Positions 1 through 64,000 of a stretch of 64,000 nucleotides of DNA are shown here, piece after piece. The stretch comes from Malikia granosa (GTDB taxonomy: Bacteria > Pseudomonadota > Gammaproteobacteria > Burkholderiales > Burkholderiaceae_C): NCBI RefSeq assembly GCF_002980595.1, contig NZ_PVLQ01000015.1, forward strand, positions 1 to 64,000, given 5' to 3'. The notes under the pieces are model-generated. The model was not told the DNA's origin, searched no databases, and saw nothing but the letters and a program-made list of their open reading frames with translations. The translations under genes were made by a program, and so were the position numbers. Numbering within the stretch: the stretch's first letter is position 1; every line of letters starts with the position of its first letter.

Positions 1-16
1 ATTGTGTTAACAGGCC

Positions 17-1837
<1,821 letters not shown>

Positions 1838-1910
1838 CTAGTCTATCCGTGGGCGCTTCTGCCGCAGCAGCTTCTTGTCCGCTGCGCCACGCGGGCGCCG
1901 CCGATGCGGG

Positions 1911-1920
1911 ACAATAGCGG
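1911..1920 (+). promoter_or_regulatory. candidate -10 region for nadA
   Basis: The decamer ACAATAGCGG sits about 90 bp before the nadA start. It is identical to the decamer upstream of the DUF2322 gene at 61591 and differs by one base from that at 53001. No convincing -35 box is seen. Calling it a promoter is inference from this recurrence. Confidence 0.3.
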
Positions 1921-2010
1921 TCCAGAGCGGTCGTCGATTCCGGAGGGCGTACCGCATGCATGGCCGGCTCCCGCTGCCGGCAGCCAAAGCCCAACAGAGA
2001 GCATAGAGAG

Positions 2011-3108
2011 ATGGACAAGGTCATCGAGGTCGATTACGAGCAGCCGGCTTGCACCACGCGCCATGCCTGGGCGCGCGTGCCCGAAGAGCCGAGCCAGCAG
2101 GAGCGCGCCGCGCTCAAGGACAAGATCCGCCGCCTGCTGAAGGAAAAGAACGCGGTCCTGGTGTCGCACTACTATGTGCACCCGGACCTGCAGGACCTGG
2201 CCGAGGAGACCGGCGGCATCGTCAGCGACAGCCTGGAGATGGCGCGCTTCGGCCGCGACCACGCGGCGCAGACCCTGGTGGTGTCGGGCGTGCGCTTCAT
2301 GGGCGAGACGGCCAAGATCCTCTCGCCCGAGAAGACCATCCTGATGCCCGACCTCGACGCCAACTGCTCGCTCGACCTGGGCTGCCCGGTCGATGACTTC
2401 GCGGCCTTCTGCGACCAGCACCCGGACCGCACGGTGGTGGTCTATGCCAACACCAGCGCGGCGGTCAAGGCCAGGTCCGACTGGCTGGTGACCTCGAGCT
2501 GCGCGCTCGAGATCGTCAGCGCCTTGAAGGACAAGGGTCACAAGATCCTGTGGGCACCCGACAAGCACCTGGGCGGCTACATCCAGCGCGAGACCGGCGC
2601 CGACATGCTGATGTGGCAGGGCTCGTGCATCGTGCATGACGAGTTCAAGGCCTTCGAGCTCGAGGCGCTGATCCAGCAGCATCCGGGCGCCAAGGTACTG
2701 GTGCACCCCGAGAGCCCGGCCGAGGTGGTCGCGCTGGCCGATGCGGTCGGCTCGACCTCGGCGATCCTGAACGCCGCCAGGACCATGGACGCCAAGGAGT
2801 TCATCGTCGCGACCGACAACGGCATGATGCACAAGCTGCGCCAGCTCAACCCGGGCAAGACCTTCATCGAGGCGCCGACCGCCGGCAACAGCGCGACCTG
2901 CAAGAGCTGCGCGCACTGCCCCTGGATGGCGATGAACAGCCTGGCCGGCGTCGCGCGCGTGCTCGAGACCGGCCTCAACGAGATCCACGTCGACCCCGAG
3001 CTGATCCCGCGCGCGCGCCAGCCGATCGACCGCATGCTGGCCTTCACCGCCGCGCACAAGGCTGGCCAGGACGCCGGCGCGCTGGTGCCCAACATCGGCG
3101 CGGCATGA
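2011..3108 (+). CDS. nadA: quinolinate synthase A
   Basis: This 365-residue [4Fe-4S] enzyme condenses iminoaspartate with dihydroxyacetone phosphate to quinolinate, the second step of de novo NAD synthesis. The first-step enzyme, nadB, is at 14815. Seen: the triplicated-fold motifs [28 protein letters not shown] and [10 protein letters not shown], and the cysteines expected to hold the cluster in [20 protein letters not shown] and [12 protein letters not shown] chose the ATG reading MDKVIEVDY because a purine-rich GAGAG lies just before it; an in-frame ATG 51 bp upstream has no ribosome site. The stop overlaps the next start as ATGA, coupling it to pabBC. Confidence 0.96.
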
Positions 3109-4877
3109 CGGCGGTTGCCGTCACGGCGCTGATCGACTTCGCCCAGCCGCAGGGCGCAGCGGGCGAGCGCCTGCGCTACGCCTTCGGCGCGCCGCTGCGC
3201 CTGCTGCAGGCCGACACGCTGGCCGAGGTCAAGCCGCTGCTGGAACAGGTGCAGGCCGAGGCGCTGGCCGGGCGCTGGTGCCTGGGCCATGTCGCCTACG
3301 AGGCCGCGCCGGCCTTCGACGCGGCGCTGCGCGTCCATCCGGCCACGGGGCCGCTGGCCTGGTTCGCGGTCTTCGATGCCGCGCTGCCCTGGCCGGAGGA
3401 TGAACTGCTGCCGTCCGGCGCCGCTGCAGCCGTCCAGCAGCCGGTCAAGATCCGCTGGGACAGCGGCCCCGAGCGCGCGGCCTTCACGCGCGACATCGAG
3501 GCGATCCAGGCCGCGATCGCCGCCGGCGACTGCTACCAGATCAACCACACGGCCCAGCTCGAGGGCCAGCTGCTGCAGGGCAGCCCGCTCGCGCTGTACG
3601 CGGCCTTGCGCCGGGCCCAGCCGGGCGGCTATTCGGCCTTCCTCGATACGGGGACGCGCCAGCTGCTGTCGGTCTCGCCCGAGCTGTTCTTCGACTGGGA
3701 CGGCTCGAAGTTGCTGGTGCGCCCGATGAAGGGCACGGCCGTGCGCGGCGCCACGCCCGAGCAGGACCAGGCCCATGCCGACGCCTTGCTCAGCTCCGCC
3801 AAGGAGCGGGCCGAGAACGTCATGATCGTCGACCTGATCCGCAACGACCTGTCGCGCATCGCGTTGCCGCATTCGGTCAAGGTGCCGCGCCTGTTCCACC
3901 GCGAGGCGTTGCCGACCATCTGGCAGATGACCTCGGACGTGACGGCCGACAGCCGGCCCGGCACCACCCTGGCCGATGTCTTCGGCGCGCTGTTTCCCTG
4001 CGGCTCGATCACGGGCGCGCCCAAGGTGCAGGCCATGCGGCTGATCCATGAGCTCGAGCCGGTGCCGCGCGGCGCCTATTGCGGCGCCATCGGCGTGCTG
4101 CGACCGGGTGGCCACGCGACCTTCAACGTCGCGATCCGCACCGTGACGGCGCAGGGCCAGCGCTTAAGCTGCGGCATCGGCAGCGGCATCACCTCGGGTG
4201 CCACCGCCGAGGGCGAATGGCAGGAATGGCGCCACAAGCTCGCCTTCCTCGATCGGGCCAGCGAGCCGTTCGAGCTGCTCGAGACGCTGGCGCTGGCCGA
4301 CGGCCAGCTGCGCCATCGGTCCGAGCACCTGGCGCGGCTGCAGCGCGCCGCCGACCATTTCGGCTATCCGCTCGACCAGGCGGCCTTGCTGGCCCAGCTG
4401 CAAGCGCTGGTGGCGGCCCATCCGCAAGGGCTGTGGCGGGTGCGCCTGCTGCTCGACGCGCAGGGCAGGGCCCAGGTCCAGGCCTTCGCGATGGAGGCCA
4501 GCCCGGCCCAGGTCACGCTGGCGCTGGCGCCGCAGCCCTTCGAGGCCGCACAGGGCGAGTTCGTGCGCTACAAGACCACGCGCCGCGCGCACTACGACGC
4601 GGCTGCGCCGACGCAGCCGGGGGTGTTCGATGCCATCCTGTGGAACTCGCGCGGCGAGCTGACCGAGTGCACGCGCGGCAATCTCGCGCTGCAGATCGAC
4701 GGCCAATGGCTGACGCCAGCGCTGTCCTGTGGCCTGCTCGACGGCGTCGGGCGCGAGACCGCGCTGCGCGAGGGCCGGCTGCAGGAGGCCGTGCTGCGGG
4801 TCGAGGACCTGCAGCGCGCGACCGGCCTGGCCTTCCTCAACAGCCTGCGCGGCTGGATTCCGGCCCGGCTGGCCTGA
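3105..4877 (+). CDS. pabBC: aminodeoxychorismate synthase I / aminodeoxychorismate lyase fusion
   Basis: This 590-residue fusion catalyses two steps of 4-aminobenzoate synthesis for folate. Residues ~1-375 are a chorismate-binding PabB domain, shown by [10 protein letters not shown], the lysine-bearing MKGTAVRG motif that separates aminodeoxychorismate synthases from anthranilate synthases, and CGSITGAPK. Residues ~385-590 are a PLP-dependent PabC lyase, with the likely Schiff-base lysine in VRYKTTRR and the phosphate-binding segment ELTECTRGN. The glutamine amidotransferase partner (PabA) is not in the window. It is coupled to nadA by an ATGA overlap. Its stop abuts the convergent panD stop with no spacer. 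Confidence 0.95.
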
Positions 4878-5258
4878 TCACATCTGCTGCACCGCGACCT
4901 TGTCGCGCAGCTCGACCTGCTGGTTCTGGTCGTTGACGAACACCAGCTTGGGCTTGTGGCTGGCGATCTGGTCCTCGTGCACCTGGGCGAAGGCCGCGAT
5001 GATCAGCAGGTCGCCGACGGCGGCGCGGCGCGCCGCCGAGCCGTTGACCGAGATCATGCCGGTGCCGCGCTGGCCCTTGATCGCATAGGTCACGAAACGC
5101 TCGCCGTTGTCGACGTTCCAGATATGGATCTGCTCGTTCTCGACAATGCCGGAAGCATCGAGCAGGTCCTCGTCGATCGCGCAGGAGCCTTCGTAGTGCA
5201 GTTCGGCATGCGTGGTCTTGACGCGGTGGATCTTGGATTTGAGCAGGGTACGGAACAT
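4878..5258 (-). CDS. panD: aspartate 1-decarboxylase precursor
   Basis: This 126-residue pyruvoyl enzyme decarboxylates aspartate to beta-alanine, the second substrate of PanC. The self-cleavage site is present at Gly24-Ser25 in YEGSC, so maturation should give a short beta chain and an alpha chain with an N-terminal pyruvoyl group from Ser25. The start MFRTLLKSK is the standard family N-terminus; a longer open frame continues upstream but lacks family similarity. It lies downstream of thiC on the same strand with a hairpin between them, and ends back to back with pabBC. Confidence 0.97.
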
Positions 5259-5300
5259 GGTGGTCTCTGGCAAATGGAGCGCTATTTTGACAGAAGCGCA

Positions 5301-5328
5301 GAAACGGACCGCCTTGACGGTCCGTTTC
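5301..5328 (-). terminator. hairpin between thiC and panD
   Basis: A perfect 10-bp inverted repeat, GAAACGGACC and GGTCCGTTTC, is separated by 8 bases and begins 22 bases after the thiC stop. It looks like a terminator or attenuator that limits read-through into panD. The T-run after the stem is poor, so efficiency is uncertain. Confidence 0.55.
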
Positions 5329-5349
5329 CTTGCAAAAGCCTGACGCGGA

Positions 5350-7353
<2,004 letters not shown>

Positions 7354-7377
7354 TCATCCGAGACCAAGGGGTAAGAC

Positions 7378-7463
7378 AGCTCTTCTTCCGCCGGTATGAA
7401 CCGGATCAAGTTCGCGGGTTTGGCGCTGGCCATCTCAGCCCGCAATATGCGGACACCCCGGAG
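7378..7463 (-). promoter_or_regulatory. TPP riboswitch (THI element)
   Basis: Read on the minus strand, the thiC leader carries the conserved THI-box blocks in order: CCGGGGTGTCC, then GGCTGAGATG, then ACCCGCGAACTTGATC, then CGGTTCATACCGGCGG. These match the pyrimidine-sensing (CUGAGA) and pyrophosphate-sensing arms of the TPP aptamer. It ends about 110 bases before the thiC start. Binding of thiamine pyrophosphate should lower thiC expression. Confidence 0.95.
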
Positions 7464-7611
7464 CAGTTGCCATTGTAAGCATTTGCCCACCACTGCGGGG
7501 GACGGCTGCCTGGCTGCTGCTCTGGAAGATGGGGGATTCGCTGCCAGCGGTCCAGAATCTCCCAACGGCCCCGACAATCGCGAGTCAACATTGCAACAGG
7601 AGTATCCCGCG

Positions 7612-7995
7612 ATGAAATGGTCCTACCTCTGCCTGCTGGTCGCGGGCCTGCTGCCGGTGGTCTGCGCTGGCATCGCCAAGGCCGGCCTCAAGGGCTACGA
7701 CAACCACAACCCGCGTGCCTGGCTGGCCCAGGTCACGGGATTCCGGGCGCGCGCCAATGCCGCCCAGGCCAACAGTTTCGAGGCCTTCCCGTTCTTTGCC
7801 TCGGGCGTGCTGCTGGCGCTGCATGCCGGCGTCGACCCAGTGCGGGTGGACGCGCTGGCGATTGCCTTCGTGCTGGCCCGCCTGGGCTATATCGCCTGCT
7901 ATCTGGCCGACAAGGCCACGCTGCGTTCGCTGGTCTGGACGGTGGGCATGGGCTGCGTGGTGGCGCTGCATGTGGGCGCGTTGCTGGTGGGGTGA
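7612..7995 (+). CDS. MAPEG family inner-membrane protein
   Basis: This 127-residue protein has about four hydrophobic segments. It carries the MAPEG pattern RANAAQANSFEAFPFFASG in the first half, where the family has its conserved RAxxAxxNxxE motif. Bacterial MAPEG proteins of this size are usually of unknown substrate; glutathione transferase-type activity is known only for some members. The start is the ATG after an AGGAG at about 10 bases. A longer open frame upstream runs through the divergent thiC riboswitch and is rejected. It is monocistronic, convergent with the thioesterase gene. Confidence 0.8.
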   Translation: MKWSYLCLLVAGLLPVVCAGIAKAGLKGYDNHNPRAWLAQVTGFRARANAAQANSFEAFPFFASGVLLALHAGVDPVRVDALAIAFVLARLGYIACYLADKATLRSLVWTVGMGCVVALHVGALLVG

Positions 7996-8031
7996 GGGGG
8001 CGGACCCCTGGCCCTACACCAGCCCCCGGTT

Positions 8032-8484
8032 CTAGCGTGCCGGGACCAGCATGATTTTGCAGACCGTCACGGCGGTCGCGATTTCCTTGCCGTCCTGCAG
8101 CAGCGTGCCCATGACATGGCAGACCTCGCGCCCGCGCCGCAGCAGGCGGGCTTCCCCCGTCAGCTGGCCGGCCATGGCCGGGCGCAGGAAGGACACGTTC
8201 AGGTTCAGCGTGGCCACGCCCTGTCCGGCGCCCAGGGTGGCGTCGACCAGGCTGGCCGTCAGGTCGTCCAGCATCGCGCTGAGCATGCCGCCCTGGACCT
8301 GGCCCGCCGGATTCAGGAAGTCGGCCCCGGCCTGATAGGTCGAGGTCAGCGTGCCGGCTGCCGCATCCACGCCCTGCAGGCGGCTGTCCAGCAGATCCAG
8401 CACCGGCGCCCTGGCCGCTTCGCCGCGCAACATGCGGCTCAGATAGCCGCTGGCGTCAGCGGTGGCGAAAGGTCCCGTGCTCAT
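8032..8484 (-). CDS. PaaI-type hotdog-fold thioesterase
   Basis: This 150-residue protein is a hotdog thioesterase. The core motif NPAGQVQGGMLSAMLDDL (about residues 59-76) corresponds to the family segment HGG...ALAD, with V-Q-G-G in place of the usual H-G-G. Family members hydrolyse aryl- or acyl-CoA esters. It is the last gene of the five-gene minus-strand catabolic operon, and its ATG overlaps the stop of the FAH gene by four bases (ATGA). Its context suggests clearing of CoA thioesters during aromatic degradation; the substrate is unknown. Confidence 0.8.
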   Translation of the reverse strand: MSTGPFATADASGYLSRMLRGEAARAPVLDLLDSRLQGVDAAAGTLTSTYQAGADFLNPAGQVQGGMLSAMLDDLTASLVDATLGAGQGVATLNLNVSFLRPAMAGQLTGEARLLRRGREVCHVMGTLLQDGKEIATAVTVCKIMLVPAR

Positions 8485-9332
8485 GCGTCGTCGCGGATGC
8501 CGTTGCGCAGCGTGCCGATGGCATCGACCACGATCTCGCAGATGTCGCCGGGCTTCATGAAGATCTGCGGGCTGCGCTTGTTGCCCACGCCGCCCGGGGT
8601 GCCGGTGACGATCACGTCGCCGGGCGATAGCGGGGTGAAGCTGGAGATGTAGGCGATCTGGCGCGGGATGCTGTGGATCATCTTGTCGGTGGTGGTGTCC
8701 TGCAGCACCTGGCCGTTCAGGATGGTCTGCATGTGCATGACCTGGCCGGGGGCGATCTCGTCGCTGCTGACCAGCCAGGGGCCGAAGCCGCCGGTCCTGT
8801 AGAAGTTCTTGCCTGGCGTCCACTGCGAGGTGGCAACCTGCCAGTCGCGCACCGAGCCGTCGTTGTAGCAGCTGTAGCCGGCAATGTGGTCCCAGGCGTC
8901 CTCTTCCTGGATGCGGCGGCCGCCCTTGCCGATCACGATCGCGATCTCGGCCTCGTAGTCGAGGCGGTGCGATTCGGCCGGGCGCAGGATGTCCTGGCCA
9001 TGCGCCACCTGCGACTCGGGCAGGCGCAGGAAGATCGCGGGCGCCTCGGTCACCTTGTGGCCGGTCTCCTGCACATGCTCGCCGTAGTTCAGGCCGATGC
9101 AGAAGATCTGGCCCGGGTTCGGGATCACGGGCAGCAGCTCGAGCTGCGAGAACTTGAGCGTGGGCTGGTGGGTCTTAGCCGCTTCGGCCGCAGCGCCCAG
9201 CAGGTCCTTGGCGATCAGGGTCTTGAGGTCAGGCGCCTGGGTGCCGAGGATGGGAGTCAGGTCGAGCACCTCGTCGCCGTCGACGATGCCGTAGGAGGGG
9301 ACGCCCTGGTTCAGGAAGCTGATGAGTTTCAT
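8481..9332 (-). CDS. fumarylacetoacetate hydrolase (FAH) family protein
   Basis: This 283-residue protein has an FAH catalytic domain from about residue 75 to the end: IFCIGLNYGEHVQE, the metal-binding RLDYEAEIAIVIGK, and TGTPGGVGNKRSPQIF near the C-terminus. FAH-family enzymes hydrolyse or isomerise beta-diketo acids formed after aromatic ring cleavage, for example fumarylpyruvate or carboxymethyl-hydroxymuconate. The 70-residue N-terminal segment is typical of this subgroup. Its position downstream of a hydroxylase and a VOC enzyme suggests it processes the ring-fission product. The exact reaction cannot be assigned. Confidence 0.85.
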   Translation of the reverse strand: MKLISFLNQGVPSYGIVDGDEVLDLTPILGTQAPDLKTLIAKDLLGAAAEAAKTHQPTLKFSQLELLPVIPNPGQIFCIGLNYGEHVQETGHKVTEAPAIFLRLPESQVAHGQDILRPAESHRLDYEAEIAIVIGKGGRRIQEEDAWDHIAGYSCYNDGSVRDWQVATSQWTPGKNFYRTGGFGPWLVSSDEIAPGQVMHMQTILNGQVLQDTTTDKMIHSIPRQIAYISSFTPLSPGDVIVTGTPGGVGNKRSPQIFMKPGDICEIVVDAIGTLRNGIRDDA

Positions 9333-9362
9333 GGTCTGGTTTTCAAGTGGAGAAGGAAAGGG

Positions 9363-10115
9363 TCAGCGCAGCCGGGCGGCGATTTCCTGCGCGGCGCGCT
9401 GGATCAGCGGGGTGAGCTTGTCGAGGTCGATCACCGCCATGCGCTGCACCGTGGTCACGAGCGAGAGGGCGCCGATCACGCTGCCGTCGGCGTCGTGCAG
9501 CGGCACCGCCAGGGCGGCGAGCTGGGGCTCGAGTTCACCGTTCGAGAAGTAGCGGCCGTCCTTGCGGATCTGGCTGTAGTAGCGCCGAAACGTGGGCCAG
9601 TCGGTCGGCAGTCCCGCGGCGGCCACTTCGTCCCGATGGCTGTCGAGCAGCCGGTGCAGCTGGGGCGTGGGCAGGCCGGCCAGGATCACCTTGGCGGCCC
9701 CGCCCAGGAACAGCGGCCGTGGCCGGCCCCGGCCGTAGCTCAGGTCCGCCGGCATGCTGCCGTACTCGCGGTGGGTGTCGAGCAGCTGGTCGCCGTACAG
9801 GCTGGAGACCACGCAATCGAAGCCGGTCTGCTTCACCAGCTCGCGCATGAAGGGAATGCCGCGCTGCAGCACCGGATCGGCCTGGCGGATGTAGTGGTCC
9901 AGCACGACGATGCGCGGCCCCAGCGTGAACTGCGCGTCCGGCCCGCGCCGCAGCAGGCCCGCGTCGCCGAGCGTCTTCACGTAGCGGTAGCTGGTCGGCA
10001 GGGACACGCCCAGCGCCTCGCTGATGTCCTCGGCGCTCCAGTGCAGGCGCTGGTCGGAGAACAGGTCGAGCACGCTGAGCATGCGCGCGAGGCTGGAGTC
10101 GGCTTTGTCGGTCAT
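9363..10115 (-). CDS. IclR family transcriptional regulator
   Basis: This 250-residue regulator has an N-terminal winged helix-turn-helix (about residues 8-70, with the helix pair around SAEDISEALGVSLPTSYRYVKTL) and a C-terminal GAF-like effector-binding domain. IclR proteins usually control nearby catabolic genes in response to an aromatic acid or its metabolite. It is embedded in the operon, 17 bases after the hydroxylase gene and 30 bases before the FAH gene, so it is probably self-controlled. The palindromes at 12211-12287 are its likely targets, an inference from position. Confidence 0.88.
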   Translation of the reverse strand: MTDKADSSLARMLSVLDLFSDQRLHWSAEDISEALGVSLPTSYRYVKTLGDAGLLRRGPDAQFTLGPRIVVLDHYIRQADPVLQRGIPFMRELVKQTGFDCVVSSLYGDQLLDTHREYGSMPADLSYGRGRPRPLFLGGAAKVILAGLPTPQLHRLLDSHRDEVAAAGLPTDWPTFRRYYSQIRKDGRYFSNGELEPQLAALAVPLHDADGSVIGALSLVTTVQRMAVIDLDKLTPLIQRAAQEIAARLR

Positions 10116-10132
10116 GGGTGGTCAGGAAAACA

Positions 10133-11638
10133 TCAGTGGACGAGAGCTGCCGCAGCGGGCAGACAGGCACTGATGCTATCGAGCTCGCTGCTCGAGCGGG
10201 CCACCCCCATCAGGTAGCGGTCCGGGCGCAGCATCACGGCGCGCACGCCATGCTGCTCGAGCCAGGCCTGCAGTTCCGGGTCTCTGGCCGGCAGCCGGAC
10301 CAGGCCCTGGGCCTGCCAGCGCGCCTCGGTGTCCTCGCTCACACCCGACAGCACCGACTCGTCGCCGATGACCGCGAAGTTCAGTCCCAGCGCGGCATCG
10401 AGCCGGCGGCCATCGGCCAGCAAGGGCTGCGGGAACACCTGCGCCACCGGTGCCTGCTCGCCCTGCCAGATGCCGGGGCCCAGGCGCGGGGCCGGGAACT
10501 GAAAGATCTCGGGCTGGCCGGCCTTGAAGCGGGCATCGCGCTCGCGCGCGGCCTGCGGGTCGGTGGTCTGGATGATGTCGCCGAGCTTGACCGCCAGCTC
10601 GATGAAGGCGTGCACATGCGGCGAGCGTTCGCTCTCGTAGCTGTCGAGCAGTGCCGGGTCGGCGCGGCCGCGCAGCACGGCATCGAGCTTCCAGGCCAGG
10701 TTCGAGGCATCCCGGATGGCCGCGCACATGCCCTGACCCAGGAAGGGCGGGGTCTGGTGCGCGGCATCGCCGGCCAGCAGCAGGCGACCCTGGCGCCAGT
10801 CCTCGGCGATGAGCGAGCGGAAGGTGTAGATCACGGCGCGCTCGATGTCGGCCTGCTCGGGCGTGACCCACTTGGCCACCAGCCGCCACAGCGTGTCGGG
10901 CTGGACCAACTGCTCGGGGTCGTCGCCCGGCATCAGCATGATTTCCCAGCGGCGACGCTTGCCCGTGACGTTGCAGTAGGTCATGGGGCGGGCCGGGTCG
11001 CAGTGCTGCACCGTGTGGTCGGGCAGGCTGGGCACCTCGGTCTTGAGCTGGACGTCGAACACCAGCCAGGACTGTTGCAGTCCCAGGTCCTTCATGGTCG
11101 AACCCATCACCTTGCGCACCATCGAGCGGGCGCCGTCGCAGCCGACGACATAGCGCGCCCGCACCGCCTGGGACTGCCCGGCTTGCAGGTCGGTCACCTG
11201 CAGGGTGGCGACGTCGGCACCGTCCTCGATCGCCGTGACCTCGTGGCGGGTGCGCACCTGTACCCGGGGGTAGCGGCGCAGGCCGTCGCGCAGCACGGCT
11301 TCGAGTTCGGGCTGGTGGAAATAGTGGTTGTTGGCGCAGCCGTGCGGGCCGCGCGCGCTGGTGCCGGCGCGGATCAGCAGGGTTTCGCCGGCGGCATTGT
11401 TGAAATGCATGCCCTTGAGCCCCGGGCGCGAGATGGCCTCGACCTCGGAGCGCAGGCCGGCGGTCTCGAACACGCGCATGACTTCGCCGTCGAAGTGGAT
11501 GGCGCGCGGTAGCGGATAGATGCCGGCCTCGCGCTCGAGCACCAGTACCGACAGACCGTACTGGCCCAGCAGGTTGGCCAGCGTCGCACCCGCCGGGCCA
11601 TAGCCGATGATGGCCACGTCGTAAACCGTGTTGTTCAT
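10133..11638 (-). CDS. FAD-dependent aromatic monooxygenase (MhpA/PobA-like)
   Basis: This 501-residue class A flavoprotein hydroxylase has the FAD Rossmann motif IIGYGPAGATLANLLG at its N-terminus, a DGARSMVRK segment (the DG motif), and the second FAD motif LLAGDAAHQTPPFLGQG near residue 290. This family uses NAD(P)H and O2 to hydroxylate phenolic substrates; overall it resembles 3-(3-hydroxyphenyl)propionate hydroxylase. The start is the ATG reading MNNTVYDVAI; its first four bases overlap the stop of the VOC gene (ATGA), so the two are coupled. Role inferred: ring hydroxylation before cleavage by the VOC enzyme. Confidence 0.87.
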   Translation of the reverse strand: MNNTVYDVAIIGYGPAGATLANLLGQYGLSVLVLEREAGIYPLPRAIHFDGEVMRVFETAGLRSEVEAISRPGLKGMHFNNAAGETLLIRAGTSARGPHGCANNHYFHQPELEAVLRDGLRRYPRVQVRTRHEVTAIEDGADVATLQVTDLQAGQSQAVRARYVVGCDGARSMVRKVMGSTMKDLGLQQSWLVFDVQLKTEVPSLPDHTVQHCDPARPMTYCNVTGKRRRWEIMLMPGDDPEQLVQPDTLWRLVAKWVTPEQADIERAVIYTFRSLIAEDWRQGRLLLAGDAAHQTPPFLGQGMCAAIRDASNLAWKLDAVLRGRADPALLDSYESERSPHVHAFIELAVKLGDIIQTTDPQAARERDARFKAGQPEIFQFPAPRLGPGIWQGEQAPVAQVFPQPLLADGRRLDAALGLNFAVIGDESVLSGVSEDTEARWQAQGLVRLPARDPELQAWLEQHGVRAVMLRPDRYLMGVARSSSELDSISACLPAAAALVH

Positions 11639-12195
11639 GCCTGGTATCCCATGAGTTGCTCCATCTCGGCCTGCCACTGGGCGCGGCTGCGGAACTTGGG
11701 CCGGCTGCGTGCCAGCGCTTCGGCGGCGGCCAGCACGGCTTCGTCGCTCTGGGACAGGTCGATCGGCTCGCGCAGCGGCTGCTCACAGTACCAGGGCATG
11801 TCCAGGAACACCTCCAGCCGATTGCCTTCCGGATCGCGGAAGTAGATCGACACCGCGTTGCCATGGGTGGCGCTGACGAGTTCGCTCACGTCCGGCTCGG
11901 CTGACACGCGGCGCTGCACTTCGCGCAGCGTGGCCAGGTCAGGCACGCGCAGCGAGATCTGGTTGATCACGCTGAATGACAGGTCAGCCGGGCGGCCGCT
12001 GGCCAGCACGATCTGGTGGTGCTCGGACGGGTCGCGGCTCAGGAACACCAGCTGCACCGGACCCAGGTCGCCGCGATCGGTCTCGAAGAAGCACAGCACT
12101 TCCTTGTAGAAGCGCGCCATGCGTTCCAGATCCTGCACATAGAAGCCCATGTGGCTGAACACCAGCGACTGGCGCTGACTGAAGGGACGGGTCAC
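11635..12195 (-). CDS. VOC-superfamily enzyme, extradiol dioxygenase-like
   Basis: This 186-residue single-module vicinal-oxygen-chelate protein is the first gene of the minus-strand operon. It resembles the catalytic half of type I extradiol (BphC-like) dioxygenases: SHMGFYVQDLERMARFY with H15, then EHHQIVL with H60, and GNRLEVF with E128. The position that normally supplies the second metal histidine reads INQISLRV, with Q79. The C-terminal ~50 residues are a helical extension beyond the VOC fold. The start is GTG, six bases after AGGAG. Likely role is ring cleavage of the hydroxylase product; a non-redox VOC activity is possible given Q79. Confidence 0.75.
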   Translation of the reverse strand: MTRPFSQRQSLVFSHMGFYVQDLERMARFYKEVLCFFETDRGDLGPVQLVFLSRDPSEHHQIVLASGRPADLSFSVINQISLRVPDLATLREVQRRVSAEPDVSELVSATHGNAVSIYFRDPEGNRLEVFLDMPWYCEQPLREPIDLSQSDEAVLAAAEALARSRPKFRSRAQWQAEMEQLMGYQA

Positions 12196-12210
12196 TGCTA
12201 TCTCCTCTTA

Positions 12211-12287
12211 AGAATTTGAGAAATTCTATGATTTAAAAATCATAAAAAACTAGTGGATTATCCTAATATGAGAAAAAACAGTTTTTT
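12211..12287. promoter_or_regulatory. divergent control region with three inverted repeats
   Basis: The 146-bp gap between the two catabolic operons is strikingly AT-rich for this genome. It carries three perfect palindromes: AGAATTT-GAG-AAATTCT (12211-12227), ATGATTT-AA-AAATCAT (12228-12243) and AAAAAAC-A-GTTTTTT (12273-12287). The first two are directly adjacent. A TAATAT hexamer lies at 12264-12269 on the plus strand. These are candidate operators for the IclR protein encoded in the operon, but I could not define promoters with confidence. Confidence 0.55.
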
Positions 12288-12341
12288 AGAGAATGTGACC
12301 TGACCGCTAGCCACTACCCAACCGATACAGGAGACTTCTGC

Positions 12342-13319
12342 ATGAACCGCATCACCCGCCGCCTGGGCCTGGCCGCCCTGACCCTGGCCTGTCTCAGTGC
12401 CTGGCCTGCCTTGGCGCAGGACTACCCGAGCAAGCCGATCCGGATCATTGCGCCATTCCCCGCGGGCACCGGACCTGATGCCAACACCCGCGAGATCGCC
12501 ACCGAATTGGGCAAGGTGCTGGGCAGCTCGGTGATCGTGGAGAACCGCCCGGGCGCGTCCAGCATGATCGGCATGGAAGCTGCGGCCAAGGCAGCCCCCG
12601 ATGGCTACACCCTGGTGATGGGGCCGACCACCGCCCTGTCGGTGGTGCCCCACCTCTACAGCAAGGTGCCCTACAAGGCCGACCGCGATTTCACCCCGGT
12701 CAGCATCGTCGGCCTGCTCAACACCGCCTTGACCGCCCACCCCAGCGTGAAGGAGGGCAGCGCCAAGGAGCTGATCGAGCGCCTGAAGAAGCAACCGGGC
12801 TCGGTGGTCGCCGCGACCTCGGGCATCGGCAGCTATTCGCATCTGGCAGGGGAGTGGTTTGCCGCCAATGCCGGGGTCAAGATCGATTTCGTGCCCTACA
12901 ACACCAGCAGCCCCTACGGCGACCTGGTCGGCGGCCAGGTGCAGGTGATCTTCGATGCGCTGCCGGCAGCGATCGGCAATGTCAAGGCCGGCAAGCTCAA
13001 GATCCTGGCCATCACTGGCAAGAGCCGTCACCCGAACTTCCCGGAGGTGCCGACCTTTGCCGAGGCCGGACTGCCCGACTACAGCCCCACCGCCTGGATC
13101 GGCCTGTTTGCCCCGGCCGGCACGCCAGCGCCTGTCGTCAACAAGCTGGCCGATGCGATGCAGAAGGCCACGGCGCAGAACCCCAACCTGATCGCCAAGT
13201 GGCGCTCCTATGGCGGCGAGCTCAAGGCGCAGACGTCGGCCGAGTTCACGGCCTTCCTCAAGCAGGACAGCCAGCTCTGGGGCCAGGCCATCCGTGGCAC
13301 CGGCATCAAGCTGGACTGA
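12342..13319 (+). CDS. Bug/TctC-type tripartite tricarboxylate transporter binding protein
   Basis: This 325-residue periplasmic protein has a signal peptide (MNRITRR then a hydrophobic stretch, cleavage likely near ALA-QD), followed by the diagnostic YPSKPIRIIAPFPAG and GANT-type start of the Bug fold. Bug proteins capture carboxylic acids, and many act without linked membrane genes, as here: no TctA or TctB is nearby. AGGAG lies nine bases before the ATG. It heads the plus-strand arm of the catabolic island, so its ligand is probably the aromatic or related acid degraded by the island. Confidence 0.9.
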   Translation: MNRITRRLGLAALTLACLSAWPALAQDYPSKPIRIIAPFPAGTGPDANTREIATELGKVLGSSVIVENRPGASSMIGMEAAAKAAPDGYTLVMGPTTALSVVPHLYSKVPYKADRDFTPVSIVGLLNTALTAHPSVKEGSAKELIERLKKQPGSVVAATSGIGSYSHLAGEWFAANAGVKIDFVPYNTSSPYGDLVGGQVQVIFDALPAAIGNVKAGKLKILAITGKSRHPNFPEVPTFAEAGLPDYSPTAWIGLFAPAGTPAPVVNKLADAMQKATAQNPNLIAKWRSYGGELKAQTSAEFTAFLKQDSQLWGQAIRGTGIKLD

Positions 13320-13322
13320 GCC

Positions 13323-13700
13323 ATGAGCAGCGTTCCCATGCTGCTGGCGCTGGAGGAGCGCCGTCGGCAGGCGCTGTTGGCGGGCGACCTGCCCGCCTTG
13401 CAGCGGCTGCTGGCCGAAGGGCTGGTCTACGTGCATTCCACCGGAGCCTGCGACCGGCGCGACAGCTACCTGGCCAAGCTCGCGGGCGGCAGCCTGCGCT
13501 ACCTCGAGCTCGATTTCTCCGAGCTGCAGGTGCAGCTCCTGCAGCAGGCGGCGACGGTCAGCGGCCGCATGAGCGCCCTGGTCAGCAAGGACGGCCAGCG
13601 CAAGAGCGTCGCCAGCCTGTTCATGACGGTCTGGGCGTGCGGCGCCGACGGCGAATGGCGCCTGCACGCACACCAGGGCACGCCCCTGCCTGCGGCCTGA
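13323..13700 (+). CDS. NTF2-like (SnoaL/DUF4440-type) protein
   Basis: This 125-residue protein has the NTF2-like pattern: an N-terminal helix (LLALEERRRQALLAGD), LLAEGLVYVHSTGACDRRDSY, then a beta-rich half ending in WRLHAHQGTPL. The fold serves as a small-molecule pocket in many unrelated enzymes and accessory proteins. It starts three bases after the binding-protein gene, so the two are one transcript. A role as isomerase, hydrolase or binding protein in the pathway is possible; nothing in the sequence decides. Confidence 0.7.
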   Translation: MSSVPMLLALEERRRQALLAGDLPALQRLLAEGLVYVHSTGACDRRDSYLAKLAGGSLRYLELDFSELQVQLLQQAATVSGRMSALVSKDGQRKSVASLFMTVWACGADGEWRLHAHQGTPLPAA

Positions 13701-13741
13701 GGCCGGCGCGCCACATGCCGAGGCATTCCAAGGTATCCGCG

Positions 13742-14266
13742 ATGCAATCCCGCCTTCCCCTGCCCGAAACCAGCCGCTTCGATGCCGCGCAGCGCGCGGT
13801 GCATGACTCGATCCTGTCGACCCGCGGCAACCTCAGCGGCCCCTTCCTGGCCTGGATGCACAGCCCGGCGCTGGCCTCGCCCGCCGAAAAGCTCGGGGCC
13901 TTCTGCCGCTACCAGACCGGGTTCGCGCTGGTCGAGTCCGAGCTGCTGATCCTGTGCGTGGCAGCGCATTTCCACTGCCCGGGCGAGCAGCAGATCCACG
14001 AGCCGATCGCGCTGCAGGCCGGGCTGTCGCCCGAGGCGATCGCGAACATCCGCGCTGCTGCCAGCCCCGTACTCACGGACGAGCGCCAGCGCCTGCTGCA
14101 TCGGCTGGCGACCGAACTGCTCGCTACCCACCGCATCGGCGACGCGCTGTACCGCCAGGGCATTGCCGCCTTTGGCGAGCGCGGCATGGTCGAGCTGGTC
14201 GGCATCGTCGGCTACTACGCCTTTGTGGCGATGACGCTCAATGCCTTCGAGATGCGGCTGGCCTGA
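13742..14266 (+). CDS. carboxymuconolactone decarboxylase-like protein
   Basis: This 174-residue all-helical protein has the CMD/AhpD-like core ELLILCVAAHFHCPGEQQIHEPIALQAGLSPEAI (described here by its ends: the acidic residue before LCVAAH and the IHEP histidine). The family includes gamma-carboxymuconolactone decarboxylase and AhpD-like reductases; the CxxC pair of AhpD is absent. I chose the ATG reading MQSRLPLPE; an upstream in-frame ATG at 13714 is less well placed. It ends the plus-strand catabolic operon. Decarboxylation or lactone chemistry late in the pathway is a reasonable inference. Confidence 0.75.
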   Translation: MQSRLPLPETSRFDAAQRAVHDSILSTRGNLSGPFLAWMHSPALASPAEKLGAFCRYQTGFALVESELLILCVAAHFHCPGEQQIHEPIALQAGLSPEAIANIRAAASPVLTDERQRLLHRLATELLATHRIGDALYRQGIAAFGERGMVELVGIVGYYAFVAMTLNAFEMRLA

Positions 14267-14281
14267 CGGCGTCTGGGGCTG

Positions 14282-14296
14282 GCTGAAGCGTTCAGC
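14282..14296. terminator. short hairpin at a convergent junction
   Basis: GCTGAA and TTCAGC pair perfectly around GCG between the end of the carboxymuconolactone-type gene and the end of the MntA stub. It may act as a weak bidirectional terminator. No T-run follows on either strand. Confidence 0.35.
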
Positions 14297-14369
14297 AGGC
14301 GGCTAGCACCTGCTGTATCGCTGCTATGGATTGGGCCGGCTGGCCGGTGCGCGCGGCCAGATCGCTCAT
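14292..14369 (-). pseudogene. truncated MntA-like antitoxin stub
   Basis: A 25-codon frame begins with an ATG that overlaps the hepT stop (ATGA) and reads MSDLAARTGQPAQSIAAIQQ followed by VLAAC and a stop. Its N-terminal helix resembles the start of minimal nucleotidyltransferases, which normally continues into a GSRAxG catalytic motif. That motif is missing here; the sequence runs directly into the convergent carboxymuconolactone-type gene. I infer a deletion of the antitoxin body. The stub is short, so the homology is suggestive, not proven. Confidence 0.45.
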
Positions 14370-14782
14370 GCAGCGTCGCGCCGGATCAACGCAGCGCTGT
14401 AGTCCAGGAACTCACCGAGGTGCTGTGTGATCACGCGCGCGGTGATGGGTAGCAGCAGGCTCTGGTAGTCGTGCACCGCCAGGTTGCGGAATCCGACCAT
14501 TTTCTGCAGCGAATTGGCCAGCTTCGCTTCGATCCAGCCGGCGCGCGCCAGCAGTTCAAACACGTCACGTGAGCTCTGGGGTAGTCCGAGCTTCTCGCGC
14601 CGGACCAGGTGCTGCCCCATGTCGAGCGCCGCTTCGCAGGCGCGCTGGATGTTGAGTACCGCGGCATCCTGGCGCGTGTAGTCGGTGTCGAAATGCTCGC
14701 CGGCGGCCGCGTATTCCTCGCGTGCGCGACTCACGCTACGCTCGATCAGCGCTGCTTTGTGGGCCAGCACTTCGTCAGTCAT
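14366..14782 (-). CDS. hepT: HepT-like RNase toxin (DUF86 family)
   Basis: This 138-residue helical protein carries the HEPN-family catalytic motif Rx4HxY as RNLAVHDY, following MVGF, exactly as in HepT toxins. Family members are ribonucleases neutralised by MntA-type nucleotidyltransferases, which adenylylate the motif tyrosine. The length matches the family. It lies 32 bases behind nadB on the same strand. The expected antitoxin is reduced to a stub after it, and no full nucleotidyltransferase gene is visible nearby, so the toxin may be inactive, weakly expressed, or controlled in trans. Confidence 0.85.
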   Translation of the reverse strand: MTDEVLAHKAALIERSVSRAREEYAAAGEHFDTDYTRQDAAVLNIQRACEAALDMGQHLVRREKLGLPQSSRDVFELLARAGWIEAKLANSLQKMVGFRNLAVHDYQSLLLPITARVITQHLGEFLDYSAALIRRDAA

Positions 14783-14814
14783 CGGTCTTCCTGACCTGGT
14801 AGAGCACTCTTATT

Positions 14815-16431
14815 TCAGGGCACCAGCACCGTCGGCACTGCCTCGGCCAGCAGCTCGGGGTAGTCGCGGCTGAAGTGCAGGCCGCGGCTTTCCTTGCGCG
14901 CCTGGGCCGAGCGCACGATCAGGTCGGCCACCTGCAGCAGGTTGCGCAGCTCGAGCAGGTCGCGCGAGACATGGTAGCTTTTGTAGAACTCGGCGATCTC
15001 GGCCTGCAGCAGCGCGATGCGGCGCGCGGCGCGCTCGAGCCGCTTGGTCGAGCGCACGATACCGACATAGTCCCACATGAAGCGGCGCAGCTCGTCCCAG
15101 TTGTGCGATAGCACGACCTGCTCGTCGGCGTCGATCACGCGGCTGTCGTCCCAGGGCTTGATGGCCGGGATCTCGGCCACCGGCTGGGCGGCCATGTCGG
15201 CCACCGCGGCGCGCGCGAACACCATGCACTCGAGCAGCGAGTTGCTGGCCAGCCGGTTGGCGCCATGCAGGCCGGTGCAGCTGGCCTCGCCGACCACGTA
15301 GAGGCCGGCCAGGTCGGTGCGCGCATTGAGGTCGGTGACGACACCGCCGCAGGTGTAGTGCGCCGCCGGCACGACCGGGATCGGCTCCTGGGTGATGTCG
15401 ATGCCGAGCTCGGCGCAGCGCGCCAGGATGTTGGGGAAATGCTCGTGCAGGAACTCCGGGCTCTGGTGCGAGATGTCGAGGTAGACGCAGTCCAGGCCGT
15501 GCTTCTTCATCTCGAAGTCGATCGCGCGCGCGACCACGTCGCGCGGCGCGAGCTCGGCGCGCTCGTCATGCGCCGGCATGAAGCGGGTGCCGTCGGGCAG
15601 CTTGAGCAGGCCGCCTTCGCCGCGCACCGCCTCGCTGATCAGGAAGCTCTTGGCGTCGGGGTGGTACAGGCAGGTCGGGTGGAACTGGATGAATTCCATG
15701 TTGCCGACCCGGCAGCCGGCACGCCAGGCCGCCGCGATGCCGTCGCCGGTCGCGGTGTCGGGGTTGGAGGTGTAGAGATAGACCTTGCCCGCGCCGCCGG
15801 TGCACAGCACGGTGTGCGGCGCGACGAAGGCCTCGACCTCGTCGGTGTCCTCGTTGAAGGCGTAGGCGCCCAGGCAGCGGCGCTCCGCGCCGACGCCGTC
15901 CGAGCTGCCCACGGCATGCTTGTCGCTCAGGATCAGGTCGGCCAGCACATGGCTCTCGAACACCTGGACATTGGGCGCCAGCCGCACGCGGTCGATCAGG
16001 GTGTGCTGGACCGCCGCGCCGGTCGCGTCGGCCGCATGCACGATGCGACGGTGGCTGTGGCCGCCCTCGCGCGTCAGGTGCAGCTCGCCGTCATGCTGGG
16101 TGAACTCGGTGCCCATCGCGCGCAGCCAGGCGATCGCCTCGGGCGCGTGCTCGACCGTGAAGCGGGTCGCGGCCGGGTCGCACAGGCCGGCGCCAGCGAC
16201 GAAGGTGTCCTGCACATGGGCTTCGAAGCTGTCGTCGTCGGCCAGCACGGCCGCGATGCCGCCCTGCGCCCAGCCGCTTGAGCCGTCGGCGATGGTGCGC
16301 TTGGTCAGGATGGCGACCTGCAGATGGGGCGGCAGCAGCAGGGCGGTGCTCAGGCCGGCCAGGCCGCTGCCGACGATGACGACGTCGAAGCGGCGGGTGG
16401 TGGGGGCGGACGGGTGTGGGGTGGCGTTCAT
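14815..16431 (-). CDS. nadB: L-aspartate oxidase
   Basis: This 538-residue flavoprotein oxidises aspartate to iminoaspartate, which NadA (2011-3108) turns into quinolinate. Seen: the N-terminal FAD site VVIVGSGLAGLSTALLL (about residues 18-34), SSGWAQGGIAAVLADDDS, and GEASCTGLHGANRLASNSLLE, with a C-terminal helical domain typical of the succinate dehydrogenase/fumarate reductase flavoprotein family. Full length. It starts 11 bases after scpA and probably shares its transcript with DUF3460 and scpA. Confidence 0.96.
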   Translation of the reverse strand: MNATPHPSAPTTRRFDVVIVGSGLAGLSTALLLPPHLQVAILTKRTIADGSSGWAQGGIAAVLADDDSFEAHVQDTFVAGAGLCDPAATRFTVEHAPEAIAWLRAMGTEFTQHDGELHLTREGGHSHRRIVHAADATGAAVQHTLIDRVRLAPNVQVFESHVLADLILSDKHAVGSSDGVGAERRCLGAYAFNEDTDEVEAFVAPHTVLCTGGAGKVYLYTSNPDTATGDGIAAAWRAGCRVGNMEFIQFHPTCLYHPDAKSFLISEAVRGEGGLLKLPDGTRFMPAHDERAELAPRDVVARAIDFEMKKHGLDCVYLDISHQSPEFLHEHFPNILARCAELGIDITQEPIPVVPAAHYTCGGVVTDLNARTDLAGLYVVGEASCTGLHGANRLASNSLLECMVFARAAVADMAAQPVAEIPAIKPWDDSRVIDADEQVVLSHNWDELRRFMWDYVGIVRSTKRLERAARRIALLQAEIAEFYKSYHVSRDLLELRNLLQVADLIVRSAQARKESRGLHFSRDYPELLAEAVPTVLVP

Positions 16432-16442
16432 GGTGGCAAGCT

Positions 16443-17303
16443 TCAGGCCGGCGTGTAGGCCAGCCGGACATAGATGGGGGCGAAGGCTTCGGCCTGGGTG
16501 ATCTCGATCAGGGTTTCCTTGGCCAGCTCAAGCATCGCGATGAAGGTGACGACCAGCACCGGAATGCCCTGGTCGAGTTCGAACAGCTCGGCGAATTCGA
16601 CGAAGCGCCGGCCCTGCAGCCGGCGCAGCACCAGGCTCATGTGCTCGCGCACCGAGAGCGCCTCGCGGCTGATCCTGTGGTGCTGCACCAGCTTGGCGCG
16701 GCGCAGGATGTCGCGCCAGGCCTGTTGCAACTCGGCCGGGCTCACGTCCGGCAGTCGCAGGTCCTGCGCTTGCTCGACATGGACGCAAGCGGCCAGGAAG
16801 TCGCGCCCGAGCTGTGGCACCTCGGCCAGCTGGCGCGAGGCGATCTTGATCTGTTCGTACTCGAGCAGCCGGCGCACCAGCTCGGCGCGCGGGTCCTCGA
16901 CTTCCTCGCCGGCGGCGGCCTGGCGCTGTGGCAGCAGCATGCGCGACTTGATCTCGATCAGCATCGCGGCCATCAGCAGGTATTCGCTCGCCAGCTCGAG
17001 GTTGCGCGCGCGCACCTGCTCGACATAGCCCAGGTACTGGCGCGTGAGCTCGGCCATCGGGATGTCGAGGATGTTGAAGTTCTGGCGCCGGATCAGGTAC
17101 AGCAGCAGGTCGAGCGGGCCCTCGAAGGCGTCCAGGAAGACCTCGAGCGCGTCGGGCGGGATGTAGAGATCGGTCGGCAGCGCGAACAGCGGCTCGCCGT
17201 ACAGGCGTGCAAAGGCCACCGGATCGACCGGTCCGGGCGCGCCGCTAGGCCGGTCGGCCAAGGCTTCGGGCAGCTTGTCGTCCAGGGTGGGCGCGTCGTT
17301 CAT
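16443..17303 (-). CDS. scpA: segregation and condensation protein A (kleisin)
   Basis: This 286-residue protein is the kleisin subunit that bridges SMC heads together with ScpB to compact and segregate the chromosome. Seen: the N-terminal SMC-neck-binding region FEGPLDLLLYLIRRQNFNILDIPMAELTRQY (given by its ends around residues 56-85) and the acidic middle and C-terminal winged-helix region. It lies 18 bases after the DUF3460 gene and 11 before nadB. The DUF3460-scpA pairing is common in Burkholderiales, where pan genes often follow; here nadB follows instead. Confidence 0.94.
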   Translation of the reverse strand: MNDAPTLDDKLPEALADRPSGAPGPVDPVAFARLYGEPLFALPTDLYIPPDALEVFLDAFEGPLDLLLYLIRRQNFNILDIPMAELTRQYLGYVEQVRARNLELASEYLLMAAMLIEIKSRMLLPQRQAAAGEEVEDPRAELVRRLLEYEQIKIASRQLAEVPQLGRDFLAACVHVEQAQDLRLPDVSPAELQQAWRDILRRAKLVQHHRISREALSVREHMSLVLRRLQGRRFVEFAELFELDQGIPVLVVTFIAMLELAKETLIEITQAEAFAPIYVRLAYTPA

Positions 17304-17321
17304 TCAGGCCCGCGCCGGGGT

Positions 17322-17534
17322 TCAGCGCAGCGTCGGTTCGGTCTGGTAGACGTAGGGTTGCTGCTTGACGCGGCCTTCGTTGGCGTCGGCATTCCAGTCA
17401 CGGTCCACGCTTTGCTCCCACAGCAGGGCGCGGCCTTCGCGTTGCTGGGCGTCGAGTTCGGGCCGCTTGGCCTTGAGCGATTCGATGAACTGCGTGGCTT
17501 CGGAGGTGTAGTGGGGGCGTGCGAAGAGGCTCAT
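17322..17534 (-). CDS. DUF3460 family protein
   Basis: This 70-residue protein starts MSLFARPHYTSEATQF and contains LKAKRPELDAQQREGR, the pattern of the small DUF3460 family found next to scpA in betaproteobacteria. No enzymatic motif, signal peptide or membrane segment is visible; it is charged and probably cytoplasmic. An open frame continues 18 codons upstream through the likely promoter, so the family start is preferred. Function unknown. Confidence 0.85.
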   Translation of the reverse strand: MSLFARPHYTSEATQFIESLKAKRPELDAQQREGRALLWEQSVDRDWNADANEGRVKQQPYVYQTEPTLR

Positions 17535-17565
17535 GTCAGTATCGGACCACGGTGTGAAAAATGGG

Positions 17566-17571
17566 ATTCTA
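17566..17571 (-). promoter_or_regulatory. -10 box for the DUF3460-scpA-nadB operon
   Basis: On the minus strand TAGAAT lies 32 bases before the DUF3460 start. The same hexamer precedes lysS, the chemoreceptor gene and the gene at 46578. No good -35 box is present at the usual spacing. Confidence 0.4.
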
Positions 17572-17685
17572 CCCAGCGGCCCGTTCATGGGCCAGCCAGG
17601 GTTTTGCCAATCGCTTGGCGCCAGGCTCGGGAGCTGGCGCCGCTGGAGCCGCCCCGGTCCTGGGGCCGGAGGCGGTCACGACGGT

Positions 17686-19761
17686 TCAGTGGATGCGCAT
17701 GCCCGGCTGCGCGCCCGGCCAGGGCTGCAGCACATGGATGCCGGGTTGCGCCTTCTCGTCGGCGTGGCTGGCGGCCAGCACCATGCCCTCGCTGACACCG
17801 AACTTCATCTTGCGCGGCGCCAGGTTGGCGACCATCACGGTCAGCTTGCCGATCAGGTCCTCGGGCTTGTACATGCTGGCGATGCCGGAAAACACGTTGC
17901 GCGTGCGGCCCTCGCCGACGTCGAGCGTCAGGCGCAGCAGCTTGGTCGAGCCCTCGACCGGCTCGCAGTTCTCGATGCGCGCGATGCGCAGGTCGACCTT
18001 GGCGAAGTCGTCGATCGAGATGGTCGGCGCGATCTCCTCGCCGCCCGGGATCAGCTTTTCCGGCTCGGGCGCGGCCGGCGGCTCGAACAGGGCTTCGAGC
18101 AGCTTGATGTCGACGCGCTGCATCAGGTGCTGGTAGTTGCCGATGACATGGCCGGCGCCCAGCACGCGGGTCGCGTTGTCGAAGTCCAGCGGCACGCATT
18201 GCAGGAAGGCCTCGACGTTGGCGGCCAGCGCCGGCAGCACCGGCTTGAGCAAGGCGGTCAGCACGCGGAAGGCCTCGACGCAGGTGGTGCAGACATCCTG
18301 CAGCCGGGCTTCCATGCCTTCCTTCTTGGCCAGCTCCCAGGGCTTGTTGGCGTCGACATACTCGTTGACGCGGTCGGCCAGCGCCATCACCTCGCGGATC
18401 GCCTTGCCGTACTCGCGCTCGGCGTAGAGTTCGACGATAGCCGGTACCGCGGTCTGCAGCTGATCGAGCAGGGTCTCGCCGTCGGGCGAGATGGCCGCCA
18501 GCTGGCCGCCGAAGCGCTTGGACAGGAAGCCGGCCGCGCGCGACGCGATGTTGATGTACTTGCCGACCAGATCCGAGTTGACGCGGGCCGCGAAGTCGTC
18601 CGGGTTGAAGTCGACGTCCTCGTTGCGGCTGTTGAGCTTGGCCGCCAGGTAGTAGCGCAGCCACTCGGGGTTCATGCCCAGTTTCAGGTACTTGAGCGGG
18701 TCGATGCCGGTGCCGCGGCTCTTGCTCATCTTCTCGCCGCCGTTGACGGTGATGAAGCCGTGCACATTGATCTGGCTCGGGGTCTTGCGGCCGCTGAAAT
18801 GCAGCATCGCGGGCCAGAACAGGGTGTGGAAGTAGGTGATGTCCTTGCCGATGAAGTGCACCTGCTCGACCGCCGGGTCGGCGATGTAGCGGTCGTAGTC
18901 GACGCCGATCTTGCCCAGGTAGTTCTTCAGCGAGGCCAGGTAGCCGATCGGCGCGTCGAGCCAGACGTAGAAATACTTGCGCGGCGAGCCCTCGGGCAGG
19001 TCGGGAATCTCGATGCCGAAGTAGGGCGCGTCGCGGCTGATGTCCCAGTCGCCCAGGCCACCATTGCCTTCCTCGTCCTTGGCGAACCATTCCTTGATCT
19101 TGTTGAGCACCTCGGGCTGCAGCCGGCCCGGCTCGGAAGTCCAGTTCTCGAGGAACTCGATGCAGCGCGGGTCGCTGAGCTTGAAGAAGTAGTGCTCGGA
19201 GGTGCGCAGCACCGGCGTCGCGCCCGACAGCGCCGAGTAGGGGCTCTTGAGCTCGGTCGGCGCGTAGACCGCGCCGCAGCTCTCGCAGCTGTCGCCGTAC
19301 TGGTCCTTGGCGCCGCATTTCGGGCATTCGCCCTTGATGAAGCGATCCGGCAGGAACATGCTCTTCTCGGGGTCGAAGAACTGCTCGATGGTCTTGCTGC
19401 TGATCAGGCCGTTGGCTTTCAGGTCGCGGTAGATCTGCTGCGCGAGCTCGTGGTTCTCGGGGCCGTCGGTGCTGTGCCAGTTGTCGAACCTGACGTTGAA
19501 GCCGTCGAGGTACTGCGCGCGGCCGGCCGCGATGTTGGCGACGAATTGCTGCGGCGTGATGCCGGCCTTCTCGGCCGCGATCATGATCGGCGCGCCATGC
19601 GCGTCGTCGGCGCCGACGAAATGCACCTCGTGGCCCTGCAGGCGGCGCAGGCGCACCCAGATGTCGGCCTGGATGTACTCCATGATGTGGCCGATGTGGA
19701 AGTTGCCGTTGGCGTAGGGCAGGGCGGTGGTGACGAAGAAGCGGCGATTCGGACTGGGCAT
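17686..19761 (-). CDS. metG: methionyl-tRNA synthetase
   Basis: This 691-residue class I synthetase charges initiator and elongator tRNA-Met. HIGH is at residues 22-25, KMSKS at 344-348. A four-cysteine zinc knuckle, [18 protein letters not shown], lies between. The C-terminal ~100 residues form the EMAP-II-like tRNA-binding dimerisation domain ([19 protein letters not shown]), so this is the long dimeric form. It is transcribed divergently from apbC; a TAAAAT hexamer on the minus strand at 19797-19802 is a possible -10 box. Confidence 0.97.
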
Positions 19762-19907
19762 GCGGTTTGAACCTGTCGGCGTTGACTAATCCGATGATTT
19801 TATCGGTGCGCGCCCTGCGATTGCCCTGGTCCGCGCTGGGGGCATGGGTATCGGGCCTGAGGCGGGATGCGGGCACAATCGCTTCCATGTTCAGCTGGAG
19901 AAAAAAC

Positions 19908-20999
19908 TTGGCCATCGACCAACAGGCGCTGCTGGCAGCGCTGCAAACCGTCATCGACCCCAACACCGGCCGCGACTTCGTGTCCAGCAAGGCCTTGAAG
20001 AACCTGCAAGTCAAGGGCGACAGCGTCGCCTTCGAGGTCGAGCTCGGCTATCCGGCACAAAGCCAGATCCCGGCGCTGCGCGAGGCGCTGGTCCAGGCCG
20101 CGCGCGGCGTCGCCGGCGTCGGCAATGTCTCGGTGTCCATCCACAGCAAGGTGACCGCGCACCAGGTCCAGCGCGGCGTGCAATTGCTCCCGGGCGTCAA
20201 GAACATCATCGCGGTGGCCTCCGGCAAGGGCGGCGTGGGCAAGAGCACCACCGCAGCCAACCTGGCGCTGGCGCTGGCCGCCGAGGGCGCGCGCGTCGGC
20301 ATCTTGGATGCCGACATCTACGGCCCGAGCCAGCCCACCATGATGGGCATCACCGGCCGCCCCGAGAGCCTGGACGGCAAGCTGATGGAGCCGCTGCGCA
20401 ACTACGGCGTGCAGGTCAACTCGATCGGCTTCCTGGTCGACAAGGACGAGGCCATGATCTGGCGCGGCCCGATGGCGACCCAGGCGCTGGACCAGCTGTT
20501 GCGCCAGACCAACTGGGACGACCTCGACTATCTGATCGTCGACATGCCGCCCGGCACCGGCGACATCCAGCTATCTTTAAGCCAGCGCGTGCCGATCACC
20601 GGCGCCGTCATCGTCACCACGCCGCAGGACATCGCGCTGCTCGACGCGCGCAAGGGCGTCAGGATGTTCGAGAAGGTCGGCGTGCCCATCCTGGGAGTGG
20701 TCGAGAACATGGCAGTCCATGTCTGCTCCAACTGCGGCCATGTCGAGCATTTGTTCGGCGCCGATGGCGGCCAGCGCATGGCGGCCGAGCTCGGCCTCGA
20801 CTACCTGGGCGCGCTGCCGCTGAAGCTGCAGATCCGCGAGCAGGCCGACAGCGGCTGTCCGACCGTGGTCGCCGATCCCGATGGCGAGGTCGCCGGCCTG
20901 TACAAGGCGGTGGCGCGCCAGGTCGCGGTCAAGGTCGCGCAGCGGGCCAAGGACTTTTCGTCCAAGTTCCCGACCATCACCATCTCCAAGGACAGCTGA
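19908..20999 (+). CDS. apbC: iron-sulfur cluster carrier ATPase ApbC/Mrp
   Basis: This 363-residue P-loop protein delivers Fe-S clusters to target enzymes. Seen: an N-terminal MIP18-like domain (ALQTVIDPNTGRDFV), the deviant Walker A motif SGKGGVGKST, and the cluster-binding pair CSNC. I chose a TTG start because GGAG lies seven bases before it and the product MAIDQQALLAALQ matches related N-termini; an ATG at 19887 without a ribosome site would add seven residues. DUF3305 follows after three bases, which makes this the first gene of the formate dehydrogenase island, where several products need Fe-S clusters. Confidence 0.93.
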   Translation: MAIDQQALLAALQTVIDPNTGRDFVSSKALKNLQVKGDSVAFEVELGYPAQSQIPALREALVQAARGVAGVGNVSVSIHSKVTAHQVQRGVQLLPGVKNIIAVASGKGGVGKSTTAANLALALAAEGARVGILDADIYGPSQPTMMGITGRPESLDGKLMEPLRNYGVQVNSIGFLVDKDEAMIWRGPMATQALDQLLRQTNWDDLDYLIVDMPPGTGDIQLSLSQRVPITGAVIVTTPQDIALLDARKGVRMFEKVGVPILGVVENMAVHVCSNCGHVEHLFGADGGQRMAAELGLDYLGALPLKLQIREQADSGCPTVVADPDGEVAGLYKAVARQVAVKVAQRAKDFSSKFPTITISKDS

Positions 21000-21002
21000 A
21001 CC

Positions 21003-21617
21003 ATGCAGGCCGGCGCGCCGAACCGGGTCGAGGTCGCCGTGGTGATGCGGCGCGAGCCCGTCAGCGGTCCGATGAGCCGCTGGCAGAGCTGGCGCTGGGT
21101 GCTGGCCGATGTGTTGAGCGGCGAGGCACTGTTGTCGCTCGATGCGCAGGATCTGCCGGCTGCTGCCGGTCCGCTGCCGCTCGAGTCCGCGGCCGGCGCA
21201 TCGGGCGCGTCGGATCAGGCCAGCCACTGGCTCTATCCGGGTCTGGCGCTCGAGCTTCATCCCGACGATCTCGAGGGCTACTACCTCAACCTGAGCTCGC
21301 CCCAGCCCTGTTGCTGGGTGATGTGGCGGCCCGATGAGGCCGTGCTGCCCGATGGCTCTCCCGCGCCGCTGCCGCAGATCGCGACCCTGAGCTACCACGA
21401 CGCCGGCCGCTGGCTCGACGCGCAGGAGCGGGTCGACCAGGTGCCGGCGCCGGCGGCTGTCGTCGCCTGGCTGGCGGCCTATGTCGAGGCGCGCTACCGG
21501 CCCGAGCCCAAGCGCCGCCAGCGGCCCGCCAGCTTCCAGCCGCTGGCCGACCGCTTCGGCAATCCGGTCAGCATCAGCACCGGGGAGCGCCGCCGCCGTG
21601 GCGGCAATGCCGCATGA
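21003..21617 (+). CDS. DUF3305 family protein of the formate dehydrogenase cluster
   Basis: This 204-residue protein matches the DUF3305 pattern: an N-terminal VEVAVVMRREPVSGPMSRWQ, a central WLYPGLALELHPDDLEGYYLN, and a basic C-terminus containing FQPLADRFGNPV. No signal peptide or cofactor motif is visible. The family occurs almost only beside membrane-bound formate dehydrogenase genes, usually paired with DUF3306; a role in assembly is assumed from context only. It follows apbC by three bases and overlaps the DUF3306 start (ATGA). Confidence 0.85.
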   Translation: MQAGAPNRVEVAVVMRREPVSGPMSRWQSWRWVLADVLSGEALLSLDAQDLPAAAGPLPLESAAGASGASDQASHWLYPGLALELHPDDLEGYYLNLSSPQPCCWVMWRPDEAVLPDGSPAPLPQIATLSYHDAGRWLDAQERVDQVPAPAAVVAWLAAYVEARYRPEPKRRQRPASFQPLADRFGNPVSISTGERRRRGGNAA

Positions 21618-22288
21618 CGGGGGACTCCGACGGCTTCCTGGGCCGCTGGGCCAAGCGCAAGGCGCAGGCGCGCTCGGGCGCGCCGCTGCCGCCCGAGCCT
21701 GAGTTCGCACCCACAGCGCCTGCGCCCAGGCCCCCAGTTCCGGCATCAGTCCCGGCTTCGTTCCAGGCCCGCGCGACACCGGCCCCAGGCAGCCTTGCCG
21801 CCGACCCCGCCGCCTCGCCTGGATCTGCCGGATCGACCGGCCAGGCGGAACCAGCGCTGCCAGCACCCACCCTGCATGACGCGCGGCAGCTCACGCCGGA
21901 CTCCGACTTCCGGCCCTTCGTCGCGCGCGCGGTCGCGCCCGAGGTCCGCAACGCCGCCTTCAAGCAGCTGTTCAGCGATCCGCATTTCAACGTGATGGAC
22001 GGTCTCGACATCTACATCGACGACTACTCCAAGCCCGACCCGCTGCCGCTGGCGCTCGCGCGCGAGTTGCTCGAGGCGCATTTCCCGACGCCGTCCAGTA
22101 CCCGCGCTGCCGCTGCTGCGCCTGACCCCGCCAGTCAGCCAGCGCCGCTGGCCGAGGCGGCTGCCCCCAGTGCCAGCCAGGCCAGCGCCGCCGCCCGGCC
22201 CGAGCCCCACCAGGCAGCTGCCGACGCGCTCGATCCCGCACCCGAAGCACCCGCAAGGGCCCAGCCGTCTTCCGATCCCGCCCCATGA
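21614..22288 (+). CDS. DUF3306 family protein of the formate dehydrogenase cluster
   Basis: This 224-residue protein has the DUF3306 opening FLGRWAKRKAQARSG and the conserved core VAPEVRNAAFKQLFSDPHFN followed by MDGLDIYIDDYSKPDPLP. Flanking stretches are low-complexity Pro/Ala/Ser. No membrane segment is seen. Function is unknown; co-occurrence with DUF3305 and formate dehydrogenase suggests an assembly or targeting role. ATGA overlaps on both sides tie its translation to DUF3305 and to the polyferredoxin gene. Confidence 0.83.
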   Translation: MTGDSDGFLGRWAKRKAQARSGAPLPPEPEFAPTAPAPRPPVPASVPASFQARATPAPGSLAADPAASPGSAGSTGQAEPALPAPTLHDARQLTPDSDFRPFVARAVAPEVRNAAFKQLFSDPHFNVMDGLDIYIDDYSKPDPLPLALARELLEAHFPTPSSTRAAAAAPDPASQPAPLAEAAAPSASQASAAARPEPHQAAADALDPAPEAPARAQPSSDPAP

Positions 22289-24402
22289 CCACCCTGATCT
22301 GCAACTGCAACCGCACCCTCCCGCTCGACGTGCCGGCCTTGGGTCGCGCCTTGGGCGAAACACTGGTCGAGCACAGCACCCTGTGCCGGCGCGAGGCCCC
22401 CGCCTTCCAGCGCGCAGTCAGGGATGGCAGTCCGCAACCCCTGGTGGTCGCCTGCACCCAGGAGCGCCGCCTGTTCAACGAGCTGGCGGCGCAGACCGAA
22501 GGTGCGCCCGAGTCGCGTCCGATCCGCTTCGTCAACCTGCGCGAGACCGGCGGCTGGGGCCGCGAGGGCAAGCAGGCCAGCCCGAAGATGGCGGCGCTGC
22601 TCGCGCTGGCCCGGCTGCCCGAGCCCGATCCGGTGCCGAGCGTGAGCTTTCGCAGCGAGGGCCGGCTGCTCGTGATCGGTCCGCTCGAGCGCGCCGAGGC
22701 GCTGGCCGAGCGGCTCGACGACGCGCTCGAGCTGACCCTGTTTGCCACCGGCGGCGCCGGGCGCCAGGAGCGGCGCCATCCGGTGCTGGCCGGCCAGCTG
22801 CAGCGCCTGAGCGGACGGCTCGGCGCCTTCGAGCTCGAATGGAGCGCGAACAATCCCATCGCGCTCGACCTCTGCACCCGCTGCAACGCCTGCATCGATG
22901 CCTGCCCCGAAGGCGCGATCGGCCTCGACTACCAGGTCGACCTGCAGGCCTGCAGCGGCCACCGCGACTGCGTGCGCGTCTGCGAGGCGGCCGGCGCGAT
23001 CGACTTCCAGCGCGCGCCGCAGTCCCAGAGCGAGCGCTTCGACCTGGTGCTGGACCTGCGCGAGACCCCGGCCTTCAGCCAGCACCAGAAGCCGCAAGGC
23101 TATTTCCACCTGCCGCCCAAGGCCGATGCCGAGAAGCAGCTCGCCGCGCTGCTGAGCCTGCGCGAGCTGGTCGGCGAGTTCGAGCAGCCGCGCTTCGTCC
23201 AGTACCAGTCCCGCCTGTGCGCCCATGGCCGCAACGGCAAGACCGGCTGCAGCGCCTGCATCGACATCTGTTCGGCCTCCGCCATTTCCAGCCGCAGCAG
23301 CGGCGCCGACCGGGCGCGGGCCCAGATCCAGGTCGATCCGCACCTGTGCGCCGGCTGCGGCGCCTGCAGCACGGTCTGCCCGAGCGGGGCGCTGTCCTAC
23401 GGCTACCCCAGCCTGGCGCACCAGGGCGACAAGCTGCGCCGCCTGCTCTCCACCTATGCCCGCGCGGGCGGGCGCGATGCCGTCCTGCTGCTGCACAGCG
23501 ACGAGGCCGGCAGCCGTCTGATCGACGACTGGGGCCGCGCCGCCCGGCTCGACCGCAGCCTCAACGGCGTGCCGGCGCGCGTGCTGCCCTGGCCGCTGCG
23601 CCATGTCGCCAGCCTCGGCATCGAGTTCTGGCTCTCCGCCATCGCGCAGGGCGCCAGCCAGGTCTGGCTGCTGGCCACCGACGCCGAAGCACCCGACTAC
23701 CTGCGCGCGCTGCGCGAGCAGCTCGAAGTCGCCCAGTCGCTGCTGGCCGGACTGGGCTATGCCGGCGAGCATTTCCGCCTGCTGCAGGCGCGTGATGCGC
23801 GCGACATCGCCGCGCTCGACGCCGAGGCGCAAGCCGCGCCGGCGCAGGGCGTGCGCGAGCCGGCCCGCTTCGCGCTGCAGGCCGACAAGCGCGCCACCCT
23901 CGAGATGGCGCTCGAACAGCTGCAGCGCCAGGCGCCGCTGGCCCGGCTGCCGCAGGCCATCCCCTTGCCGGCGGCGGCACCGCTGGGCACCGTGCGCGTC
24001 GATGCCGATGCCTGCACGCTGTGCCTGAGCTGCGTCAGCGCCTGCCCGGCCGGCGCGCTGCAGGACAACCCCGGCCAGCCCCAGCTGCGCTTCACCGAGA
24101 AGAACTGCCTGCAATGCGGCCTGTGCGTGCGCACCTGCCCCGAGCAGGCGATCACGCTCGAGCCGCGCCTGCTGCTCGAGCCCAGCCGGCGCGAGCCGCG
24201 CGTGGTCGCCGAGCAGGCGGCCTTCCACTGCATCCGCTGTCACAAGCCCTTCGGCACCGAGCGCGGCATCGCCGCCATGATCGCGCGGCTCGGCGCGCAC
24301 CCGATGTTCCAGGGCGCTGCCGCCGACCGGCTCAAGATGTGCGGCGACTGCCGCGTCATCGACATCCACACCGGGCCCGAGTCCCGCATTACCGACCTGT
24401 GA
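22285..24402 (+). CDS. 705-residue polyferredoxin, formate dehydrogenase associated
   Basis: The protein carries a series of ferredoxin-type cysteine clusters: CTRCNACIDACPEG with CSGHRDCVRVC (about residues 198-240), CSACIDICSAS with CAGCGACSTVCPSG (about 325-370), and CTLCLSCVSACPAG with CLQCGLCVRTCPEQ (about 575-625). Near the C-terminus CIRC and CGDC form a separate, possibly metal-binding pair. There is no signal peptide, so it should sit in the cytoplasm. Family members sit in formate dehydrogenase clusters without a defined job; electron storage, delivery to assembly, or a second electron exit are possibilities. It overlaps DUF3306 by ATGA. Confidence 0.85.
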   Translation: MTTLICNCNRTLPLDVPALGRALGETLVEHSTLCRREAPAFQRAVRDGSPQPLVVACTQERRLFNELAAQTEGAPESRPIRFVNLRETGGWGREGKQASPKMAALLALARLPEPDPVPSVSFRSEGRLLVIGPLERAEALAERLDDALELTLFATGGAGRQERRHPVLAGQLQRLSGRLGAFELEWSANNPIALDLCTRCNACIDACPEGAIGLDYQVDLQACSGHRDCVRVCEAAGAIDFQRAPQSQSERFDLVLDLRETPAFSQHQKPQGYFHLPPKADAEKQLAALLSLRELVGEFEQPRFVQYQSRLCAHGRNGKTGCSACIDICSASAISSRSSGADRARAQIQVDPHLCAGCGACSTVCPSGALSYGYPSLAHQGDKLRRLLSTYARAGGRDAVLLLHSDEAGSRLIDDWGRAARLDRSLNGVPARVLPWPLRHVASLGIEFWLSAIAQGASQVWLLATDAEAPDYLRALREQLEVAQSLLAGLGYAGEHFRLLQARDARDIAALDAEAQAAPAQGVREPARFALQADKRATLEMALEQLQRQAPLARLPQAIPLPAAAPLGTVRVDADACTLCLSCVSACPAGALQDNPGQPQLRFTEKNCLQCGLCVRTCPEQAITLEPRLLLEPSRREPRVVAEQAAFHCIRCHKPFGTERGIAAMIARLGAHPMFQGAAADRLKMCGDCRVIDIHTGPESRITDL

Positions 24403-24410
24403 GCCCCGCG

Positions 24411-25022
24411 ATGAACCCCATGCCCCAGTCCTCCGCCCTCGACGAGGAAACCGCCCGCGCCGAGCTCTACGGCTTGCTGGCTGCGCTGTTCTACGCGCCG
24501 CCCGCGCCCGAGCTGCTGGCGCAACTGCGCGTGGCTCCGACCGAGGCGCCCAGCGCCGGCGCCTACCTCGAGGAACCCTGGCGCGCGCTGGTCGGCGCCG
24601 CCCGCGCCGCCGATGATGCCGCGATCCAGGACGAGTTCGATGCGCTGTTTGGCGGCGTCGGCAAGCCGGCGGTCAGCGTCTACGGCTCCGAGTACCTGAG
24701 CGGTTTCCTGAACGAGAAGCCGCTGGCCGCGCTGCGCGAGGACCTGGCCCGGCTCGGCCTGGCGCGCGACGCCGCCATGCCCGAGACCGAGGACCACTTC
24801 GCCTGCCTGTGCGAGGTGATGCGCTACCTGATCGCGGGCGACGAGGTCGAGGTCTGCAACCTGACCCAGCAGCAGGCCTTCTTCGCGCGCCATCTCCAGC
24901 CCTGGACCGAGCGCCTGTGCGACGCGCTCGCGGCGCAAGCCCTGCCTTTCTATGCCGCGCTGGCGGGCTTCACGCGCGCCTTCATGGCCGTCGAGGCCCA
25001 GGGCTTCGACCTGCTCGACTGA
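24411..25022 (+). CDS. TorD-family molybdoenzyme chaperone
   Basis: This 203-residue all-helical protein matches TorD/DmsD-type redox enzyme maturation proteins: ARAELYGLLAALFYAPP at the start, DALFGGVGKPAVSVYGSEYL in the middle and ETEDHFACLCEVMRYLI, the conserved ExDH-like segment. Such chaperones bind the Tat signal of a molybdoenzyme until cofactor insertion is complete. The client is almost certainly the alpha subunit encoded at 25430. It starts eight bases after the polyferredoxin gene. Confidence 0.88.
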   Translation: MNPMPQSSALDEETARAELYGLLAALFYAPPAPELLAQLRVAPTEAPSAGAYLEEPWRALVGAARAADDAAIQDEFDALFGGVGKPAVSVYGSEYLSGFLNEKPLAALREDLARLGLARDAAMPETEDHFACLCEVMRYLIAGDEVEVCNLTQQQAFFARHLQPWTERLCDALAAQALPFYAALAGFTRAFMAVEAQGFDLLD

Positions 25023-25064
25023 GGCGATCCCGGGCCGCCGAGCCCGCTTTGCTGCAGCGCAGGA

Positions 25065-25093
25065 TTGCCGCCGGTCCCGGCCAGCGCTACAGT
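25065..25093 (+). promoter_or_regulatory. candidate sigma-70 promoter for the fdh structural genes
   Basis: TTGCCG (25065-25070) and TACAGT (25088-25093) stand 17 bases apart in the 138-bp gap before the Tat-peptide gene. Each matches the consensus at four of six positions. An internal promoter here would allow the structural genes to be expressed apart from the assembly genes. Confidence 0.4.
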
Positions 25094-25160
25094 AACATAT
25101 GGATGCCGTGCATAAGTGTGGTCACGGCCATTGCAGTCTCGCAGGCTGCCGGAGAACCAT

Positions 25161-25373
25161 ATGAAGAACGATTCCTCCAATTCCGGCTTCAGCCGCCGGC
25201 GCTGGTTTGCCGGCGCCGGCACGGTGGGTGCCGTCGCGGCCGTGGCCGCCGTCCTGCCCGGCACCGGCCTGGTCGCCAAGGACGCCAGTCCGTCCGATCC
25301 GGCCCAGCCCGAGCCGAGCGGCTACCGGCTCTCGGCCCATGTCCAGCGCTACTACCAGACCACTCGTCTCTGA
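25161..25373 (+). CDS. small Tat-signal protein of the formate dehydrogenase region
   Basis: This 70-residue peptide is essentially a twin-arginine signal (FSRRRWFAGAG followed by a hydrophobic core, residues ~9-37) plus a short soluble tail ending in YRLSAHVQRYYQTTRL. GGAGAA lies close before the ATG. Peptides of this kind are conserved just upstream of formate dehydrogenase alpha genes. They are thought to be a small exported subunit or targeting partner, but the function is unproven. Confidence 0.85.
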   Translation: MKNDSSNSGFSRRRWFAGAGTVGAVAAVAAVLPGTGLVAKDASPSDPAQPEPSGYRLSAHVQRYYQTTRL

Positions 25374-25429
25374 GCTGGCCTCCTTCCGCAGGCCTGAGCA
25401 GGCCTCTCATCCACGGGCGAGGTGATTCC

Positions 25430-28399
25430 ATGATGTTGACCCGAAAGACCACTCGCGGCGCCAGCGGCGCAACTTCCCATGGCGGCGCCCTGGTGCAGCG
25501 CCTGCAGCACGGCCTGGCGCAGGCGCTGCCGACGATGGACCGGCGCGGTTTCCTGCGCCGCTCCGGCCTGGGCCTGGGCGTCGGCCTGGCGGCTGGCCAG
25601 CTCAGCCTGGTGCGCAAGGCCGAGGCCGCCGCTGATGCCAAGGCCGATGGCGCGCGCAAGATCGAGGTGCGCCGCACCGTCTGCAGCCATTGCTCGGTCG
25701 GCTGCGCCGTCGATGCCGTGGTCGACAACGGCGTCTGGGTGCGCCAGGAGCCGGTGTTCGACTCGCCGATCAACCTCGGCTCGCATTGCGCCAAGGGCGC
25801 CTCGCTGCGCGAGCATGGTCATGGCGAATACCGGCTGCGCTACCCGATGAAGCTGGTCAAGGGCAAGTACCAGCGCATCAGCTGGGACCAGGCGCTGAGC
25901 GAGATCTCCGACAAGATGAAGGCGCTGCGCGCGGCCAGCGGCCCCGACAGCGTCTACTTCATCGGCTCGTCCAAGCACAGCAACGAGCAGGCCTATCTGC
26001 TGCGCAAGTTCGTCAGCTTCTGGGGCACCAACAACTGCGACCACCAGGCGCGCATCTGCCACTCGACCACCGTCGCCGGCGTGGCCAACACCTGGGGCTA
26101 CGGCGCGATGACCAACTCGTACAACGACATGCAGAACAGCAAGGTCGCGTTGTACATCGGCTCCAACGCCGCCGAGGCGCACCCGGTCTCGATGCTGCAC
26201 ATGCTGCACGCCAAGGAGCATGGCTGCAAGATGATCGTGGTCGATCCGCGCTTCACCCGCACCGCGGCCAAGGCTGACGAGTACGTGCGCATCCGCTCCG
26301 GCTCCGACATTCCCTTCCTGTTCGGCATCCTGCACCACATCTTCAAGAACGGCTGGGAAGACAAGGCCTACATCAAGGACCGGGTCTGGGGCATGGACAA
26401 GGTGCGCGACGAGGTGTTGTCCAAGTGGACGCCCGACAAGGTCGAGGAGGCCTGCGGCGTCAAGGAGGAGCAGGTGCTGCGCGTCGCCACCCTGCTGCAC
26501 CAGCACCGCCCCGGCACCGTCGTCTGGTGCATGGGCCAGACCCAGCACACCATCGGCAACGCCATCGTGCGGGCCTCCTGCCTGCTGCAGCTGGCGCTGG
26601 GCAACATCGGCAAGAGCGGCGGCGGCACCAACATCTTCCGTGGCCACGACAACGTGCAGGGCGCGACCGACGTCGGCCCCAACCCCGACTCGCTGCCGGG
26701 CTACTACGGCCTGGCCGAAGGTTCGTGGAAGCATTTCGCTGCCGCCTGGGGCGTCGATTACGAGTGGATCAAGGCCCAGTACGCCGAAGGCCAGATGACC
26801 AAGCCCGGCATCACGGTCTCGCGCTGGATCGACGGCGTGCTCGAGAAGAACGAGCATATCGACCAGGGCCCGAACCTGCGCGGCGTCTTCTACTGGGGCC
26901 ATGCACCCAACTCGCAGATGCGCGGCCTCGAGATGAAGCGCGCGATGGACAAGCTCGACCTGCTGGTGGTGGTCGATCCCTATCCGTCCGCCACCGCCGC
27001 GATGGCGGCCATGCCGGGCGATGCCGCCGACCTCAATCCCGACCGCGCGGTCTACCTGCTGCCGGCGGCGACCCAGTTCGAGACCAGCGGCTCCTGCACC
27101 GCGTCCAACCGCTCGCTGCAGTGGCGCGAGAAGGTGATCGACCCGCTGTGGGAGAGCCGCAGCGACCACATGATCATGTACCAGCTGGCGCAGAAGCTCG
27201 GCTTCGACCAGGAGCTGGTCAAGAACGTCAAGCTGCAGCAGGTCAAGGGCCAGGACGAGCCGGTGATCGAGGACATCCTGCGCGAGATCAACCGCTGCGT
27301 CTGGACCATCGGCTACACCGGCCAGAGCCCGGAGCGTCTCAAGGCGCACATGCGCAACATGCACGCCTTCGACGTCAAGACGCTCAAGTGCAAGGGCAAG
27401 GTGGTCGATGCCGAGACCGGCTACGACCTGACGGGCGACTATTTCGGCCTGCCCTGGCCTTGCTACGGCACGCCCGAGCTCAAGCACCCGGGATCGCCCA
27501 ACCTCTACGACACCTCGGTGCACGTGATGGAGGGTGGCGGCAACTTCCGCGCCAACTTCGGCGTCGAGAAGGACGGCGTCAGCCTGCTGGCCGAGGACGG
27601 CTCGCACTCCAAGGGCGCCGACATCACGACCGGCTACCCCGAGCTCGACCATGTGCTGCTCAAGAAGCTGGGCTGGTGGGACGAGCTCACCGACGCCGAG
27701 AAGGCCAAGGCCGAGGGCAAGAACTGGAAGACCGACTCCAGCGGCGGCATGATCCGCGTCTTCATGCAGAACCACGGCTGCCACCCGTTCGGCAACGCCA
27801 AGGCGCGCGCCGTGGTCTGGAACTTCCCCGACGCGATCCCGCAGCACCGCGAGCCGATCTTTGGCATCCGGCCCGACCTGGTCGCCAAGTATCCGACCCA
27901 TGACGACCAGAAGAACCGCTGGCGCCTGCCCATCCTCTACAAGTCGCTGCAGCAGAAGAACGTCGAGGAGAAGCTGCACGAGAAGTTCCCGCTCATCATG
28001 ACTTCGGGCCGCCTCGTCGAGTACGAGGGCGGCGGCGAGGAAACCCGCTCCAACCCCTGGCTGGCCGAGCTGCAGCAGGAGATGTTCGTCGAGATCAACC
28101 CGGCCACCGCCGCCGCGCGCGGCATCCGCAATGGCGGCCGGGTCTGGGTCAGCAGCCCGACCGGCGCGCGGCTCAACGTGCAGGCGCTGGTGACCGAGCG
28201 CGTCGCGCCCGACACCGTGTTCCTGCCCTTCCACTTCTCGGGCCGCTGGCAGGGCAAGGACCTGCTCGAGCATTACCCCGAGGGCGCGCACCCGATCGTG
28301 CGCGGCGAGGCGGTCAACACCGCGACCGGCTATGGCTACGACATCGTGACCATGATGCAGGAAACCAAGACGCAGATCTGCAACGTCGAAAGGGCTTGA
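25430..28399 (+). CDS. fdhA: formate dehydrogenase alpha subunit, molybdopterin (Cys type)
   Basis: This 989-residue catalytic subunit oxidises formate at a bis-molybdopterin guanine dinucleotide metal centre on the outer side of the membrane. A Tat signal, MDRRGFLRRSGLGLGVG, lies near residues 37-53. A [4Fe-4S] site follows (CSHCSVGC with a later HCAKGA). The metal ligand is Cys210 (TGC) in DHQARICHSTTVAG, in the place where some formate dehydrogenases use selenocysteine. The C-terminal cofactor-binding domain includes MTSGRLVEYEGGGEETRSNPWL. Two adjacent ATG codons could start it; a 36-residue lead before the arginines is normal here. The beta gene follows after one base. Confidence 0.95.
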   Translation: MMLTRKTTRGASGATSHGGALVQRLQHGLAQALPTMDRRGFLRRSGLGLGVGLAAGQLSLVRKAEAAADAKADGARKIEVRRTVCSHCSVGCAVDAVVDNGVWVRQEPVFDSPINLGSHCAKGASLREHGHGEYRLRYPMKLVKGKYQRISWDQALSEISDKMKALRAASGPDSVYFIGSSKHSNEQAYLLRKFVSFWGTNNCDHQARICHSTTVAGVANTWGYGAMTNSYNDMQNSKVALYIGSNAAEAHPVSMLHMLHAKEHGCKMIVVDPRFTRTAAKADEYVRIRSGSDIPFLFGILHHIFKNGWEDKAYIKDRVWGMDKVRDEVLSKWTPDKVEEACGVKEEQVLRVATLLHQHRPGTVVWCMGQTQHTIGNAIVRASCLLQLALGNIGKSGGGTNIFRGHDNVQGATDVGPNPDSLPGYYGLAEGSWKHFAAAWGVDYEWIKAQYAEGQMTKPGITVSRWIDGVLEKNEHIDQGPNLRGVFYWGHAPNSQMRGLEMKRAMDKLDLLVVVDPYPSATAAMAAMPGDAADLNPDRAVYLLPAATQFETSGSCTASNRSLQWREKVIDPLWESRSDHMIMYQLAQKLGFDQELVKNVKLQQVKGQDEPVIEDILREINRCVWTIGYTGQSPERLKAHMRNMHAFDVKTLKCKGKVVDAETGYDLTGDYFGLPWPCYGTPELKHPGSPNLYDTSVHVMEGGGNFRANFGVEKDGVSLLAEDGSHSKGADITTGYPELDHVLLKKLGWWDELTDAEKAKAEGKNWKTDSSGGMIRVFMQNHGCHPFGNAKARAVVWNFPDAIPQHREPIFGIRPDLVAKYPTHDDQKNRWRLPILYKSLQQKNVEEKLHEKFPLIMTSGRLVEYEGGGEETRSNPWLAELQQEMFVEINPATAAARGIRNGGRVWVSSPTGARLNVQALVTERVAPDTVFLPFHFSGRWQGKDLLEHYPEGAHPIVRGEAVNTATGYGYDIVTMMQETKTQICNVERA

Positions 28400-28400
28400 G

Positions 28401-29012
28401 ATGGCACGCATGAAATTCATTTGTGACGCCGAGCGCTGCATCGAGTGCAACGGCTGCGTCACCGCCTGCAAGAACGAGCACGAGGTGCCCTGGGGCGTCA
28501 ACCGCCGCCGCGTCGTCACCCTCAATGACGGCGTGCCGGGCGAGAAATCGATCTCGGTCGCCTGCATGCACTGCAGCGACGCGCCCTGCATGGCGGTCTG
28601 CCCGGTGCAATGCTTCTACCGCACCGACGAGGGCGTGGTGCTGCACGACAAGGATGTCTGCATCGGCTGCGGCTACTGCAGCTACGCCTGTCCCTTCGGC
28701 GCGCCGCAGTTCCCGGGCCAGGGCACTTTCGGCGTGCGCGGCAAGATGGACAAGTGCACCTTCTGCGCCGGCGGTCCGGAGGAGAACGGCAGCCAGGCCG
28801 AGTTCGAGAAATACGGCCGCAACCGCCTGGCCGAAGGCAAGCTGCCGGCCTGCGCCGAGATGTGCTCGACCAAGGCGCTGCTCGCGGGCGACGGCGACGT
28901 GGTGGCCGACATCTTCCGCACCCGGGTGGTGCAGCGCGGCAAGGGCGCCGAGGTCTGGGGCTGGGGCACCGCCTACGGCAGCAAGCCGGCCAAGCCAGGA
29001 GACGCCTCATGA
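28401..29012 (+). CDS. fdh3B: formate dehydrogenase beta subunit, four [4Fe-4S] clusters
   Basis: This 203-residue ferredoxin-like subunit wires electrons from the alpha subunit to the membrane cytochrome. Four cysteine groups are seen: CIECNGCVTACKNE, CMHCSDAPCMAVCPV, CIGCGYCSYACPFG, and the split CTFC ... CAEMC. It has no signal of its own and no C-terminal membrane anchor, so it is probably exported with the alpha subunit by the Tat route. It follows fdhA after one base and overlaps the lipoprotein start by four bases. Confidence 0.94.
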   Translation: MARMKFICDAERCIECNGCVTACKNEHEVPWGVNRRRVVTLNDGVPGEKSISVACMHCSDAPCMAVCPVQCFYRTDEGVVLHDKDVCIGCGYCSYACPFGAPQFPGQGTFGVRGKMDKCTFCAGGPEENGSQAEFEKYGRNRLAEGKLPACAEMCSTKALLAGDGDVVADIFRTRVVQRGKGAEVWGWGTAYGSKPAKPGDAS

Positions 29013-29251
29013 AGCCGAAGCTGCTGACCCTGGGCGCCTTGTGCGCCGCCTTCGCGCTGTCGGCCTGCGGCGAAAAGCCGCAGCAGCTCGGCGGCGGCAT
29101 CAAGTCCGACCAGCCAGCCCATCAGGGCGTGGGCCAGAGTCCCTATGCGCAGCCGGGTTGGCAGGCGGGCGATGCCAACGGCTGGACCCAGCAGCTGCGC
29201 GCCCGCGCCCAGTACGGCCAGAACGAGTACAGCCGCACCAGCCAGCCCTGA
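29009..29251 (+). CDS. small lipoprotein of the formate dehydrogenase cluster
   Basis: This 80-residue protein has a lipoprotein signal with lipobox LSAC (Cys20), followed by a hydrophilic tail with GVGQSPYAQPGWQAGDANGW. It overlaps the beta-subunit stop (ATGA) and precedes the gamma gene by 13 bases, so it is made with the enzyme. I do not recognise a family beyond its location. It may help anchor or stabilise the periplasmic part of the complex. Confidence 0.75.
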   Translation: MKPKLLTLGALCAAFALSACGEKPQQLGGGIKSDQPAHQGVGQSPYAQPGWQAGDANGWTQQLRARAQYGQNEYSRTSQP

Positions 29252-29264
29252 ACCGGAGCGAGCC

Positions 29265-30494
29265 ATGAACCGGATTTCCTTCCATGCCCACGCGCCGCTG
29301 CGCGCCGGCCTGCTCGCCGCGCTGCTGCTGACGGGCGGTGCAGTGCTGGCCGCCGAGCCAGGGCCAGCGGCTGCAGCGGCGCCTGCGCCCGTTGCCGCGC
29401 CGGCCCCGCTGGCTGGCACGCCTGCCATCCGCAGCGCCAACATCCTGACGCTGCAGGATGCCAGCGCCGAGCCCGGCTATGCCGAGCAGAGCAATGCCCA
29501 GCGCGCCCAGGTCCAGCCCGGCAACAACGCGCCGGTCTGGCGCCAGGTCGGGCAGGGCGTCAGCGGCACGGTCAACATGCCCTATGCCGAATATGGCACC
29601 CTGATCCAGCCCACGGTGCAGTATCCGGGTGTGCGCAAGGCCAGCGCCGGCGAGGCCTGGCGCCAGCTGCGCAACCAGGTGCTGCTGCCCTACGGCGCCG
29701 CCCTGCTGCTGATCGTCGCGCTTGCGCTCGGGCTGTTCTACTTCGCCAAGGGGCCGCTCGGCCAGGAGCATCCGCCGGGCCAGGGCCAGCCGATCGAGCG
29801 CTTCACGCCCTTCGAGCGTGCCGCACACTGGAGCAACGCTGCCGCCTTCCTGACGCTGGCGCTGTCGGGGCTCGTGATGGCGTTCGGCAAGTTCTTCCTG
29901 CTGCCGGTGCTGGGCAGCACGCTGTTCGGCTGGCTGGCCTATGCGCTGAAGAACCTGCACAACTTCATCGGGCCGCTGTACGCGGTCTCGCTGCTGGTGA
30001 TGATCGCGACCTTCGTCAAGGACAACATCGCCAACCGGGCCGATTTCCAGTGGCTGCTGCGCGCGGGCGGCATGCTGGGCCAGGGACAGGTACCCTCGCA
30101 CCGCTTCAACGCCGGCGAGAAGGGCATCTTCTGGTGGGCCGTGACCATTCCCGGCCTGCTGCTGGTCGCCTCGGGCCTGGTGCTCGACAAGCTGGTGCCG
30201 GGGCTGGACTATTTCCGCGCCGACATGCAGCTCGCGCACATGGTCCATGCCGCGCTGGCGCTGCTGTCCTGTGCGCTGATCGCAGGCCATATCTACATGG
30301 GCACGGTCGGTACGCGCGGCGCCTACCGCGCCATGAGGACCGGCTATGTCGAGCCCGGCTGGGCCCGCGAGCACCACGAGCTCTGGTACCAGGACATCCA
30401 GTCCGGCAAGATCCCGGCCCAGCGCAGCCAGAAGGCTGCCGCCCGGCCGCAGGTGCCGATCTCCGTGAATCCCGTCTCCAGGAGCCCGTCATGA
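29265..30494 (+). CDS. fdhC: formate dehydrogenase gamma subunit, cytochrome b556
   Basis: This 409-residue subunit passes electrons to quinone. It has a signal peptide (residues 1-29), a Pro/Ala-rich periplasmic stretch, a first membrane segment near residues 143-163, then the cytochrome b domain with four helices. Likely haem-ligand histidines lie in RAAHWSN, NLHNFIGP, HMVHAAL and AGHIYMG. The extra N-terminal periplasmic part is typical of this cluster type and absent from shorter FdnI-like subunits. The start is the ATG after GGAGCGAGCC. Confidence 0.92.
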   Translation: MNRISFHAHAPLRAGLLAALLLTGGAVLAAEPGPAAAAAPAPVAAPAPLAGTPAIRSANILTLQDASAEPGYAEQSNAQRAQVQPGNNAPVWRQVGQGVSGTVNMPYAEYGTLIQPTVQYPGVRKASAGEAWRQLRNQVLLPYGAALLLIVALALGLFYFAKGPLGQEHPPGQGQPIERFTPFERAAHWSNAAAFLTLALSGLVMAFGKFFLLPVLGSTLFGWLAYALKNLHNFIGPLYAVSLLVMIATFVKDNIANRADFQWLLRAGGMLGQGQVPSHRFNAGEKGIFWWAVTIPGLLLVASGLVLDKLVPGLDYFRADMQLAHMVHAALALLSCALIAGHIYMGTVGTRGAYRAMRTGYVEPGWAREHHELWYQDIQSGKIPAQRSQKAAARPQVPISVNPVSRSPS

Positions 30495-30847
30495 CAGCGA
30501 CACCCGCGAAACTTCTCCTGCTGCTGGCCTGCCTGCCGATCGCCGCGCTGGCCAAGCTGCCGACGCCCGAGCTCAGTCCGGAGGAGCAGGCCAAGGCCGC
30601 CGAGACCAAGGCCAAGGCGGCGCATCAGGCCAAGGTCGATGGCTACCAGACCTGCCTGGCCTCCGAGAAGGCGGCGGCGCATTACTTCAAGACCCATCCC
30701 CAGGCGGCCAAGCCGGCGGCAGCGCCCGCCTGCACCGACCCGGGTCCCTTTGTCGCACCCGCACCGGCGCCTGCTGCGGCCAGCGCAGCGGCAGCCCCCG
30801 CTGCCCCGCCCGCACCGGCGGCCAAGACCAGTGCCAAGAAGCCCTGA
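30491..30847 (+). CDS. small secreted protein of the formate dehydrogenase cluster
   Basis: This 118-residue protein has a signal peptide (hydrophobic LLLLLACLPIAALA, cleavage near residue 21). A lysine-rich helical part (EEQAKAAETKAKAAHQAK) follows, then two cysteines (QTCLA and PACTD) and a Pro/Ala tail. Its ATG overlaps the gamma-subunit stop. It is a recurrent but unnamed passenger of these clusters. A periplasmic location is likely; the two cysteines could form a disulfide. Confidence 0.72.
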   Translation: MTATPAKLLLLLACLPIAALAKLPTPELSPEEQAKAAETKAKAAHQAKVDGYQTCLASEKAAAHYFKTHPQAAKPAAAPACTDPGPFVAPAPAPAAASAAAAPAAPPAPAAKTSAKKP

Positions 30848-30848
30848 G

Positions 30849-31796
30849 GTGGAAGGAGCCTTCATTGCCGCCAGCGCTGACGGTGCGAGCGCTGCCGCCG
30901 CATCGAGTCCGGCGCCCAAGGGCCTGCCGCGCCAGCCCAGGCTGAGCCAGGCCAGCGCGCCGCAGACCTGCCAGGTCACGGTGCATGACGAATTCGGCCA
31001 GGCGCGTGAGATCGCGATTCCGGCCGAGCGCGACCTCACCATCTATGTCGACAAGCGCGAGTTGGTCACGCTGATGACGCTGGGCGCCCATCCCGAGTGG
31101 CTGGTGCTGGGCTATCTGCGCAACCAGCGCCTGCTGCGCTCGGTCGACGAGATCGAGTCGATCACGGTCGACTGGGAGGTCGGTGCCGCCGCGGTCAAGA
31201 CCCGCCACGGCATCGCGGCGATCGAGGACCGCACTTCGCGCCGCGTGGTTACGACCGGCTGCGGCCAGGGCAGCGTCTTCGGTGGCCTGATGGACGAGGT
31301 CGACCGCATCGAGCTGCCGCCCGAGGCCCGGCTGCGCCAGTCCGACCTGTACGCGATCGTGCGCCAGATCCGGCAGCAGGACTCGGTCTACAAGCGCTCG
31401 GGCTCGGTCCATGGCTGCGCGCTGTTTCGCGGCCCCGAGCTGCTGCTGTTCGTCGAGGATGTCGGGCGCCACAACGCGGTCGACACCATCGCGGGCTGGA
31501 TGTGGCTGCAGGACCCGGCAGCGATGCAGGGCTTCGACAAGGCCTTCTACACCACCGGCCGGCTGACCAGCGAGATGGTGATCAAGTCGGCCCAGATGGG
31601 GATTCCGGTCGTGGTCTCGCGCAGCGGCACGACCCAGATGGGGCTGGCCGTGGCCGAGCAGGTCGGGCTGTGCGCGATCGGCCGCGCGACCAACGAGCGC
31701 TTCCTGTGCTTCTCGCATCCGCAGCGGCTGCTGCGCGATGTCGAGCCCGGCAGCGAGCCGGCGCGCTCGGCGGCGCGTCTGGCGCAGCCGGCCTGA
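30849..31796 (+). CDS. fdhD: formate dehydrogenase accessory sulfurtransferase
   Basis: FdhD moves sulfur from a cysteine desulfurase onto the molybdenum cofactor, which activates formate dehydrogenase. Seen: YVDKRELVTLMTLG, VVTTGCGQGSVFG, GSVHGCALF, FVEDVGRHNAVDTIAGW and YTTGRLTSEMVIKSAQMG. From the GTG at 30849, one base after the preceding stop, it is 315 residues. A rarer ATT at 30864 is better placed behind AAGGAG, so the exact start is open; the conserved domain begins later, around QVTVHDEFG. The second cysteine of the CxxC pair known from the E. coli protein is a glycine here (CGQG). Confidence 0.92.
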   Translation: MEGAFIAASADGASAAAASSPAPKGLPRQPRLSQASAPQTCQVTVHDEFGQAREIAIPAERDLTIYVDKRELVTLMTLGAHPEWLVLGYLRNQRLLRSVDEIESITVDWEVGAAAVKTRHGIAAIEDRTSRRVVTTGCGQGSVFGGLMDEVDRIELPPEARLRQSDLYAIVRQIRQQDSVYKRSGSVHGCALFRGPELLLFVEDVGRHNAVDTIAGWMWLQDPAAMQGFDKAFYTTGRLTSEMVIKSAQMGIPVVVSRSGTTQMGLAVAEQVGLCAIGRATNERFLCFSHPQRLLRDVEPGSEPARSAARLAQPA

Positions 31797-31839
31797 AGCG
31801 CGCGCCGTCCCGCTGGCCTGGCGCCCGACCGCCATCCGC

Positions 31840-32739
31840 TCAGCAGCGGATCGGACGGCGCTTCTGGGTATAGACCTCCTCCCAGATCTCGGTCTCGACA
31901 TAGTGGTTCTTGTCGATCTGGTCGGCCACCTCGTAGAGCGAGAACTGCATGTTCTGCAGCTCGGCCAGCAGGTCTTCCAGCGGCCGTTTCTCGCCCAGTC
32001 GCTCGGCCACCTGATGTCCGAGCAACTGCATCACGTCGATGGTCATCGGCATCACGTAGAGCATGTTGTCCTTGATGCCGGTCATCAGCTCGCGGTCGTA
32101 CAGCTCCTCGTCCCAGTGCGCCAGGGTGGTGCCTGGGCCGTAGTCGGTCTCGACCCGGTAGTTGGCCAGCGCTGGCAGCCTGGCCACGGACGCGGGCGTG
32201 AAGCGGCCGGTCTGCGGGTCGAACAGGGTCAGCCAGCGCTCCCAGCCCATGCCCAGCGTGTGGCCGATCTCGTGGATCAAGGTGCCGGCGATCTCGACAT
32301 CGCTGAAGATGCCGAGGAAGTTGGTGTTGAACTCGACCGCGCCGTAGACCACGCCCTTCTCGGCATAGGGTTTCCAGGCCCGCGCGATGGTGTTGCCGAA
32401 GCTCGTGAAGACGCCGATCCGGATCACGATCGACTGCTGCGGGATCAGGTAGCGGTTCCAGAAGTTGCAGGCCAGCCGGGCCAGGGCCTCGAGCTTGCCG
32501 CTGCTGTCCGAGGTGATCTTGTAGGTGATCAGCGTGGTCTTGGCTACCGGAGCCGCCGGTTCGAGGTAGGCGCTGTAGCACCAGCCCTCGAGCGCGCCGC
32601 AGCGGATGTAGAACCATTTCTGCTCGACCTTGAGTTTCTCGACCTTTTCGCCGCGCGGCAGCACGCCGACTATCGAGCCCTTGAGTTCGGGGCGCTGGCG
32701 CACGTTGAGCGCCGTGGCGGTGACCTGGTACTGGTTCAT
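31840..32739 (-). CDS. SH3b-domain, leishmanolysin-like zinc metalloprotease
   Basis: This 299-residue protein begins with a bacterial SH3 domain (residues ~3-62: ALNVRQRPELKGSIVGVLPRGEKVE ending at GWCYSAYLE). A zinc-protease domain follows: HEIGH at residues 156-160, and 48 residues later H208 in AHWDEELYDRELMTG. A later Met-rich turn, YVMPMTIDVM, follows. This order and spacing fit peptidase family M8, whose third zinc histidine lies far from the HExxH motif. There is no signal peptide or membrane segment. It stands alone, convergent with fdhD. Substrate and location are unknown. Confidence 0.7.
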   Translation of the reverse strand: MNQYQVTATALNVRQRPELKGSIVGVLPRGEKVEKLKVEQKWFYIRCGALEGWCYSAYLEPAAPVAKTTLITYKITSDSSGKLEALARLACNFWNRYLIPQQSIVIRIGVFTSFGNTIARAWKPYAEKGVVYGAVEFNTNFLGIFSDVEIAGTLIHEIGHTLGMGWERWLTLFDPQTGRFTPASVARLPALANYRVETDYGPGTTLAHWDEELYDRELMTGIKDNMLYVMPMTIDVMQLLGHQVAERLGEKRPLEDLLAELQNMQFSLYEVADQIDKNHYVETEIWEEVYTQKRRPIRC

Positions 32740-32794
32740 GCGGATACTCCTCGGTTGAGACAGGCTGGCTCCATGGCCGGCGGCTGGCGACAGC

Positions 32795-33892
32795 TCAATT
32801 CCCGGTTGGCGCCTGGGTCAGGCGGTAGACCATCTGCATGATGGCCTTCATCTGCGGCGCCGACTTGTAGGCGTAGTGGCTGCCGCTGTAGCCCCACCAG
32901 TCCCAGCAGCCCTTGGGGTTGTAGGGCCTGGAGGCCGACGGGTTGACCTGGGGGTAGAGCACCAGCATGTGGTTGCTGTCGGCCCAGCGGTTGTAGCCGG
33001 CCTCGGTGTAGAAGCGGTCGCCCACCGACTCGGCCGACTGCGCGCAGCCGTGCAGCGCGACATGCACCTTGCAGCCCGCCCCCGCCTCGCTGCAGCTCTG
33101 CGGCACATAGAGGTAGCCGGTGTCGGCCATGCTGGTGGCGCTGTTGGCATAGGCGCGCTGGTCGAAGGCGACGATCTGGCCCCTGGGCTTGTCAGCCGCT
33201 GCGCTCAACGGGCCGTAGATCTGCTGCAGCAGGGCGCCGGCCTGGTCGTAGGACTGCTCGTGCCCCTTGTCGCCGACCTCGCAGTGGCTGATGTAGGGGC
33301 TCTCGTTGGCCGCGCAGTCGTTGCCCTGGCCCGGGGCGATCACCGCGTGGCCGGCCGGAAAGTCGTTCACGTACTTGAGGTTCTGCGGCTTGACCCCGAC
33401 CTGTTCCAGGAAGGCCACCGTGGCATCGACCGCCGGCTGGCGCTGGATCTTGTCCTCGGTGCCGCTGAACACGTAGACCCGGTCGTCCGCCAGGTGGCTG
33501 AGCGGATCGATCTTGCGCGCGCGCGCGAAGTCCTTGGCAAAGCCGGCCATGATGGCCGGGTTGGGCGGGAAGAAGGGCACCTGGCCCATGCAGAGGCTGG
33601 CGTAGGCGATGTTGTTGGCCGCGCAGTAGTAGGGCCCGCCCGCGATCACGCCAGCGCCGACGATGTCCTTCGAATAGGCCACTTGCAGCTGCACCGCCAT
33701 GTAGGCCCCGGACGAGAGCCCCGAGACCGAGGTCTGGGTCGGGTCGGCGCCATAGGCCTCGAGTGCTGGTGCCTTGGGCTCGGCCAGCGCGCCGGCGCAC
33801 AGCAGCGGCAGGCAGAGGGCGGCCAGCATCCGGCCCAGTCCGGGCTTCTGGCCGCAGGGGCTTGCCGTGGTGGTCTTTGTCGGTGATTTCAT
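32795..33892 (-). CDS. secreted PHB-depolymerase-type esterase
   Basis: This 365-residue alpha/beta hydrolase has a signal peptide (hydrophobic core around residues 22-37, cleavage near ALA-EP). The lipase box GLSSG places the nucleophile at Ser60, unusually close to the mature N-terminus. ALHGCAQSAESVGDRFY and GCWDWWGYSG are hallmarks of the PHB depolymerase/feruloyl esterase-like group. Many cysteines suggest disulfides in an exported enzyme. It could act on short-chain polyhydroxyalkanoate or another ester polymer. It has its own promoter at 33976-34004. Confidence 0.82.
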   Translation of the reverse strand: MKSPTKTTTASPCGQKPGLGRMLAALCLPLLCAGALAEPKAPALEAYGADPTQTSVSGLSSGAYMAVQLQVAYSKDIVGAGVIAGGPYYCAANNIAYASLCMGQVPFFPPNPAIMAGFAKDFARARKIDPLSHLADDRVYVFSGTEDKIQRQPAVDATVAFLEQVGVKPQNLKYVNDFPAGHAVIAPGQGNDCAANESPYISHCEVGDKGHEQSYDQAGALLQQIYGPLSAAADKPRGQIVAFDQRAYANSATSMADTGYLYVPQSCSEAGAGCKVHVALHGCAQSAESVGDRFYTEAGYNRWADSNHMLVLYPQVNPSASRPYNPKGCWDWWGYSGSHYAYKSAPQMKAIMQMVYRLTQAPTGN

Positions 33893-33975
33893 GTGTTTTC
33901 CTCCCTGGCGGGACGATGCGGCAGCCGGCTGCCTTCACGTCCTGGGGCGTCGATGAAAAGGGACACCCGCCGGTC

Positions 33976-34004
33976 ATCCTAATGGGATAAGGTAGATCTG
34001 ACAA
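33976..34004 (-). promoter_or_regulatory. sigma-70 promoter for the PHB-depolymerase-type gene
   Basis: On the minus strand TTGTCA (33999-34004, five of six matches) and TAGGAT (33976-33981, four of six) are exactly 17 bases apart, about 84 bases before the start codon. This is the best -35/-10 pair I found in the window. Confidence 0.6.
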
Positions 34005-34104
34005 TCTTTGGCTGGGTGATGCCGAGAGCCCTCGTTTTCTTTTTCCGCCTGGACTGGTCCGCCGGATAATCTGGGTTTATCCATGCTCCTGAAGGGAGCC
34101 TGCC

Positions 34105-35412
34105 ATGTCCGATCTGTTTGCCCAAGAGCCCGTAGCTCCCCTGGCTGAAGCCCTTCGCCCCAAGACCTTGGACGAGGTCATTGGTCAGTCGCATTTGCTG
34201 GGTGACGGCAAGCCCCTGAGGCTGGCCTTCCAGTCGGGCAAGCCGCACTCGATGATCTTCTGGGGGCCGCCGGGTGTCGGCAAGACCACCTTGGCCCGGC
34301 TCACTGCCACCGCCTTCAAGTGCGAGTTCATCGCCCTGTCCGCGGTGTTCTCGGGTGTGAAGGACATCCGTGCGGCCATGGAGCAGGCCCAGCAGAACCT
34401 GGCCATGGGCAAGCACACGATCCTGTTCGTCGACGAGATTCACCGCTTCAACAAGTCGCAGCAGGATGCGCTGTTGCCCTATGCGGAAAGCGGTCTGGTC
34501 ACCTTCATTGGCGCCACCACCGAGAACCCGTCCTTCGAGGTGAACTCGGCCTTGCTGTCGCGCGCCCAGGTCTATGTGCTGCAGTCGCTGTCCGACGAGG
34601 AACTCAAGCAGTTGCTGCAACGGGCGCAGGAGAAGGCGCTGGGCGGGCTGGAGTTCGACGACCTGGCGCGGGACACCATCATCGGCTATGCGGACGGCGA
34701 TGCCAGACGATTCCTGAACCTGCTGGAACAGTGCCAGACGGCTGCCGGTGCCGCCGGCGTGAAGAAGATCGATGCCGACTTCGTGCAGAACGCCCTGACC
34801 TTGAATTCAAGGCGTTTCGACAAGGGAGGCGACAGCTTCTATGACCAGATCTCGGCCTTGCACAAGTCGGTGCGGGGCTCCCATCCGGACGCCGCGCTCT
34901 ACTGGCTGACCCGGATGCTGGACGGCGGGGCCGATGCGCGCTATCTGGCGCGGCGCATCGTGCGCATGGCCTGGGAGGACATCGGCCTGGCCGATCCCAG
35001 GGCCATGCAGATCGCCAACGATGCGGCACTGACCTATGAGCGGCTGGGCAGCCCCGAGGGCGAGCTGGCGCTGGGCCAGGCCGTGATCTACCTGGCCGTC
35101 GCGGCCAAGAGCAATGCGGGCTACAAGGCCTACAACGCTGCCAAGGCCTTCGTGAAGCAGGACAAGAGCAGGGAGGTGCCGGTCCATCTGCGCAATGCGC
35201 CCACGAAGCTGATGAAGGAACTGGGCTACGGCCACGAATACCGCTATGCCCATGACGAGCCCAATGCCTATGCGGCGGGCGAGACCTACCTGCCCGACGG
35301 CATGGCCGAGCCGGGCTGGTATCAGCCGGTGCCCAGGGGGCTGGAGCTCAAGATCGGCGAGAAGCTGGCGCTGCTGAAGCAATGGGATGAGGCGGCCTGG
35401 AGGGATAAATGA
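34105..35412 (+). CDS. rarA: replication-associated recombination protein A (MgsA/RarA)
   Basis: This 435-residue AAA+ ATPase, related to clamp loaders, acts at stalled replication forks. Seen: DEVIGQSHLLG, Walker A GPPGVGKTTLA, Walker B LFVDEIHRFNKSQQD, sensor TTENPSFEVN, the oligomerisation region KSVRGSHPDAALYWL, and a C-terminal TYLPDGM ... RGLELKIGEKL. It is full length, with AGGGAG before the ATG. GATAAT at 34065-34070 inside the palindrome GGATAA/TTATCC is a possible -10 box. Its stop overlaps a short frame that repeats its own C-terminus. The gene reads as less rich in CG runs than lysS next to it, an impression only. Confidence 0.93.
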   Translation: MSDLFAQEPVAPLAEALRPKTLDEVIGQSHLLGDGKPLRLAFQSGKPHSMIFWGPPGVGKTTLARLTATAFKCEFIALSAVFSGVKDIRAAMEQAQQNLAMGKHTILFVDEIHRFNKSQQDALLPYAESGLVTFIGATTENPSFEVNSALLSRAQVYVLQSLSDEELKQLLQRAQEKALGGLEFDDLARDTIIGYADGDARRFLNLLEQCQTAAGAAGVKKIDADFVQNALTLNSRRFDKGGDSFYDQISALHKSVRGSHPDAALYWLTRMLDGGADARYLARRIVRMAWEDIGLADPRAMQIANDAALTYERLGSPEGELALGQAVIYLAVAAKSNAGYKAYNAAKAFVKQDKSREVPVHLRNAPTKLMKELGYGHEYRYAHDEPNAYAAGETYLPDGMAEPGWYQPVPRGLELKIGEKLALLKQWDEAAWRDK

Positions 35413-35570
35413 CAGATGTCGGCTTCGCGTCCGGCAAGAGCTACCTGCCCAAGGGCCCGTCAAGTCCCTGCTTCCACCGTCCGGTCGAGCGCGGACTCGA
35501 GATCCGGATCGTAGCCAAGCTGTGCGAGCGGCAAGAGTTGAACCGCCTGCCGCGCGAAAAATTAGAATAG
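35409..35570 (+). pseudogene. second, partial RarA C-terminus (53 codons)
   Basis: This frame starts at an ATG overlapping the rarA stop (ATGA) and encodes 53 residues. It aligns without gaps to the last ~35 residues of RarA: FASGKSYLPKG to YAAGETYLPDG, and RPVERGLEIRIVAKL to QPVPRGLELKIGEKL, roughly half identical. It lacks all ATPase motifs. The likely explanation is a relic of an older rarA allele left behind when the present copy was inserted or replaced it; an old tandem duplication is the alternative. It could still be translated by coupling. Confidence 0.7.
35538..35568 (+). promoter_or_regulatory. candidate promoter for lysS
   Basis: TTGAAC (35538-35543) and TAGAAT (35563-35568) precede lysS. 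Each box is good, but the spacer is 19 bases, longer than ideal. The pair lies inside the RarA C-terminal relic. Confidence 0.4.
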
Positions 35571-35616
35571 ATGGTTTGTGCGCAGGCCGCGCACGCCGCA
35601 ACCCCCATCCAGCCCC

Positions 35617-37161
35617 ATGACGCAAGAACACCACGCCCCCCAGGCCGAAGACCACAACCAGCTGATCGCCGAGCGCCGCGAGAAGCTCAAGGGCCTGCGC
35701 GAAGCGCAAGCCGCCGGTGGGGGCGCTGCCTTCCCGAACGACTTCAAGCCGCAGCACCGTGCCGAGCAACTGCAGGCCGAATACGGCCACCTGAGCAACG
35801 AGCTGCTCGAGCCGTTGAAGGTGCGCGTCAGCGTGGCCGGCCGCATGATGCTCAAGCGCGTGATGGGCAAGGCCAGCTTCGCGACCGTGCAGGACTCGTC
35901 CTTCGGCCCGACCGGCGGCCGCATCCAGGCCTACATCAACAACGAGGGCGTCGGGGCCGAGGTGCACGCCGCCTTCAAGCACTGGGACCTGGGCGACATC
36001 ATCGCGATCGAGGGCGAGCTGTTCAAGACCCGCACCGGCGAGCTCACCGTCAAGGCCGACAAGATCCGCATGCTGACCAAGAGCCTGCGTCCGATGCCCG
36101 ACAAGTTCCACGGCATGCAGGACCAGGAGATGAAGTACCGCCAGCGCTATGTCGACCTGATGATGGACGAGCAGGCACGCAAGCGCTTCATGGCGCGCAG
36201 CCTGGCTGTGACCAGCATCCGCGAGTTCATGGTGCAGAACGACTTCCTGGAAGTCGAGACGCCGATGCTGCACCCGATCCCGGGCGGCGCCAATGCACGT
36301 CCCTTCGTGACGCACCACAACGCGCTCGAGCAGGACATGTACCTGCGCATCGCGCCCGAGCTTTACCTGAAGCGCCTGCTGGTCGGCGGCTTCGAGCGCG
36401 TGTTCGAGATCAACCGCAACTTCCGCAACGAAGGCATCAGCGTGCGCCACAACCCCGAGTTCACCATGATGGAGTTCTACGCGGGCTACTGGAACTACCT
36501 CGACCTGATGGTGTTCACCGAGGAGCTGATCCGCCATGCCGCCCAGCGCGTCTGCGGCGGCGCCAAGCTGAGCTACCAGGGCCGCGATGTCGACCTGGAA
36601 GCACCGTTCGAGCGCCTCACCATCCGCGAGGCCATCCTCAAGCACACCGAGGCCGGCGACCAGGTTGACGACCGCGACTGGCTGATCGCGCAGCTGCGCA
36701 AGCTCGGCATGGACCCGGTCAAGGACCGCCTGGACAGCCGCAGCCTGGCCGGCCTGCAGGTGATGTACTTCGAGGAGACGGTCGAGGACAAGCTCTGGAA
36801 CCCGACCTTCATCTGCAACCACCCGACCGAGATCTCGCCGCTGGCGCGCGCCAGCGACAACGATCCGAGCGTGACCGAGCGCTTCGAGCTCTACATCACC
36901 GGCCGCGAAGTCGGCAACGGCTTCTCCGAGCTCAACGACGCCGAGGACCAGGCCGCGCGCTTCCACGCCCAGGTCTCGAACAAGGATGCCGGCGACGACG
37001 AGGCGATGTACTACGACCACGACTTCGTGCGCGCGCTCGAGCACGGCATGCCGCCGGCCGGCGGCTGCGGCATCGGCATCGACCGCCTGATCATGCTGCT
37101 GACCGACAGCCCGAGCATCCGCGACGTGGTGCTGTTCCCGGCGCTGCGCCGCGAGAGCTGA
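35617..37161 (+). CDS. lysS: lysyl-tRNA synthetase, class II
   Basis: This 514-residue class II synthetase charges tRNA-Lys. The N-terminal OB-fold anticodon domain ([20 protein letters not shown] onward) is followed by the catalytic core with motif 1 ([18 protein letters not shown]), motif 2 ([15 protein letters not shown]) and motif 3 ([10 protein letters not shown]). The start ATG is the family start MTQEHH; a further 13 codons upstream are open but not conserved. Length is normal. It is followed by a hairpin and stands alone. Confidence 0.97.
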
Positions 37162-37171
37162 TCGCTGCGGC

Positions 37172-37198
37172 CGGCCATCCCTGGCGGGTGGCCGTTTC
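37172..37198 (+). terminator. terminator-like hairpin after lysS
   Basis: CGGCCA and TGGCCG form the outer stem and CCC/GGG the inner stem around TGGC, followed by a short TTTC. It begins about 10 bases after the lysS stop. Confidence 0.5.
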
Positions 37199-37232
37199 AC
37201 GCCCATGCAGGGGATCGGTCCCCAGGATTTCT

Positions 37233-37238
37233 TAGAAT
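37233..37238 (+). promoter_or_regulatory. -10 box for the chemoreceptor gene
   Basis: TAGAAT lies 27 bases before the chemoreceptor ATG. No matching -35 box is seen at 16-19 bases. Confidence 0.35.
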
Positions 37239-37265
37239 GACCCTTTTCATATCTGGGGCATTGCC

Positions 37266-38810
37266 ATGCATGGGGCGAAATACAGAATCTGGGTCCAACT
37301 GCTGCTGACCATCGCGGCAGCCCTGGTCGTGGTCTGGTCGGGCGTGATCGTCTGGCAAGGTTATGCCTACCGCGAGGCCGCGATCAAGCAGGCCGAGGAT
37401 TATTCGCTCAGCATGCACAGCGCCACCATGGCCGGCCTGACCGGCATGATGGTGACCGGCACGGTCGCGCAGCGCGACGTGTTCCTCGACCAGGTCAAGC
37501 AGCTCGGCACCATTCGCGATGTGCGGGTGCTGCGCGGCGACAGCGTGATCCAGACCTTCGGTCCCGGCAACGACAAGGATGACCGCCAGCCCGATGCCGC
37601 CGAGCAATGGGTGCTGAAGAACGGCCAGCCGCTGGTCCAGGTCGAGACCGATGCCCAGGGCGAGTACCTGCGGGCGATCCGACCCGCCCTGGCCAAGCCC
37701 AACTACCTGGGCAAGAACTGCATGCAATGCCACCTGGTGCCGGAGAACACGGTGCTCGGCGTCGTCGGCATGAAGGTGTCGCTGGAAAAGGTCAATGCCG
37801 AGCTGGCCGACCAGCGCTTCAAGTCGATCCTGATGGCGGTCATCACCAGCATCCCGGTGCTGATGCTGATCTATCCCTTCATTCGCCGCGTCGTGACGCA
37901 GCCGCTGGCGCAGGGGGTCGAGGTGGCCAAGGGCATCGCCGACGGGGACCTGACGCAGGCGATCAAGGTCGATTCGGGCAACGAGATCGGCGAGCTGCAG
38001 CAATCGCTCAAGGACATGAACGCCAGCCTGGTCCGTGTCGTGGGGCAGGTGCGTGCCGGCACCGACACGATCTACCAGGCCGCGAGCGACATCGCCACCG
38101 GCAACGCCGACCTGTCGGAGCGCACCGAGGCGCAGGCTGGCGCGCTCGACCAGGCGGCCGTGTCGATGCGGGAGCTGACCACCATCGTCAACCAGAACGC
38201 CGACAGCGCCAGCCAGGCCAACCAGCTCGTGCTGGCGGCGTCCGAGGTGGCGCACCGGGGCGGGGCGGTGGTGTCCGAGGTCGTCGACAAGATGGAGGCG
38301 ATCAATGCTGCCTCGAGCCGGATCGTCGACATCATCGGCGTGATCGACTCGATTGCCTTCCAGACCAATATCCTGGCGCTCAATGCCGCGGTGGAAGCGG
38401 CCCGCGCCGGCGAGCAGGGGCGTGGCTTTGCCGTCGTCGCCTCCGAGGTGCGCAGCCTGGCGCAGCGCTCGGCCAGCGCGGCCAAGGAGATCAAGCAACT
38501 GATCGACGCCTCGGTCGAGCAGGTGGGTGCCGGGCGGGCGCTGGTGCATCAGGCCGGCAGCACGATGCAGGATGTCGAGGCGAGCATTCGCCAGGTGACC
38601 GAAATCATGGGCCGCATCGCCATGGCCAGCGCCGAGCAGACCACCGGCATCGAGCGCGTCAATGGCGTGATGTCCGAGATCAACGACGTGACGCACCAGA
38701 ACGCCGCGATGGTCGAGCAGGCCTCGGCCGCAGCGAAGTCGCTGCAGGACCAGGCGGCGCACCTGGAGGAGCTGGTCGGGGTGTTCAAGCTGTCCGCCTC
38801 AGCCTCTTGA
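37266..38810 (+). CDS. methyl-accepting chemotaxis protein with a periplasmic CxxCH haem motif
   Basis: This 514-residue receptor has a membrane segment at ~8-30, a periplasmic sensor domain, a second segment at ~183-203, a HAMP linker, and a signalling domain whose tip contains [20 protein letters not shown]. The sensor domain contains NCMQCH at residues 151-156, a c-type haem attachment site, set between [12 protein letters not shown] and [11 protein letters not shown]. This arrangement occurs in haem-binding sensor domains (DUF3365/Tll0287-like). It probably senses redox state or a diatomic gas and talks to CheA/CheW encoded elsewhere. There is no C-terminal pentapeptide tether for CheR/CheB. 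Confidence 0.9.
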
Positions 38811-38949
38811 TTCCCGCTTCCTGAATCCCGCGGGCGCGCTCGGCATCGAGGTCGCAGCGCTCCGCCCCGATCGGTTGCCAAGGCATGGCCTTCCCATCGG
38901 ACAGTGCCTCCGCTACGATGGACTCGAAGGGGAGGGTTCAGACTGCTGG

Positions 38950-38968
38950 CCTGGCTGTGGCAGCCAGG
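38950..38968. repeat. perfect 8-bp inverted repeat
   Basis: CCTGGCTG and CAGCCAGG flank TGG in the gap between the chemoreceptor and the lipoprotein gene. It could be a terminator stem for the chemoreceptor (no T-run) or an operator for the lipoprotein. The rest of this 214-bp gap shows nothing I can name. Confidence 0.4.
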
Positions 38969-39024
38969 TGGTCAGGCCGCGTCCTCCCCTGGATAACAAG
39001 ACCAGGCCGTCCAAGGGAGGAAGA

Positions 39025-40059
39025 ATGCACAAGCAGCTGGGAAGGGCTCCGTCAGGCGGACGGGACGAGGGGCGGGTCAACAGGCGGCTGGCGCTGCTGG
39101 GCCTGCTCGCGCTGGCGGGTTGTGGCGGTGGCGGAGCGGCCGCGCCGCTGACCTTGAACGAGGCCGCCCGCCGGGTCGCCGACCTGAGTTCCCGCATGGA
39201 CCTCACGGCGGCCGAGGTCGCCAGCCTGCAGACCGAGGTGCAGGCGAGCGGTGTGCAAGCCAGGGCGATCGAGAGAATCTTCGTCGACGGGGCCGGCTTC
39301 ATCGCGGCCTCCGACAAGGCGCTGTCCGCCTTCCTGGCCGAGGTCGCGGCCCTGAAGAAGGTGGCCGAGCAGTTGCAGCTCGATCCGAGCAATGCCGCGC
39401 TGGCCGATGCGCTGGCGCTGGCGGCCCAGAAGGTCGATGCGCAGGCGATCCAGATCGAGTCGGCCTCCGACGGCATCCTGGGCTTGCTGGCGGACGCCAG
39501 GATCTCGGTGGCCTCGAGCCGCGCGGACCGCCTGGCTCCGGCCTATGACGCCTCCACCTGTCGCGGCCTGCTGGAGCAGCTGGGCCAGATTGCCCAGGCG
39601 ATTGCCAACAACCAGAACAATCTCAACGCGCTCTCGACCCAGCTGGCGGGCGACCGGCAGCGGCTCCAGAATGCCCAGGCACAGCTGCCGCAAATGCGCA
39701 GCAACCTCGAGACGGCCCGGCTCAGGGCGCTCGATGCCGTCGAGGCGCTCAGGGTGGCGTTGCTCGCCGTAGGCGCGGCGTGCGCGAGCGGATCGATCCG
39801 GGCCTGCGCGCTCGCGGTGATAGCCCTGGACCAGGCGGCCAGCCGGGCCCAGCGGGCATCATCGAACTATGCCAGGGCGCGCGATGCCCTGCGCGATGTG
39901 GAAAACCGCATCGCGGCCTTGACCACGGGCATCGCCAATGCCGAAAACGCGATTGCCAACCTGCAGGCCGCGATCGCGATACTTGAGCGGGATGCGCAGG
40001 CGCTGAATCCGCAGATCCAGGAGGCTTGTACCTCGGGTGGGGTCTGGATCGGCTTCTGA
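39025..40059 (+). CDS. coiled-coil lipoprotein of unknown function
   Basis: This 344-residue protein has a lipoprotein signal with lipobox LALAGC (Cys33), a glycine linker, and then almost entirely helix-forming, Ala/Gln/Asn-rich sequence. Two long coiled-coil blocks stand out: residues ~45-160 and ~180-330, the latter with repeated patterns such as NAENAIANLQAAIA. Cysteines are few: one in STCRGLLEQ, CASGSIRACAL, and one near the end. AGGGAGGAAGA precedes the ATG. An outer-membrane-anchored rod or spacer is likely. I do not recognise a named family. Confidence 0.75.
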   Translation: MHKQLGRAPSGGRDEGRVNRRLALLGLLALAGCGGGGAAAPLTLNEAARRVADLSSRMDLTAAEVASLQTEVQASGVQARAIERIFVDGAGFIAASDKALSAFLAEVAALKKVAEQLQLDPSNAALADALALAAQKVDAQAIQIESASDGILGLLADARISVASSRADRLAPAYDASTCRGLLEQLGQIAQAIANNQNNLNALSTQLAGDRQRLQNAQAQLPQMRSNLETARLRALDAVEALRVALLAVGAACASGSIRACALAVIALDQAASRAQRASSNYARARDALRDVENRIAALTTGIANAENAIANLQAAIAILERDAQALNPQIQEACTSGGVWIGF

Positions 40060-40085
40060 CCGCAGCGGGGGGGGGCGAAGCGGTC
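40058..40085. terminator. hairpin with a G9 loop between convergent genes
   Basis: GACCGC and GCGGTC pair around a loop containing nine consecutive G residues (40067-40075). It overlaps the lipoprotein stop codon and faces the end of rpoH, so it may end transcription from both sides. Confidence 0.35.
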
Positions 40086-40116
40086 CGCCGTCAGCGGCAG
40101 GCTGGGGCGGCTGCCG

Positions 40117-41061
40117 TCAGGCGTAGGCCTCGAGCGTCTTGCGCATCTTCTTCATCGCCGCAACCTCGATCTGGCGGATGCGCTCGGCGCTGACGCCGTA
40201 TTCGGCCGCGAGTTCGTGCAGCGTCATGCCGCCCGAGCCGTCGTCGTTGACCTTGAGCCAGCGCTCGGCGACGATGCGGCGCGAGCGCGGGTCGAGCGCA
40301 TCGAGTGCCTCGCTGATGCCTTCGCTGGCCAGCAGGTCGCGCTGGGTGGCCTCGAGCACGGCGGTCGGCTCGTGGCGCGCATCGGCCAGCCAGGCGATCG
40401 GGCCGTAGGCTTCCTCGCCGTCATCGCCCGGGCTCGGGTCGAGCAGCAGGTCGCCGCCCGACATCCGGGTTTCCATCTCGATGACTTCCTCCCGCTTGAC
40501 CTTGAGTTCGCGCGCGACGACGTCGATCTCGTGCTCGCTCAGGCGCTCGCGGTGGGTATCGGCATCGACCGCGTCGGCCTTGAAGCCCTGCTTCATCGAG
40601 CGCAGGTTGAAGAACAGCTTGCGCTGGGCCTTGGTCGTGGCGACCTTGACCATGCGCCAGTTCTTCAGGATGTATTCGTGTATCTCGGCCTTGATCCAGT
40701 GCAGCGCGTAGCTGACCAGGCGCACGCCCTGCTCGGGGTCGTAGCGCTTGACCGCCTTCATCAGGCCGACGTTGCCTTCCTGGATCAGGTCGCCGTGCGG
40801 CAGGCCGTAGCCCAGGTACTGGCGCGAGACCGAGACCACCAGGCGCAGATGCGACATCACGAGCTTGCCGGCGGCCTCGAGGTCGCCATGCTTTTGCAGC
40901 CGGCGCGCATAGTCGCGTTCTTCCTCGGCCGAGAGCAGGGGGAGGCGGTTGACCGCGCTGATGTAGGCGTCCAGATTGCCCAGCGGGGGCAGCGTCAGCG
41001 AACTCCGGCCCCAGCCGCTTGCGGGTTGGGCCAGGGCGTGGGTGGTGGCGATGGCGGTCAT
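40117..41061 (-). CDS. rpoH: heat-shock sigma factor RpoH (sigma-32)
   Basis: This 314-residue sigma factor directs RNA polymerase to heat-shock promoters. Seen: region 2 with LRLVVSVSRQYLGYGLPHGDLIQEG, the core-binding and DNA-melting helices (VSYALHWIKAEIHEYI), the RpoH-specific box QRKLFFNLR, and region 4 helix-turn-helix TLHELAAEYGVSAERIRQIE. The N-terminal ~30 residues are longer than in E. coli. A perfect CIRCE element starts 40 bases upstream, so HrcA should repress transcription when heat stress is absent. Confidence 0.96.
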   Translation of the reverse strand: MTAIATTHALAQPASGWGRSSLTLPPLGNLDAYISAVNRLPLLSAEEERDYARRLQKHGDLEAAGKLVMSHLRLVVSVSRQYLGYGLPHGDLIQEGNVGLMKAVKRYDPEQGVRLVSYALHWIKAEIHEYILKNWRMVKVATTKAQRKLFFNLRSMKQGFKADAVDADTHRERLSEHEIDVVARELKVKREEVIEMETRMSGGDLLLDPSPGDDGEEAYGPIAWLADARHEPTAVLEATQRDLLASEGISEALDALDPRSRRIVAERWLKVNDDGSGGMTLHELAAEYGVSAERIRQIEVAAMKKMRKTLEAYA

Positions 41062-41100
41062 GTCTTGGCTTCCTCCTTCCCTTGTGGGGATGCTCGAATA

Positions 41101-41127
41101 TTAGCACTCTGTTGGATCGAGTGCTAA
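41101..41127 (-). promoter_or_regulatory. CIRCE operator (HrcA site) upstream of rpoH
   Basis: TTAGCACTC, nine bases, then GAGTGCTAA match the CIRCE consensus at all 18 conserved positions. On the minus strand the 3' arm runs into TAATAT (plus-strand 41098-41103), a good -10 box, so bound HrcA would cover the rpoH promoter. Confidence 0.95.
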
Positions 41128-41192
41128 GAGGAAAGTTCCAATCCCGCAAGGCAGATTGGGGTCATTGCCGGCTTTTGCAAGCCTTGCCAGCC

Positions 41193-43052
41193 TCAGGGCA
41201 GCAGCAGCCCGGGCAATCCGGTCGCCAGCACCGGCAGCCAGGCGATCGCCAGCGTGCCGAGGAAGATCGCCAGCAGCGCGGGCAGCACGGCCTGGGCGAC
41301 ATAGCGCACCGGCTTGCCGAACATGGCCGACGAGAAGTAGATGTTCATTCCCGCCGGTGGACACAGGAAGCCCATCTCCATCGCGGCCAGGAAGATGATG
41401 CCGAAGTGCACCGCGTCGATGCCGTAGCTCAGGGCCACCGGCAACAGCAGCGGCACCAGCACCACGATGGCGGCGAAGATCTCCATCAGCGCGCCTGCCA
41501 GCAGCAGGAACAGCGTGAGGGCCAGCAGGAAGACGAACTTGTTCGGGATCAGTGCCTGCACCGCCTCGATCGCGGCGTCCGGGATGCCGGCATCGATCAG
41601 GTAGTTGGTCAGTCCGAGCGCCATGCCCAGGATCAGCAGCACGCCGCCGATGATCTGGGCCGATTCGCTCAAGGCCTGGCCCAGCAGGCGCCAGTACAGC
41701 TCGCGGTGCGCCAGCGCCTGGGTCAGCACGGCGTAGAGCGCGGTCAGCGCGGCGCTCTCGGTCGGCGTGGCCAGGCCGCTGACCAGCGAGCCGATCGCGA
41801 CGAAGGGGGCCAGGATTTCCCACTTGGCGCTCCAGGCTGCCGCCAGGATCAGGCGTCGGTCGCGCGGGGCCGCGGTGACTTGGCTGGCCGGGAGGGCCGA
41901 ACTGGCAGCTTCAGAGGCCTGGCCGCGCCTGAGGTAGCCACCGCAGATCAGCAGGAAGCCCACCATCACGGCTGCCGGCAGCAGGCCGGCCAGGAACATG
42001 GTGTTGATCGGCACCCGGGCGATGATGGCGTACATGATCAGCGGCACCGAGGGCGCGAGCAGCACGCCCAGCGCGCTGGCGCTGGTGACCAGGCCGATGC
42101 CGCGCCGCTCGGGGTAGCCGGCCTGCTTGAGCAGGGGCAGCAGCAGGCCGCCGAGGGCCAGGATGGTGACGCCGCTGCCGCCGGTGAAGGCGGTGAAGCA
42201 GGAGCACAGCACGGCGGCCGCCAGCACGGTGCCGGTCACGCCCTGGCCGAACAGCGCGACGAACAGGTCGCCCAGCCGGCGCGCGGCGCCGGTACGGGCA
42301 AACACCAGCCCGGCCAGCGTGAACAGCGGCAGCGCGGGTAGCGAGGGGTTGACGGTGATCTGGTAGTGCGACAGCGCGACCGAGGCCAGCGGCATGCCGT
42401 CCTGCCAGAACAGCAGCAGCGCCAGTCCGCCCAGCGCCGCGAAGATCGGTGCCCCGGCCAGCAAGGCGGCCAGCAGCAGCAACAGGCCGGGCCAGATCGG
42501 CAGCGCGCTGCCGTCGAACTGCCAGGCCAGCAGCAGGCCGGCCAGCGGACAGAGCAGGCTGCCCGCCAGCTTGCCCCAGGCCATGGGCAGGCAGCGCGCG
42601 CCCAGCTTGAGCCCCAGCAGCGCGAAGCCCAGCGGCATGCTGGCCTGCACCCACCACAGCGGGATGCCGTATGCCAGCACATGCGAGACCTCCATCTCGC
42701 TGGCGACCAGGCGCCAGCTCGCCACCGCCAGCATGCCGCAGACCAGCGCGGCCACGGCATGGGAGAAGGCGTGCAGCAGCGGGTTCGGACGGGCGCCGTC
42801 GACGCGGGCGCCACCGGCCAGCGTCGTCAGGTGGCCATGCCGCTCGGCGGCGAGCGCACCGAACATCGCCAGCACCAGGCCCAGGTGCTGGACCAGCACC
42901 GGGGCGTTCTCGATGCCGCGTCCCATCAGCGGGCGCAGCAGGATCTCGACGGCCGGGATCAGCGCCATCAGCACCAGCGCCAGCGAGGACAGCAGCTCGT
43001 CGGCGCGCTCGATTCGCTTCAGGCGGGCAGAAAATGCAGCGCTCACGGTCAC
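41193..43052 (-). CDS. dctQM: TRAP transporter fused permease (DctQ-DctM)
   Basis: This 619-residue membrane protein joins the small four-helix DctQ subunit (residues ~1-165, opening ERADELLSSLALVLMALIP) to the large DctM channel (~170-619, with FTLAGLVFARTGAARRLGDL, GGSGVTILALGGLLLP and PPAGMNIYFSSAMFGKP). TRAP transporters use a sodium gradient to import organic acids captured by a periplasmic protein. Its ATG overlaps the dctP stop (ATGA). The fused form is common in a subset of these systems. Confidence 0.92.
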   Translation of the reverse strand: MTVSAAFSARLKRIERADELLSSLALVLMALIPAVEILLRPLMGRGIENAPVLVQHLGLVLAMFGALAAERHGHLTTLAGGARVDGARPNPLLHAFSHAVAALVCGMLAVASWRLVASEMEVSHVLAYGIPLWWVQASMPLGFALLGLKLGARCLPMAWGKLAGSLLCPLAGLLLAWQFDGSALPIWPGLLLLLAALLAGAPIFAALGGLALLLFWQDGMPLASVALSHYQITVNPSLPALPLFTLAGLVFARTGAARRLGDLFVALFGQGVTGTVLAAAVLCSCFTAFTGGSGVTILALGGLLLPLLKQAGYPERRGIGLVTSASALGVLLAPSVPLIMYAIIARVPINTMFLAGLLPAAVMVGFLLICGGYLRRGQASEAASSALPASQVTAAPRDRRLILAAAWSAKWEILAPFVAIGSLVSGLATPTESAALTALYAVLTQALAHRELYWRLLGQALSESAQIIGGVLLILGMALGLTNYLIDAGIPDAAIEAVQALIPNKFVFLLALTLFLLLAGALMEIFAAIVVLVPLLLPVALSYGIDAVHFGIIFLAAMEMGFLCPPAGMNIYFSSAMFGKPVRYVAQAVLPALLAIFLGTLAIAWLPVLATGLPGLLLP

Positions 43053-44080
43053 TTGCCCTTGCCGGCGCGGTAGGCCTTCAGGTGGGCCATGACTTCATCG
43101 AAGGTCTCGGCCGGCACCATGGTGCCGCGGATGCGCGGGTAGAGCTGTTCGGCCAGCGCGGTCCATTCCTTCATCTGCTCGGCATTCGGGCGGTGCACGA
43201 CCAGGCCGCGCTTCTTCATCGCATCGACCGCTTCCTCGACTTCCTGCCTGGCCTTGGCGCGCAGCTGGACGCCGGCCTTCTCGCTGGCGCTGCGCAGGGC
43301 ATCCTGGGTGGCGGGGTTCATCTCGTCCCAGGACTTCTTGGTCACCACCAGGGCGCCGACGATGGGTGCCCAGTTGATCTCGAGCATGTGCGGTGCGCTG
43401 GTGTAGATCTGGGTCGCGAGCGCGAAGTAGGGCGTCGAGGGCACGACGTTGATCATGCCGGTCTGGATCGCCGGCAGGATGTCGGTGGTCTCGAGCGGCA
43501 CCGGGGTGTAGCCCAGGCTCTTCATGATGCCCTGCTGGTCGGGCTCCGAGCCCCAGGCGAAGAACTTCATCTTTTTGTAGTCGTCGGGGCGCAGCGCGGC
43601 TTCCTTCGAGAAGAAGCGGACCCAGCCCGCGTCGCCCCAGGTCAGCACGACGAAGCCCTTGTCGAGGAACTTCTTCTCCATCGCCGGGCGCATCTTCTCG
43701 CGCACGTAGTCGACTTCCTCCCAGTTGCGGAACAGCAGCGGCATGACCTGCAGCGCGGCGATCGAGGGCTCGATCTCGCGCAGGCCGACCACCGACAGCA
43801 GGGCGCCCTGGAGCTGGCCGATGCGCATGCGGCGCGCCATCTCGGCCTCGCCGCCCTGGCTGCCGTCGGGATAGACCAGGTACTTGCCGTTGCCGCCCTG
43901 GGCCGCGCGCCAGCTTTCGCCGATCTCGAGCAACTGGCGGTGATAGAGCGAGTTCTTCGGCACCAGGGTGCCGATGCGCAGCGACTGGGCCGCCGCGGGC
44001 AGGCTGGCGAGCGCGGCGACGGCGAGCAGGGCGGAGGAAGCGATTGTTTGCCAGCGGCGCTGGCGTGGGAAGTTGGTCAT
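43049..44080 (-). CDS. dctP: TRAP transporter substrate-binding protein, DctP family
   Basis: This 343-residue periplasmic protein has a signal peptide (cleavage near AAA-QS, residue ~32) followed by LRIGTLVPKNSLYHRQLLEIGESWR and the C-terminal RIRGTMVPAETFDEVMAHL. This is the divergent DctP subgroup (TRAP solute receptor 7-like) that works with a TatT component, whose gene lies 14 bases upstream. The ligand cannot be predicted. The gene order tatT-dctP-dctQM matches known TatT-type TRAP operons. Confidence 0.9.
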   Translation of the reverse strand: MTNFPRQRRWQTIASSALLAVAALASLPAAAQSLRIGTLVPKNSLYHRQLLEIGESWRAAQGGNGKYLVYPDGSQGGEAEMARRMRIGQLQGALLSVVGLREIEPSIAALQVMPLLFRNWEEVDYVREKMRPAMEKKFLDKGFVVLTWGDAGWVRFFSKEAALRPDDYKKMKFFAWGSEPDQQGIMKSLGYTPVPLETTDILPAIQTGMINVVPSTPYFALATQIYTSAPHMLEINWAPIVGALVVTKKSWDEMNPATQDALRSASEKAGVQLRAKARQEVEEAVDAMKKRGLVVHRPNAEQMKEWTALAEQLYPRIRGTMVPAETFDEVMAHLKAYRAGKGK

Positions 44081-44094
44081 GGCTAGGGCTCGGG

Positions 44095-44994
44095 TCAGAA
44101 CAGGTCGTCGGCGCTTTCCAGCAGCCATTGGGCACGCTGCTGCATCACCTGGTTGGACAGGTCGCTGCGCCGGGCGCTGGCGGCCAGCCCCTGGCGCAGC
44201 AAGGCCTCGAAGGCGGTCCGGTCGCCGGCGGGCAGGGCGATGGTTTCGGCCTTGGCGACATAGGGGCCGGCGTTGCGGCCGGCACCGGCCGCGATGGCCT
44301 GGTCGAAATAGCGTTCGGCCTGCTCGCGCGAGCCGCCGGCGCGCGCCGCCTCGAAGTTGCCCATCAGGCTGGCGAGCGCGCCGTCGCCAAAATTCGGTTC
44401 TGCCTGCCAGGCCAGTCCGGCCAGGCGCACCGCCAGCGGCAGGTCGGCCACCACCTCGGGATCGTCCTTGGACAGCGAGATATAGGCGCCCCAGGAGGCG
44501 GCCGCCCAGTAGGCCAGGCCGGCTTGCGATTCGGCGATGCGGGGCCAGCGCTGCGGATCGGGCTGGGCCAGGGCCTGGGCAAAGCCAGGCCGGGCCTGCT
44601 CGAGTGCGGCCATGGCATGGCGGTGCGCGCGCAGGTAGAGGCGTCGGGCGCGCTGGTCGAGCTGCTGCGCCTTTTTCGCGTCCTGCGCGGCCAGCTTCTC
44701 GGCCTCGAAGGCGACGAAGGCATAGGCGTACTGGGTGAAACCGGCCGCGACCGCTTCGGCCAGCTTGGTCTGGCCCGGGGATTCGCGCAGCAGCGATTCC
44801 GACAGCTTCAGATAGAAGGCGCTGGCCTCGCGCGCGAGCTCGAGGTCTTCCTCCTGCGCCTGGCCCTGGCTGGCGAGCGCGTCGCCCACGCCCTGGACGA
44901 TGAGCTGGCGTGGCGAACAGGCGGCCAGCGCGCAACACAGCGTCAGCAGGGCCAGCGAGAGAAAACGGTTCAGGTAGCCGCAAGGCATGGTCAT
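44095..44994 (-). CDS. TRAP transporter TatT component lipoprotein
   Basis: This 299-residue lipoprotein has lipobox LAAC followed by a helical-repeat domain of the TatT type (long alternating helices such as LAREASAFYLKLSESLL and YLRAHRHAMAALEQARPGFAQAL). TatT proteins form ring-like trimers that pair with a DctP-type receptor, possibly channelling hydrophobic ligands from the outer membrane. I chose the ATG reading MTMPCGYLNR because AGGGAG lies just before it. It is the first gene of the TRAP operon. Confidence 0.87.
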   Translation of the reverse strand: MTMPCGYLNRFLSLALLTLCCALAACSPRQLIVQGVGDALASQGQAQEEDLELAREASAFYLKLSESLLRESPGQTKLAEAVAAGFTQYAYAFVAFEAEKLAAQDAKKAQQLDQRARRLYLRAHRHAMAALEQARPGFAQALAQPDPQRWPRIAESQAGLAYWAAASWGAYISLSKDDPEVVADLPLAVRLAGLAWQAEPNFGDGALASLMGNFEAARAGGSREQAERYFDQAIAAGAGRNAGPYVAKAETIALPAGDRTAFEALLRQGLAASARRSDLSNQVMQQRAQWLLESADDLF

Positions 44995-45171
44995 TCGGCT
45001 CCCTGTGGGGCAGTCGACAAACGATGGGGTCGCGCAGGGTCGGCCTGCTCGATTCAAGCCGTCGAATCTATCTGGGCTGCGTGAAGAAATCGTGACTCGT
45101 CAAGCGCGGCGCCGCCGCGCCATGCCGCCCTGCAGTCCCAGCTGGCGCCAGCTGCCGCGCGCTACCGTTCC

Positions 45172-46455
45172 TCAGGTCGCTGGGGGAGCCGGCGGAGCCG
45201 GTGGGGCAGTGGGCAAGGGCCTGGCGGCCTTGCCGGCACCGGGGCGCTGGGCATGGTAGATGCCTTGCGGGCCCGAGCAGAGGTAGCTGGCCGCGCAGCC
45301 CAGGGCCGCCGGCATGCCCAGCGCGGTGCCGAACAGCTCGATGGCCATCAGCGTGCAGGCCAGCGGCGTGTTGGCCGCGCCGGCGAACACCGCGACCAGG
45401 CCGACCGCCGCCAGCAGGTCCAGCGGCAGCTGCAGCAAGGGCGCCAGCGCATTGCCCAGGGTGGCGCCGATGAAGAACAGCGGCGTGACCTCGCCGCCCT
45501 TGAAGCCGGAGCCGATCGAGGCGATGGTGAACGCGAGCTTGCCGACGAAGTCCCAGGCTGGCAGCGGCTGCTCGAAGGCCTGTCCTATCACCGGCAGGCC
45601 CAGGCCCAGGTAGCGCTCGGCGCCCAGGCTCCAGGCGAGCGCGGCGATCACGCAGCCGCCCAGCAGCGGGCGCAGCGGCGCCCAGGCGATGCGGCGCTTG
45701 AACTGCGCGGCCAGCGCATGGCTGGCACCCGCGAACAGCCGCGCCGTCAGGCCGAACAGCGCGCCGGCCAGCAGCAGTGCGCCCAGCTGCAGCAGCGACA
45801 GTTGGCCGAAGGGCGCGACCGCGTAGTGCGAATGGCTCGCGCCCCATAGCAGCGCGACCCGGTCGGCCAGCAGCGCGGCGACCAGGCAGGGCAGCAGGGC
45901 GGCATGCTGCAGCCGACCGATGGCCAGTACCTCGAGCGCGAACAGCGCGCCGGCCAGCGGCGTGCCGAACACCGAGCCGAAGCCGGCCGCGATGCCGCAC
46001 ATCAGCAGCACCGGGCGTTCCTCGCGCGCCAGCCGGAAGGCGCGCGCGAGCTGGTCGGCCAGCGCGCCGCCCATCTGCACCGCCGTGCCTTCGCGCCCGA
46101 CCGAGGCGCCGAACAGGTGCGAGACGACGGTGGCCAGCAGCACCAGCGGCGCCATGCGCAGCGGCAGCGTCTGGCGCGGCTGGTGGATCTCGTCGATCAG
46201 CAGGTTGTTGCCGCCGTCCGAGCGGCCGCCGAGCTTGAGATAGGCCCAGCCGACCGCAAAGCCCGCCAGCGGCAGGCCGGCCAGCAGCCAGGGGCTGGCC
46301 AGGCGCGTGGCCGTGGCCCAGTCGAGCGCGTGCAGGAACAGCGCCGAGGCGCTGCCCGCCAGCAGCGCGACCGCGGCGGCCAGCAGCAGCCCGCGCCCGA
46401 GCGCGCTCAGGCTGGCGATGGGCGGGAGGCGGGAATGGGCGCGATCGGGCTTCAT
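45172..46455 (-). CDS. CLC-family chloride channel/antiporter, atypical selectivity motif
   Basis: This 427-residue protein has about ten hydrophobic segments. It shows the CLC signatures GREGTAVQMGGALADQ (holding the gating glutamate) and GSGFKGGEVTPLFFIGATLGNA. The usual first selectivity motif GSGIP is not present; the corresponding place reads SDGGNNLLID. CLC proteins exchange Cl- or F- for protons or act as channels. This belongs to a divergent bacterial branch, so ion preference is uncertain. It stands alone. Confidence 0.83.
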   Translation of the reverse strand: MKPDRAHSRLPPIASLSALGRGLLLAAAVALLAGSASALFLHALDWATATRLASPWLLAGLPLAGFAVGWAYLKLGGRSDGGNNLLIDEIHQPRQTLPLRMAPLVLLATVVSHLFGASVGREGTAVQMGGALADQLARAFRLAREERPVLLMCGIAAGFGSVFGTPLAGALFALEVLAIGRLQHAALLPCLVAALLADRVALLWGASHSHYAVAPFGQLSLLQLGALLLAGALFGLTARLFAGASHALAAQFKRRIAWAPLRPLLGGCVIAALAWSLGAERYLGLGLPVIGQAFEQPLPAWDFVGKLAFTIASIGSGFKGGEVTPLFFIGATLGNALAPLLQLPLDLLAAVGLVAVFAGAANTPLACTLMAIELFGTALGMPAALGCAASYLCSGPQGIYHAQRPGAGKAARPLPTAPPAPPAPPAT

Positions 46456-46543
46456 GGGAGGCCCCGATCTTATCGGCAGCGCTTACCCGATCGATCCGCC
46501 GAGCCCCGGAGGAGACCGGCTGCTGCCAGGCCGCCGGCCGACC

Positions 46544-46549
46544 TAGAAT
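46544..46549 (+). promoter_or_regulatory. -10 box for the gene at 46578
   Basis: TAGAAT lies 28 bases before the start codon; no clear -35 box is seen. Confidence 0.35.
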
Positions 46550-46577
46550 GGCTTGTGCCGCATTCAGGGAGTGCTCC

Positions 46578-47546
46578 ATGCCGATTGCCGCCATCACCGC
46601 TGTCACGGCCAGGGCGGGTCGATTCCGGTCGACCGGCTTCATCCGTCCCAGGCCTCGCATCCCTTGCCTGCCGGCCTGGCTGCTGCTTGCGTCGGCTGGC
46701 CTGTGGCTGGCTCCGTCGGCCTGGGCGCAGGATGGCGCTGCCCTGCGCGCACGCCAGTCCGAGCTGCGGTCGGCCCTGGCCGACAGCGCCTTCGGCCGCC
46801 CGCTGCTGCTCGAGTCGGTGCAGCGCGGCGACCGCCTGAGCGGCGAGATCCATGCCGTGATCGCGCAGCCGTTCGCGCTCGCGGCGCCGGCACTGCAGTC
46901 GCAGCAGGCCTGGTGCGACATCCTGATGCTGCACCTCAATGTCAAGCATTGCCTGGCGCTGGGATCGGGCGCCGACCGCCGGCTGCAGATCGCGATCGGG
47001 CGCAAGCATGAGCAGCCGGTGGAGGACGCCTTCGACCTGGGACTCGGCTATCGCATCCTGACCAGCCAGCCCGACTACCTGGCGCTGCGGCTGGAGGCCG
47101 CCGAGGGCCCGCTGGGCACGCGCGACTTCCGCCTCATGCTCGAGCTGGCGCCGCTGGCCGAGGGTGGCAGCTTCCTGCGGCTGAACTATTCCTACCGCCA
47201 TGGGCTGGCGGCCCGGCTGGCGCTGCAGGGCTATCTGGCGACCCTGGGCCGGGACAAGGTGGGCTTCAGCGTCGTCGCTCGCAAGGCCGATGGCAGCCCG
47301 GTCTACATCGAAGGCCTGCGCGGCGCGGTCGAGCGCAACACACTGCGCTACTACCTGGCGGTCGAGGCCTATCTGGACGCGCTGGCCCTGCCGGCGTCGC
47401 AGCGGACCGAGCGCCGCCTGCAGGCCTGGTTCGACGCGACCGAGCGCCATGCGCGCCAGCTGCACGAGCTCGACCGCGACGACTACCTGGCGATGAAGCG
47501 GCGCGAGCTCGCGCGCCTGGCCGCCGACCGCGCGGCGGCGAACTGA
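46578..47546 (+). CDS. secreted protein of unknown function, 322 residues
   Basis: The start is the ATG with AGGGAG upstream. A long, basic n-region precedes a hydrophobic core (LPAWLLLASAGLWLAPSAWA), so cleavage is likely near residue 50. The mature part is a mix of beta segments and helices with the stretches LLLESVQRGDRLSGEIHAVI, MLHLNVKHCLALGSG, LRLNYSYRHG and VYIEGLRGAVERNTLRYYLAVEAYLDAL. Two cysteines (WCDI and KHCL) are 13 residues apart and could pair. I do not recognise a family; a lipid- or small-ligand-binding periplasmic protein is conceivable. It lies 10 bases before thpR. Confidence 0.72.
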   Translation: MPIAAITAVTARAGRFRSTGFIRPRPRIPCLPAWLLLASAGLWLAPSAWAQDGAALRARQSELRSALADSAFGRPLLLESVQRGDRLSGEIHAVIAQPFALAAPALQSQQAWCDILMLHLNVKHCLALGSGADRRLQIAIGRKHEQPVEDAFDLGLGYRILTSQPDYLALRLEAAEGPLGTRDFRLMLELAPLAEGGSFLRLNYSYRHGLAARLALQGYLATLGRDKVGFSVVARKADGSPVYIEGLRGAVERNTLRYYLAVEAYLDALALPASQRTERRLQAWFDATERHARQLHELDRDDYLAMKRRELARLAADRAAAN

Positions 47547-47556
47547 AGGCCCGTCC

Positions 47557-48102
47557 ATGCCGCCACCGACCCTGCGCCTGTTCCTGGCCCTCTGGCCCGA
47601 TGCCGAAGTGCGCGCGGCCCTGCGCGAGCAGGCGCTGTGCTGGGGCTGGCCCGACGCCGCCCGGCGCTACGACGAATCCGACTGGCACCTGACCCTGCAT
47701 TTCCTGGGCAACTTGCCAGCCGAGCGGCTGGCCGGGTTGCGCGCCGGCCTGGCAGTCGAGGTCGAACCCTTCGAGCTGCTGCTGGACCGGGCCGAGCTGT
47801 GGCGCGGCATCGCGGTGTTGACCTGCGAGCAGGTTCCGCCTGCACTGCTGCGCCTGCACCAGGCGCTTGGCCATGCCATGCAGTGCCTGGACCTGCTGCC
47901 CGATGCCAGGCCCTACCGGCCGCACCTGACGCTGGCGCGCTCGGCCGTCGGGGCGCAGCTGCCGCTCGAGCCGCCGCGGATCGCCTGGCCGGTGCGGGGC
48001 TATGCCCTGGTCCGTTCCACGGCTGATCCGCGCTGGCGTTACGATGCGGTGCAGCAATATCCTGTCCATCGATGCAAACCCGAACCTCCCTCGATCCGAT
48101 GA
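47557..48102 (+). CDS. thpR: RNA 2',3'-cyclic phosphodiesterase (2H superfamily)
   Basis: This 181-residue enzyme opens 2',3'-cyclic phosphate ends of RNA, and homologues also ligate half-tRNAs in vitro. Both catalytic HxTx motifs are present: HLTL at residues 44-47 and HLTL at 123-126. RLFLALWPD at the N-terminus is also typical. Its stop overlaps the preferred start of the outer membrane factor gene (ATGA), so an RNA-processing enzyme is translationally linked to an efflux operon, probably by chance of gene packing. Confidence 0.9.
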   Translation: MPPPTLRLFLALWPDAEVRAALREQALCWGWPDAARRYDESDWHLTLHFLGNLPAERLAGLRAGLAVEVEPFELLLDRAELWRGIAVLTCEQVPPALLRLHQALGHAMQCLDLLPDARPYRPHLTLARSAVGAQLPLEPPRIAWPVRGYALVRSTADPRWRYDAVQQYPVHRCKPEPPSIR

Positions 48103-49577
48103 CGCTGCCGCTCCGCAAGACTCGCTTCGCTGGTGCTGCCGGCTGGGCGCTGGGCGGACTGGCGCTCGCGCTGGCCCTGGTGCCCGGATGGGCGAGGGCC
48201 CAGACCGCCATGGCCAAGCCGGGCGATGCCCCCGCTGTCGTGACGCCGCTCGAGCTGCCACAGCAGTGGTCGCAAGCGCCGGCCATCGCTGCCGGCCGGA
48301 CCCGCACTGCGCCTGGCCCGACCGGGCTTGCGCTCTGGTGGCGCGGCTTCGGCGACCGCGAACTGGTGGCCCAGGTCGAGCAGGCGCTGCAGGCCGGCAC
48401 CAGCGTGCGCAGCGCGCGGGCCGCGGTCGAGCAGGCGCGTGCGTTGCGCGATGTCGCGCAGGCCGGCCGCTGGCCCGAAGTCGGCGCCAGCGCCTCGGTC
48501 CAGCGCGGCCGCAGCGGCGATGCCGCGGTCGGCAACAGCTGGCGCGCCGGGCTCGACGCCGCCTGGGACCCCGACCTGGCCGGCCGCCAGCGTGCCAGCA
48601 TCAGTGCCAGTGAGGCTGAGCTGCAGGCGGCGCGCTACGACCTCGAGCAGGCGCGGGTCGACCTGGCAGCCGAGGTCGCGCTGAGCTACATCGAATTGCG
48701 CGGCCTGCAGGCCAGGCTCGCGATCGCGCGCGCCAACCTGGCGGCGCAGGAAGATACCCTGCAGATCACCGACTGGCGGGTGCAGGCCGGCCTGGCCTCG
48801 TCGCTCGATCTCGAGCAGGCGCGTGCCGCGGCCGAGCAGACCCGGGCCCAGATCCCGGCGCTGCGCGCCAGCCTGAGCAAGACCGCGCACGCGCTGGCGC
48901 TGCTCGGCGGCCAGGTGCCGGCGGCCAGCCAGCCGCTGCTCGAGACGGTGCGGCCGGTGCCGCTGCCGCCAGCGGATCTGGCCCTGTCCTTTCCGGCCGA
49001 TACGCTGCGCCAGCGCGCCGACCTGCGCGTGGCCGAGCAGCGGGTGCTGGCGGCGCTGGCGCGGGTCGAGCAGGCCGATGCGGCGCGCTGGCCCAGCTTC
49101 CAGCTCGCCGGTTCGCTCGGGCTGGCGGCGGCGCGGCCGGCCGACCTGTTCGAGCTGAGCTCGCTGACGCGCAGCCTGCTGGCGGGATTGAGCGCCTCGC
49201 TGTTCGATGGCGGCGCGGCGCGCGCGCAGGTGCGCGCCCAGCAGGCCGCGCTCGAGCAGTCGCGCCTCGGCTACGAGACCGCGCTGCTCGCCGCGCTGCA
49301 GCAGGTCGAGGACGGGCTGGCCGCGCTGGCCGGCGACCGCGAGCGGCTGCTGCGCCTGCAGGCCGCGGCCGAGGCGGCCGCCAATGCCGAACTGCTGGCG
49401 CGCCAGCGCTATGCCAGCGGCCTGATCGATTTCCGCACCGTGCTCGACACCCAGCGCACCCTGCTGTCCGCGCAGAGCGAGCTCGAGACCACCCGCGCCG
49501 CGCTCAGCGCCGACCATGTGCGCCTGTACCTGGCGCTCGGTGGCGGCTGGACGCCCGATGCCGCCTCCCATCCCTGA
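48099..49577 (+). CDS. outer membrane efflux factor, TolC/NodT family
   Basis: This 492-residue protein has a signal peptide (MTLPLRKTRF, hydrophobic core, cleavage near ARA-QT). Two repeats of the OEP domain follow, with the coiled helices AEAELQAARYDLEQARVDLAAE-type and RARQQAALEQSRLGYETALLAA-type. It should form the trimeric outer-membrane duct of the exporter encoded downstream. The lipobox cysteine common in NodT relatives is not seen. I prefer the ATG at 48099, overlapping the thpR stop and giving a cleaner signal, over the ATG at 48072. Confidence 0.9.
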   Translation: MTLPLRKTRFAGAAGWALGGLALALALVPGWARAQTAMAKPGDAPAVVTPLELPQQWSQAPAIAAGRTRTAPGPTGLALWWRGFGDRELVAQVEQALQAGTSVRSARAAVEQARALRDVAQAGRWPEVGASASVQRGRSGDAAVGNSWRAGLDAAWDPDLAGRQRASISASEAELQAARYDLEQARVDLAAEVALSYIELRGLQARLAIARANLAAQEDTLQITDWRVQAGLASSLDLEQARAAAEQTRAQIPALRASLSKTAHALALLGGQVPAASQPLLETVRPVPLPPADLALSFPADTLRQRADLRVAEQRVLAALARVEQADAARWPSFQLAGSLGLAAARPADLFELSSLTRSLLAGLSASLFDGGAARAQVRAQQAALEQSRLGYETALLAALQQVEDGLAALAGDRERLLRLQAAAEAAANAELLARQRYASGLIDFRTVLDTQRTLLSAQSELETTRAALSADHVRLYLALGGGWTPDAASHP

Positions 49578-49582
49578 CTCCC

Positions 49583-50881
49583 ATGACCACCCCTGACGCC
49601 TCCGCTCCGTCCACCCCCGATCCCGTCGCCCAGCTGCTCGGCAATGACCGCCCGCCGCGCGGCTGGCGCCGTCCGTTCTGGTGGGTGCTGGCGCTGGTCC
49701 TGCTCGCCCTGGCCGCGGGCCTGTACTACTGGTCGGGCCGCCAGGCGCAGCAGGCCCGGCCCGCCTATGTGACCGAGCCGGTCGGGCGCGGCGACCTCAC
49801 GTTGACGGTCTCGGCCAACGGCACGGTGCAGCCGACGCGCTCGGTCAACATCGGCAGCGAGTTGTCGGGCACGGTGCGCCGGGTTTCGGTCGATGTCAAC
49901 GACAAGGTCAAGCAGGGCCAGCTGCTGGTCGAGCTCGACACCGCCAAGCTGTCGGACCAGGTCAGCCGCTCGCGCGCCGCGCTGGCTGCTGCCCAGGCCC
50001 AGCTCGCGCTGGCCACCGCCACCCTCAAGGAGTCGCAGGCCAGCCTGGCCCGGCTGGAAGAAGTCGCGCGCCTGTCGGGCGGCAAGGTGCCGTCGGCGGC
50101 CGAGCTCGATGCCGGCCGCGCCGCGCTCGATCGCGCCCGCGCCAGCGAGGACAGCGCACGCGCCGGCATCAAACAGGCCCGCGCCACCCTCTCGACCGAC
50201 GAGACCAACCTGTCCAAGGCCTCGATCCGCTCGCCGATCGAGGGCATCGTGCTGTCGCGCGCGGTCGAGCCCGGCAACGCGGTGGCGGCCTCGCTGCAGG
50301 CGGTCACGCTGATGACGATCGCCGAGGACCTGCGCCGCATGCGGGTCGAGGTCAGCGTCGACGAGGCCGATGTCGGCGCGGTCCAGGTTGGCCAGAAGGC
50401 GCGCTTCAGCGTCGGCGCCTACCCGACACGCCAGTACCCGGCCGAGGTCACCCGGGTCGCCTTCGGCCCGACCAAGACCGACAACGTCGTCACCTACACC
50501 ACCTACCTCGAGGTCGACAACCAGGACCTGAGCCTGCGCCCGGGCATGACGGCCAGCGCCAACATCGTCGCGACCGAGCGCCAGGGCGTGCTGCTGGTGC
50601 CCAACACCGCGCTGCGCTTCACGCCGGTCAACGGCCAGGCCCAGGGCGGCGGCGTGCTGTCGATGATGATGCCGCGCCCGCCCACCAGCGCGCGCAAGAC
50701 CGCGCGCGCCGACAGCAAGGCCGGCGCCAAGAAGGTCTGGGTGCTGCGCCAGGGCCAGCCGGTCGCGGTGGCGGTCGAGGCCGGCATCAGCGACGGGCGC
50801 ATGACCGAGGTCGTCGGCGGCGAGCTCAAGGAAGGCGACCAGGTCATCACCGACCAGCGCGGCAGCGGAGGCAAGCCTTGA
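49583..50881 (+). CDS. macA: MacA-like periplasmic adaptor (membrane fusion protein)
   Basis: This 432-residue adaptor has an N-terminal membrane anchor (WWVLALVLLALAAGLYYWSG, residues ~34-53), a lipoyl half-motif (GTVQPTRSVNIGSELSGTV), a long coiled-coil hairpin (DQVSRSRAALAAAQAQLALA onward) and beta-barrel domains (ITDQRGSGG at the end). It bridges the MacB-like ABC transporter and the outer membrane factor. It lies five bases after the outer membrane factor gene. Its stop overlaps the TTG start of the ATPase gene. An extra basic Lys/Arg-rich insert, SARKTARADSKAGAKK, lies near residue 370. Confidence 0.9.
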   Translation: MTTPDASAPSTPDPVAQLLGNDRPPRGWRRPFWWVLALVLLALAAGLYYWSGRQAQQARPAYVTEPVGRGDLTLTVSANGTVQPTRSVNIGSELSGTVRRVSVDVNDKVKQGQLLVELDTAKLSDQVSRSRAALAAAQAQLALATATLKESQASLARLEEVARLSGGKVPSAAELDAGRAALDRARASEDSARAGIKQARATLSTDETNLSKASIRSPIEGIVLSRAVEPGNAVAASLQAVTLMTIAEDLRRMRVEVSVDEADVGAVQVGQKARFSVGAYPTRQYPAEVTRVAFGPTKTDNVVTYTTYLEVDNQDLSLRPGMTASANIVATERQGVLLVPNTALRFTPVNGQAQGGGVLSMMMPRPPTSARKTARADSKAGAKKVWVLRQGQPVAVAVEAGISDGRMTEVVGGELKEGDQVITDQRGSGGKP

Positions 50882-51659
50882 CCTCGACCGTCGCCACGCC
50901 AGGCCGTGCCGACCCGGCCCAGCCGCTGATCCGCCTGCGCGGCATCAGCAAGACCTATGGCTCGGGCCAGACCGCATTCCAGGCCTTGAAGAGCGTCAAC
51001 CTCGACATCCAGGCTGGCGAGTTCGTCGCCATCATGGGGCCGAGCGGCTCCGGCAAGTCGACCACGATGAACATCCTGGGCGGGCTCGACCAGCCCAGCG
51101 GCGGCCGCTACCTGTTCCGCGGCGTCGAGGTCCAGTCGCTCGCGCGCGACGAGCGCGCGCGGCTGCGGCGGCGCTACTTCGGCTTCGTGTTCCAGGGCTT
51201 CAACCTGCTGGCGCGCACCTCGGCGCTGGAGAACGTCGAGCTGCCGCTGGTCTACCGCGGCGAGCCGGCCGCCAGCCGCCATGCGGCGGCGCAAAAAGCG
51301 CTCGAGCAGGTCGGCCTGCTGCCCTGGGCCGGCCACACGCCGGCCGAGCTCTCGGGCGGCCAGCAGCAGCGGGTCGCGATCGCGCGCGCGATCGTCACCC
51401 AGCCGCAGGTGCTGCTGGCCGACGAGCCGACCGGCAACCTCGACAGCCAGCGCGGCCACGAGATCATGGAGCTGATCCAGCGCCTGAACCTCGAGCAGGG
51501 CATCACGGTGCTGATGGTCACCCACGAGGCCGACATCGCGGCCTATGCCGGGCGCATCGTGCGCTTCGTCGATGGCCGGATCGAAAGCGACCGCCTGAAC
51601 CCGGACCGGGTCGGGCTGCAGCCGGTGCGGGCCGATGCGGCTGCCACGGAGGCGCACTG

Positions 51660-51660
<1 letters not shown>
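50878..51660 (+). CDS. MacB-like ABC transporter ATPase (separate subunit)
   Basis: This 260-residue ATPase has Walker A GPSGSGKST, Q-loop FVFQGFNLLARTS, signature LSGGQQQRVAIARA, Walker B LLADEPTGNLDS and the switch histidine in MVTHEAD. I place the start at TTG 50878: GGAGG lies six bases before it and it overlaps the adaptor stop (TTGA), whereas there is no in-frame ATG or GTG at a sensible place. In E. coli MacB this domain is fused to the permease; here the permease is the next gene. Confidence 0.92.
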
Positions 51661-52874
<1,214 letters not shown>

Positions 52875-52928
52875 GGCGCCGCTTGCCCGGCGCGCCCGGG
52901 CCAGTCGACGTCGCTTGCCTTCCTGTCT

Positions 52929-52968
52929 CCCGGGATGTTACAGGGATAACCCTGGGGCATTGCCCGGG
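52929..52968. repeat. 40-bp imperfect palindrome between the exporter and sensor kinase genes
   Basis: An outer CCCGGG pair, an ATG/CAT pair and an inner CAGGG-ATAA-CCCTG stem nest inside each other. It lies 55 bases after the permease stop and about 105 before the kinase start. It could end the exporter transcript (no T-run) or bind a dimeric regulator of the kinase gene. Confidence 0.45.
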
Positions 52969-52992
52969 ACATCGATCGCGCGGGCCCGAATC

Positions 52993-52998
52993 CATAAT
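52993..52998 (+). promoter_or_regulatory. candidate -10 box for the hybrid kinase
   Basis: CATAAT (five of six matches) lies 75 bases before the kinase ATG and is followed closely by the ACAATAGTGG decamer at 53001. No strong -35 box is visible. Confidence 0.35.
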
Positions 52999-53072
52999 GG
53001 ACAATAGTGGCAAGCCGGGCATGACAATTGCCTGTCCGAAGCCGACCGAGTCCCGAGACAGAAGTCCAACGC

Positions 53073-57041
<3,969 letters not shown>

Positions 57042-57124
57042 GGTTAGACTTCGGGGCCATGGCCGCCAGCCGGCCCGTCAAATCCCGTCTGGGGCATCAA
57101 TCAAGTGGATAGGCAGGTTTTCGC

Positions 57125-57691
57125 ATGAGCATCAAGAGCGACAAATGGATCCGGCGCATGGCCGAGCAGCATGGCATGATCGACCCCTTCGAACCGGGCC
57201 AGGTGCGCCAGGTCGATGGCAAGAAGGTCATCAGCTACGGCACCAGCAGCTACGGCTACGACATCCGCTGCGCGCCCGAATTCAAGGTATTCACCAACAT
57301 CCACAGCACGGTGGTCGACCCGAAGAACTTCGACGAGAAAAGCTTCGTCGACTTCCACGGCGACTCCTGCATCATCCCGCCCAACAGCTTCGCGCTGGCG
57401 CGCACGGTCGAGTATTTCCGCATCCCGCGCAACGTGCTGACGATCTGCCTGGGCAAGAGCACCTACGCCCGCTGCGGCATCATCGTCAACGTCACCCCCT
57501 TCGAGCCCGAGTGGGAAGGCTATGTGACGCTGGAGTTTTCCAACACCACGCCGCTGCCGGCCAAGATCTACGCCGGCGAGGGCTGCGCGCAGGTGCTGTT
57601 CTTCGAGAGCGACGAGGTCTGCGAGACCAGCTACAAGGACCGCGGCGGCAAGTACCAGGGCCAGCATGGCGTGACCTTGCCGCGCGCCTGA
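57125..57691 (+). CDS. dcd: dCTP deaminase
   Basis: This 188-residue trimeric enzyme converts dCTP to dUTP for thymidylate synthesis, feeding the pathway that ends in ThyA at 61987. Seen: the N-terminal [38 protein letters not shown] and the catalytic-site segment [12 protein letters not shown]. Length is exactly typical. It is followed after 16 bases by the cupin gene, with which it may be co-transcribed. Confidence 0.96.
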
Positions 57692-57707
57692 GCGGGCCGT
57701 TCCAGAC

Positions 57708-58079
57708 ATGAGCGCCGAGCAACTGCTGTCCTTCGGCCTGCCCGTCAGCGGCGCGCCCGAACTCTCGCACCCCAAGCCAGAGCGCCTGCTGCGCGGCAAT
57801 CCGCTGCGCGAGACCTGGAACGCGCTCGACGCGCCCTTGAATGGCGCGGGCGAACTGAGCACCGGCGTCTGGCGCTGCGAGCCGGGTCAGTGGCGCATTG
57901 CCTTCGGCCCGACCGAGCAGGAAGTCTTCACCGTCCTGGAAGGCCGTTGCCGCCTGCACCGCGAGGACGGCAGTTTCGTGGAGGCCGGCCCGGGCCAGGC
58001 GATCCGCATTCCGCCCGGCTTCACCGGCTCGTTCGAGGTGCTCGAGCGCATGACCAAGGTCTACTGCATCGTCAAGTAG
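57708..58079 (+). CDS. cupin-domain protein (DUF861/EutQ-like)
   Basis: This 123-residue single-domain cupin has GVWRCEPGQWRIAFGPTEQEVFTVLEGRCRL (motif 1, given by its ends, residues ~48-79) and GQAIRIPPGFTGSFEVLE (motif 2). The usual histidine-rich metal site is poorly conserved: E-x-E and one acidic residue are seen but few histidines. This is as in the DUF861 subgroup. Function unknown; binding of a small sugar-like or carboxylate ligand is common for the fold. Confidence 0.8.
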   Translation: MSAEQLLSFGLPVSGAPELSHPKPERLLRGNPLRETWNALDAPLNGAGELSTGVWRCEPGQWRIAFGPTEQEVFTVLEGRCRLHREDGSFVEAGPGQAIRIPPGFTGSFEVLERMTKVYCIVK

Positions 58080-58202
58080 CGGCTGGCCGCTCTGCTGGCT
58101 GGCCGGCAGGGCGCAAGGTTTTCCTGCGGATGACGGCGGGAGTTATATTCCCATCAGTTTTCCCATGGTGGCGTCCGGCTTTTTTCCGGAGGAGGTTCTT
58201 GT

Positions 58203-60914
58203 TTGTTTCCCTCAAAGACCTTCAGGGTGGCCCGTTTCCCTGCATCCATCAGGATTGGTCTGATCTACTTCGTCCTGGCCAGTCTCTGGGTCTGGGGCTC
58301 TGACTGGCTCGCCTTGCAGTTGCTGGAGGATCACGCCCTGGTCGTGCAGGTCCAGTCACTCAAGGGCGAGCTCTTCGTGCTGTGCACGGCGGCCCTGCTG
58401 TTCTGGCTGGTGCGACGCGAGGAGGGAGCACAGGCCGCGGTCCGGGGCGAACTCGAGCGCACCCGCAACCAGCTGGAGCATTTCGTCGATACCAGCGCCT
58501 CGATCATCTATGCCTTGACGCCCGATCTCGGCGCCAAGGCGGGCTGGCGGCCGGTCTATGTCAGCGCCAATGTCTGGCGCCTGACCGGCTATCTGCCCGC
58601 CGACTGGCTGGACCGCAGCGGTTTCTGGTTCGAGCATCTGCACCCCGATGACCGGTCCCAGGTGCGGCAGGCCTGGCAGCAGCTGCAGCAGCTGGGCACC
58701 TTGAGCCTGCGCTATCGCTTCCAGCACCGCGACGGCAGCTATCGCTGGATCGACGACCAGCTGCAGCTCTACTGGGGCACGGATGGCCAGCCGTTCGAGA
58801 TCGTCGGCAGCTGGCGCGACGTGACCGAACAGGAGCAGGTCCAGCAGGCCTTGCGCGACCGGCAGGTCAAGCTCGACACCTTCCTGGCCCATGCCCCGGC
58901 CGCCCTGGCGATGTTCAACCGGGACATGCGCTACCTGCTCGCGAGCCAGCGCTGGGTGCAGGATTTCCAGCTCGGGGCGGCGGGAGACCTGGTCGGACGT
59001 TCCCATGACGAACTGCTGCCCGAACTGCCGCCACAGTGGCGGCAGGCCTACCAGCGCGCCCTGGCCGGCGAGACGGTGCAGCGCGAAGAGGAACCCTGCC
59101 GCTTGCCCGACGGCAGCGAGCGCTGGCTGCGCTGGAAAGTCCAGCCTTGCGAGTCGGTCGACGGGCGGGTCGAGAGCATCGTCATCCTGGCCGAGGACAT
59201 CACGGCGCGCAAGCTGCGCGAGCAGGCGCTCGAGCTCAATGCCAGCCTGTTCATGAACAGCTCCGAGGGCATCGTGATCTGCGACGGCAGCAAGCGCATC
59301 CTGTCGGTCAACCGGGCCTTCAGCGAGATCACCGGCTATGCGGCCGGCGAGGTGCTGGGCCAGCTGCCCATGCTGCTGCGCTCCGGCCAGCAGCCGCGGG
59401 CTTTCTACCGAGACATGTGGCGCCAGATCCGGCGGGCCGGTCGCTGGCAGGGCGAGATCCTGAACCGGCGCAAGGGCGGCGAGCCCTTCCTGGCCTGGCT
59501 CACGATCAGCCTGGTGCGGGACCAGGACGGCCGGGTGCGCAACTACTACGGCATCTTCCACGACATCACCCAGCGCAAGCAGGCCGAGGACCGGATCAGC
59601 CAGCTGACCCACTACGATGCCCTGACCGGCTTGCCGAACCGGGTGTTGCTGCGCGAGCGCATCGAGGCCGAGCTGGCCCAGGCCAAGCGTGAACAGGAGC
59701 CGCTGGCGCTGATGTTCATCGACGTCGATCGCTTCAAGTACATCAATGACTCGCTCGGGCACCGGGCCGGTGACGCCTTGCTGGTCGAGATGGCGTCCCG
59801 GCTCGAGCAGGCCGTCAGGCAACAGGACACGGTGTCGCGCATGGGCGGCGACGAGTTCACCTTGCTGCTGCCCCAGATGGATGCCGAGCAGGCGGCGTAT
59901 CTGGCGCAGGCCATCATCGCGCGCATTTCCGCTCCCTGGCAGTTCGAGGGCCTGGAGCTGATCGTGACACCGTCGATCGGCATCGCGATGTTCCCGGGCG
60001 ACGGACAGGTGGTCGATGCCTTGCTGCAGGCCGGCGATACCGCCATGTACCGGGCCAAGGGGGCGGGTGGCGCCAACTTCCAGTTCTACGAGCCCGGCAT
60101 GCAGCTGAGCGCCAGCCGCACGCTGCAGCTCGAGAACGCCTTGCGCTGGGCCCTCGAGCGCCATGAGCTCGAGCTGCATTACCAGCCACAGATCGAACTC
60201 AGCACCGGCCGCGTGACGGGCTGCGAGGCCTTGCTGCGCTGGACCCATCCGCAGCTGGGGTCGGTGGCACCGTCCGAGTTCATGCCGATCGCCGAGGCCA
60301 GCGGCCTGATCCTGCCGATCGGCGAATGGGTGCTCAGGACGGCGGTGGCGCAGAACAAGGCCTGGCAGCAGGCGGGCCTGGCGCCGGTGGTGATGGCCGT
60401 CAATGTCTCGGCGGTCCAGTTCCGCCAGACCCAGTTTCCCGCGCTGGTGCGGCTTGTGCTCGAGGAAGCCGGCCTGGAGCCGGGCTGGCTCGAGCTCGAG
60501 CTGACCGAGAGCGTGGTCTCGGCCGACCCCGAGGCAGCGATCCGCATCATGAAGCAGCTCGATTCGCTCGGCTTGCAGCTGTCGGTCGACGACTTCGGCA
60601 CCGGCTATTCCTCGCTGTCCTACCTCAAGCGCTTCCCGATCGACAAGCTCAAGATCGACCAGAGCTTCGTGCGCGACCTGGGCAGCGACCCGGACAGTGC
60701 CCTGATCGTCTCGGGCGTGATCGCGATGGCGCGCGCGCTGGGCCTGAGGACCACCGCCGAGGGCGTCGAGACCGCCGAGCAGGCGGCGATGCTGGCGCAC
60801 GAAGGCAGCGACGAGGTGCAGGGCTACTGGTATGCCAGGCCGATGCCGGCCGAGCAGTACGAACGTTGGCTCCAGGACTATCTGGCGACGACGCGGGCTC
60901 CAGGCATTGTTTGA
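58203..60914 (+). CDS. bifunctional diguanylate cyclase/phosphodiesterase with PAS domains
   Basis: This 903-residue protein makes and degrades cyclic di-GMP. It has two membrane segments at the N-terminus (~17-40 and ~57-72), about three PAS domains (~95-460), a GGDEF domain with intact GGDEF at 548-552 and an inhibitory I-site RQQD five residues before it, and an EAL domain with EALLRW at 675 and DDFGTGYSSLSYL. All key catalytic residues look intact, so both activities are possible. The start is TTG, seven bases after a near-perfect GGAGGAGG ribosome site; no ATG alternative exists near the domain start. Confidence 0.9.
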   Translation: MFPSKTFRVARFPASIRIGLIYFVLASLWVWGSDWLALQLLEDHALVVQVQSLKGELFVLCTAALLFWLVRREEGAQAAVRGELERTRNQLEHFVDTSASIIYALTPDLGAKAGWRPVYVSANVWRLTGYLPADWLDRSGFWFEHLHPDDRSQVRQAWQQLQQLGTLSLRYRFQHRDGSYRWIDDQLQLYWGTDGQPFEIVGSWRDVTEQEQVQQALRDRQVKLDTFLAHAPAALAMFNRDMRYLLASQRWVQDFQLGAAGDLVGRSHDELLPELPPQWRQAYQRALAGETVQREEEPCRLPDGSERWLRWKVQPCESVDGRVESIVILAEDITARKLREQALELNASLFMNSSEGIVICDGSKRILSVNRAFSEITGYAAGEVLGQLPMLLRSGQQPRAFYRDMWRQIRRAGRWQGEILNRRKGGEPFLAWLTISLVRDQDGRVRNYYGIFHDITQRKQAEDRISQLTHYDALTGLPNRVLLRERIEAELAQAKREQEPLALMFIDVDRFKYINDSLGHRAGDALLVEMASRLEQAVRQQDTVSRMGGDEFTLLLPQMDAEQAAYLAQAIIARISAPWQFEGLELIVTPSIGIAMFPGDGQVVDALLQAGDTAMYRAKGAGGANFQFYEPGMQLSASRTLQLENALRWALERHELELHYQPQIELSTGRVTGCEALLRWTHPQLGSVAPSEFMPIAEASGLILPIGEWVLRTAVAQNKAWQQAGLAPVVMAVNVSAVQFRQTQFPALVRLVLEEAGLEPGWLELELTESVVSADPEAAIRIMKQLDSLGLQLSVDDFGTGYSSLSYLKRFPIDKLKIDQSFVRDLGSDPDSALIVSGVIAMARALGLRTTAEGVETAEQAAMLAHEGSDEVQGYWYARPMPAEQYERWLQDYLATTRAPGIV

Positions 60915-60938
60915 ACTGAGGATGGACGAGGTGTTTGC

Positions 60939-61571
60939 ATGACTTGGGATACTTGGCTGGCTTTTTTCCTGGCCTGCTGGCTGATCAGCCTGTCGCCCGG
61001 CGCGGGCGCGATTGCCTCGATGTCGTCGGGGCTGAATTTTGGCTTCCGCCGTGGTTACTGGAACGCCATCGGCCTGCAGCTGGCGCTGGTGCTGCAGATC
61101 GCGGTGGTCGCGGCCGGTGTCGGTGCGCTGCTGGCCACTTCCGAGCTGGCCTTTGCCCTTATCAAGTGGTTCGGTGTGCTGTATCTGCTGTACCTGGGCT
61201 GGAAGCAGTGGAGCGCGCCGCCCAGTGCGCTTGCCTCCGAGCCGGTCGATCTCAGGCGCGGGCGCCCGCTGGCGCTGCTGCTGCGCGGCTTTGTCGTCAA
61301 CGCGAGCAATCCGAAGGCGATCGTCTTCATCCTGGCCGTGCTGCCGCAGTTCCTCGATACCAGCCGGCCGCTGCTGGCGCAGTATCTGCTGATGACGCTG
61401 ACCATGGTGGCGGTCGACCTGGTGGTGATGGCCGGCTACACCGGGCTGGCGGCCAGGGTCCTCAAGCTGCTGCGCGAGCCGGGGCAGCAGCGCCTGCTGA
61501 ACCGGGTCTTCGGCGGCCTGTTCGGCGCGGCTGCCACCTTGCTGGCCACGGTCAAGCAGGCGGCGCATTGA
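60939..61571 (+). CDS. LysE/RhtB family amino acid exporter
   Basis: This 210-residue membrane protein has about six hydrophobic segments. It carries the family opening LISLSPGAGAIASMSSGLNFGFRRG and the central NASNPKAIVFILAVLPQFLD. Such proteins export amino acids such as lysine, homoserine or threonine; the substrate is not predictable here. GAGG precedes the ATG and the gene lies 24 bases after the GGDEF/EAL gene. Confidence 0.9.
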   Translation: MTWDTWLAFFLACWLISLSPGAGAIASMSSGLNFGFRRGYWNAIGLQLALVLQIAVVAAGVGALLATSELAFALIKWFGVLYLLYLGWKQWSAPPSALASEPVDLRRGRPLALLLRGFVVNASNPKAIVFILAVLPQFLDTSRPLLAQYLLMTLTMVAVDLVVMAGYTGLAARVLKLLREPGQQRLLNRVFGGLFGAAATLLATVKQAAH

Positions 61572-61635
61572 GCTGCTCCGAGGCCGCGGCACAATAGCGG
61601 GCTTTCCTTCACCCACTCATTGACAGGACAGCCAG

Positions 61636-61950
61636 ATGGCCTTCGCCGACAACCTCAAGCAACTCCCTTCCATCGCCCAGCTGGCCGCGCTCGAACTGAT
61701 CGACGCCGCCGGTGCCGTCGCCGCCAGCATCGAGAACAAGCCCGGCAAGGCCGGTTCGCTGGCGGTCTACCATGCGCTGGCCGCCAAGCATGGCGCGATC
61801 AACGTGGCTGCCGCCCGGGAAGGGCTGGAGATTTTTGCCGAGCACACGGTGGATGCGCGCGCCAACCCGGGCAAGCACCCGAACATCGACCGCCTGCTCG
61901 AGGTGATCGCCTCGGGCCAGGGCTATTCGGTCAAGCTGGTCGCGGTCTGA
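61636..61950 (+). CDS. DUF2322 family protein
   Basis: This 104-residue protein matches the small DUF2322 family: MAFADNLKQLPSIAQLAALELID, IENKPGKAGSLAVYHALA and the C-terminal HPNIDRLLEVIASGQGY. It is soluble, without signal peptide, membrane segment or obvious catalytic motif. The ACAATAGCGG -10-like decamer lies at 61591-61600. Function unknown. Confidence 0.85.
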   Translation: MAFADNLKQLPSIAQLAALELIDAAGAVAASIENKPGKAGSLAVYHALAAKHGAINVAAAREGLEIFAEHTVDARANPGKHPNIDRLLEVIASGQGYSVKLVAV

Positions 61951-61965
61951 TTGCCAGGCGCCTGG

Positions 61966-61986
61966 GCGGCAGACTGAGCCTGCCGC
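61966..61986. terminator. hairpin between convergent DUF2322 and thyA
   Basis: GCGGCAG and CTGCCGC form a perfect 7-bp stem with a 7-base loop, placed exactly between two convergent stop codons. It is a reasonable bidirectional terminator, although no T-run follows. Confidence 0.5.
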
Positions 61987-62949
61987 TCAGACCGCCATCG
62001 GTGCCGTCAGCGGCGCATGGTGCTGGTAGCCGTGCAGACTGAAGTCGCCCGGCTCGATCTTTTCCAGCCATTCGGGCTGGTACTGGCCGGTGACGGCATA
62101 GTCCGGGATGCGGTCCGACAGCAGCAGCTGCGGCGCGGGCAGCGGCTCGCGCGTGAGCTGCTGCTGCAGCATGGGCACATGGTTTTCGTAGATGTGCGCG
62201 TCGCCGATGAAGTAGCTGAACCATTTCGGCTTGAACCCGGTCAGGCGTCCGACCAGGTGCAGCAGCGCCGCGCCCTCGGTCAGGTTGAACGGCGTGCCCA
62301 GGCCGATGTCGTTGCTGCGGATGTAGAGGCAGAGCGAGATCTCGCGCGTGCCGGCATTGGGCAGGAACTGGTACAGCAGGTGGCAGGGCGGCAGCGCCAT
62401 TTCTTCCAGCTGGGCCCAGTTCCAGCCGTGGAAGATGATGCGGCGGTCGCTCGGGTTGTTGACGATGGTGTCCAGGCATTGGCGCAGCTGGTCGACCGCC
62501 TTGTAGAGCACGACCTGGCCATCCGCCGTGTCGGCGATGCGCACATAGCCGCGTCCCAGCGCGTCCGCGATCTGTCCCGTGGCCGAGGCGGGCAGGGCCT
62601 TGAACGCCGGCCAGTTGCGCCATTGCACGCCGTAGACCGGACCCAGGTCGTCCTCGCCCAGGCGGTAGGGGTTGGCCAGCCAGGCGGCGTTCTCGTTGGC
62701 GTTCTGGTCCCAGACCTTGCAGCCGAGCGCGCGGAACTCGGCCGCGCTGCGGTAGCCGCGCAGGAAGCCGACCAGCTCGCCGACCGCCGACTTGAAGGCG
62801 AGCTTCTTGGTCGTCACGGCCGGGAAGCCCTGGCTCAGGTCGAAGCGCATGGACGCGCCCGGCAGGCTCAGGGTGCGGATGCCGGTGCGGTTGGTCTGCC
62901 AGCTGCCTTGCTCGAAGACGGTGCGGACGAGGTCGAGGTATTGCTTCAC
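61987..62949 (-). CDS. thyA: thymidylate synthase
   Basis: This 320-residue enzyme methylates dUMP with methylene-tetrahydrofolate to give dTMP. The nucleophile is Cys189 in [10 protein letters not shown]. Other signatures are [31 protein letters not shown] (matching the family FNIASYALL position) and [15 protein letters not shown]. It is longer than the 264-residue E. coli enzyme because of a central insert (~100-155), as in many larger ThyA proteins. TAAAAT on the minus strand at 62973-62978 is a possible -10 box. Confidence 0.96.
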
Positions 62950-63000
62950 GGCGCTGGCCTCAAAAGCTGACTATTTTAACGCCGCCATGGCGCCCACCGT

Positions 63001-64000
63001 TCAGCCAGGATTCTGCGTCAGCACCCGTCCCGGGTTCATGATGCCCTGCGGATCGAGCGCGGCCTTGATGCGGCGCATCAGCGTGAGCGCGACCGGATGC
63101 TTGTACTGCGGCAGCGTTCCGGCCTTCAGGCTGCCGATGCCATGCTCGGCGCTGATCGAGCCGCCATGGCGCCGCACCGAGTCGAACACGATGTGGTTGA
63201 TGCGGGTCTCCTGCTCGCGCAGGAAGGCGGCCGGGTCGCCGCCCTCGGGCGCTTGCACGTTGTAGTGCAGGTTGCCGTCGCCCAGGTGGCCGAAGTTGAC
63301 CAGTCGCACGCCCGGGATCTCGACGGCCAGCTGCGCATCGGTCGCGGCGCAGAAGGCGGGAATCGCCGAGACCGGCAGGCTGATGTCGTGCTTGATGTTC
63401 AGGCCTTCCTCGCTTTGCGCCAGCGAGATGCTCTCGCGGATATGCCACAGATTGTGCGCCTGGGCCAGGCTCTCGGCGACGACGGCGTCGCTCACGCAGC
63501 CCTGCTCGAACGCGGTCTCGAGCAGCGCCTCGAAGCGCTCGCGCGCATGGGCCTCGCTCTCGCTGTCGGAGTTCTCGAGCAGCACGCACCAGGGATGGTC
63601 CTGCCACAACGGCACGCGCAGCTGCGGGTAATGCTTGTCGACCAGCGACAGCGCGAAGCGGCTCATGGCCTCGAAGCCGGTCAGGCCGGCGCCGAGCTGG
63701 CGCTGCGCCAGCCCGAGCAGCTCGACCGCTGCCTCGACCGACGGCACGGCGGCCCAGGCGGTCAGCCGGGCCGCCGGCTGCGGGTGCAGCTTGAGCGTGG
63801 CGGCGGTGATGATGCCCAGCGTGCCTTCGCTGCCGATGTAGAGGTCGCGCAGGTCGTAGCCGGTGTTGTCCTTGCGCAGGCCGACCAGGCCGTCCCAGAC
63901 CTCGCCCTGCGGCGTGACCACCTCGAGGCCCAGGCAGAGTTCGCGCGCATTGCCGTAGCGCAGCACCTGGGTGCCGCCGGCATTGCTGGCCAGGTTGCCG
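63001..64000 (-). CDS. FAD-linked oxidase/dehydrogenase, GlcD/D2HGDH-like (N-terminus outside the window)
   Basis: Only the C-terminal ~333 residues are present; the gene continues beyond the right edge. The first visible part is the end of the FAD-binding domain (LASNAGGTQVLRYGNAREL and GSEGTLGIITAATLKLHP). The C-terminal FAD-oxidase domain follows, with FGHLGDGNLHYN and HGGSISAEHGIGSLKAG. Such enzymes oxidise D-2-hydroxy acids (glycolate, D-lactate, D-2-hydroxyglutarate). The motifs fit the D-lactate/D-2-hydroxyglutarate group, but the substrate is unresolved. It ends 51 bases before the thyA start on the same strand. Confidence 0.9.
   Translation of the reverse strand, partial: GNLASNAGGTQVLRYGNARELCLGLEVVTPQGEVWDGLVGLRKDNTGYDLRDLYIGSEGTLGIITAATLKLHPQPAARLTAWAAVPSVEAAVELLGLAQRQLGAGLTGFEAMSRFALSLVDKHYPQLRVPLWQDHPWCVLLENSDSESEAHARERFEALLETAFEQGCVSDAVVAESLAQAHNLWHIRESISLAQSEEGLNIKHDISLPVSAIPAFCAATDAQLAVEIPGVRLVNFGHLGDGNLHYNVQAPEGGDPAAFLREQETRINHIVFDSVRRHGGSISAEHGIGSLKAGTLPQYKHPVALTLMRRIKAALDPQGIMNPGRVLTQNPG

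Follow-up and report, generated by a model that had tools for sequence, protein, structure and literature searches.

Elements of the SXT type insert in prfC and supply only a new 5' end. Elements with a tyrosine integrase are described, in a review of IMEs (PMC5704250), as lying mostly at the 3' or 5' ends of genes, where the gene is spared, and internal sites are described as leading to disruption. In E. coli, according to another study (PMC9012371), expression of serS, the next gene, requires the last 15 nt of rarA, and the growth defect does not arise when a rarA deletion spares the final 41 codons. Here we describe a locus of Malikia granosa in which a rarA of foreign origin stands directly before the tail of the native gene; the foreign gene probably arrived on a mobile element that uses rarA itself as its insertion site and carries a full replacement for it.

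The window, i.e., the whole stretch of 64,000 nucleotides that was analysed (contig NZ_PVLQ01000015.1, positions 1 to 64,000), contains the following features at this locus; G001 to G004 denote the four congeners.

33975..34071, + strand: native upstream region of rarA, ending at the join GATAATC/TGG (alignments with G001, G002 and G003)
34072..34104, + strand: leader accompanying the foreign rarA, read as an island left-end remnant by way of G003 and G004
34105..35412, + strand: full-length rarA, 435 aa, assigned as foreign (xenologous) from identities, tree and GC3
35409..35570, + strand: relic ORF, 53 codons, with homology to native rarA over 35420-35570, the last ~49 codons plus the stop
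35538..35568, + strand: candidate lysS promoter within the relic (TTGAAC 35538-35543, 19-nt spacer, TAGAAT 35563-35568), recognised by eye
35578..35594, + strand: inverted repeat GTGCGC-AGGCC-GCGCAC in the lysS leader, in 5/5 genomes of the genus
35617..37161, + strand: lysS (Pfam tRNA-synt_2 and tRNA_anti-codon), 93-95% in the four congeners

The gene at 34105-35412 belongs to RarA/MgsA, with Pfam matches to AAA (61.7 bits), AAA_assoc_2 (81.9) and MgsA_C (215.5), each above its cut-off. Its stop TGA is joined with the ATG of the relic ORF in a 4-base ATGA overlap; no sequence separates the two, which adjoin. The lysS start, taken as the ATG at 35617 (a GTG lies in frame at 35578), follows 46 bases past the end of the relic ORF. 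Upstream, 33975..34071 is conserved in blocks with G001 and G002 (CATCCTAATGGGAT..., CCGGATAATC) in the alignment. In G003, lysS (C82:49224-50798) has one internal TGA, which is either a sequencing error or real.

The original prediction held that the 53-codon frame overlapping the rarA stop matches the RarA C-terminus without gaps at about half identity, and this was borne out: the ORF aligns ungapped with RarA residues 389-421 at 16/33 identical positions, and the BLOSUM62 score of 89 was not reached in any of 1000 shuffles (maximum 47), by which a chance alignment was rejected. When the genome itself was searched with the relic ORF, the sole further match below E 1e-3 was the rarA C-terminus (4.6e-6), the third match having an E of 0.756. 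Among 80 RarA sequences, the best two matches were the native rarA tails of G001 and G002, each identical at 34/49 positions, and in the DNA alignments homology to the native gene begins at ~35420 and continues without a break past the rarA end and across the lysS leader into lysS. With both its closest relative and its syntenic place pointing to the native gene, the segment 35409-35570 is, as judged from sequence, the 3' end of the species' original rarA and not a copy of the adjacent RarA. Substitutions at the three codon positions number 12/7/10 and 13/6/9 between the relic and the two natives, and 2/3/6 between the natives; the relic therefore shows no coding constraint, because there is no third-position excess against either native.

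That the relic is a duplication of RarA's own C-terminus could be argued from its resemblance to the adjacent C-terminus (16/33), and this reading was rejected as extremely improbable, since the natives of G001 and G002 match far better (34/49) and the DNA homology continues into lysS; the pattern expected of a duplication, with both parts closest to each other, was looked for and not seen. It is likewise very unlikely that the ORF functions as a small gene whose translation is coupled to that of rarA: the ATGA overlap with the rarA stop and the 53 open codons would suit such a gene, but the codon-position counts given above do not, and no separate homologue was found in the genome.

Regarding the full-length gene, the window RarA is 93% identical to those of G003 and G004 and 92% identical to an island-borne copy in a genome of another genus (G022), versus 65-67% to the native gene of G001 and G002. 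In the latter two genomes est is followed by rarA and then lysS, and their single rarA, directly upstream of lysS, belongs to a different class; the check in sister species suggested by the original prediction thus found, at this place, intact genes with a relic-like end (34/49). In a tree of 80 RarA sequences, which was also among the proposed checks, G001 and G002 fall in the native clade and the window RarA lies outside it, in a clade of 15 rows (99/92) that also contains G003, G004 and the island copies found in G022 and Janthinobacterium. Within this clade the window is not grouped with G003 and G004 (the rival grouping has 82/14), and the rarA genes are mosaic between the three. Codon usage, too, sets the gene apart, GC3 being 86% in rarA versus 91-94% in four neighbouring genes; four island-borne rarA copies have 47-63%. 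The full-length rarA of the window is thus to be regarded as foreign, and the predicted placement of a foreign rarA before the remnant of the native gene was upheld, with the relic nearest to the natives of G001 and G002 and RarA in another clade. For the window, an explanation by ancient paralogy and vertical descent was rejected on the grounds that a native rarA occupies the same place in G001 and G002 and that the native tail was kept.

The same prediction assigned a metalloprotease, an esterase and rarA to one accessory patch, and this was only partly confirmed. The foreign status of rarA stands, and a metalloprotease-like gene (window 31840-32739; Pfam SH3_3, weak Peptidase_M8) was found next to rarA in three of the five genomes of the genus, namely the window, G003 and G004, and not in the 20 kb around rarA in G001 and G002. 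The esterase has to be taken out of the patch: it is core to the genus and not accessory, because it lies on one and the same side of rarA in 5/5 genomes (3.8 kb away in G004). Of the recombination junction that had been postulated, the join of foreign and native DNA is real; rather than the generic edge of a patch, a decayed scar of a rarA-targeting element explains it better.

Across the family, RarA was found at E < 1e-22 in 392/399 genomes. Among the matches listed, the best match to the window RarA was at least 74% in 64 genomes, the next being 71%; partial matches, such as that of G412 (78% over codons 114-433), were not counted among the 64. The group at or above 74% and the lower group are both present in 19 genera (table read by eye, matches listed). 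Membership of the upper group does not always mean foreign origin, since the rarA genes interrupted in G027 and Janthinobacterium are themselves ~81% identical to the window RarA. In G084 a full rarA is present on each of two contigs (L097 and L116), with identities of 74% and 66% to the window RarA, which may reflect coexistence or contamination. In plasmid records rarA is present as well, the best among the matches listed being 74% to the window RarA.

In other genomes we found islands inserted in rarA. Their insertion site, TTCAACAA, comprises codons 115-117, after Walker B, and encodes F115-N116-K117 of DEIHRFNK. In G022 and in Ramlibacter sp. H39-3-26 (G027) the native rarA is interrupted: its part up to codons 117-118 lies upstream of a complete foreign rarA, and the remainder of the native gene (from codon ~107-115) is found, by coordinates, ~43 kb (G022) and ~33 kb (G027) off, beside a tyrosine-recombinase gene, a Pfam Phage_integrase match next to one end marking a tyrosine integrase in both. 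A full rarA beside a native 5' part split at this site occurs in G022, G027, G159, G242, G423, G424 and G425, and the short core is identical at the left and right junctions of G022, G027, G423, G424 and G425; split rarA matches in G074 and G110, which reflect contig ends, were excluded, and G249 and G408 were outside the analysis. A scan of 84,980 species gave four relatives of the integrase, in Janthinobacterium sp. PC23-8, a Rhodoferax MAG, a Propionivibrio MAG and Ramlibacter sp. H39-3-26. All six full-length integrases found (the four scan relatives, G022 and G412) lie beside a rarA 3' fragment starting at the core, and a 70-residue integrase fragment was seen within the Janthinobacterium island, away from rarA. 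In Janthinobacterium, Rhodoferax and Propionivibrio the native 5' part is followed by a full rarA (the Rhodoferax copy is cut by the contig end).

The cargo falls into two backbones, one in G027 and Propionivibrio and one in G022 and Janthinobacterium, which have in common rarA, the integrase (44-46%), a 237-aa gene (65%, G022 and Propionivibrio) and a methylase (28%, a weak match). The G027 island encodes a TrwC relaxase, a TrwB coupling protein, ArdC and a type III-like restriction pair; homologues of its mobilisation genes occur in G425, and none were recognised among ten G022 proteins scanned. The island-borne rarA genes of Ramlibacter, Rhodoferax and Propionivibrio are 98-99% identical, and the interrupted native genes differ. 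The integrase is rare, being present in 3/399 genomes of the family; it had no match at E 1e-40 in the genus of the window, no plasmid match at E 1e-20 and no confirmed occurrence in viral contigs, and at E 1e-60 it was found in 0/399 genomes of an order sample and 0/369 of a class sample, zeros which show little by themselves. Since no report of rarA as an insertion site was found in the open-licence PMC literature, tyrosine-integrase islands targeting rarA are apparently an unreported family.

At their left ends the islands follow a common design. The island rarA begins 94-118 nt from the left junction, behind leaders of 94, 97 or 118 nt, and in 7/7 intact left ends the truncated native frame is open through the leader up to a TGA located 5 bases past the A of the foreign start codon, an ATG. 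The native frame is the sole frame open in all seven; shuffling gave p 0.07-0.18 per leader for this openness, and the leaders represent about three independent types. What appears to be kept is the frame and not the peptide, because leader substitutions are spread over the codon positions, and we infer that the foreign rarA may be translationally coupled to host rarA expression through this open frame.

Less complete arrangements were found in further genomes. G159 has a native 5' part, the foreign rarA, 2.4 kb and then the native tail, and G242 has a native 5' part, the foreign rarA, 8.9 kb and a native tail from codon ~403. By tblastn, a native 5' fragment was detected at 4/52 loci whose rarA is full or near-full and belongs to the window group, and not at the other 48, and a detached native tail at 2/52; both counts are minimum values, since the search missed the short G004 remnants and some contigs end early. 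In G004 (L038:10284-10463) the native start (VNKPHVPLVEQL) and 15 native codons up to FNK are followed by an island leader, which resembles the island left ends of G022 (z 10.1) and G159 (z 11.7; 0/1000 shuffles each) and the Janthinobacterium island leader (z 3.9, 4/1000 shuffles). The core is altered at 3/8 positions, the core-to-ATG spacing is 94 nt as in the islands, and the frame, after losing ~90 codons, is open to ATGTCTGA. Among 63 leaders tested, natives included, the island-like ones were those of G258 (z 17.7) and G004 (z 9.6), the next reaching 4.9. These features show, at the level of sequence, that this congener keeps what can be recognised as a decayed left island junction. The window leader resembles those of G003 (z 16.4) and G004 (z 6.9), and its direct resemblance to the island leaders is weak (z <= 3.0). 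The window is not itself an island, with no integrase at E 1e-40 in its own genome and nothing between rarA and the relic; it is read as the most reduced scar from the inner leader and the join GATAATC/TGG to native upstream DNA, both common to the window and G003, and it would derive from an event common with G004.

The congeners also differ downstream of the foreign rarA. In G004 (L038:11620-15495) a second event is visible, the last rarA codons being AT-rich and island-like and followed by cargo without Pfam matches, with a displaced GC-rich rarA tail (codons 410-431) 3.7 kb downstream. In G003 (L036:15225-18533) a 1102-aa helicase with six HA repeats and a restriction-like N-terminus lies between the foreign rarA and lysS; it was the only one of ten cargo proteins recognised by PADLOC, as restriction-like.

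Why the tail stayed may be related to lysS, which is an essential gene. The candidate promoter TTGAAC-19-TAGAAT is located in the last native rarA codons, GAAAAATTAGAATAG, which are identical in 4/5 genomes of the genus and are followed by the inverted repeat in all five. A strict promoter scan of the window (spacers 16-18) gave one minus-strand site and none for lysS, the 19-nt candidate going unreported. The candidate fits the genus-conserved sequence as well as the precedent of rarA-serS in E. coli, and retention for the lysS promoter would be the likeliest reason for the survival of the tail, which probably persisted because the relic holds that promoter.

We consider it highly probable that an island entered the native rarA with a complete foreign rarA and then decayed, leaving the native tail that was kept for the lysS promoter. 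In an ancestor common to the window, G003 and G004, an integrative island would have entered the native rarA at codons 115-117, with the complete foreign rarA sitting directly inside its left junction; transcription and translation of the native 5' end would have passed to the foreign gene because of this placement and because the fused frame is open to the TGA overlapping the ATG. Deletions, whose order is conjectural, would later have removed the native 5' fragment, so that the foreign rarA came to follow the native upstream region, as well as the island, integrase included, and the greater part of the native 3' segment, and the last ~49 native codons would have been kept since the lysS promoter lies there. 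The weak resemblance of the window leader to island leaders, the placement of the window RarA apart from G003 and G004 within the clade, the rarity of the integrase and the presence of non-foreign genes in the upper group count against this route. Replacement could also have come about without a rarA-targeting element, through linear foreign DNA brought in by transformation or conjugation and joined before the native tail by homologous or homology-assisted illegitimate recombination. The mosaic rarA genes among G003, G004 and the window, the 48/52 window-group loci lacking a detected native 5' fragment (a lower-bound detection by tblastn) and the integrase not being found in the genus at E 1e-40 speak for this, and homologous replacement or inheritance may indeed account for many window-group loci, because most are without detected remnants. 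For the window, however, we regard it as unlikely: simple homologous exchange would produce a chimera instead of a complete foreign gene followed by a native tail, G004 has an island junction with the native start and the exact 94-nt spacing, and the same island arrangement at the same site is found in seven other genomes.

Insertion by an island thus remains the preferred explanation, and it offers a traceable mechanism for the in-place swap of a conserved DNA-repair gene, in which the substitute would be wired to the promoter and reading frame of the host. Its stages are visible across related genomes, the genus of the window included, from islands of ~32-43 kb (by coordinates) to a tail of 150 bp. 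More tentatively, and with somewhat less confidence than an even balance would warrant, we envisage a self-compensating element whose integrase acts in distant beta-proteobacteria on rarA, at its conserved Walker B region, in which an entire rarA is coupled to the truncated host gene via a leader selected only for an open frame, and whose repeated cycles of insertion and decay swap the host rarA. If true, such cycles would explain much of the patchy two-class distribution of rarA in the family (19 genera with both) and would leave native tails wherever a downstream promoter must survive. The locus also suggests a natural counterpart to the accidental finding in E. coli, the rarA end being indispensable where a tRNA-synthetase promoter lies within it.

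Compared with known systems, the rarA islands are like IMEs and genomic islands in having a single tyrosine integrase by one junction and a short core repeat at both, and the G027 island is like IMEs in carrying a relaxase and a coupling protein. Both the SXT-type elements and the rarA islands hit a housekeeping gene and restore its product, the rarA islands bringing a complete gene. Unlike most of the IMEs covered in the review (PMC5704250), they use an internal site, break the native gene and supply a whole replacement with a frame-preserving leader; an internal site together with a full, frame-coupled replacement gene would be new among elements with a tyrosine integrase. In E. coli rarA-serS (PMC9012371), a tRNA-synthetase gene likewise follows rarA, and it depends on the coding end of rarA, whereas in the window the gene is lysS and not serS, the replacement is natural and not a constructed deletion, and the promoter is a candidate.
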